Source of the DNA: an uncultured Clostridia bacterium | Lineage (GTDB): Bacteria > Bacillota > Limnochordia > Darwinibacteriales > Darwinibacteriaceae | Length of the DNA stretch: 36,586 nucleotides | Assembly: GCA_900018335.1 (NCBI GenBank) | Contig: FIZK01000006.1 | Location: 69,576 to 106,161 of the forward strand | Reading direction: 5' to 3' | Shown here: positions 1 to 36,586 of the stretch, one piece after another | Layout of the letters: each line of letters starts with the position of its first letter | How positions within the stretch are numbered: position 1 is the first letter of the stretch | Made by a program: the position numbers and the translations under genes | Notes under the pieces: model-generated | Databases searched by the model: none | What the model was told of the DNA's origin: nothing | Seen by the model: only the letters and a program-made list of their open reading frames with translations

Positions 1-1
1 T

Positions 2-814
2 GATCCGGCCCTGACGCGGCCAGGGCGTTTCGACCGCATTGTGCAGGTAGACCTGCCGGATAAGGCGGGACGGCTGCACATCTTGAAGATCCATGCGGCC
101 AACAAACCCCTTGCCGAAGACGTATGCCTGGAGAAGATTGCCGCTCAAACCCAGGGCTTTTCAGGTGCCCACCTGGAAAGTCTCCTCAATGAGGCCGCCA
201 TCTGCGCCCTGCGCGCCGGCAGGGAGAGGATAGAGCAGGAAGACCTGCGGGAAGCGGTGGAGAAAGTAATGCTGGGCGAAAAGTCCAACCGCCTGCTCCA
301 GCAGGACGAGCGAGAGCGGGTCGCCTATCACGAGGTGGGCCATGCAGTCATCAGCGAACTGGTGGGACCCGGTTCAGTGGCGTCCATCACCATTGTGTCT
401 CGCAACCGTGCCTTGGGATACATCCGGCGGGCTTCCCAGGATGACCGTTACCTGTACACCCGAGATCAGCTGCTGGGGGCCATCCAGGTGTGTGTTGCAG
501 GTGCTGTGATGGAGGAGATCATCTTCGGGCAGCGCTCCACAGGCGCAGCCAATGATATTGAGCAGGCAGTACAGCTGGCGAAGCGCATGGTCTTTTCGGG
601 GCTCTCTCCATTGGGCATCGTCAGTTCTGATCTGGCCCCTGGGGTACTGAACGATACCGTGGCGCAGATCATCCGGGAGCAGGAGGACAGGGTCAAAGAA
701 GTGTTGGCTTGCCGGGTGGATGAAGTGAGGAAGATAGCTGCCCATTTGCTGCAGGAAGAGAGCCTCGGCGGGGATGAGTTTCGGCTGATGCTTGGCGGCA
801 GGCAAGTTTCCTAG
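2..814 (+). CDS. ftsH: FtsH-like AAA+ / M41 zinc metalloprotease, C-terminal part (5' truncated by window edge)
   Basis: DPALTRPGRFDR (AAA+ SRH region), VAYHEVGHAV zinc motif (HExxH), TGAANDIEQA; open at the 5' edge in frame 2. Confidence 0.85.
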   Translation, partial: DPALTRPGRFDRIVQVDLPDKAGRLHILKIHAANKPLAEDVCLEKIAAQTQGFSGAHLESLLNEAAICALRAGRERIEQEDLREAVEKVMLGEKSNRLLQQDERERVAYHEVGHAVISELVGPGSVASITIVSRNRALGYIRRASQDDRYLYTRDQLLGAIQVCVAGAVMEEIIFGQRSTGAANDIEQAVQLAKRMVFSGLSPLGIVSSDLAPGVLNDTVAQIIREQEDRVKEVLACRVDEVRKIAAHLLQEESLGGDEFRLMLGGRQVS

Positions 815-843
815 TTGTTCCTCAAGTTTGAACCTGTTATAAT
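815..843 (+). promoter_or_regulatory. Candidate sigma-A promoter: TTGTTC (815-820), 17 nt, TATAAT (838-843)
   Basis: Consensus -10, good -35, ideal 17-nt spacing; points right, antisense to the DUF441 gene. Confidence 0.5.
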
Positions 844-857
844 CTAAGGGGTTTGGA

Positions 858-1310
858 CTAACGGATCAGAAGGCGGATGAGGAGTGCAGTGATGCCAGCG
901 GCCATGATGGGGCCCACCGAAACGCCTCCGAAGAGGGAGACGCTGAGCATCACGCCAATGAGAATTCCCGGGATGATGGAAGGCTCAGCAGCCACGAACT
1001 CCAAGCCTTGGCTGTTGAGATATGCCCCCAACAGGCCACCTACGATGGAAAGGATACCCACGGGGCTCAATAGGGACGAGGCCAGGCTTTTCAGCGTGAC
1101 CTGTCCAGTGGCGAAGGGTATCATGAGGGCGATGGTCAAAAAGAGCAATCCCGCCTCCAGGCCCCGGGCCTGAATCAGCGGAAAGAAGCGGTTCAGGCGC
1201 ATCAGGTCAAGGAAAAAGACTATGGCGGCGGCCGCGCCAAGCAGGTTGTTCTTGGACAAGATTGCAACCACGAAGATGATGAGCAGGGGCAGCGCCGACA
1301 CCATTTCCAT
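858..1310 (-). CDS. DUF441 family integral membrane protein
   Basis: 150 aa, multi-TM, FGGVSVGPIMAAGI...; start may be the ATG at 1304 given the GGGGGG SD. Confidence 0.8.
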   Translation of the reverse strand: MEMVSALPLLIIFVVAILSKNNLLGAAAAIVFFLDLMRLNRFFPLIQARGLEAGLLFLTIALMIPFATGQVTLKSLASSLLSPVGILSIVGGLLGAYLNSQGLEFVAAEPSIIPGILIGVMLSVSLFGGVSVGPIMAAGITALLIRLLIR

Positions 1311-1349
1311 CCCCCCTTTTGATCATCCTATTTCCTAAGTCTGCTCTCT

Positions 1350-1817
1350 ATGAAAGGGATGATGGCAATTAACGCCCAACCACACTTCGGATATGTCACC
1401 GATAACGCCGTATTGATGACCTCCTTACTGGCTTGGGCGGTGGCCCAACTGTTGAAAATAGTCTCTTGGGCAGTAATACGGGGCAAGTTGAATTTCCGGC
1501 GCTTGGTGGAACCCGGCGGGATGCCCAGTTCGCACAGCGCTTTTGTTACCGCGTTAGCCGCAAGTATTGGGCTTCAGGAAGGGTTTGACTCCACGCTTTT
1601 TGCCCTCGCGGCGGTATTCGCTTTGATTGTGATGTATGATGCAGCCGGTGTCAGGCGCGCTGCAGGGAAGCAAGCCCGGGTGTTGAACGCCATTGTCGAG
1701 GATCTAAACCGCAGGGAGCTGCATCCAGAACGCCTGCGGGAGCTCTTGGGGCATACGCCGATTGAGGTCGTGGCGGGGGCCCTGTTGGGCATAGTTGTCG
1801 CAGTTTGGCGGCTGTGA
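1350..1817 (+). CDS. Divergent PAP2 family protein (DUF212/YuiD-like)
   Basis: KLNFRRLVEPGGMPSSHSAFVTALA, MYDAAGVRRAAGKQA, ELLGHTPIEVVAGALLGI. Confidence 0.85.
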   Translation: MKGMMAINAQPHFGYVTDNAVLMTSLLAWAVAQLLKIVSWAVIRGKLNFRRLVEPGGMPSSHSAFVTALAASIGLQEGFDSTLFALAAVFALIVMYDAAGVRRAAGKQARVLNAIVEDLNRRELHPERLRELLGHTPIEVVAGALLGIVVAVWRL

Positions 1818-1823
1818 AGTTGG

Positions 1824-1852
1824 AAGGCACAGGGTTATCCTGTGCCTTTTTG
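1824..1852 (+). terminator. Intrinsic terminator AAGGCACAGG-gttat-CCTGTGCCTT + T run
   Basis: 10-bp perfect stem, T tract, just 3' of the PAP2 stop, between convergent genes. Confidence 0.85.
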
Positions 1853-1856
1853 GCGA

Positions 1857-2828
1857 CTAGGGGCGCCAGATCTGGGGGGCAGAGTAGTAGCCCACGAGCC
1901 CGTGGGTACTCACCGCGGCCACTACATACTTAACTTCTGAGGGCAGTTCCTCAGGATCCAGAGCGTGGAGGAAGGATGTTGTTGGTAGGGGAGAGGGAGT
2001 TAGGAGCTCGTAACGGTCCAGGGCACTCTTTTGGGCCAGGACAATGTAGCCTTGGAGGTTCCAGTGGTCCAAAGGCATCCAGGTGATCTCCACCTCCGGG
2101 CCGCTGCCGGTCACTGTGACTCCAGTTGGGGCTGGAAGGAGTGTCTCCACCCGGCCTGAAATGAGCAGTCCCTGGGTTTCCGGCTTCCAGGTGAGGAAGA
2201 TCTCTTCACTTGCGCCGATGTGGACCACCTGCCACAGGCCTGAACCCAACTTGTCACCTACGCGAAATGACTCGGTGTACAGCTCGATTTTGAACTCGTA
2301 GCTGCCTGGACTGATCTCCAGGGCGGCTTCGAAGGGAGCGTCGGCGTCCGGGCGGATCACCTCGTACATCTGATCGTCGAAGTAGATGCGTGCCCTTAAC
2401 GCTTCCCGGCGAAAGACATAGTTTTCCAGATCGATGGAGATGTTTACGGTGCTCGCTGCGGGCCGGAGAATGAGTTCTATGCTGGTTGCGCCACCGTAAT
2501 CAACCTGGATGTTCTCGGGTTTGCTCTGGAAGTGCACCATGCCATCTGCGTCTCTCAGGAAGACGGTGAGCTGCCACTGGCCCACGGGCACCTCCAGGCT
2601 GCCTTGGAACTCGTTGAGATGCACCGGAACCGTGGTTTCCACCACATGTTTTCCCCGGCTGAGGATGATCAGGGCCTCCACCACAGTGTGGGACGCAGTG
2701 TCCACCGTTCCCAGAACGGTCAGGGGGGAGGTAGGGGCGAGGGGAGAAGCTGATAGGCAGGCGCTGGATAACGCGGCTGCACACACCAGAAGCAGGAGGA
2801 GTATAGGGCGGGTGCTGTTTTTCGTCAC
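1857..2828 (-). CDS. Putative lipoprotein, fibronectin-type-III-like C-terminal region
   Basis: Signal peptide with lipobox LSSAC; ...VTVTGSGPEVEITWMPLDHWNLQGYIVLAQ... resembles Fn3; GTG start with GAGGAGG SD. Confidence 0.65.
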   Translation of the reverse strand: MTKNSTRPILLLLLVCAAALSSACLSASPLAPTSPLTVLGTVDTASHTVVEALIILSRGKHVVETTVPVHLNEFQGSLEVPVGQWQLTVFLRDADGMVHFQSKPENIQVDYGGATSIELILRPAASTVNISIDLENYVFRREALRARIYFDDQMYEVIRPDADAPFEAALEISPGSYEFKIELYTESFRVGDKLGSGLWQVVHIGASEEIFLTWKPETQGLLISGRVETLLPAPTGVTVTGSGPEVEITWMPLDHWNLQGYIVLAQKSALDRYELLTPSPLPTTSFLHALDPEELPSEVKYVVAAVSTHGLVGYYSAPQIWRP

Positions 2829-2927
2829 GGCAATCCTCCTCGACCTCCCTGGGCTTAATTGTAGCGTAGCACATAATTGTCTGAAAGTAAAGTGAAACGG
2901 GAATATTGCGAATATGGGGTGAGAGCT

Positions 2928-4184
2928 ATGCGGGCAGAATTGATCATGGTGGGCACGGAGCTGCTTTTAGGCGAGATAGTTGATACCAACGCCACCTTTT
3001 TGGCCAGCAATTTGGCGGATTTGGGGATCGACGTCTATTACAAATCCACTGTGGGCGATAATTTGGCGAGGCTGCAGGAAGTGCTGAAAAGGGCCCTCGA
3101 GCGCTCAGACCTCGTGCTGATCAGCGGCGGTCTCGGCCCAACCGAAGATGATCTGACCCGGGAAGCGGTGAGTCTGGCCGCGGAATGCCCGCTGCAGGAG
3201 AACGGCGACGTGATGCGCTGGATCGAAAACAGGTTCTTGGAGCGGTATGGTTCCTCCACCGCCATGAGCCCTCAAAATCGCAAACAAGCCCTTTTCCCCG
3301 AAGGGAGCGAGGTTATCCCCAATCCGGTGGGTACCGCTCCCGGCTTTTGGTTGGAAAAGGGGGATACCATAGTAGTGGCTTTTCCCGGTGTGGCAAGGGA
3401 ACTGAGGGCCATGTTTTCCGAGACCGTTCTGCCTAAGCTGAAAGAACTGGCGGCTCAGGAGGCACTGGTCATCCGTAACCTGCATTTCGCCGGGATCGGC
3501 GAGTCGAGTCTGGCGCAGCTTTTGGAAGACCTTGTTGCCGCGCAGTCCAATCCCACTTTGGCATTGTACGCCTCCGGCGGGACTGTGCGTGCCCGTCTGG
3601 CTGCGAAAGCTTCCAGCAGGGAAGAGGCCCTGCAGTTGATTGAGCCCTTAGAAAGGGAGATCAAGCGCCGCACCCGGGATTACTTCTACGGGGTGGACAA
3701 TCAATCCCTGGAAGAGGTGGTGGTCAAAGGGTTTTTGGAACGCGGTTTGACCTTGGCTGTAGCCGAGTCGTGCACCGGCGGGCTCATTGCCCACTGTCTG
3801 ACAAACATACCGGGCAGTTCAGGTTTTTTCCAGCGCGGCTATGTAGTTTACACCAATCAAGCCAAAGTACAAGACCTGGGCGTACAGCCTTCCACCTTGG
3901 AAAGGTTCAGCGCGTACAGCCCCGAAACGGCCAAGGAAATGGCCGAAGGGGTGCGCCTAAGAGCCCAGACCCATTTCGGGCTGGCCGTAACGGGCATTGC
4001 CGGACCGGGGGGAGGCACAGCTGACAAGCCGGTGGGCTTGGCATACATTGCTTTGGCCGCTGAGGAGAATACTATAGTGCAGAGGTATTTTTGGAAGGGC
4101 ACGCGAGAACAGATCAAAGAACGGGTGGCCGGCGCGGCCCTGCATTTGCTGTGGAAGACCATCAGCGAACCGCAGTCTGACTAG
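2928..4184 (+). CDS. cinA: CinA family protein (competence/damage-inducible protein A; NMN amidohydrolase domain)
   Basis: MRAELIMVGTELLLGEIVDTNATFLASNLADLGIDVYYKSTVGDN; C-terminal AVAESCTGGLIAHCLTNIPGSSGFFQRGYVVYTN; the track start at 2877 is probably too early. Confidence 0.95.
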   Translation: MRAELIMVGTELLLGEIVDTNATFLASNLADLGIDVYYKSTVGDNLARLQEVLKRALERSDLVLISGGLGPTEDDLTREAVSLAAECPLQENGDVMRWIENRFLERYGSSTAMSPQNRKQALFPEGSEVIPNPVGTAPGFWLEKGDTIVVAFPGVARELRAMFSETVLPKLKELAAQEALVIRNLHFAGIGESSLAQLLEDLVAAQSNPTLALYASGGTVRARLAAKASSREEALQLIEPLEREIKRRTRDYFYGVDNQSLEEVVVKGFLERGLTLAVAESCTGGLIAHCLTNIPGSSGFFQRGYVVYTNQAKVQDLGVQPSTLERFSAYSPETAKEMAEGVRLRAQTHFGLAVTGIAGPGGGTADKPVGLAYIALAAEENTIVQRYFWKGTREQIKERVAGAALHLLWKTISEPQSD

Positions 4185-4199
4185 GGGGATGGGGTACAT

Positions 4200-5630
4200 A
4201 TGCAGCAGCGTGCAAAGAACCGGAGCAGGTGTCTGCCGGTTCTTTTTGCTATTTTGGGAGTAATAGCCTTTGTAAATCTGTTCTCCAGTACCGATTACCG
4301 CTTCTTCTCCGTAGTGGTCAATCTGGAAGTGCTCTTAGGTTCTGCGCCCCAAACACGCGTTATCCTGCCCCCCGTGGGAGAAATCAGGGCCCATACCCAT
4401 TGGCTTCCCGTGCAGCTCAACGCCGAACTACGCAGTGTGGATTTGGGTCTGCTGCGCCAAACAGTGTTTTCCCCGCTCCTGCAGGGCGGCCAAGCTCCAG
4501 ATGAACTGCAGGCAGGAGCTTCGCAGATCATCTTTCACTTCTTCCTCAAACAGCTCTTTCTGGCTTTTGTTGGAGCTGTGGCCGGCCTTTTCCTATCAGG
4601 GGTCCGCAGCGCCACTAGACTGGTTAGGGGCGGCTTTCTGGGTATGCTGCTGATCCTAATCGCCGTTGGTCTGCTTTACGCCACTTACCGACCGGAGGCG
4701 TTTGAGCAGGTGGAATATGAAGGGATGATTGAGGCGGCGCCTTGGATCCTCAGCCTGGTTCGGGATGCCCTGGATCAAGTGGAGGAACTGGGCCAGCGCG
4801 TGCAGGCTTTGGCCGGTAACCTATACACCGCTCTGCAGCGCTTGGAGGAGATGGGCCCCCTGGGGTTGGTGGAGGCGGATGTCTTGGTTTTGCACGTCTC
4901 AGATATTCACAACAACCCCATCGCCTATAACTTTGCCGCGCAAGTCGTGGAGAGTTTTGGAGTGGATGTGATCCTGGACACGGGGGATTTGACAGATTGG
5001 GGAACCACCTTGGAAGCTGAGATTACCAGCCGTATTGAACAGCTCGGTCTACCGTACATTTTTGTATCAGGCAATCACGACTCTCCTCAAGTAGTGCGCC
5101 GGCTCTTGGAGACTTCCCAAGCCGTGGTGCTAGGCGAGCCGGTTACGGTGGCCGGCCTGTATGTTGCCGGTACTGGGGATCTGGTGGCCGACAGCTATCT
5201 GCCCACCCCGGCTTCGCTAGAGGAATTAAGCGCTTTGGCTGAGGAGATCAACGCTCGATGGGGTGCAGTGGAGGAGAGGCCCCACATTTTCCTAGTGCAC
5301 AATCACAGAGTCGCGGAAGCCATCTCACCCGGATTGTTCCCGGTGGTGGCCTACGGCCACACCCATCAGTGGGGCGTCACCCAGGTGGACGGAACCGTGT
5401 ACAGCAATGCTGGGACCACGGGAGCTGCCGGCATTAGAGGATTTCAAAGCAAGGAACCACTGCCCTACAGCCTCTCCCTGCTCTATTTTGTGCGCGGGGA
5501 GGATGGAAATCTGAAGCTTCAGGCGGTGGACGGGGTGCATGTGACCGGCTTGGGCCAGAGTTTCTCACTGCAGAGAACATTTGTGGAACACGGCAGGAAT
5601 AGGACAGGGGATGTCGAACTAACAATGTGA
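4200..5630 (+). CDS. Membrane-anchored metallophosphoesterase
   Basis: N-terminal and internal TM segments; VLHVSDIHNNP, DTGDLTDWG, VSGNHDS, AYGHTHQWG. Confidence 0.85.
   Translation: MQQRAKNRSRCLPVLFAILGVIAFVNLFSSTDYRFFSVVVNLEVLLGSAPQTRVILPPVGEIRAHTHWLPVQLNAELRSVDLGLLRQTVFSPLLQGGQAPDELQAGASQIIFHFFLKQLFLAFVGAVAGLFLSGVRSATRLVRGGFLGMLLILIAVGLLYATYRPEAFEQVEYEGMIEAAPWILSLVRDALDQVEELGQRVQALAGNLYTALQRLEEMGPLGLVEADVLVLHVSDIHNNPIAYNFAAQVVESFGVDVILDTGDLTDWGTTLEAEITSRIEQLGLPYIFVSGNHDSPQVVRRLLETSQAVVLGEPVTVAGLYVAGTGDLVADSYLPTPASLEELSALAEEINARWGAVEERPHIFLVHNHRVAEAISPGLFPVVAYGHTHQWGVTQVDGTVYSNAGTTGAAGIRGFQSKEPLPYSLSLLYFVRGEDGNLKLQAVDGVHVTGLGQSFSLQRTFVEHGRNRTGDVELTM
4214..4247 (+). terminator. Intrinsic-terminator-like hairpin within codons 5-16 of the metallophosphoesterase ORF
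   Basis: AAAGAACCG-ga-GCAG gtgt CTGC-CGGTTCTTT TT; lies 30-63 nt after the cinA stop. Confidence 0.75.
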
Positions 5631-5740
5631 AGTCCACTAGAAGGCTTTGGCAACTGCTTTGCTTGGGGAAACGGCATGGGCTTGATGGGACGGCTGCACG
5701 TCTCGTCGAGCAGGTTTCTCCTCTTTTTATGAGTCGCGGG

Positions 5741-5754
5741 CGAACGTGTGTTTT
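5741..5754 (+). promoter_or_regulatory. Candidate LexA (SOS) box CGAACGTGTGTTTT
   Basis: 13 of 14 positions fit the Gram-positive CGAACRNRYGTTYC consensus; upstream of recA. Confidence 0.7.
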
Positions 5755-5778
5755 AACAGGAAAGGGGCGAATTCTGCA

Positions 5779-6801
5779 GTGGATGAAAGGCAAAAGGCTT
5801 TAGATAGGGCTATTCTGCAGATTGAGAAGCAGTATGGCAAGGGCTCGATTATGAAGTTGGGCGAACAGTCAAATCTGGATATCGAAGTTATTCCCACCGG
5901 ATCCTTGTCATTAGATATAGCGTTGGGAGTGGGCGGCATTCCCAAAGGCAGGATTGTGGAAATATACGGGCCCGAGGCTTCAGGCAAAACCACACTGGCT
6001 CTGCATATTATGGCCCAGGTGCAGAAAAGCGGAGGCATTGCGGCCATGGTAGACGCTGAGCACGCTCTAGATCCCGGCTATGCCAGAGAACTGGGCGTAG
6101 ACATCGATAACCTGCTCATTGCCCAGCCGGACCACGGGGAGCAGGCCTTGGAGATAGCTGAACACCTGGTACGCAGTGGAGCCGTGGACGTGGTAGTTGT
6201 GGACTCTGTGGCGGCGTTGGTGCCCAGGGCGGAAATAGAGGGCGAAATGGGAGATGCCCACGTGGGTCTCCAGGCGCGCTTGATGTCCCAAGCCCTGCGC
6301 AAGTTGACCGGGGCCATCAGCAAATCCAACTGTACTGTGATCTTCACCAATCAGCTCCGGGAGAAAGTTGGGATTATGTTTGGCAACCCTGAAGTTACGC
6401 CCGGGGGCCGGGCCCTGAAGTTCTATGCGTCCATTCGGTTGGACGTTCGGCGCATCGACTCCCTAAAGCAGAGTGGGGAGATCGTGGGCAACCGCACTAG
6501 GGTCAGGGTATTGAAGAACAAAGTCGCTCCTCCCTTTAGGGAAGCGGAGTTTGATATTATGTACGGCAAAGGGATCTCCCGCGTCGGCGATATTTTGGAT
6601 CTGGCCGCGTCATTGGATTTAGTCAACAAGAGCGGCGCCTGGTATTCTTACGGTGATGTGCGTTTGGGCCAAGGGCGCGAAGCGGCCAAAGAATACTTAA
6701 CCCAGAATCCTGAACTAACCGATGAACTGGAACTGAAGATCAGGGTCGCCAAGGGTTTGATCCCAGCTGGTGACGCCCAGGGGGTTGGGGAGAAAGAGTG
6801 A
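5779..6801 (+). CDS. recA: Recombinase RecA
   Basis: [13 protein letters not shown] Walker [52 protein letters not shown] 5779 preferred (SD AGGAAAGGGG) over the track start at 5746, which lies inside the SOS box. Confidence 0.97.
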
Positions 6802-7277
6802 GCGGAAAGAAGGATGAAGATGCCAAGACGGTGGCGCTGCGACTGCTGACGGTGCGCGACCGCAGCACGCATGAACTGCGCACCCGTCTGGAGCAGAGGT
6901 TTCCGGCGGAGGAAGTGGAGGAGACCTTACAGTACCTGAAGCAGATTGGTTATTTGGATGATTTGCGCTTTGCCCGCAGTTTCGTCCAGTACCGCAATGA
7001 CCACAGGCCTACAGGTAACTACTTGCTGCGCCTGGAGTTGGGCAGTAAGGGGATTCCAGACAGCCACATTGATCAAGTGCTCAATCCGCCTGAACTAGAA
7101 TATGAGCTGGCCCTGACGCTTGCAGCTCAGCGCCTGGGGCGTCTTCAGCGCGAGGACGCCCTGGGGCGCTGCCGTAAGATCTACATGCTCCTGCAGCGCA
7201 GGGGTTTTCCGGGAGCTGTGGCGAGGAAAGTGATTGGGGAATTGCTTGACAGGGATCCAGAAAAGGAATACAATTAA
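6798..7277 (+). CDS. recX: Regulatory protein RecX
   Basis: Downstream of recA with GTGA overlap; [22 protein letters not shown]..., [15 protein letters not shown]. Confidence 0.9.
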
Positions 7278-7359
7278 AGCGAGTTGTTCGGCTGTGCTAG
7301 CCAGATCTTCGAAAACGAAATGAGTAGTCTGAACTGGAAAATGATTTTGAACACTGGGA

Positions 7360-7390
7360 AAAGCTGAGTTGCGGCTCGGCTTTCTTTTCT
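7360..7390 (+). terminator. Intrinsic terminator AAAGCTGAG-ttgcgg-CTCGGCTTT + T-rich tract
   Basis: 9-bp stem with one wobble, followed by tttcttttct, immediately upstream of rny. Confidence 0.65.
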
Positions 7391-7418
7391 AAGGGTGTGG
7401 AACGAGGAGGTGAATGCG

Positions 7419-8960
7419 ATAGAGTTATTGATTACCTTGATTAAGTACGGATTGGTTGCAGTGGTTTCCTTGGTGGCAGGCTACTTCGTGAGAAAGATCT
7501 CAGCTGAGGCCACCATACGTTCCGCCGAGGAAGAAGCTCGCAGAATCTTGCAGGAGGCCGAACGGGATGCTGAAAGCAAGAAACGTGAAGCCTTGGTGGA
7601 AGCTAAAGAGGAAATCCATAGACTTCGCTCCGATATGGAACGGGAAGCGCGGGAACGCCGGGCTGAGTTGAATCAGTTTGAGCGGCGAGTATCGCAAAAG
7701 GAAGAGGTGCTCGACAAGCGCAGTGAATCGCTGGAGCGCAAGGAAGAAGCTCTGCAGCGGAAAACCCGGGAAGTGGAACAGCGGCAGCAAGAAGTAAACG
7801 AAATCCTTGCTAAGCAGCGCCAGGAGTTGGAGAGAGTTTCTCAGCTCACCACGGACCAGGCTCGAGAGATGATTCTCAAGGCCGTGGAGGAGGAAGTCAA
7901 GCACGAGACTGCAGTGCTGATCCGAGATTTGGAGAATCAAGCACGGGAGGAAGCTGATAAGAAGGCCCGTGATATCATTTCCCTAGCCATTCAGCGCACA
8001 GCTGTTGACCATGTGGCCGAATCCACCGTGTCGGTGGTGGCCCTCCCCAACGATGATATGAAGGGGAGAATCATCGGTCGTGAAGGCAGAAACATTCGCG
8101 CTTTGGAAACCCTAACAGGGATAGATCTGATCATCGACGACACGCCTGAAGCTGTGATTCTGTCAGGATTCGATCCAGTGCGCAGGGAGATTGCCCGCAT
8201 TGCTTTGGAGCGTTTGATTGCCGATGGACGCATCCATCCAGCACGCATTGAAGAGATGGTGGAAAAAGCGCGCCGAGAAGTGGATGCGGCGATTCGGGAT
8301 GCTGGGGAGCAGGCCACCCTTGATGCGGATGTACACGGCCTGCATCCAGAGATTGTGAAGTTGTTGGGCAGACTACGTTTTCGAACTAGCTATGGCCAGA
8401 ACGTGTTGAAACACTCGGTTGAAGTGGCTCATTTGGCCGGCATCATGGCGGCCGAATTGGGAGTAGATGAGAGATTGGCTCGTCGAGCCGGTTTGCTGCA
8501 TGACATCGGCAAGGCTGTTGACCACGAAATGGAAGGGACTCACATCCAGATTGGGGTTGAGCTCCTGCGTAAGTACAAAGAGAATGAAGATGTCATCCAT
8601 GCTGTGGCCTGCCATCATGGGGACTATGAACCCCAGAGCGTGGAAGCGGTGTTGGTGGCAGCTGCGGACTCCATTTCGGCGGCCAGGCCGGGGGCTCGGC
8701 GGGAAACTCTGGAGAGCTACATCAAGCGCCTGCAGAAACTGGAGGAGATCTCTTCCTCCTTTGACGGTGTGGACAAATCCTACGCCATTCAGGCAGGTCG
8801 GGAAGTACGGATTATAGTCAAACCCGAGCGCGTCAGCGATGCCACGGCAGTCCAACTTAGTCGAGAGATCGTGAAAAAGATCGAATCTGAGTTGGAGTAC
8901 CCCGGGCAGATTAAGGTGACCGTGATTCGTGAAACCCGCGCTGTGGAGTATGCCAAATAG
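7419..8960 (+). CDS. rny: Ribonuclease Y
   Basis: N-terminal TM then GYFVRK, coiled coil, KH domain ([29 protein letters not shown]), HD domain ([12 protein letters not shown]). Start uncertain: track gives GTG 7395; SD spacing favours codon ATA at 7419. Confidence 0.95.
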
Positions 8961-8990
8961 GACCAGGCAGCCGCCTGGTTCTATTTTTCC
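8959..8990 (+). terminator. Intrinsic terminator AGGACCAGGC-agcc-GCCTGGTTCT + T tract
   Basis: 10-bp stem (one wobble), overlaps the rny stop. Confidence 0.8.
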
Positions 8991-9019
8991 AAACAGTAGG
9001 GGAAGATGGAGGAGAGAGA

Positions 9020-9520
9020 TTGGACCTCAACAGCACACAAGTAGATCTACTTATTGCCATTCTTGTGCGTTTTCCATACATAGGGACCATACACTGCGAA
9101 CCGGAGACGGGGACGCTGCGTTTGGTCTTTCTGCTCAACGAGCCCGAGCAGGGGTTTGAAGGATTTGCCCGGAGTTTCCGGGCTCATCTTGCCCTTTTCC
9201 AACAGCTCATGGGCAGATCCGTGCAGGCGTCTTCCTTGCGTATGAAGGAAACCGAGCAGCTGACGGTGCTTGAGGTTGTTCGTGATCTGGCCAGCATTAC
9301 CATGGCTGAGCTGAGGCTCATTGTGCAGCTGGTCCGGGATTATTACGGGGAAAGCTTAGTCCAGGAAGGTCCCGACGTTCGGGAAGAAGACGCCCTGGAG
9401 CAGGAGATGATCATCGAAGCCTTGCTCCGAGAACACGCTGAGTCGGGACAGGAGCGCCTAACGGGATTTCGAGAAAACGGTAGAGTACTGGTTTTCAGTA
9501 CTGCTATAGGAGGTGGATAG
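9020..9520 (+). CDS. Hypothetical protein between rny and ymdB
   Basis: 166-aa ORF, TTG start after GGAGGAGAGAGA; fills the intergenic space and ends 4 nt before ymdB. Confidence 0.75.
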   Translation: MDLNSTQVDLLIAILVRFPYIGTIHCEPETGTLRLVFLLNEPEQGFEGFARSFRAHLALFQQLMGRSVQASSLRMKETEQLTVLEVVRDLASITMAELRLIVQLVRDYYGESLVQEGPDVREEDALEQEMIIEALLREHAESGQERLTGFRENGRVLVFSTAIGGG

Positions 9521-9523
9521 GCG

Positions 9524-10294
9524 GTGAACGTACTAGTTTTGGGTGATATCTACGGGCGTCCGGGCAGAAAAATTGTGTCCCAGTTCTTACCCGATCTGGT
9601 GAAGCAGTACAAACCTGTCTTGGTTGTGGCCAACGGCGAGAATGCGGCGGGCGGATTCGGCCTCACCAGGAACGTGGCGGAGGAGTTGTTTGCCTTGGGC
9701 ATAGACGTGCTCACGAGCGGCAACCACATTTGGGATCAAAAAGAAATGTACCACTATATCAGCGAAGAACCGCGCATTTTGCGTCCCGCCAATTATCCGC
9801 CGCAGGTACCAGGCGCTTCTGTGTATCTGCACCGCTGTTCGGATGCGGTGATTGCTGTGGTGAACCTCATAGGACGCGTGTTCATGGGCGACTTTGACTG
9901 CCCGTTCCGTACCGCCGATCAGATCTTGGCGGATCTGCCCGCGGAAGTCACCCACGTAATCGTGGATTTCCATGGCGAAGCTACTTCCGAAAAAATCGCC
10001 TTGGCCCTCTATCTGGATGGTCGAATCAGCGCGCTGGTTGGCACCCATACCCACGTGCCCACGGCTGACGAGCAGATTCTACCCAAAGGCACAGCCTTCA
10101 TCACTGATCTGGGCATGTGTGGGCCCATACACAGTGTTTTGGGGGTGGACCCGGAGATCGTGATTGATAAGTTTCTAACACAGCTGCCGACGAGGTTTTC
10201 CGTGGCCAAGGGCCCAGCTTACCTGAGCGGAGTTGTGATCTCCCTAAGTGAAGACGGGCGCGCAGCAGGAATTTTGCGCCTGAATCTTCAATAA
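9524..10294 (+). CDS. ymdB: YmdB family metallophosphoesterase (TIGR00282-type)
   Basis: VLVLGDIYGRPGRK, NGENAAGGFGLT, TSGNHIWDQKE, VDFHGEATSEK, GTHTHVPTADEQILPKGTAFITDLGMCGP. Confidence 0.95.
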   Translation: MNVLVLGDIYGRPGRKIVSQFLPDLVKQYKPVLVVANGENAAGGFGLTRNVAEELFALGIDVLTSGNHIWDQKEMYHYISEEPRILRPANYPPQVPGASVYLHRCSDAVIAVVNLIGRVFMGDFDCPFRTADQILADLPAEVTHVIVDFHGEATSEKIALALYLDGRISALVGTHTHVPTADEQILPKGTAFITDLGMCGPIHSVLGVDPEIVIDKFLTQLPTRFSVAKGPAYLSGVVISLSEDGRAAGILRLNLQ

Positions 10295-10306
10295 ATGCGT
10301 ATAATA

Positions 10307-10333
10307 GGAGGATTTTCCCAGTATATATCTAAT
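10307..10333 (+). promoter_or_regulatory. Possible sigma-H promoter of spoVS: GGAGGATTT - 11 nt - ATCTAAT
   Basis: -35 fits RNAGGAWWW; -10 differs from RNNGAAT at one position; about 60 nt upstream of spoVS. Confidence 0.35.
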
Positions 10334-10391
10334 AAGTAATTGAGGATACCACGTAAGCAGTAGCGCTTTCACCTAAGGAGGTCACATTAAC

Positions 10392-10652
10392 ATGGAAGTA
10401 TTGAAAGTGTCGGCACACTCCACCCCCAACAAAGTCGCCGGTGCACTCGCTGGGAAAGTGCGTGAAGAAGGCCGCGCGGAGATTCAAGCTATCGGCGCGG
10501 GTGCCTTAAACCAGGCAGTCAAAGCGGTGGCTATTGCCCGAGGTTTTGTGGCCCCTAGCGGAGTGGATCTGGTGTGCATTCCAGCATTCACAGACGTCAT
10601 AATTGACAACGAAGAAAGAACTGCCATCAAACTGATTGTTGAACCAAGATAG
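10392..10652 (+). CDS. spoVS: Stage V sporulation protein S
   Basis: MEVLKVSAHSTPNKVAGALAGKVREEGRAEIQAIGAGALNQAVKAVAIARGF; strong SD AAGGAGGTC. Confidence 0.98.
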   Translation: MEVLKVSAHSTPNKVAGALAGKVREEGRAEIQAIGAGALNQAVKAVAIARGFVAPSGVDLVCIPAFTDVIIDNEERTAIKLIVEPR

Positions 10653-10670
10653 CGGCGCTAACGTGGGACG

Positions 10671-10702
10671 AACGGCCCACCCCACAGGGGTGGGTTGTTT
10701 TC
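10671..10702 (+). terminator. Intrinsic terminator with CCCACCCC-aca-GGGGTGGG core
   Basis: 8-bp perfect core stem extended by AACGG/TTGTT pairing, then T-rich. Confidence 0.75.
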
Positions 10703-10727
10703 TATCTAGACTTAAGGAGGACATGCG

Positions 10728-11663
10728 GTGTTCGTTTTCGACGCTCACATCGACACTCTGATGCGCCTGATCGATTGCCGGGAAACGCTGGAAGATGCCC
10801 AGGGGCATGTGTCCCTCTCTCAGCTGGTTCAGGGCCGAGGCGCCCAGTTTTTCGCTGCTTTTGTGGATCCCAAGTATTATCACGGGCTGGCCATGCACCG
10901 TACCGTGGAGATGATCGATCTCTTTTGGCAGATCCTGGATGATCACCGGGACGTGCTGGCCTTTGCCGGTTCAGCTAAAGACATCACCGAGGCCAACTCC
11001 CAAGGACGCTTTGCCTGCCTGCTTGCCATTGAGGGAGGAGAGGCGCTGGAAGGGAAGCTGTCCTCGCTGCGCATGTTTCATCGCCTGGGAGTTCGCCTTC
11101 TGACCCTGACCTGGAATTTCCGCAATCAGTTGGCGGCAGGCCAAACGGAGGGACCAGAGGGAGGAGGTCTGAGCAGGTTTGGACTTCAGGTTGTGGAGGA
11201 GATGAACAGGCTGAAAATGATCGTGGACGTTTCCCACCTTAACGAGCCTGGGTTCTGGGATGTGCTCAAAGTGAGTAGGGATCCCATCGTTGCCTCCCAT
11301 TCCAACGCCAGGGCATTGTGTGATCATCCTCGCAATCTCAGTGACGAACAGATTCGCGCCTTGGCGGATCGGGGCGGCGTGATCGGCGTGAACTTCTGCT
11401 GTGCATTCCTACGCCCTGACTATCAGGCCTCCGTGGAGGATGTGGTGGATCAGATCGCCTATCTGATCAAGGTGGGTGGAGAAGACTGCGCAGCGCTGGG
11501 ATCAGATTTCGACGGCATCACCGAAACGCCGGCCGGACTGGAGAACTATGGCAAGATACGCAGCCTGGTGGGGCTCTTGGAGCGGAAAGGGTACAGTGAA
11601 GCCGTGATCGAAAAAGTGATGGGTGGCAATCTGCTGCGGCTTTGCGCGCAGGTGCTCGGTTAA
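10728..11663 (+). CDS. Membrane dipeptidase (peptidase M19 family)
   Basis: VFDAHIDTLMR, IVDVSHLNEPGFWDV, SHSNARALCDHPRNLSDEQIRALADRGGVIGVNF, LGSDFDGI. Confidence 0.93.
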   Translation: MFVFDAHIDTLMRLIDCRETLEDAQGHVSLSQLVQGRGAQFFAAFVDPKYYHGLAMHRTVEMIDLFWQILDDHRDVLAFAGSAKDITEANSQGRFACLLAIEGGEALEGKLSSLRMFHRLGVRLLTLTWNFRNQLAAGQTEGPEGGGLSRFGLQVVEEMNRLKMIVDVSHLNEPGFWDVLKVSRDPIVASHSNARALCDHPRNLSDEQIRALADRGGVIGVNFCCAFLRPDYQASVEDVVDQIAYLIKVGGEDCAALGSDFDGITETPAGLENYGKIRSLVGLLERKGYSEAVIEKVMGGNLLRLCAQVLG

Positions 11664-11707
11664 ATCTTCGAGTGGGGGGATATGCTAAGGGAAAAAGGGG
11701 GCATATC

Positions 11708-11920
11708 GTGGGCGGCAATGTCGTGAAGGTGATTGAGCTCGTTGGGGAATCCGAGCAGAGCTGGGAAGATGCAGTCCAAGTGGCTGTCAAAGAGGCCTGC
11801 AAGACGCTGCGGGGGATTACGGGTGTTGAGGTGCTGAACTGGACCGGTAAAGTGGACCCCCAGGGAGAGATCGTTGGCTACAGAGCCAATGTGCAGGTAG
11901 CCTTTGAAGTGGAAAACTAA
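11708..11920 (+). CDS. Dodecin family protein
   Basis: VVKVIELVGESEQSWEDAVQVAVKEACKTLRGITGVEVLNWTGKVD..YRANVQVAFEVE; GTG 11708 with AGGGGG SD; the track start at 11642 overlaps the dipeptidase. Confidence 0.9.
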   Translation: MGGNVVKVIELVGESEQSWEDAVQVAVKEACKTLRGITGVEVLNWTGKVDPQGEIVGYRANVQVAFEVEN

Positions 11921-11929
11921 AACGCACCG

Positions 11930-11960
11930 AAGCGGCTTAGGATAACTAAGCCGCTTTTTG
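11930..11960 (+). terminator. Intrinsic terminator AAGCGGCTTAG-gataa-CTAAGCCGCTT + T
   Basis: 11-bp perfect stem + T tract. Confidence 0.9.
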
Positions 11961-12001
11961 GTTATACTACAGCCAGTAAATCTAGAAGTAGGTGACAGGA
12001 C

Positions 12002-12334
12002 ATGGATTGGATGGGTGCTGTTGTACGTTTCATTGTTTCCGCGTTGGTGCTCATGTTGGTGGGTTTCCTACTGCCCGGCTTTAAGGCTCTGTCGTTCTTT
12101 CATGCCCTTTTCGCCGCGGTGGTTATCGCGGTCTTGGGCTGGGTTGTGGAGAGCCTGCTTGGTCGGAACGTCTCTCCCTACGGCAGAGGGGTTGTGGGTT
12201 TCTTGGTGTCAGCCGTGATTATCTGGGCCGCGCAGTTCATCGTTCCAGGCATGGAGGTTTCGGTGATCGGAGCTTTGCTGGCAGCCTTCGTCATCGGCAT
12301 CATTGATCTTTTCGTGCCCACCACCATACGCTGA
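12002..12334 (+). CDS. Phage-holin-family / YvlD-like small membrane protein
   Basis: 110 aa, four hydrophobic segments, LPGFKALSFFHALFAAVVIAVLGWVV. Confidence 0.7.
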   Translation: MDWMGAVVRFIVSALVLMLVGFLLPGFKALSFFHALFAAVVIAVLGWVVESLLGRNVSPYGRGVVGFLVSAVIIWAAQFIVPGMEVSVIGALLAAFVIGIIDLFVPTTIR

Positions 12335-12345
12335 GCCTTGGTTCC

Positions 12346-12393
12346 AACCGCGTCGCCCCGTGGAGCTCCGCTCTGGTCAGGGGCGGTTTTTTT
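12346..12393 (+). terminator. Probable intrinsic terminator (AACCGc..CCCC / GGGGCGGTT + T7)
   Basis: Bulged stem then TTTTTTT. Confidence 0.55.
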
Positions 12394-12408
12394 GCAGGGA
12401 GTGATGGC

Positions 12409-13887
12409 ATGCCAAAGGATAGGTTCTCGATATCCAAGAAGCTGGAGGACAACTTAGCGGTGCTGGAAGCGGAGCTCGGTTACGGAGTCACCTTCGATCT
12501 GGTGTTCCGCAAACTAAAGATAGCTCATAAGCAGTCGTGCCTGGTCTTTTTTGACGGTTTCGTTAATGATGTGGCGGTGATCCACATCCTCCGGGCTCTG
12601 CAGGCTGTGCCGCGCACTGGGGTGACCTTTCACGCACTGAAACAGGACCTATATGACCGCATTCCCTACTTCGAACTGAGTAGCGCCGATGACCTGGAAG
12701 CGGCCATGGATCAGCTCCTGTCCGGCGCCATGCTGCTGCTCGTCGATGGTATGCAGGAAGTGGTTGTACTGGATGTGCGCCAGTACGTGGTCAGGGGTTC
12801 GGAAGAACCCGCCTTGGAAAAGGTGACAAGAGGCTCCCGAGACGGGTTCGTGGAAACCGCTCTGTTTAACATCAACCTCATCCGGCGCAGAATCCGCGAT
12901 CCTAATCTCCGCTTTGAAGCGCTCCAGGTGGGCAGGAGGTCCAAGACGGATGTGATGATCGGTTATATCAAAGACGTGGCCGATCCCAGTCTGATTCAGG
13001 AGGTCAAAGACCGCATCGGTGCCATAGATCGGGACGCTATTCCCATGGGCGGCAAGAACCTGGAAGAATATATCCTGGGTACGGTTTTTAACCCACTGCC
13101 CGTGACGCGCTATACAGAACGCCCCGATGTGGCCGCTGCCCACCTGTTGGAGGGCCATGTGGTCATAATCGTGGACACCACGCCCTTTGTACTCATTGTC
13201 CCGGTCACCCTCTGGCACTTTACTCAGCATGCGGAGGAGTACTTCCAGAACCCTCCGGTAGGTACCTATTTGCGCTGGATTCGCACGGCAGGCATTTTTG
13301 GCTCCCTAATACTCTTGCCCTTGTGGTACACCCTCTCCGTGAGCCAAAACCTGCCTCCCTGGATAGCCTTTATCGGGCCAAAGGAGCCGGGGCGCTTGGC
13401 ACTCTGGCTGCAGCTGCTCCTATTGGAACTGGGCCTGGATTTGATCCGCATGGCTCTGATCCACACCCCCGACTCCCTGGCCACCTCCTTAGGTATAGTG
13501 GGAGCCATTATCCTGGGAGATCTGGCTGTATCCATTGGGTTGTTCACAGGTGAAGCCATTCTCTACACGGCCATCACTGCCATCTGCAGCTTTGCCACAC
13601 CCAGCATAGAACTGAGCAATGCTCTGCGCCTTTTTCGCTTCGTGCTGTTTTTCGGAGCGGTTGTGGCCGGCTGGTGGGGCCTTGGCGCGGGGCTGCTCGT
13701 CACCTTTCTCACCATGGGCTTAACCAAATCCTTTGGCATACCCTATCTATGGCCTTTGATCCCCTTTGACGGCCCCGCGCTGTTAAGGGTGATCTTCCGC
13801 TATCCCATCCCCCAGGTAGCGGTGCGTCCCCGGCTCACTCAACCGCAGGATCTGCGCGCCCAAAAGCGAGACAAAAAAAGGAGGTAG
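12409..13887 (+). CDS. spoVAF: GerA-family spore germination protein, SpoVAF-like
   Basis: GerA architecture: GGKNLEEYILGTVFNPLPVTRYTERPDVAAAHLLEGHVVIIVDTTPFVLIVPVTLWHF and C-terminal TM region. Confidence 0.85.
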   Translation: MPKDRFSISKKLEDNLAVLEAELGYGVTFDLVFRKLKIAHKQSCLVFFDGFVNDVAVIHILRALQAVPRTGVTFHALKQDLYDRIPYFELSSADDLEAAMDQLLSGAMLLLVDGMQEVVVLDVRQYVVRGSEEPALEKVTRGSRDGFVETALFNINLIRRRIRDPNLRFEALQVGRRSKTDVMIGYIKDVADPSLIQEVKDRIGAIDRDAIPMGGKNLEEYILGTVFNPLPVTRYTERPDVAAAHLLEGHVVIIVDTTPFVLIVPVTLWHFTQHAEEYFQNPPVGTYLRWIRTAGIFGSLILLPLWYTLSVSQNLPPWIAFIGPKEPGRLALWLQLLLLELGLDLIRMALIHTPDSLATSLGIVGAIILGDLAVSIGLFTGEAILYTAITAICSFATPSIELSNALRLFRFVLFFGAVVAGWWGLGAGLLVTFLTMGLTKSFGIPYLWPLIPFDGPALLRVIFRYPIPQVAVRPRLTQPQDLRAQKRDKKRR

Positions 13888-13892
13888 CTGCC

Positions 13893-14804
13893 ATCAGGCA
13901 GATCGGGATTCCCCGCGCGCTATACTACTTCCAATACTATCCTCTCTGGGAAACCTATCTGGCCGAGTTGGGCTTTGAGGTAATCACTTCGCCTCCCACC
14001 AATCAGGAGATCCTGGAACTGGGGCTGACGGCATGCGTGGACGGAGCCTGCCTGCCCCTTAAAGCCTTTGTGGGGCACGTGCGGTTCCTGGTCAATAGGG
14101 GGCTGGAGCTGCTCTTCGTACCGCAGGCGATCAGTGTCGTTCCAGGTGAGTATACCTGTACCAATCTGCTTGGACTGCCGGATCTCGTTCAGCAGTATAT
14201 CCCTTCCTCCGTACGGCTGCTCTCCCCTGCCCTGGATGCCCGGAAGGGAGCAGGGAAAATCTCCTTCAGCTACCTGCGCTGCGGCTTGGAATTTGCCTCC
14301 GCGCTGCGAGTCCTCAAGGCCTGGCAGACTGCCCAGGCCGCCCAGCGCCAAGTTGATACAGCTCCCAAAGCAAACGGCTCTACTGGTCGGGGTTTGAACA
14401 TCCTGATCCTGGGACCGCGCTATTTGACCGACGATGCCTATTTGAACGGCGATCTCATGGGGAAACTGGCAGCATTGGGTGTGCAGGTCACAGCGGCCGC
14501 CGCGTTCCCCGATTCCATTACGCTTCCCGCCAGTCGTTCTCTAGCCAAAAGGCCGTTTTGGACGAGCATGCGACGCTCCCTGGGTGCCCTGGAGCATTGC
14601 TTACACCGTGTTGACGGGGTTATCAGCTTGGCGCCTTTTGCCTGCGTAGCGGAGGCGATGCAGGGAGTAATGGTCGCTGAGCGCACTGCCAAAACCGAGT
14701 GCGCCCACCTGGAGCTCCATGTGGACGAACACAGCAGCCCGGTAGGTCTGGTGACGCGCCTGGAGGCATTCTGCGATCTTTTGGAAAGGAAACGACGCGG
14801 ATGA
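13893..14804 (+). CDS. CoA-dehydratase-activase-related protein (COG3580/DUF2229-like)
   Basis: Frame extends upstream of the track start (TTG 13968) to (I)RQIGIPRALYYFQYYPLWETYLAELGFEV, the conserved N-terminus; TACVDGACLPLKAFVGHV; AUC at 13893 spaced 7 nt from AAAGGAGGT. Confidence 0.8.
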   Translation: MRQIGIPRALYYFQYYPLWETYLAELGFEVITSPPTNQEILELGLTACVDGACLPLKAFVGHVRFLVNRGLELLFVPQAISVVPGEYTCTNLLGLPDLVQQYIPSSVRLLSPALDARKGAGKISFSYLRCGLEFASALRVLKAWQTAQAAQRQVDTAPKANGSTGRGLNILILGPRYLTDDAYLNGDLMGKLAALGVQVTAAAAFPDSITLPASRSLAKRPFWTSMRRSLGALEHCLHRVDGVISLAPFACVAEAMQGVMVAERTAKTECAHLELHVDEHSSPVGLVTRLEAFCDLLERKRRG

Positions 14805-15889
14805 GAATCACCTTTCCCCACCTGGGAAACGCCTATATCGCAGTGGAGTCCCTTCTTAGAGGTCTGGGGCATGAACCGGTCACACCTCCCCTCACGAACC
14901 GCCAGACCTTGGAACGGGGGAGTTTCCATAGCCCGGCAGAGATGTGCCTGCCCTTCAAAATCTCTTTAGGCAACATGCTGGAAGGGATCGACTTGGGGGC
15001 GGAGAGCGTGTTGATGATCGGCGGTTGGGGCCCCTGCCGTTTAGGTTACTACGGGGAGATCCAAAGGCTGCTCCTGGAGGCTTTGGGCAAGGAAGTTGAG
15101 TTTATCACTTTGGAAGTACCCAGGGGGAACTATTCCAGGTACATGGTCCACCTCCAGAAGCTGACTGGTTCCACCAAGTTCGACCATCTTAGAAGCGGTG
15201 CCAGTTTGAGCTGGGCAAAGCTAAATGCCCTGGAGGAACTGGAAATCTTAGCACTGCAAACCCGTCCCAGGGAAAAGAAGCGCGGCGCCACCACGGGGTA
15301 TTTGCAGTACCAGCTAGAACAGCTGAGGGCAGCCGAAACCGTTCAGGAGGTGGAGGAGATTCTGTCCACCGCTAGCCGAGGGTTTCTCAGACTCAGGGCA
15401 CGGGAGCAGAACCGGCCGCTGCGGCTGGGCGTGGTGGGGGAGATCTATACAGTGATGGATCCCTTTTCCAACCTGCGCCTGGAAGAACGTTTGGGTTACC
15501 TTGGGGTAGAGGTGGTGCGCACCATCAGCCTTGCGGAGTGGGTGAAAAACCATATCTTTAAGAAGGCCCTGGGCCTTTACAGCCTTGCGCCGCTGCGGCG
15601 TCTGGCAGCAGGTTATCTGCGCGGCTTTATCGGCGGCCACGGGTTGGAAAGTATAGCGCGCAGTGTGGATTTGGCCCGAAAGAACCTGGACGGCGTTGTG
15701 CACGTCCTGCCCCTATCCTGCATGCCCGAGATCGTAGCCCGGGGCATTCTTCCCCGTGTCAGCCGGGATCACGGAATCCCCGTGCTCTCCCTCATGGTGG
15801 ATGAGCACACGGGGGAAGGGGGCTTTCAAACTAGGCTGGAGGCCTTCGTAGATATGGTGCAAAGGAGGGTAGGGCGGCTTGGGAAGTAA
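14801..15889 (+). CDS. CoA-dehydratase-activase-related protein (COG3581-like)
   Basis: MRITFPHLGNAYIAVESLLRGLGHEPVTPPLTNRQTLERGSFHSPAEMCLPFKISLGNMLEG..GGWGPCRLGYYGEIQ; ATGA overlap with upstream gene. Confidence 0.85.
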   Translation: MRITFPHLGNAYIAVESLLRGLGHEPVTPPLTNRQTLERGSFHSPAEMCLPFKISLGNMLEGIDLGAESVLMIGGWGPCRLGYYGEIQRLLLEALGKEVEFITLEVPRGNYSRYMVHLQKLTGSTKFDHLRSGASLSWAKLNALEELEILALQTRPREKKRGATTGYLQYQLEQLRAAETVQEVEEILSTASRGFLRLRAREQNRPLRLGVVGEIYTVMDPFSNLRLEERLGYLGVEVVRTISLAEWVKNHIFKKALGLYSLAPLRRLAAGYLRGFIGGHGLESIARSVDLARKNLDGVVHVLPLSCMPEIVARGILPRVSRDHGIPVLSLMVDEHTGEGGFQTRLEAFVDMVQRRVGRLGK

Positions 15890-16868
15890 AAGCAAGCCTG
15901 TTTACCTGGGAGTTGACGTGGGCAGTGTGAGCACCAACTTCGTGCTCCTCGACGCAGAGGCAGCCGGAGCTTCCGTGGTCTGGAAAAAGTACCTGCGAAC
16001 CCAGGGGGCACCCCTGGTGGCGCTAAAGACCGGCCTGGCCCACATGGCCCAAGAAGGCAGCTGGCGGATAGTTGGCGTGGGGGCCACGGGTAGTGGCCGG
16101 GAGCTTGCCGGCGTAGTGCTGGGGGCAGATGTGGTCAAAAACGAAATCACCGCCCATGCCACAGCGGCCTTGAGCTACGACAGCAATGTGTCCACCATTT
16201 TGGAGATCGGGGGTCAGGATTCGAAGCTGATTATCCTGCGCGATGGGGTGGTCGTAGATTTTGCTATGAACACGGTATGTGCGGCTGGAACCGGTTCATT
16301 TCTAGATCAACAGGCGCACAGACTTGGCATTCCCATCGACGAGTTCGGCCAAGTGGCGCTGCGCAGCACAAGCCCCGTGCGCATTGCTGGGCGGTGCACT
16401 GTATTTGCTGAATCAGACATGGTGCACAAGCAGCAGCTGGGAGTGGATATCGCGGACATCGTGGCGGGTTTGTGCCAAGCCATGGTCCGCAACTTCCTGA
16501 GCAGTCTTGCTAAGGGTAAAGAGCTCTTGCCCACTGTCTTTTTCCAAGGAGGGGTGGCGGCCAATGCCGGCATGCGCCGCTTCTTTGAAGAAACCTTGGC
16601 ACAGCCCATCTACATTCCGGAGCACTACGATGTGATGGGGGCAATTGGAATCGCCCTCTTGGCTGCGGAAGCGCTGGCGGAGGGACACAAGCCGACACGG
16701 TTTCTCGGTTTGGAGAGTGTTCTGCGCAGCGAGGTTGCCGCCCAGGTCTACGAATGCCAGCGCTGCCCGAACGCCTGTGAAATCTCGGAGATTTGGCGTG
16801 ATGGGACGTTCCTGGCCAGTTGGGGAGCGCGCTGCGGCAGACAGGGTAGGGCGGATCAAACCAGCTAG
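15879..16868 (+). CDS. BadF/BadG/BcrA/BcrD-type (HgdC-like) ATPase activator
   Basis: YLGVDVGSVSTNFVLLD, ILEIGGQDSKLI, NTVCAAGTGSFLDQQAHRLGI, FFQGGVAANAGM; TTG start after AAAGGAGGG. Confidence 0.92.
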   Translation: MGSKSKPVYLGVDVGSVSTNFVLLDAEAAGASVVWKKYLRTQGAPLVALKTGLAHMAQEGSWRIVGVGATGSGRELAGVVLGADVVKNEITAHATAALSYDSNVSTILEIGGQDSKLIILRDGVVVDFAMNTVCAAGTGSFLDQQAHRLGIPIDEFGQVALRSTSPVRIAGRCTVFAESDMVHKQQLGVDIADIVAGLCQAMVRNFLSSLAKGKELLPTVFFQGGVAANAGMRRFFEETLAQPIYIPEHYDVMGAIGIALLAAEALAEGHKPTRFLGLESVLRSEVAAQVYECQRCPNACEISEIWRDGTFLASWGARCGRQGRADQTS

Positions 16869-16949
16869 GAAATCTTCAGGCGCCTATCTGGCAGGAACCT
16901 CCTTTTTGTGCTACTATGAAAAGGAGTGGATACATGGGAGGTTTACCCA

Positions 16950-17567
16950 ATGCCGAGTCTCGAACAGATCATTCTGGCGGTGCCCGCCATTTTGCTGGCC
17001 ATCTCTTTCCACGAACTGGGGCACGGCTATGTTGCATATAGGTTGGGCGATCCCACGCCCAAATACCAGGGGCGCTTAACCCTCAATCCCTTAGCCCATC
17101 TGGATCCCCTGGGCACACTGATGTTGGTTCTTTTTAGGATTGGCTGGGCCAAACCCGTGATGATCAACTCCCATTATTTCAAGAATCCGCGGCAGGGTAC
17201 CATCTTGGTTTCCCTGGCTGGACCACTGGCTAATCTACTCTTGGGCTGGCTGTTCTACAATGCGGCGAAGCTGGCAGCTCCCCGGCTACCCTATACTACC
17301 TTTTCCAGCACCCTCATGGTTTTTCTGCTCATCAACGTGGAGATGAATCTAGGGCTGGCCGCCTTTAACCTCATACCCATTCCTCCCCTGGATGGGTCGC
17401 ACATTCTGGCAGGTTTGCTGCCGCCCCGGGCTTCCTATGGCTATGCCAAACTGGCGCCTTACGGGCCAGTGCTCTTGGCTGTGCTACTCATCTCCGGAGG
17501 TGCCAGGTTGATCATGAGTCCTATATATAGGGTCTTGTCGCAGATTTTACTGCGGCTGTCTCTCTAG
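16950..17567 (+). CDS. Site-2 protease family (M50) membrane protein
   Basis: AISFHELGHGYVAYRLGDPTPKYQGRLTLNPLAHLDPLG (HExxH), NLIPIPPLDGSHIL; ATG 16950 after GGGAGGT. Confidence 0.93.
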   Translation: MPSLEQIILAVPAILLAISFHELGHGYVAYRLGDPTPKYQGRLTLNPLAHLDPLGTLMLVLFRIGWAKPVMINSHYFKNPRQGTILVSLAGPLANLLLGWLFYNAAKLAAPRLPYTTFSSTLMVFLLINVEMNLGLAAFNLIPIPPLDGSHILAGLLPPRASYGYAKLAPYGPVLLAVLLISGGARLIMSPIYRVLSQILLRLSL

Positions 17568-18317
17568 GTGGAGCCCATGGGATACGTGGTTCAGCTCGAG
17601 GTTTACCAGGGGCCTTTCGATCTGCTCCTGGATTTGATTGCCAAGAACGAAGTGGATATTTGGGACATACCCATTGCCGCCATCACGGAGCAGTACTTAG
17701 CCTATCTCTATTCTCTCCAGGAAAAGGACCTGGCCATTGCCGGCGAGTTTTTGGTCATGGCTGCCACTTTGATTCGTCTCAAATCCCGCCTGCTTTTGCC
17801 CCAAGAACCTGTGGAGGAAGACAGCGAGGAACCTGAAGATCCCCGCAAGGAACTGGTGGAGCAGCTGCTCCGCTATAAGTTCTTCAAAGAGGCCGCGCAG
17901 TTTCTGCAGGCCCGTTACACTGATGCGGTGCGCTATTACACCAAAGGCCAGCGACTCGAGCGGTACAATCTGACCCCCATCTACACTCAACCGGTGGGCG
18001 ATTTGACCCTGGAAGACTTGGCCCGAGTCTACGAAAATCTCCGCAGAGAGCAGGACAATGGGGAGCCTCGGGTGCATGAGATTTACGCGCGCATACCGCT
18101 ACAGGAGCGCATCGCCCTGGTGCGCTTACGGCTCGTGGGAAGCCCCCGGCTGAGCTTTCGGTCCCTACTGCAGGATTGTACTCCCGGTGAGATTGTGGGA
18201 ACGTTTTTGGCCGTGTTGGAACTGGTGCGCCTGGGGGAGATTAGGGTGGTGCAGGACACGTTGTTTGGCGAGATCAGCATCCAACCCTATCTTTGGGAAG
18301 TGGAGGTCAATCCATGA
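17568..18317 (+). CDS. scpA: Segregation and condensation protein A
   Basis: YVVQLEVYQGPFDLLLDLIAKNEVDIWDIPIAAITEQYLAYL. Confidence 0.96.
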   Translation: MEPMGYVVQLEVYQGPFDLLLDLIAKNEVDIWDIPIAAITEQYLAYLYSLQEKDLAIAGEFLVMAATLIRLKSRLLLPQEPVEEDSEEPEDPRKELVEQLLRYKFFKEAAQFLQARYTDAVRYYTKGQRLERYNLTPIYTQPVGDLTLEDLARVYENLRREQDNGEPRVHEIYARIPLQERIALVRLRLVGSPRLSFRSLLQDCTPGEIVGTFLAVLELVRLGEIRVVQDTLFGEISIQPYLWEVEVNP

Positions 18318-18823
18318 CGCTGGCAGAAGCAAGAGTGGTTGTTGAAGGGTTGATTTTTGCGGCGGAACGTCCCTTGAGTGCCAAGGAGATAGCGGAGATC
18401 GTGGACCTAGATAAGCCCACCGTGGAGGCCCTGGTGGAGGACATCCGCCGGGACTACGCCCAGGGAGCACTCACCATCCGCCTGGTGGCAGGCGGCTACC
18501 AGATAGTAACCAAGCCCGAGTTGGCGCCTTGGGTTGAAAAGCTGGGCCGGCCTGTGATCCACGCCCCCCTTTCCACTGCCGCCACTGAGACCTTGGCCAT
18601 TATTGCCTATGAGCAGCCCATCACGAGGGCGGAAGTGGAACAGATCCGCGGGGTGCGGTCGGACAGTGCAATAAACACGCTCTTGGAGCGGGAACTCATT
18701 TGCGAAGTGGGCCGCAAGGAGGGCCCGGGCAGGCCCATCTTGTACGGCGTGACAGACAAGTTCCTGGAGCATTTCGGCCTGAGGAGCGTTGATGAACTGC
18801 CCATAAAAAGCATAGGTGAATGA
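18314..18823 (+). CDS. scpB: Segregation and condensation protein B
   Basis: VVEGLIFAAERPLSAKEIAEI, TLAIIAYEQPITRAEVEQIRGVRSDSAINTLLERELI; ATGA overlap with scpA. Confidence 0.96.
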   Translation: MTLAEARVVVEGLIFAAERPLSAKEIAEIVDLDKPTVEALVEDIRRDYAQGALTIRLVAGGYQIVTKPELAPWVEKLGRPVIHAPLSTAATETLAIIAYEQPITRAEVEQIRGVRSDSAINTLLERELICEVGRKEGPGRPILYGVTDKFLEHFGLRSVDELPIKSIGE

Positions 18824-18838
18824 AAATGATGGTAGATT

Positions 18839-18880
18839 AAGACTGAGTGGAGGTGTCCCCATGCTGCTCAGTCTTTTTTT
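18839..18880 (+). terminator. Terminator-like hairpin enclosing the SD and start codon of the DUF2953 gene
   Basis: AAGACTGAG (18839-18847), 19-nt loop tggaggtgtccccATGctg, CTCAGTCTT (18867-18875) then TTTTT. Confidence 0.75.
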
Positions 18881-19391
18881 GCTGTTCGTTGTGTTCCTGC
18901 TCACGGCAGCATTCAGGGTGGAGATCGAAGTTGCTTTGGACAGGGATGCTATACAGCCCAAGCTCAGGGTGGGAGTGGCTGGGGTTTCCTTCTCCGTCCC
19001 CAAAAGGCTGCTGACCAAAATGAGCAGCACGATTAGGCAGCGCAATCTAGGGAACCCAGAGCAGCTGCTGCGGGGGATGAAGTTGGGGCTGCGCCTCCTG
19101 GACAGTTTTGTGCAGATGGTGGAATTGTTTCATCTCAAGGCAATCATTGGCACCGGTGACCCCTTCTGGAGTGCCCTCAGCTGCGGGGGTGTCTGGAGCC
19201 TTTTGGGCCCGTTTTTTGCTGGCTTGAGCGCTGGTAACCGGCTGGAGTCGGTGCCTGAAATCTCAATCCAACCCGATTTCGACGAGGTCCGTTTGGCGCT
19301 CTACCTGCACTGCATATTCCGCTTTCGACTTGGTCAGATTATAATCAACGAACTGAAACGAATGGCCTTCGCTTGGCAGGCAAGAACTTAG
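18861..19391 (+). CDS. DUF2953 domain-containing protein
   Basis: Position between scpB and ytfJ; N-terminal TM; conserved C-terminal LYLHCIFRFRLGQIIINELK. Confidence 0.75.
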   Translation: MLLSLFLLFVVFLLTAAFRVEIEVALDRDAIQPKLRVGVAGVSFSVPKRLLTKMSSTIRQRNLGNPEQLLRGMKLGLRLLDSFVQMVELFHLKAIIGTGDPFWSALSCGGVWSLLGPFFAGLSAGNRLESVPEISIQPDFDEVRLALYLHCIFRFRLGQIIINELKRMAFAWQART

Positions 19392-19410
19392 GCTTAAAAG
19401 GAGCAGAGCT

Positions 19411-19830
19411 ATGACCAACAGACATCCCATAGAAGGACTTATGCAGACCGCCATGGAAAGTCTGAAGACCATGGTGGACGTGAATACCATTCTTGGCGAT
19501 CCAGTGGAAACGCCCGATGGGGCAGTGATTGTTCCCGTGAGCCGGGTTAGCTTTGGGTTCGCGGCTGGAGGAAGTGAGTTTGCGTCGGCCAACGCCAAAG
19601 GTAGTGAGGAAAGCCACCCCTTTGGGGGAGGCAGCGGGGCTGGTATCGCCCTGAACCCCGTGGCCTTCTTGGTAGTTGGCAGGGAGACTGTGCGCCTTCT
19701 ACCGGTGAACCAGTCGGCAATCTACGACCGCCTAATTGACACTGTACCCCAACTCATTGACCGCATCCAGGGCATGGTCAAAGGTGAGCACACCACCGAT
19801 GGAGTGGTGAGAACAACGTACAAAGTGTGA
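19411..19830 (+). CDS. ytfJ: GerW/YtfJ family sporulation protein
   Basis: HPIEGLMQTAMESLKTMVDVNTILGDPVETPDGAVIVPVSRVSFGFAAGGSEF. Confidence 0.95.
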   Translation: MTNRHPIEGLMQTAMESLKTMVDVNTILGDPVETPDGAVIVPVSRVSFGFAAGGSEFASANAKGSEESHPFGGGSGAGIALNPVAFLVVGRETVRLLPVNQSAIYDRLIDTVPQLIDRIQGMVKGEHTTDGVVRTTYKV

Positions 19831-19849
19831 CGCTTGCTGTGTGGACGGG

Positions 19850-19877
19850 GGGCTTCCAGGAGGGAGCCCTCTTTTTT
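19850..19877 (+). terminator. Intrinsic terminator GGGCTTCC-agga-GGGAGCCC + tcttttttctt
   Basis: 8-bp stem with one wobble and T tract after ytfJ. Confidence 0.85.
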
Positions 19878-19926
19878 CTTGCGGTTTACTGGCAAGTTGG
19901 GTATTATTGGACTGAAAGGGGAGTCT

Positions 19927-20643
19927 GTGGTGGAGCGGCTGCAGAAGGTAATGGCCCAAGCTGGGGTTGGTTCGCGCCGGGCTTGTGAAGAACTGATCAA
20001 GAACAACCGCGTCCTGGTGAACGGAAAACCAGCCGTTCTCGGCCAGAGGGTTGACCCAGAAACAGACGTAGTGCTCGTGGATGGCCGGCCATTGGGCTTA
20101 CGCGAGCCCAAGCGCTACTTCATCCTAAACAAGCCCCGGGGCTATGTGACCACCAGCAAGGAACAGTTTGGGCGCAGAAGCGTGCTCGATCTGGTTAGGG
20201 TGCCCGAGCGCATCTATCCCGTGGGCCGCCTGGATTATGACTCGGAAGGCCTAGTTTTGCTGACCAATGATGGCGAGCTGGCTTACCGCGTCATGCATCC
20301 CAAGTTTCAGCTCCCCAAGACGTATAAAGTGAGGGTCAGAGATCAAGTGACCATGGATGCAGTCTATCGCTTGCGCACCGGGGTTATGCTCTCCGACGGC
20401 CCCACGAGGCCAGCCCAGGTGGAGGTGCTTAAGGCTGCGCAAGACAGCTCGGTACTGAGGATTACCATCACGGAAGGGCGCAACAGGCAGATCAGGCGCA
20501 TGTGCTCTGCGGTTGGATATGAAGTGGTGCGTTTGGTTCGGGAGGCCATGGGCCCCCTCACGCTACGCGGGCTTGCTGCGGGCGAATACAGGGCTCTACG
20601 CCCCCGGGAGCTGCAAAGGCTCTTCGAGGCTGTGGGACTATGA
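19927..20643 (+). CDS. rluB: rRNA pseudouridine synthase (RsuA/RluB family)
   Basis: ERLQKVMAQAGVGSRRACEELI (S4 domain), PVGRLDYDSEGLVLLTNDGELA, EGRNRQIRRMC; GTG 19927/19930 after AAAGGGGAG. Confidence 0.9.
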   Translation: MVERLQKVMAQAGVGSRRACEELIKNNRVLVNGKPAVLGQRVDPETDVVLVDGRPLGLREPKRYFILNKPRGYVTTSKEQFGRRSVLDLVRVPERIYPVGRLDYDSEGLVLLTNDGELAYRVMHPKFQLPKTYKVRVRDQVTMDAVYRLRTGVMLSDGPTRPAQVEVLKAAQDSSVLRITITEGRNRQIRRMCSAVGYEVVRLVREAMGPLTLRGLAAGEYRALRPRELQRLFEAVGL

Positions 20644-21932
20644 GCGGTCCTGTCGTAGTGATCGGTGCAGGGGCCTCGGGCCTCTTCGCTGCTGGCTTTT
20701 TGGCGCGGAGAGGTGCCCGTGTGCAGGTTCTGGAGAAGATGCCCCGCACCGCATCGAAAATGCGCATCTCGGGCAAAGGCCGCTGCAATCTCACCAACAA
20801 CATGCCCTTGGAGGAGTTTATCGCCCAGTACCCTGGAAACGGGAGGTTCTTATACAGTGCCCTGCATCGGTTTTCCAACCGAGACTGCATGGACTTCTTC
20901 ACGAGCCTGGGTGTGGAACTCAAGGTGGAGCGGGGACAGAGGGTTTTCCCCGTTTCCGACAACGCCCATGAGGCAGCCGATGCTCTGGAGCGTTTTGCCC
21001 GCAGCCAGGGTGCGGAGATCTATTTAGGGCACAAGGTGGTTAGAATCGAGGCTTCCCCATCGGGGGGAATCAATAGTGTAGTGGCTGTCCACAATGGCGA
21101 GGAGAAGGTTTTTCCCACGGAAACGGTGATCGTGGCAACGGGCGGCTTGAGTTACCCGGGAACAGGCTCCACGGGCGATGGCCTGGTTTTCGCCGCAGAT
21201 TTGGGCCACGTCATTGTGGAACCAAGACCCGCTTTGGTTCCCATCCGTGTGGAGGAGCCGTGGGCAGCTGAACTGGCCGGTTTGAGCTTGAGGAATGTGG
21301 AGTTACAGGTGGACAATCCCCAAGGAGGAAGAGCGAGGTACTTTGGCGAATTAATGTTTGCCCATTTTGGTGTGACGGGACCCATAGTGCTCACCGCAAG
21401 CGAGCAAATTGGGCTGTGGCTCAAGGAGAGCGGGCGCAAGTTAAAGGCGTTCATTGATCTCAAACCCGCCCTCGACGAAGCCCAGCTGGACCAGAGGCTG
21501 CTGAGGGACTTCGCTGAGTTTTCCCGCAAGCAGTTTAAAAATGCCCTCGATATGCTGCTGCCCAAGCGGCTGATTCCCGTGGTGGTAACGCTTTCGGGCA
21601 TTGACCCCCAGAAGCAGTGTCACCAGCTCACACGCGCAGAGAGGCACAGGTTGCGCAGTTTACTCAAGGGTTTACCCCTGACAATCACCAAGACCCTGCC
21701 CATTGCCGCGGCCATTGTAACGGCCGGGGGGGTTGACGTCAGGGAAGTGGATCCCCGCACCATGGAATCCAAGAAGGTCAAGGGTTTGTTCTTCTGCGGC
21801 GAAGTACTGGATGTGCACGGAGTAACAGGTGGTTTTAACCTGCAGGCTGCGTTTTCAACGGGTTATTGTGCTGCGCATGGTGTTCGTCTATCCCCGGTTC
21901 TCCATGGCACTGAGTCATCACAGGAGAGGTGA
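20640..21932 (+). CDS. NAD(P)/FAD-dependent oxidoreductase, HI0933/YhiN family
   Basis: VVVIGAGASGLFAAGFLARRGARVQVLEK, ISGKGRCNLTN, GGVDVREVDPRTMESKKVKGLFFCGEVLDVHGVTGGFNLQAAFSTG. Confidence 0.93.
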   Translation: MSGPVVVIGAGASGLFAAGFLARRGARVQVLEKMPRTASKMRISGKGRCNLTNNMPLEEFIAQYPGNGRFLYSALHRFSNRDCMDFFTSLGVELKVERGQRVFPVSDNAHEAADALERFARSQGAEIYLGHKVVRIEASPSGGINSVVAVHNGEEKVFPTETVIVATGGLSYPGTGSTGDGLVFAADLGHVIVEPRPALVPIRVEEPWAAELAGLSLRNVELQVDNPQGGRARYFGELMFAHFGVTGPIVLTASEQIGLWLKESGRKLKAFIDLKPALDEAQLDQRLLRDFAEFSRKQFKNALDMLLPKRLIPVVVTLSGIDPQKQCHQLTRAERHRLRSLLKGLPLTITKTLPIAAAIVTAGGVDVREVDPRTMESKKVKGLFFCGEVLDVHGVTGGFNLQAAFSTGYCAAHGVRLSPVLHGTESSQER

Positions 21933-22616
21933 ATGTTGACAGTGAAAATTGCCATAGATGGCCCAGCGGGGGCCGGAAAAAGCACTATTGCCCGTATAGT
22001 AGCCAAGCGCTTAGGACTGCGTTATTTGGATACGGGTGCCATGTACCGTGCAGTTACCCTGGCGGCGCTGAAAAAGGGAGTGTCCTGCGCAGACGAGGAG
22101 GCACTCCTCAGGGTGGCAACGTCCATGGACTTGGAGATAGTCTTCGAGAAAGAGACCAAGAGCAATCTCGTATACCTCAATGGCGAGGATGTGACTTCGG
22201 CAATTCGGCAGCCTGAGGTTAACGCAAGTGTCTCGTTGGTTTCCAGTCACAAAAAAGTGAGGGAGTTCATCGTGGCCCTGCAGAAGGAAATCGGGCGGCA
22301 GGGCTGTATTGTTATGGATGGCAGGGATATAGGTACTGTGGTTATGCCCGATGCCGATTGGAAGATCTTCCTGCAGGCCAGTGTGGAGGAAAGGGCTCGA
22401 CGGCGCCAGAAGGAACTTCAGCGCAACGGCCACGCGGTGGATCTTGTGGAACTGGAAGAACAGATTCGCCAGCGCGATCACTCTGATTCCACCAGGGAAG
22501 TTTCCCCTTTGAGAAAGGCGGAGGATGCCATTGAGGTGGATACCACGCACATGAATATTGAGCAAGTGGTGGACAAAGTGCTGGCGATAATTAAGGGGGC
22601 AGACGAGGATGTATAG
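21933..22616 (+). CDS. cmk: Cytidylate kinase
   Basis: VKIAIDGPAGAGKSTIARIVAKRLGLRYLDTGAMYRAVT, DGRDIGTVVMPDADWKIFL; GTG 21942 is an alternative start. Confidence 0.96.
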   Translation: MLTVKIAIDGPAGAGKSTIARIVAKRLGLRYLDTGAMYRAVTLAALKKGVSCADEEALLRVATSMDLEIVFEKETKSNLVYLNGEDVTSAIRQPEVNASVSLVSSHKKVREFIVALQKEIGRQGCIVMDGRDIGTVVMPDADWKIFLQASVEERARRRQKELQRNGHAVDLVELEEQIRQRDHSDSTREVSPLRKAEDAIEVDTTHMNIEQVVDKVLAIIKGADEDV

Positions 22617-23232
22617 ACTCGTGCGCTTAGTAGCCCGTTTTATCTTGCTTGTGCTCTTTGGACTGGAGGTATCCGGGCTGGAGCATGTCCCGAAGGAAGG
22701 CGGGGCAATTATTGCCGGGAACCACGCCACCTTGATGGATCCCGTGGCCATCGGTGCGGCCATCAAGCGGCCAGTGCATTTTATGGGTAAGGCAGAGCTT
22801 TTTCGGAAGCCCATTTCCCGCGCCTTCTTTAGGAGTCTCCATGCATTCCCTGTGCGCCGGGGGCTAGCCGACCGGGAGGCCATCCGTACTGCGCAGGAAA
22901 GGGTTAATGCCGGCCATTTGCTGGGCATTTTCCCCGAGGGGACCCGCAACAAAACGTCGGAGGATCTTCTGCCTTTTCAGGGAGGCGCAAGCCTTATAGC
23001 GCTTAAGACCGGGGCACCCGTGATTCCGGTGGTGGTTTCGGGCTTCCGCCCTTTCAAGCTGCGCCAGCGGGTTAAGGTCGCTTTCGGCAAGCCCCTTCAC
23101 CTTGGCGGGCCCGGCAAGGTGACCAAAGCAGAGGTTTTGGAAGGGACAAAAGCGATTTCCGCCGAAATTAGTTACCTATTAAGCAGGAATAATGGAGAAA
23201 GCAGAGAAATACAAAGACGGACGTCTGTTTAG
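22609..23232 (+). CDS. plsC: 1-acyl-sn-glycerol-3-phosphate acyltransferase
   Basis: IAGNHATLMDPVAIG (NHx4D), FPEGTRNKTSEDLLPFQGGASLIALKTGAPVIPV. Confidence 0.92.
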   Translation: MYRLVRLVARFILLVLFGLEVSGLEHVPKEGGAIIAGNHATLMDPVAIGAAIKRPVHFMGKAELFRKPISRAFFRSLHAFPVRRGLADREAIRTAQERVNAGHLLGIFPEGTRNKTSEDLLPFQGGASLIALKTGAPVIPVVVSGFRPFKLRQRVKVAFGKPLHLGGPGKVTKAEVLEGTKAISAEISYLLSRNNGESREIQRRTSV

Positions 23233-23270
23233 AGTCCCTTTGTTGGAGGCATAATAGGGGAGGGGGAAGG

Positions 23271-25514
23271 GTGGAAGTTATACTAGCAGATGCCGCAGGC
23301 TTCTGCTTCGGGGTCAAACGGGCCTTGAGTTTGACCAACAAAGTTCTCAGTGAAGTCGACCCGGCCACTCCGATATACACTTTAGGTCCACTTATTCACA
23401 ACCCTCAGGTTGTGGCCCAGCTCGAAGCCAAGGGCGTCAGAGCTTTGGACCGACCTGGTGAAGCCAGTTCAGGTGTGGTAATTGTCCGTTCACATGGCGT
23501 TGCACCGAAGGTAATGGAAGAGCTGGAAGAACTGAATCATGATGTCGTTGATGCCACTTGTCCTTTCGTGCAAAGGGCTATGCGGTGGGCAAAACAGTTG
23601 AGCGATGAAGGGTACCAAGTCATTATTGTTGGTGACAGGTTTCATCCGGAAGTACAAGCCATTTTGGGCTATGCCGGTGAAACAGCACAAGTAGTGAGTA
23701 ACCCTCAAGAAATCAGCACGCTGCCGATAGCAAGTCGCGTCGGTGTTATAGCACAAACGACTCAATCGGTTCAAAACTTCAAGGCCTGCGTCGATGAATT
23801 GGCTGGGAAAGTGGAGGACCTCAAAACCTTTGATACCATCTGTACTGCTACCGAACAGCGGCAGACGTCGGCACGGGAATTGGCCGCCAAAGTGGATGTA
23901 ATGGTTGTTATTGGAGGTCGAAATAGCGCCAACACAAAAAGATTGGCGGAATTATGTCAGGAGCAGGGGACGGTCACGTATCATATAGAAACACCAGACG
24001 AGCTGCAGCGTCAGTGGTTTACTGGTGTGCAGCGAGCTGGAGTTTCGGCCGGAGCCTCTACTCCAGATTGGTTAATTGAGGGGGTACTTGCAAGAATGAG
24101 CGAATTTAGTGAAGAGAAAGTGACAGAAGCCATGGAAGAGACAGCGCAATCTGTCGAAGCACAATTGGAGGAAGCCACAACAGAAGCAGTAGAAGCACAG
24201 TCCGAGGAGACTCAGCCAGAAACAGTAGAAGAAGCATCTGAAGAAAGCGCAGAGGTTTCCGCAGCGCCTGAAGGAGACGCCGAAGTAGAGGCGGAAGATG
24301 AACCCGGTGAGTCGTCGGATACGGCCAGTTCTGAAGATGCTGCTGAAGTCCAGATGAGTGAGTATGATGTCACAATGCCTACTCCTGGAGCCATCATCAA
24401 GGGTAAAGTGGTTCACGTCTCCAGTGATGAGGTCTTGGTGGACATCGATTATAAATCTGAAGGACGCATACCCTTAAATGAGCTCAGCTTCATCTCCAAT
24501 GCCAACCCTGAGGATCTGGTAAGCGTGGGCGATGAAATCCACGTGAAGGTCCTGAAGGTGGATGACGCAGAAGGAAATGTTGTCCTTTCTAAGAGGCGGG
24601 CAGATGCCGACCTTTCCTGGGAGAGACTGGAGAATCTCTACAATTCCGGTGAGACCTTAGAGGCTAAGGTTGTGCAGGTGGTCAAAGGCGGTCTTCTGGT
24701 CAACGTGGGCGTGCGCGGCTTTATCCCTGCAAGTCATGTATCCCGCGGTTTTGAAGATAATCTGGAGAAGTACGTTGGCCAGACTTTAGAGCTGAAGATC
24801 ATCGAATTGGACCGCTCTAAGAACAACGTGGTCTTTTCCCACAAGGTAGTGCTGGAAGAAAAGCACGCCCGTGCCAAAGAAGAGGCCTTCGCTAACCTGG
24901 AAGCTGGTATGAAGGTTCCAGGTGTGGTCCGCCGCTTGACCGATTTTGGCGCTTTCGTTGATATCGGCGATGGGGTAGAGGGGCTCCTGCATGTGTCTGA
25001 AATGGCTTACAGCAGAGTGAACCACCCGTCCGATGTGGTGTCGGAAGGCGACGAGATTACCGTCATGGTGTTGGGTGTGGATAGGGAAAGGGAAAGGATT
25101 TCCCTGGGCCTGAAACAGACCATTCCTGATCCATGGTCTACCGTTGGTGAGCGCTACGTCGTTGGTCAGAAAGTGACCGGTGAGGTCACCAGAGTAGTGG
25201 ACTTCGGTGCCTTCGTGAAATTGGAGGACGGCATCGAAGGATTGGTGCACATCAGTGAGCTTTCCCACAAGCATGTGGCCAAGGCAGAAGATGTGGTTAA
25301 GTCAGGCGATCAAGTGGAGGTCAAGGTGATCAGCGTTGACCCAGAAGCTCGCCGCATCGGCCTGAGCATTAAGGAGCTGGAGCCCAAACCGCAACCCCAG
25401 CCCAAGGCAAAACAGGCGCAGCCCACCGCGGCAGAAAGCTCTGACCGCGAGGAGCTGACCACCAACATTGGCGACATGTTTGGCGATTTGTTCAAAGACG
25501 ACCTGCTTCGATAA
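23271..25514 (+). CDS. ispH-rpsA: Bifunctional 4-hydroxy-3-methylbut-2-enyl diphosphate reductase / ribosomal protein S1 fusion
   Basis: N-terminal IspH (ADAAGFCFGVKRAL, VIVRSHGV, DATCPFVQ, TICTATEQRQ), acidic linker, then four S1 domains. Confidence 0.95.
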   Translation: MEVILADAAGFCFGVKRALSLTNKVLSEVDPATPIYTLGPLIHNPQVVAQLEAKGVRALDRPGEASSGVVIVRSHGVAPKVMEELEELNHDVVDATCPFVQRAMRWAKQLSDEGYQVIIVGDRFHPEVQAILGYAGETAQVVSNPQEISTLPIASRVGVIAQTTQSVQNFKACVDELAGKVEDLKTFDTICTATEQRQTSARELAAKVDVMVVIGGRNSANTKRLAELCQEQGTVTYHIETPDELQRQWFTGVQRAGVSAGASTPDWLIEGVLARMSEFSEEKVTEAMEETAQSVEAQLEEATTEAVEAQSEETQPETVEEASEESAEVSAAPEGDAEVEAEDEPGESSDTASSEDAAEVQMSEYDVTMPTPGAIIKGKVVHVSSDEVLVDIDYKSEGRIPLNELSFISNANPEDLVSVGDEIHVKVLKVDDAEGNVVLSKRRADADLSWERLENLYNSGETLEAKVVQVVKGGLLVNVGVRGFIPASHVSRGFEDNLEKYVGQTLELKIIELDRSKNNVVFSHKVVLEEKHARAKEEAFANLEAGMKVPGVVRRLTDFGAFVDIGDGVEGLLHVSEMAYSRVNHPSDVVSEGDEITVMVLGVDRERERISLGLKQTIPDPWSTVGERYVVGQKVTGEVTRVVDFGAFVKLEDGIEGLVHISELSHKHVAKAEDVVKSGDQVEVKVISVDPEARRIGLSIKELEPKPQPQPKAKQAQPTAAESSDREELTTNIGDMFGDLFKDDLLR

Positions 25515-25536
25515 CAACATTCAACATTAGCGAAGG

Positions 25537-25567
25537 AATCCTGTAGGCGACAGCCTGCAGGATTTTT
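25537..25567 (+). terminator. Intrinsic terminator AATCCTGTAGGC-gaca-GCCTGCAGGATT + T
   Basis: 12-bp stem with one wobble, T tract. Confidence 0.9.
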
Positions 25568-25637
25568 TCTTGGATACGCTCGGTGCAGCCGGGAACACTA
25601 CAGTCAGGCGTTTCAACACAACACGGGAGGGATTGCA

Positions 25638-26264
25638 ATGCCGGTGGGAACCGTCCTACTGCTGGTCATAGCCGCTCTCATCTACTTCGGCGTAGGTCAG
25701 CGCCTGCTGGACCGCATGCGCCTGACAGATACCCAAGCACTGATTGCCATTGCCTTGATGATCGGAGGTAGCTTTATCACTCTGCCCCTGCGTACTGGCC
25801 GCACCAGCGTGGGCATTAACTTAGGGGGCGGCCTGGTTCCTTTGGGGTTAGTCGCCTACCTGCTCATCCGGGCCGACACGGCCAGAGAGAGGGTGCGCGC
25901 ACTTCTGGCCGCCTTAGTGACGGGAGGGGTTATTTACGGCGTGAGCCAATTCACCGACTTCGATCCCTCCAGTCCCTATCTGTTTATTGACCCACTATGG
26001 CTGTTCAGCATTGTGGCGGGCATCGTGGGCTATTTGTCCGGCCGCTCGCGCCGGGCATCATTCATAGCAGGTGTCTTGGGCCTGTTCGTGGTGGATTTGA
26101 TCCATTTCACTCAGGCGCTGTTGGCCAACATGCCCACCCGTGTGGTTTTAGGTGGAGCCGGTGTGTTCGATGCCCTAATTGTCTCGGGCCTCATCGCTGT
26201 GGGGCTCGCAGAGTTTGTGGGAGAAACCAGAGAGCGCCTGGAAGAGGGGGGTGAAGGTCTATGA
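25638..26264 (+). CDS. DUF1614-like multi-TM membrane protein
   Basis: GRTSVGINLGGGLVPLGLVAYLL; several TM segments; directly upstream of spoIIP. Confidence 0.6.
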   Translation: MPVGTVLLLVIAALIYFGVGQRLLDRMRLTDTQALIAIALMIGGSFITLPLRTGRTSVGINLGGGLVPLGLVAYLLIRADTARERVRALLAALVTGGVIYGVSQFTDFDPSSPYLFIDPLWLFSIVAGIVGYLSGRSRRASFIAGVLGLFVVDLIHFTQALLANMPTRVVLGGAGVFDALIVSGLIAVGLAEFVGETRERLEEGGEGL

Positions 26265-27343
26265 AAAGGAGCGTGCGATCCGCTTTGGCGCTGCTCTGCC
26301 TCCTAGTTCTCTTTAGCCTGTCCCCCTCGGCACTGGCCGAAGAAAGAAGGGATGGAGGCTACTTCACCCTCCGCGATGATGCCGGGCACGTGATCACCAT
26401 GACGGCAAGGGAGCTGGATCCCGGCGATAGGTATATAGCCGCCGACAACCGCCTCTTTGAGGTGGTGCAGACGGAAGGCGATGAGGTACTGGTGCGGTTT
26501 GTGGAGACAGTTCAACTCCCCGACATATCCGAAGGGCTGCTGGGGGCTCAGGTGGCCAAGGCCGAAGAGGCTGCTGGGGTGGTGGGCATTTACCACACCC
26601 ATAACGATGAGTCCTACGTCCCCACAAGCGGCATCGAGTCCCGTGACGATGGAAGAGGTGATGTGCTGGAAGTGGGTAAGACCCTGGCCGACGCCTTAGA
26701 GGCACAGGGAATCACAGTCCACTGGTCAGATAACAGCCACATTCCCCACGATGGCCAGGCTTACGTGCGTTCCAGGCGCACCGCGGTGGAACTGCTGCAA
26801 AAGAACCCCGACACCCTCATTGACGTTCATCGCGATGCCACTCCACCGGAGGTATATGAGGCGGAGGTCGAGGGCGTGCCCACCACCAAGGTGCGCCTCG
26901 TGGTTGGCAGGCAGAATCAAAATCGAGAAGCGAACCTGGAATATGCCAAACGCCTGAAGGCGGTGGCCGATAAGCTCTACCCTGGACTGGTGGAAGGGAT
27001 CTTCGATGCCAAGGGCAATTACAACCAAGATCTGGGGCCCAAGACGATTTTGCTGGAGTTTGGCGCCCATACCAATCGTTTGGATCATGCCAAGCAGGCC
27101 GCGGAGTTCTTTGCCAAGGTCGTCCCCGCGGCCGCCGGACTCACGCCCAGCACTAAAGAGGCTGCCCAAGAACAGATTGGCTCAGGTGCCAGCCGCTCCC
27201 TGGTCTGGACGCTGCTCATAGCGGGCGGGGTGGGTGCAGCCTTCTTGTTGATCAAGCAGGGGAGGATCGGAACCCTGGGCGGCTTTTTCCGCAGGGAAGC
27301 GGGCCTTGGTGAAAGAGACAGGGATACGGATGATGAGCAATGA
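26261..27343 (+). CDS. spoIIP: Stage II sporulation protein P
   Basis: VGIYHTHNDESYVPTSG, LIDVHRDATPPEVY, VRLVVGRQNQNREANLEYAKRLKAVAD, LLEFGAHTNRLDHAKQAA. Confidence 0.93.
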   Translation: MKRSVRSALALLCLLVLFSLSPSALAEERRDGGYFTLRDDAGHVITMTARELDPGDRYIAADNRLFEVVQTEGDEVLVRFVETVQLPDISEGLLGAQVAKAEEAAGVVGIYHTHNDESYVPTSGIESRDDGRGDVLEVGKTLADALEAQGITVHWSDNSHIPHDGQAYVRSRRTAVELLQKNPDTLIDVHRDATPPEVYEAEVEGVPTTKVRLVVGRQNQNREANLEYAKRLKAVADKLYPGLVEGIFDAKGNYNQDLGPKTILLEFGAHTNRLDHAKQAAEFFAKVVPAAAGLTPSTKEAAQEQIGSGASRSLVWTLLIAGGVGAAFLLIKQGRIGTLGGFFRREAGLGERDRDTDDEQ

Positions 27344-28242
27344 GCCACATCGTTACTTTGCTTACCGGAACCTCCGCGGGCTTCTTGGCCCGCTTATATA
27401 TGCTGCGCCGCGATTACAGGCAGTATCCTAGCTATCCCCAGGGCTGGGCGGTGCATCTGTTTGTGGGCTTTATCGGGGCAGCCATCGGGGCAGTGATCGT
27501 TCCAGCGGTAATTGAAAAGGAATATGCCGCCGTCTCGTTCCTCATCTTAGCGGCTTCCCAGTTCAGGGAAGTGCGCAATGTGGAGCGGGCCACACTGGGG
27601 GCCATGGAGTCCACAGAACTTGTTAAGCGGGGCACGGCCTACATAGAGGGAATCGCCCGGGTGTTCGAAGCCCGCAACTACCTGTCCATCTGGGTGGCCT
27701 TGTCTGTGGCGGTGGTTTCTGCGATCTGGAGGGGAGCACTATGGGGGAGGCTAGCCGCTTGTGCCTTGGTGGGCTGGTTGGTGACCCTGCTGCTCAGTCA
27801 ACTTATGCAGGGGGACAGGGTGGGCGACATCGCCACTGTGGAGTTGGCTGAGCTCCGGTTTGAACAGGCCCTTTTGAAGGTGGAAGAGACGGTGATGATG
27901 AATGTGGGTTTGCAGACCGCCCGCTCAGTCTACATAGAACGGGGTTTGGCCGCGAAAATAACCCCGAAGGGGCCCAACGCCAAAGCCACCCTGGCCAATT
28001 TGGGTCAGATGCAGGCCATTGCCCACGACGTTTCTGCCATGATCGGCGTGTATATGGACGTGGGGGAACAGGAGTTCATCCCCATGGTGCGCAGAAACCC
28101 AGCCAGCGGCTGTCTGTACCTGGTCATGGTTCCTTCCCAGGACGATCCGGATGCCTTTTTAACCGCCGTGCGGCGGGTGCCTGTGCTGGAGGGGGCTGTG
28201 CGCAAACCTCTCACTTCTAAGGCGGGGAAAATGGTAGACTGA
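27340..28242 (+). CDS. YIEGIA family membrane protein
   Basis: Contains the diagnostic YIEGIARVFEARNYLSIWVAL segment. Confidence 0.88.
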   Translation: MSHIVTLLTGTSAGFLARLYMLRRDYRQYPSYPQGWAVHLFVGFIGAAIGAVIVPAVIEKEYAAVSFLILAASQFREVRNVERATLGAMESTELVKRGTAYIEGIARVFEARNYLSIWVALSVAVVSAIWRGALWGRLAACALVGWLVTLLLSQLMQGDRVGDIATVELAELRFEQALLKVEETVMMNVGLQTARSVYIERGLAAKITPKGPNAKATLANLGQMQAIAHDVSAMIGVYMDVGEQEFIPMVRRNPASGCLYLVMVPSQDDPDAFLTAVRRVPVLEGAVRKPLTSKAGKMVD

Positions 28243-28255
28243 GGGGGAACGACAC

Positions 28256-28432
28256 GTGAAGCTAATCCTGGCCGTGGTGGCCACAGACAGCACCCAGGTG
28301 GGGGGTGGGGCCCCCATCTTCTACGCGTCTAGCGAGGAGGAAAGACTGGAGCTGGCTCTGCTCATCGCTAAGGTACTAGGGGCCGCAGTGCATGACTTGC
28401 ACAACGGAGTTCTGGTGATTGTCCAGCATTGA
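28256..28432 (+). CDS. 58-aa protein, probable small partner of the YIEGIA protein; not in the supplied ORF track
   Basis: VKLILAVVATDSTQVGGGAPIFYASSEEERLELALLIAKVLGAAVHDLHNGVLVIVQH; GTG after GAGGGGGAA. Confidence 0.75.
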   Translation: MKLILAVVATDSTQVGGGAPIFYASSEEERLELALLIAKVLGAAVHDLHNGVLVIVQH

Positions 28433-28507
28433 GGGGCTGAGGAGGATTTGCTGGATAGATAGCGAAGGATCCATCCTGGGATTGAATGCTGTTGAGGAGA
28501 GGTTTGC

Positions 28508-29821
28508 ATGAATAAACCGATTGTGGCCATTGTGGGTAGACCCAATGTGGGGAAGAGCACATTGTTCAACCGCATCACTGGGGATCGGACCGCAATTGTG
28601 GAGGGCCAGCCAGGCGTAACTAGAGACCGCATCTACGGAGATGCGCACTGGTTGGACAAGTTTTTCACTTTAATCGATACCGGGGGTATCGACCGGGAAG
28701 AGGACATCATCACCAGGCAGGTTAGGCGTCAGGCCTTGGCCGCGGTGGAGGAGTCCGATGTGATCATTTTTGTGGTGGATGGACGAGCTGGTCTTACGCC
28801 AGTGGACGAGGAGATTGGCGAAATCCTGAGGCGCAGCAGCAAACCGGTGGTTCTCTGTGTAAATAAAGTGGAGTCCACAGAGCAAGCCTGGGAGGCGTCT
28901 GTGGACTTTTATTCTCTTGGTTTGGGTGATCCGATTGCGGTCTCTGCCGAGCACGGGCGCAATATCGGCGACCTGCTCGATGCTGTGGTTGAGCATTTTC
29001 CGCACGACGCTGACCTGGCGGAAGATGATTCCTTGAAAATTGCCATCGCGGGGCGCCCCAATGTGGGCAAGTCCTCATTGGTAAACAAGATCTTAGGCGA
29101 AGAGCGGGTAATAGTCACGGACATTCCGGGGACCACCAGGGATGCCATTGACACCAAGTGTGAGTTCCAAGACCAGGTTCTCACCCTCATCGATACGGCC
29201 GGTTTGCGCCGTAAGAGCAAAGTTGAGGAGAGTGTTGAATACTATAGTGTTATCAGGACGCTGAGGGCCATCGAGCGTTCCGACGTTACTGTGGTCATGA
29301 TCGATGGAACAGAAGGCCTCACGGAGCAGGATAAGCGCATTGCTGGATACGCCCACGAAAAGGGCCGCGGCATAGTCTTGGCAGTGAACAAATGGGATCT
29401 GGTGCCCAAAGACAGCAATACCATGCGCGATTTTGAGCAGGCTCTCAAGGAGGAACTCTTGTTCTTGGATTACGCGCCCGTTGTCTTCATCTCAGCTCAG
29501 ACCGGGCAGCGCATCGAGAAGCTGCTGGAGGTCTGCCTGGCGGTGAATGAAGCCAGGAACATGCGCCTTTCCACGGGGCGAGTTAACCAGATCATCCAAG
29601 ATGCGGTGGCCATGAACCAGCCGCCAAGCGATAAGGGTGTTCCACTAAAGATCTTCTATGGTGTGCAGGTTCAGGTGAGACCTCCCGTGTTCATGCTGCA
29701 CGTGAACAGGAAGGATCTGCTCCATTTCTCCTATGCACGCTATCTGGAGAACCGCATCCGCCAGGAGTACGGCTTCGTGGGCACTCCCATTATGATTGTG
29801 GCTAAGGAGAGGGAAGAATGA
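28508..29821 (+). CDS. der: Ribosome-associated GTPase Der (EngA)
   Basis: Two tandem G domains (GRPNVGKSTLFNRITG; GRPNVGKSSLVNKILG) + KH-like C-terminus. Confidence 0.97.
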   Translation: MNKPIVAIVGRPNVGKSTLFNRITGDRTAIVEGQPGVTRDRIYGDAHWLDKFFTLIDTGGIDREEDIITRQVRRQALAAVEESDVIIFVVDGRAGLTPVDEEIGEILRRSSKPVVLCVNKVESTEQAWEASVDFYSLGLGDPIAVSAEHGRNIGDLLDAVVEHFPHDADLAEDDSLKIAIAGRPNVGKSSLVNKILGEERVIVTDIPGTTRDAIDTKCEFQDQVLTLIDTAGLRRKSKVEESVEYYSVIRTLRAIERSDVTVVMIDGTEGLTEQDKRIAGYAHEKGRGIVLAVNKWDLVPKDSNTMRDFEQALKEELLFLDYAPVVFISAQTGQRIEKLLEVCLAVNEARNMRLSTGRVNQIIQDAVAMNQPPSDKGVPLKIFYGVQVQVRPPVFMLHVNRKDLLHFSYARYLENRIRQEYGFVGTPIMIVAKEREE

Positions 29822-30414
29822 CCCATGTTCTTGTTCTGGCCGCAGCCTATGTGCTGGGCAGCATTCCATTCGGGCTTTTGATGGGCAAATGGTGGGCCAA
29901 GGTGGACGTGCGCCAGTACGGCAGCGGAAACATCGGGATGACTAATGTGCTGCGCACCGCGGGCTATGTCCCCGGCCTGCTCACCCTAGCAGGCGATCTG
30001 GGCAAAGGAGCGATCGCGGTGTTTTTGGCCAAGCGCTTCTTGGGAGAACCCTTCTGGAGCCTTCTGGCCGGCGCTTGTGCCATGGCTGGGCACAATTGGC
30101 CTCTGTTTTTGGGCTTCAAAGGCGGCAAGGGGGTAGCTACTGTCGCGGGTGTGCTGCTGGTTTTCCGTCCCCTCGCTGCTTTGGTCTTACTAACCATCTG
30201 GCTGGGTATGCTCTTAGCTTTCCGCTACATCTCCCTGGCTTCCATCACCGTGGCCGCCTGTCTCCCACTTGTTTTGGCCTTCATGGGGGCGGAGTGGTTC
30301 GAGCTTGGCCTAGGAACTATCGTGGGTGCCGTCACAGTCTACCGGCACCGCAGCAACATAGAACGTCTGCGCAAGGGAACTGAGTTCCGCGTTGGTGAAA
30401 GGGTCCAGCGCTGA
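29818..30414 (+). CDS. plsY: Glycerol-3-phosphate acyltransferase PlsY
   Basis: YVLGSIPFGLLMGKWW, DVRQYGSGNIGMTNVLRTAGYVPG, GHNWPLFLGFKGGKGVAT. Confidence 0.96.
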   Translation: MTHVLVLAAAYVLGSIPFGLLMGKWWAKVDVRQYGSGNIGMTNVLRTAGYVPGLLTLAGDLGKGAIAVFLAKRFLGEPFWSLLAGACAMAGHNWPLFLGFKGGKGVATVAGVLLVFRPLAALVLLTIWLGMLLAFRYISLASITVAACLPLVLAFMGAEWFELGLGTIVGAVTVYRHRSNIERLRKGTEFRVGERVQR

Positions 30415-30433
30415 GAGGTGCTGTTCCATTGGC

Positions 30434-30474
30434 AATGCCCGGCAGGAGGTCAAGCCTTCTCCGGGCATCATTTT
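30434..30474 (+). terminator. Probable intrinsic terminator ATGCCCGG ... CCGGGCAT + TTTTG
   Basis: 8-bp perfect stem, 18-nt loop. Confidence 0.65.
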
Positions 30475-30588
30475 GTCTCCATTTGTATCTGCACTGGGAA
30501 TGCTGTTATATTTCCTCCCCTGTCGTAATATAGTATACTGTCCAACCTCATGTAGGTGAGGACGCCTATACTTAGGAGGGGAGCCTAA

Positions 30589-32070
30589 ATGGAAAAGTTC
30601 AACATTTTTTCCCATATTGCGGAGCGGACCGCCGGAAGCATCTACGTAGGCGTGGTGGGCCCCGTCAGAACAGGGAAGTCCACTTTTATTAAACGGTTTA
30701 TGGACTTATTTGTCATGCCTAACATCAGCGATATCTACCTCAAGGAACGCACCAGGGACGAGCTGCCTCAAAGCGGGGCGGGACGGACCATAACCACAAC
30801 GGAGCCCAAGTTTGTGCCCGACGAGCCGGTGGAAATCACCTTTGGCGAGAACACCCGGGCCAAGATTCGTCTGGTGGACTGCGTGGGTTATACAGTGGCT
30901 GGAGCCAAAGGATACATGGATGAAGACGGACCGAGGTTGGTGCGCACGCCTTGGTTTGAACACCCCATTCCCTTCCAGGAAGCAGCAGAACTGGGAACCC
31001 GCAGGGTGATTACGGAGCATTCCACCATTGGTCTAGTGGTGAGCACAGATGGTTCCATTGCGGATCTGCCCCGCAGTGAGTACGAGGAGCCGGAGGCACG
31101 GGTGGTTGAAGAGCTGCAGGCTCTAGGCAAGCCATTCGTGGTGGCACTTAACTCCATCCACCCCAACAGCCCGGAAACCCTGGCCTTGGCCGAGCGCCTG
31201 CGTGACCTTTACGAGGTTACAGTGGTACCCATGGACTGCCTGCGTATGACTCAGGACGATATTTTGAGGCTGTTCACCGAGGTACTTATGGAATTCCCCT
31301 TGCGGGAGTTCAACGTGCGTTTGCCCAAGTGGGTGCAGGAACTGAAAAAGGATCACTGGCTGCGCCAGATCTATGAGGACCTGGCCTGGGAGACTGTGAT
31401 GCGCCTGAAGAGGGTAAAAGACGTACAGGAATTCGCGGTTCAGCGGTTTCATGAGTCGGAGCACGTGCAGGTGGTGAATGTGGAGAGCCTGGATTTGAGT
31501 ACGGGCAAAGTGACCTTAAGTGTTGTCCTCCAAAACCAGCTCTTTTACGACATCCTCGCCGAGCTCACAGGTCTGGAGGTGGAGGGTGATCATCACCTCA
31601 TGCGCCTCATGCAGGATCTGACCGCGGCGAAAAGGGAGTACGATAAAATATCAGCAGCTCTACAGCACGTCCGCGAGACGGGCTACGGCATCGTCATCCC
31701 CAGCTTGGATGATATCACCTTCGAACAGCCAGAACTGATCAAACAGGGACGCAACTTCGGGATCAAGCTGACGGCCAGCGCGCCGTCCATCCATATGGTG
31801 CAGGCCAGCATCCAAACGGAAGTGACCCCCTTCGTGGGCACTGAAAAGCAGGGTGAAGAACTGATCCGCTCCTTGACTGAAGAGTTTGAGCGCGATCCCA
31901 ATGTGCTGTGGGAAAGGGACTTCTTGGGCAGATCCCTCCAGGATATGGTGCGGGAAGGGATCAACAGCAAACTCTACCGTATGCCGGAACACGCCCAGGA
32001 GAAGCTGCAGGAAACCTTGAGCAAGATCATCAACGAAGGCAGCGGAGGGCTGATCTGCATCATCCTCTAG
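30589..32070 (+). CDS. spoIVA: Stage IV sporulation protein A
   Basis: MEKFNIFSHIAERTAGSIYVGVVGPVRTGKSTFIKRFMDLFV...; C-terminal ...IINEGSGGLICIIL. Confidence 0.98.
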   Translation: MEKFNIFSHIAERTAGSIYVGVVGPVRTGKSTFIKRFMDLFVMPNISDIYLKERTRDELPQSGAGRTITTTEPKFVPDEPVEITFGENTRAKIRLVDCVGYTVAGAKGYMDEDGPRLVRTPWFEHPIPFQEAAELGTRRVITEHSTIGLVVSTDGSIADLPRSEYEEPEARVVEELQALGKPFVVALNSIHPNSPETLALAERLRDLYEVTVVPMDCLRMTQDDILRLFTEVLMEFPLREFNVRLPKWVQELKKDHWLRQIYEDLAWETVMRLKRVKDVQEFAVQRFHESEHVQVVNVESLDLSTGKVTLSVVLQNQLFYDILAELTGLEVEGDHHLMRLMQDLTAAKREYDKISAALQHVRETGYGIVIPSLDDITFEQPELIKQGRNFGIKLTASAPSIHMVQASIQTEVTPFVGTEKQGEELIRSLTEEFERDPNVLWERDFLGRSLQDMVREGINSKLYRMPEHAQEKLQETLSKIINEGSGGLICIIL

Positions 32071-32090
32071 GTCTCGAGTTCAGGTGCACC

Positions 32091-32122
32091 AGGTGAGAGC
32101 CTAGTTGTTCTCACCTTTTTTA
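32091..32122 (+). terminator. Intrinsic terminator AGGTGAGA-N10-TCTCACCT + T6
   Basis: 8-bp perfect stem, T tract after spoIVA. Confidence 0.85.
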
Positions 32123-32133
32123 CTGTCCATTAA

Positions 32134-32163
32134 TTGTTCCATCGCCCCTTAATATGCTATGTT
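32134..32163 (+). promoter_or_regulatory. Candidate sigma-A promoter TTGTTC - 18 nt - TATGTT
   Basis: Upstream of the aspartokinase gene, just after the spoIVA terminator. Confidence 0.4.
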
Positions 32164-32193
32164 AATAATAGCTGTTAGGGGGGCAGAAGGAAG

Positions 32194-33411
32194 ATGGGAA
32201 TCGTCGTTCAAAAATATGGTGGATCATCTGTAGCTGATACGGAAAAACTCATGGCCGTCGCCCGCCGAGTGGTGAAAACAGCCCAACAGGGCCATCAGGT
32301 GGTGGTAGTGGTTTCTGCCCAAGGGAAGACCACCGATTTGCTCATTGAAAAGGCTAGGCAGATCTCCAAGCATCCACCCAAGCGCGAGCTGGACATGCTC
32401 TTGGCCACCGGTGAGCAAGCTTCCATAGCTCTCTTGGCCATGGCCATAGACTCCCTCGGCCAGCCGGTGATCTCCTTGACGGGGCCCCAAGGGGGTATTC
32501 TCACTGACACGCAGCACACCAAGGCACGGATTCGCATGGTGGACGGGGCTCGGATCAAAGAGGAGCTGGATCGGGGACAGGTTGTCATTGTCGCGGGGTT
32601 TCAGGGCCTCACTCCCACCAATGATATCGCCACTCTCGGGAGGGGCGGATCGGATACAACTGCGGTGGCGGTGGCCGCCGCTTTGGACGCTGAAGTGTGT
32701 GAGATCTATACCGACGTGGATGGCGTGTACAGCGCCGATCCTCGGTTAGTACCTGAGGCCCGGAAACTGGTGGAAGTAGACTATGGCGAAATGCTGGAAC
32801 TTGCTTCCCTGGGAGCCATGGTTCTACAGCCTAGGGCTGTGGAAGTAGCTGCCGTGTACGGAGTGACTATTCATGTGCGCTCGAGCTTTTCCCAGGACGA
32901 AGGAACCAGGGTGAGAGAGGTGGATTTGATGGAAAGGGAGATTACAGTTACAGGCGTGGCCTCGGACGAGAACTGTGCTAAAGTAACGCTGGTGGGAATC
33001 CCCAACGATGTGAATACACTCTGTCACATTTTTACATCCCTGGCGGAGGTGGGCATTAACGTAGACATGATCGTTCAAGCCGCAGCCTCCAAGCGTACAA
33101 CCGATTTGAGTTTTACCGTGACCAGAGAAGACCTGGAAGAGACCCTGAACACCATCGCAGAGATCCGGTCCGATCAGGAGTGGGAAGTGTTCGCCGATGA
33201 TGATGTGGTGAAGGTATCCATAGTGGGTGCAGGGATGATGACCAATCCCGGTGTGGCCGCGAGGATGTTCCAGGCGCTCACCGAGGCTGATATCCCGGTG
33301 TTTGTGGTTTCCACGTCGGAAATCAAGGTTTCCTGCCTGGTCCCCCGTGCTCGCCACGTGGATGCGGTACAAGCCCTGCACAGAAAATTTGAGCTTCACG
33401 CAGGGAAATGA
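32194..33411 (+). CDS. Aspartate kinase
   Basis: [52 protein letters not shown], two C-terminal ACT domains. Confidence 0.96.
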
Positions 33412-33452
33412 CTTGCCTTTTTGCTGAGAACATGGTATCCTTATAAATGCGT

Positions 33453-33530
33453 CGGGGCGTGGCGCAGTTTGGCTAGCGCGCTACCTTGGGGTGGTAGAGG
33501 TCGCCTGTTCAAATCAGGTCGCCCCGACCA
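33453..33530 (+). tRNA. tRNA-Pro (anticodon GGG), CCA encoded
   Basis: Acceptor CGGGGCG/CGCCCCG + ACCA; anticodon arm CTACC-TTGGGGT-GGTAG; T arm GCCTG-TTCAAAT-CAGGT. Confidence 0.93.
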
Positions 33531-33551
33531 TTTTTTATGCAGTACGAATCG

Positions 33552-33578
33552 AAGCCGTCTCTAAGAGAGGGCTTTTTT
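33552..33578 (+). terminator. Intrinsic terminator AAGCCgTCTC-taa-GAGAgGGCTT + T6
   Basis: Stem with one mismatch, T tract, 3' of the tRNA. Confidence 0.75.
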
Positions 33579-33661
33579 GTTATCTGCAGAAGTGTTAGTG
33601 AAGGGTGAGTGGCCAGAAGGTTATGGGAAGCGGCGAGGGTGCCTCTTGGCAGTATTTGTGT

Positions 33662-33667
33662 TATAAT
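33662..33667 (+). promoter_or_regulatory. Extended -10 promoter candidate TGTTATAAT
   Basis: Consensus TATAAT preceded by TGn; no clear -35 at 17 nt. Confidence 0.4.
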
Positions 33668-33754
33668 TTGAAGGGCCGAATGCGGTCGCGGACCCTTTGG
33701 CAGGATTTCGGCCATGTCCTGCCAAGTATACCTTAAGGGTATGGGGAGAGGGGG

Positions 33755-35101
33755 ATGCCCTTGTTTTCGAAAACGGTTTGCGCAGTGCTTTTCATACTCC
33801 TGATCTTGCACATGCCGGTGGCAGCTTCCTACACGGCGGTGGCAGAACCGGCACTGTCCGGTGTCCACGTGCTGGTCTCTGACCTTTACGGGCAGGAGAG
33901 CTTGCTCATTGGCAAAGAACAAGGAGTCTTTATCCGCGCTGAGGATGGAGAGCGGCAGCTCGTGGAGGTGGCTGGACGCGTCACAGCCTTGGCGGTAGGT
34001 GATGTCACAGGGGATTTTCGCCACGATCTCGCGGTTGGAACGGATCGGGGTGGAGCTTTATATCTATATACAGAGCGTGACGGCACCTGGGAAAGGCACG
34101 GCCACGCGCAGTATCTGTGGGATACCGTGGAGCGACTGGGAGTGCATGATTTCAACGGCGACGGCTGGGGAGATGTGGTGGCGCTCACGGACAAAGGTGA
34201 AGCCTTTGTGTATCTGTCCCGGGAGGGCAATCTCTTCCCTTTGTGGAAAAGTCCGGCTGGGGAGTATGTGGTGGGCTTTGAAGTACTTGACGTGGATCAA
34301 AACGGCTACCCCGATCTGATCATCGCCCTGCGTTCTGGCTACGTGGCAGTGTTAACCTGGGGCGAAGAAGAATTTGTGACCTTATGGGAAAACTACCCTT
34401 GGGGAGCAGTGGAGAGCTTGGTGATTATTCCCCATGCCACTTCCCCGGAATGGCTGGTTGTGACCAGTCAGAAGATGCTCTATGCCTGGCGTTGGCAGAA
34501 TGGAGAAGTGACCACCAGCCGGAAGTTTGAAGCCCAAGCCTTGGGGGAGCACCTCTTTTACATACCCCAGGAAGGCCTCTTGAGTTTATCCGGTGCCACA
34601 GGGATTTCCCTCTTCGATCTACAGACATCGACCGTGGCGGAGAAATGGAGGGTGCCCGGTCTGTATGGCGACCACGCCTTCTACTACCAAGGGGATTTCT
34701 ATTTCCGTGACATGACCAATGCCTATCTCAGGCTTGTGGAAGGCACGCAGCACTGGCGCCTGTTTGTCTATGAGACGGAGGTCACCGACTTCGTTGGTAT
34801 GGTCCAGCGGGATGGGCAGCTATACTTCAACCTTCTTGAACTCGCACCCCTCCTGGGCCTGACCACACGCCTGGAGGGCGGCTGGAAGATCTCCACGTCC
34901 CATGGGGAAGTCACACTGTGGCCTTCCAGTACAGTCTTGGGCTGGCAGGAGCTTTCCATTCCCCTGGTCAGCCCCGTTGTGGAGGAAGCAGGGGTTCCGT
35001 TCGTGCCCGTCGACGTGTTGCCGCTCCTGGGTTGGACAGTGAGGATTGACTCCCTAAGGCAGCAGGTGATCTTCCTGGAAAACTGGGGCTGGTGGGTTTA
35101 G
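33755..35101 (+). CDS. Secreted protein with FG-GAP/VCBS-type repeats and C-terminal copper-amine-oxidase-N-like domain
   Basis: Signal peptide; DFNGDGWGDVVALTD, DVDQNGYPDLIIALRSG; C-terminal LAPLLGLTTRLEGGWKISTSHGEVTLWPSS..PFVPVDVLPLLGWTVRID. Confidence 0.6.
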   Translation: MPLFSKTVCAVLFILLILHMPVAASYTAVAEPALSGVHVLVSDLYGQESLLIGKEQGVFIRAEDGERQLVEVAGRVTALAVGDVTGDFRHDLAVGTDRGGALYLYTERDGTWERHGHAQYLWDTVERLGVHDFNGDGWGDVVALTDKGEAFVYLSREGNLFPLWKSPAGEYVVGFEVLDVDQNGYPDLIIALRSGYVAVLTWGEEEFVTLWENYPWGAVESLVIIPHATSPEWLVVTSQKMLYAWRWQNGEVTTSRKFEAQALGEHLFYIPQEGLLSLSGATGISLFDLQTSTVAEKWRVPGLYGDHAFYYQGDFYFRDMTNAYLRLVEGTQHWRLFVYETEVTDFVGMVQRDGQLYFNLLELAPLLGLTTRLEGGWKISTSHGEVTLWPSSTVLGWQELSIPLVSPVVEEAGVPFVPVDVLPLLGWTVRIDSLRQQVIFLENWGWWV

Positions 35102-35218
35102 GCAGGAAGCTTTTCTTACCAAAAGGAAGGAAATTTTATCGAACTTGTTGAATGTAGGCGTGGTATAACAGACTTTAACTAGATCTAACTTCAGGGTTCA
35201 ATAAGAGGAGGAGAATGT

Positions 35219-36586
35219 GTGAAGGAATACGCAACAGAGTTCTTACGCAATGTGGCCCTAGTGGGCCATGGAGGTACAGGAAAGACCTCGCTAGCAGAAG
35301 CCATGCTGTTTGTCGCCAAAGCCATAAATCGCTTGGGCAGAGTAGATGACGGGACAACAGTATTGGACTTTGACCCCGAGGAGACACGCCGGCAGATTTC
35401 CATCAATACCGCTCAGGCGCCTGCTGAGTGGAAAAACCATAAAATCAACATCTTGGATACTCCTGGGTATTTCGACTTCGTAGGCGATGTGATCGCAGCT
35501 CTCACAGTGGCCGACTCTGGTTTACTTGTGGTTTGCGCATCCTCTGGCGTGGAGGTAGGCACAGAAAAGGGCTGGGCCTATCTGGAAGATGCAGGCCTGC
35601 CCCGCACCGTGTTTGTGAACAAGATGGACAGGGAAAACGCCAACTTCAGCAGGGTTGTTGAACAGCTCCGCAGCTTCTTCGGCCCTAAGTTGGTCCCGGT
35701 GCAGCTGCCCATTGGCGAAGCTGATACCTTTTCCGGCATCGTGGATCTTGTGACCATGAAGGCGTATTTCAAAGACGGCGATTCGTTCAAGGAAGGGCCG
35801 ATCCCAGCGGATATGCAGGATCAGGTCGGGGCTGCCAGGGAAGAGATGATTGAGGCTGCCTCCGTTGCTGACGAAGACTTGATGATGAAGTATCTAGAAG
35901 GGGAAGCCCTCACTGACGAAGAGATTGAGAATGCCGTCCGCCTGGGGACACAAACTGGCGAGATGGTTCCCATTCTCTGCGGCAGTGCCCAGTCTACCCT
36001 AGGGATTGCCCTGCTCAACGATCACATCGTGCAGTGCATGCCCTCGCCGGCCAACCGCACCATCACCGGCACTAATGCCCAGGGCGAAGAGGTTACTGTG
36101 AGCGCCGCCGGCGATGAACTGGCAGCCTTGGTGTACAAAACCATGGCCGACCCCTATGTGGGCAAACTGACCCTGTTTAGGGTGTTCTCCGGCACCATCC
36201 GTTCGGACAGCACCTGCTTTAACGTGCGTACCGGCCGTGATGAGCGGATTGGGCAGTTGTTCCTAATCAAGGGTAAAGAACAGCTCCCGGTGAGCAAAAT
36301 TGGTCCGGGCGATCTCGGGGCCGTGGCCAAGCTGCAGGATACCACCACCAATGACACCTTGACCAGCAAGGACGCCAAGCTGAGCCTCAAGCCCATCGAT
36401 TTCCCGAAACCCAACATGACCCTGGCTATCCAGCCCAAGGCCAAGGGCGATGAGGATAAGATCGCTTCCTCCTTGGGGCGCCTGTCGGAAGAGGATCCCA
36501 CGATCAGAGTGGAACGCAGGGCAGATACGGGTCAGAACTTGATCCACGGTATGGGCGATGTGCATATTGAGATTCTCACTAGCAGA
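35219..36586 (+). CDS. Elongation factor G-like GTPase (EF-G paralogue), 3' truncated by window edge; not in the supplied ORF track
   Basis: EYATEFLRNVALVGHGGTGKTSLAEAMLF, ILDTPGYFDFVGDV, VNKMDRENANF; GTG start after GAGGAGGAGA; open to window end. Confidence 0.9.
   Translation, partial: MKEYATEFLRNVALVGHGGTGKTSLAEAMLFVAKAINRLGRVDDGTTVLDFDPEETRRQISINTAQAPAEWKNHKINILDTPGYFDFVGDVIAALTVADSGLLVVCASSGVEVGTEKGWAYLEDAGLPRTVFVNKMDRENANFSRVVEQLRSFFGPKLVPVQLPIGEADTFSGIVDLVTMKAYFKDGDSFKEGPIPADMQDQVGAAREEMIEAASVADEDLMMKYLEGEALTDEEIENAVRLGTQTGEMVPILCGSAQSTLGIALLNDHIVQCMPSPANRTITGTNAQGEEVTVSAAGDELAALVYKTMADPYVGKLTLFRVFSGTIRSDSTCFNVRTGRDERIGQLFLIKGKEQLPVSKIGPGDLGAVAKLQDTTTNDTLTSKDAKLSLKPIDFPKPNMTLAIQPKAKGDEDKIASSLGRLSEEDPTIRVERRADTGQNLIHGMGDVHIEILTSR

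Follow-up and report, generated by a model that had tools for sequence, protein, structure and literature searches.

Gene finders presume that a coding sequence begins with ATG, GTG or TTG, and the locus described here raises the question of where translation begins in a frame that offers none of these codons at the expected site. The window, i.e. the whole stretch of 36,586 nucleotides that was analysed, contains a gene for a COG3580 / DUF2229 protein whose reading frame is open for 41 codons 5′ of an ATC codon, back to the nearest upstream stop (TGA, 13767). Between this TGA and a TTG at 13968, no ATG, GTG or TTG is found in frame, and TTG 13968 is the sole codon of the three before the conserved core ends. 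A sequence-only reading had described this open frame and a near-perfect Shine-Dalgarno (SD) sequence 7 nt upstream of the ATC, and both descriptions were confirmed at their positions. The relevant features are as follows.

12409–13887, forward strand: GerA-family spore germination gene (PF03323, E = 3.9e-146).
13877–13885, forward strand: extended SD sequence AAAGGAGGT, within the 3′ end of gerA and 7 nt 5′ of the ATC (duplex with the anti-SD, −12.5 kcal/mol).
13888–13901, forward strand: mini-hairpin CTGCC-ATCA-GGCAG, part of the minimum-energy fold and judged a chance feature of the source genome.
13893–13895, forward strand: proposed AUC start codon, at a site occupied by ATC or ATT in 14 of the 23 family genomes and by ATG, GTG or TTG in the remaining nine.
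13893–14804, forward strand: COG3580 / DUF2229 protein, 303 aa (PF09989, E = 1.2e-38).
14801–15889, forward strand: partner protein, HGD-D / COG3581-like (PF06050, E = 5.8e-10).
15879–16868, forward strand: acyl-CoA dehydratase activase-like ATPase, third gene of the cluster (PF01869, E = 2.2e-44; TIGR00241, E = 9.3e-50).

Read directly from the sequence, AAAGGAGGT is followed by 7 nt and then by ATC. The protein that begins at this codon matches PF09989 with 133.3 bits (curated cut-off 29.4), and position 1 of the Pfam DUF2229 profile aligns to residue 3, which places the ATC at the expected site of the initiator Met. The local sequence elements carry little weight by themselves. An SD sequence followed by ATC or ATT is matched 32 times in the window, with 19 matches expected by chance, and ~2% of the window positions lie inside the loop of a 5-bp hairpin; thus, neither element is informative alone. 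What raises the ATC above chance is that the start position and the class of codon are kept in relatives.

The source DNA belongs to contig G000:C6; the draft genome comprises 145 contigs and 1.79 Mb in total. The family set consists of 23 genomes from nine genera, the relatives all being draft assemblies and several of them incomplete. Homologues were located by an alignment-based scan of the genome contigs, and start codons were read by alignment of each locus. The COG3580 gene is present in all 23 genomes. In 14 of these, from genera g1, g3 and g9, the homologous codon is ATC (six genomes: G000, G001, G003, G004 and G005 of g1 and G013 of g9) or ATT (eight genomes: G016–G022 of g9 and G007 of g3), and no usable canonical start is available there. 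This comparison of close relatives, which had been suggested from the sequence as a check, agrees with the claim of a real AUC start. In every ATC or ATT gene, the SD sequence is spaced 6–8 nt from the codon with a duplex energy of −10.8 to −14.7 kcal/mol, whereas codon −1 is not conserved among relatives. The nine other family members use canonical starts. Two g2 genomes (G006 and G014) have TTG exactly at the homologous position, G002 of genus g1 has GTG, aligned one codon 5′ of that position, and six genomes (G008–G012 and G015) have ATG. Because the g2 TTG lies at the exact site and the other canonical starts are at most about one codon away, the site is taken to be the start position of the family. 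In the wider order, the COG3580 gene begins with ATG, GTG or TTG. For nearly all named public relatives beyond the family, a canonical start can be read no more than about two codons from the expected site, and class-level outgroups with a readable start are canonical, save for one ambiguous case (G050). Taken together, these alignments strongly support a real, conserved near-cognate start.

Two loci are noted separately. The copy L010 on contig C124 of G010 cannot be told apart from that of G017, either in its start region, over the stretch that was read, or in its match statistics, and G010 also holds its own divergent copy, with an ATG start, on C155 (L052). L010 may represent contamination of the G010 draft genome and was excluded from the counts. 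At locus L111 (~2931; INTA.CYC.159, an unrelated Clostridia draft), the COG3580 gene has no canonical start nearby and reads GGAGGTAAAATT-ATC-AAA-ATC-GCA, with ATT-ATC placed behind GGAGGT; this locus is a possible independent near-cognate case.

The start codon lies at a tight gene junction. The gerA gene is found immediately upstream of COG3580 in 31 of 31 order-level loci, and its stop codon (TAG, 13885–13887) overlaps the end of the SD sequence, 5 nt 5′ of the ATC. The distance from the gerA stop to the start codon is 4–8 nt in 13 of the 14 ATC or ATT genomes; counted from the first base of the stop, it is 8 nt in g1, 4 nt in most g9 genomes and 25 nt in G007. At the other end of the gene, the partner has an ordinary ATG start, which overlaps the COG3580 stop by 4 nt (ATGA), and this overlap is kept in all ATC or ATT genomes that are readable at that junction. 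The two junctions place COG3580 within a tightly coupled chain of genes that runs from gerA through COG3580 and the COG3581-like partner to the activase.

Based on these observations, the COG3580 gene is likely to have a conserved near-cognate AUC or AUU start that is served by a strong SD sequence and probably by coupling to gerA, and at which initiation would be low and sensitive to IF3. In this mechanism, the AUC at 13893 would be read as fMet by the ordinary initiator tRNA, and the strong SD, ideally spaced and located inside the end of gerA, would make the codon usable. Ribosomes that finish gerA a few bases upstream would probably add to the supply for initiation. Since a mismatch to the initiator anticodon arises at the third base, initiation should be inefficient and destabilized by IF3; little COG3580 would be made, and more would be expected under limiting IF3. 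In vitro, weaker third-base pairs are excluded by IF3 (PMC10158994), and in E. coli re-initiation too is sensitive to IF3, although less strongly when an SD sequence is present (PMC2268962). The low efficiency, the IF3 dependence and the coupling to gerA are inferred for COG3580, as is any advantage, for instance a set ratio to the ATGA-coupled partner. Near-cognate initiation works in this lineage, as the infC start is ATT in 20 of 20 readable family genomes, behind GGAGGGGTGACACC (G000:C6:255, L034 and 19 others). In light of the infC literature, the lineage probably retains IF3 autocontrol. A hallmark-pattern search revealed no alternative initiator tRNA for AUC or AUU, the initiator-type tRNAs carrying only CAU. 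Two pattern matches with other anticodons were considered as a special initiator tRNA and rejected, since ARAGORN found no tRNA in either.

It is also possible, with appreciable but lesser probability, that the ATC or ATT start is real and merely tolerated, such that gerA coupling and the strong SD suffice and the codon drifts without regulatory meaning. Consistent with this alternative, the gerA stop lies close upstream in all but one of the ATC or ATT genomes, the near-cognate codon has been lost to a canonical one inside genus g1 (G002, GTG), the choice between ATC and ATT follows genus, and the other near-cognate starts of the region, described below, likewise lie at tight or overlapping gene junctions. 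That nine family members have switched to GTG, TTG or ATG further indicates that AUC or AUU is not strictly required. Against it, ATG is one mutation away and yet absent in 14 genomes with well-mixed synonymous sites, and G007 retains ATT even though its gerA gene ends 25 nt upstream. In these 14 genomes, which were chosen for having ATC or ATT, just one of the 25 invariant four-fold columns contains pyrimidines alone and G is missing from two; in most cases, then, a third base free of selection would somewhere have become G, giving ATG. A Fitch count of purine/pyrimidine changes over a 20-genome clade gave 2 at the start codon versus a mean of 4.7 over 62 four-fold columns, on a tree that is weakly resolved in the middle and on which no fewer than two label changes must be assumed. 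Six of the 62 columns are as low as the start codon, and this proportion, p of only ~0.10, is one that a tolerated codon could accommodate. The counts are suggestive of a near-cognate codon kept by selection. In combination with the established precedents, these mild signs of third-base selection make translational restraint, as the favoured mechanism has it, plausible.

The remaining explanations fare far worse. It is highly improbable that COG3580 is made as a fusion to GerA, whether by frameshifting or by readthrough, or from a start further upstream. The frame open upstream of the ATC and a run of seven A residues that precedes the SD in the source genome would permit such an arrangement, but the A run is missing from most relatives. 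Moreover, the offset between the gerA stop and the COG3580 frame has the value 2 in g1 but 1 in both g9 and g3; a gerA frameshift is therefore not a conserved device. In-frame stops 6–18 codons upstream in many relatives (6 codons in G004 and G005) block an upstream start or readthrough, and, together with the variable offset, led to rejection of a conserved fusion. Initiation at TTG 13968 is equally hard to credit. While no canonical start codon precedes it in frame, its use would drop the invariant residues G5, P7, R8 and W19, in agreement with the earlier expectation that it would remove the conserved N-terminus, and TTG is missing at that codon in several relatives (e.g. G003, G005 and G013). 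Lastly, a single-base assembly or sequencing error with a true codon of ATG, which the sequence-only reading had offered as an alternative and which the draft state of the 145-contig source genome might invite, is scarcely conceivable and was rejected, as it would have to recur across 14 assemblies: the same class of codon stands at the same site in 13 other genomes with proteins 49–65% identical, independent assemblies of species ~50–65% identical in this protein cannot share such an error, and some of the 13 are separately produced public records, e.g. UBA3910.

The placement of the ATC in the tetraloop of a small hairpin had also been pointed out. The 5-bp stem is indeed present and appears in the minimum-energy fold, but at the same position in relatives 0–4 of the 5 pairs can form, and the stem is conserved in none of them. 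A functional start-codon hairpin was rejected on this ground, and the comparison across relatives indicates that the hairpin is incidental to the start.

A survey of ~105 conserved genes from the syntenic ~100–115 kb of five family genomes, a small sample read by eye, pointed to two genes beyond infC and COG3580 for which a canonical start is lacking in two or more genomes. The first, a spoVD/ftsI-like gene (G000:C6:36277, L168; loci L168–L191), has an apparent CTG start behind GGAGGAGTAGAAG, located 8 nt after GGAGG and overlapping the end of the upstream gene. Among 20 family loci of this gene, 14 have an in-frame TAG directly 5′ of AAG-CTG, four have TGG and the remaining two have TTG; hence, the TTG that would be a possible start elsewhere is gone in 18 of the 20. 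The second is an unnamed conserved gene of ~290 aa (G000:C6 ~57298, minus strand; L198–L202) with an apparent ATA start in five g1 genomes, where the ATA overlaps the upstream stop as ATAG; other genera have ATG or GTG. In an adjacent stretch no more than one weak near-cognate candidate turned up, and one did so in a control family. A conserved gene of ~156 codons in the control family has AGGAGG followed by ATC or ATT and lacks a canonical start in the vicinity (L231, G031 41266; L241–L242, G024 40850). A broader reading would hold that this order of uncultured Bacillota uses conserved near-cognate starts far more often than is seen elsewhere, where a few per genome are known, and that an IF3-responsive set, comprising the AUC/AUU COG3580 gene, the CUG spoVD/ftsI-like gene, the AUA gene of ~290 aa and the AUU infC gene, connects proteins linked to the cell envelope and to sporulation with the condition of the translation machinery. 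This reading is considered unlikely.

With respect to annotation, standard gene finding would trim 25 residues, invariant ones included, from COG3580 in 14 genomes. To our knowledge, only a handful of conserved near-cognate starts have been documented. Comparative detection without proteomics could add many more, and could reveal genes that bacteria keep under start-codon control. The COG3580 start itself is probably a built-in brake on protein amount.

The best-known precedent is infC, which begins with AUU, AUC or AUA and is autoregulated by IF3, so that the gene senses its own product. As in infC, the COG3580 gene combines an AUC or AUU start with a strong SD sequence and no nearby canonical start, and the arrangement is kept between species. 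In contrast to infC, its product is unrelated to translation, and any effect of IF3 would therefore be one-way; in addition, its start lies at the gerA junction and is replaced by canonical codons in some relatives. Streptomyces sigR starts with GTC (GTT in two species) behind a conserved extended ribosome-binding site (RBS), is repressed by IF3 and is coupled to a partner gene with a demonstrated stoichiometric role (PMC5472188). COG3580 resembles sigR in its conserved near-cognate start with pyrimidine variation at the third base (ATC/ATT versus GTC/GTT), its extended RBS and its place as the first gene of a coupled pair. The two differ in gene and codon, and the IF3 repression and stoichiometric role were shown for sigR, while COG3580 is read from sequence. 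In S. aureus, cvfC1 (AUU) and ccpN (AUA) have an extended SD and reach ~10% of AUG expression (PMC13009471). These are likewise Bacillota genes with conserved AUU or AUA starts and extended SD sequences, although their low efficiency was measured and that of COG3580 is inferred. Among 61,358 ancestral AUG starts in a comparative reconstruction, a single one had changed to AUU (PMC5622118), which makes a family-wide AUC or AUU start rare. No earlier report of a near-cognate start in a COG3580 gene was found. The near-cognate start is new for COG3580, and it is of a kind already known from infC, sigR, cvfC1 and ccpN.
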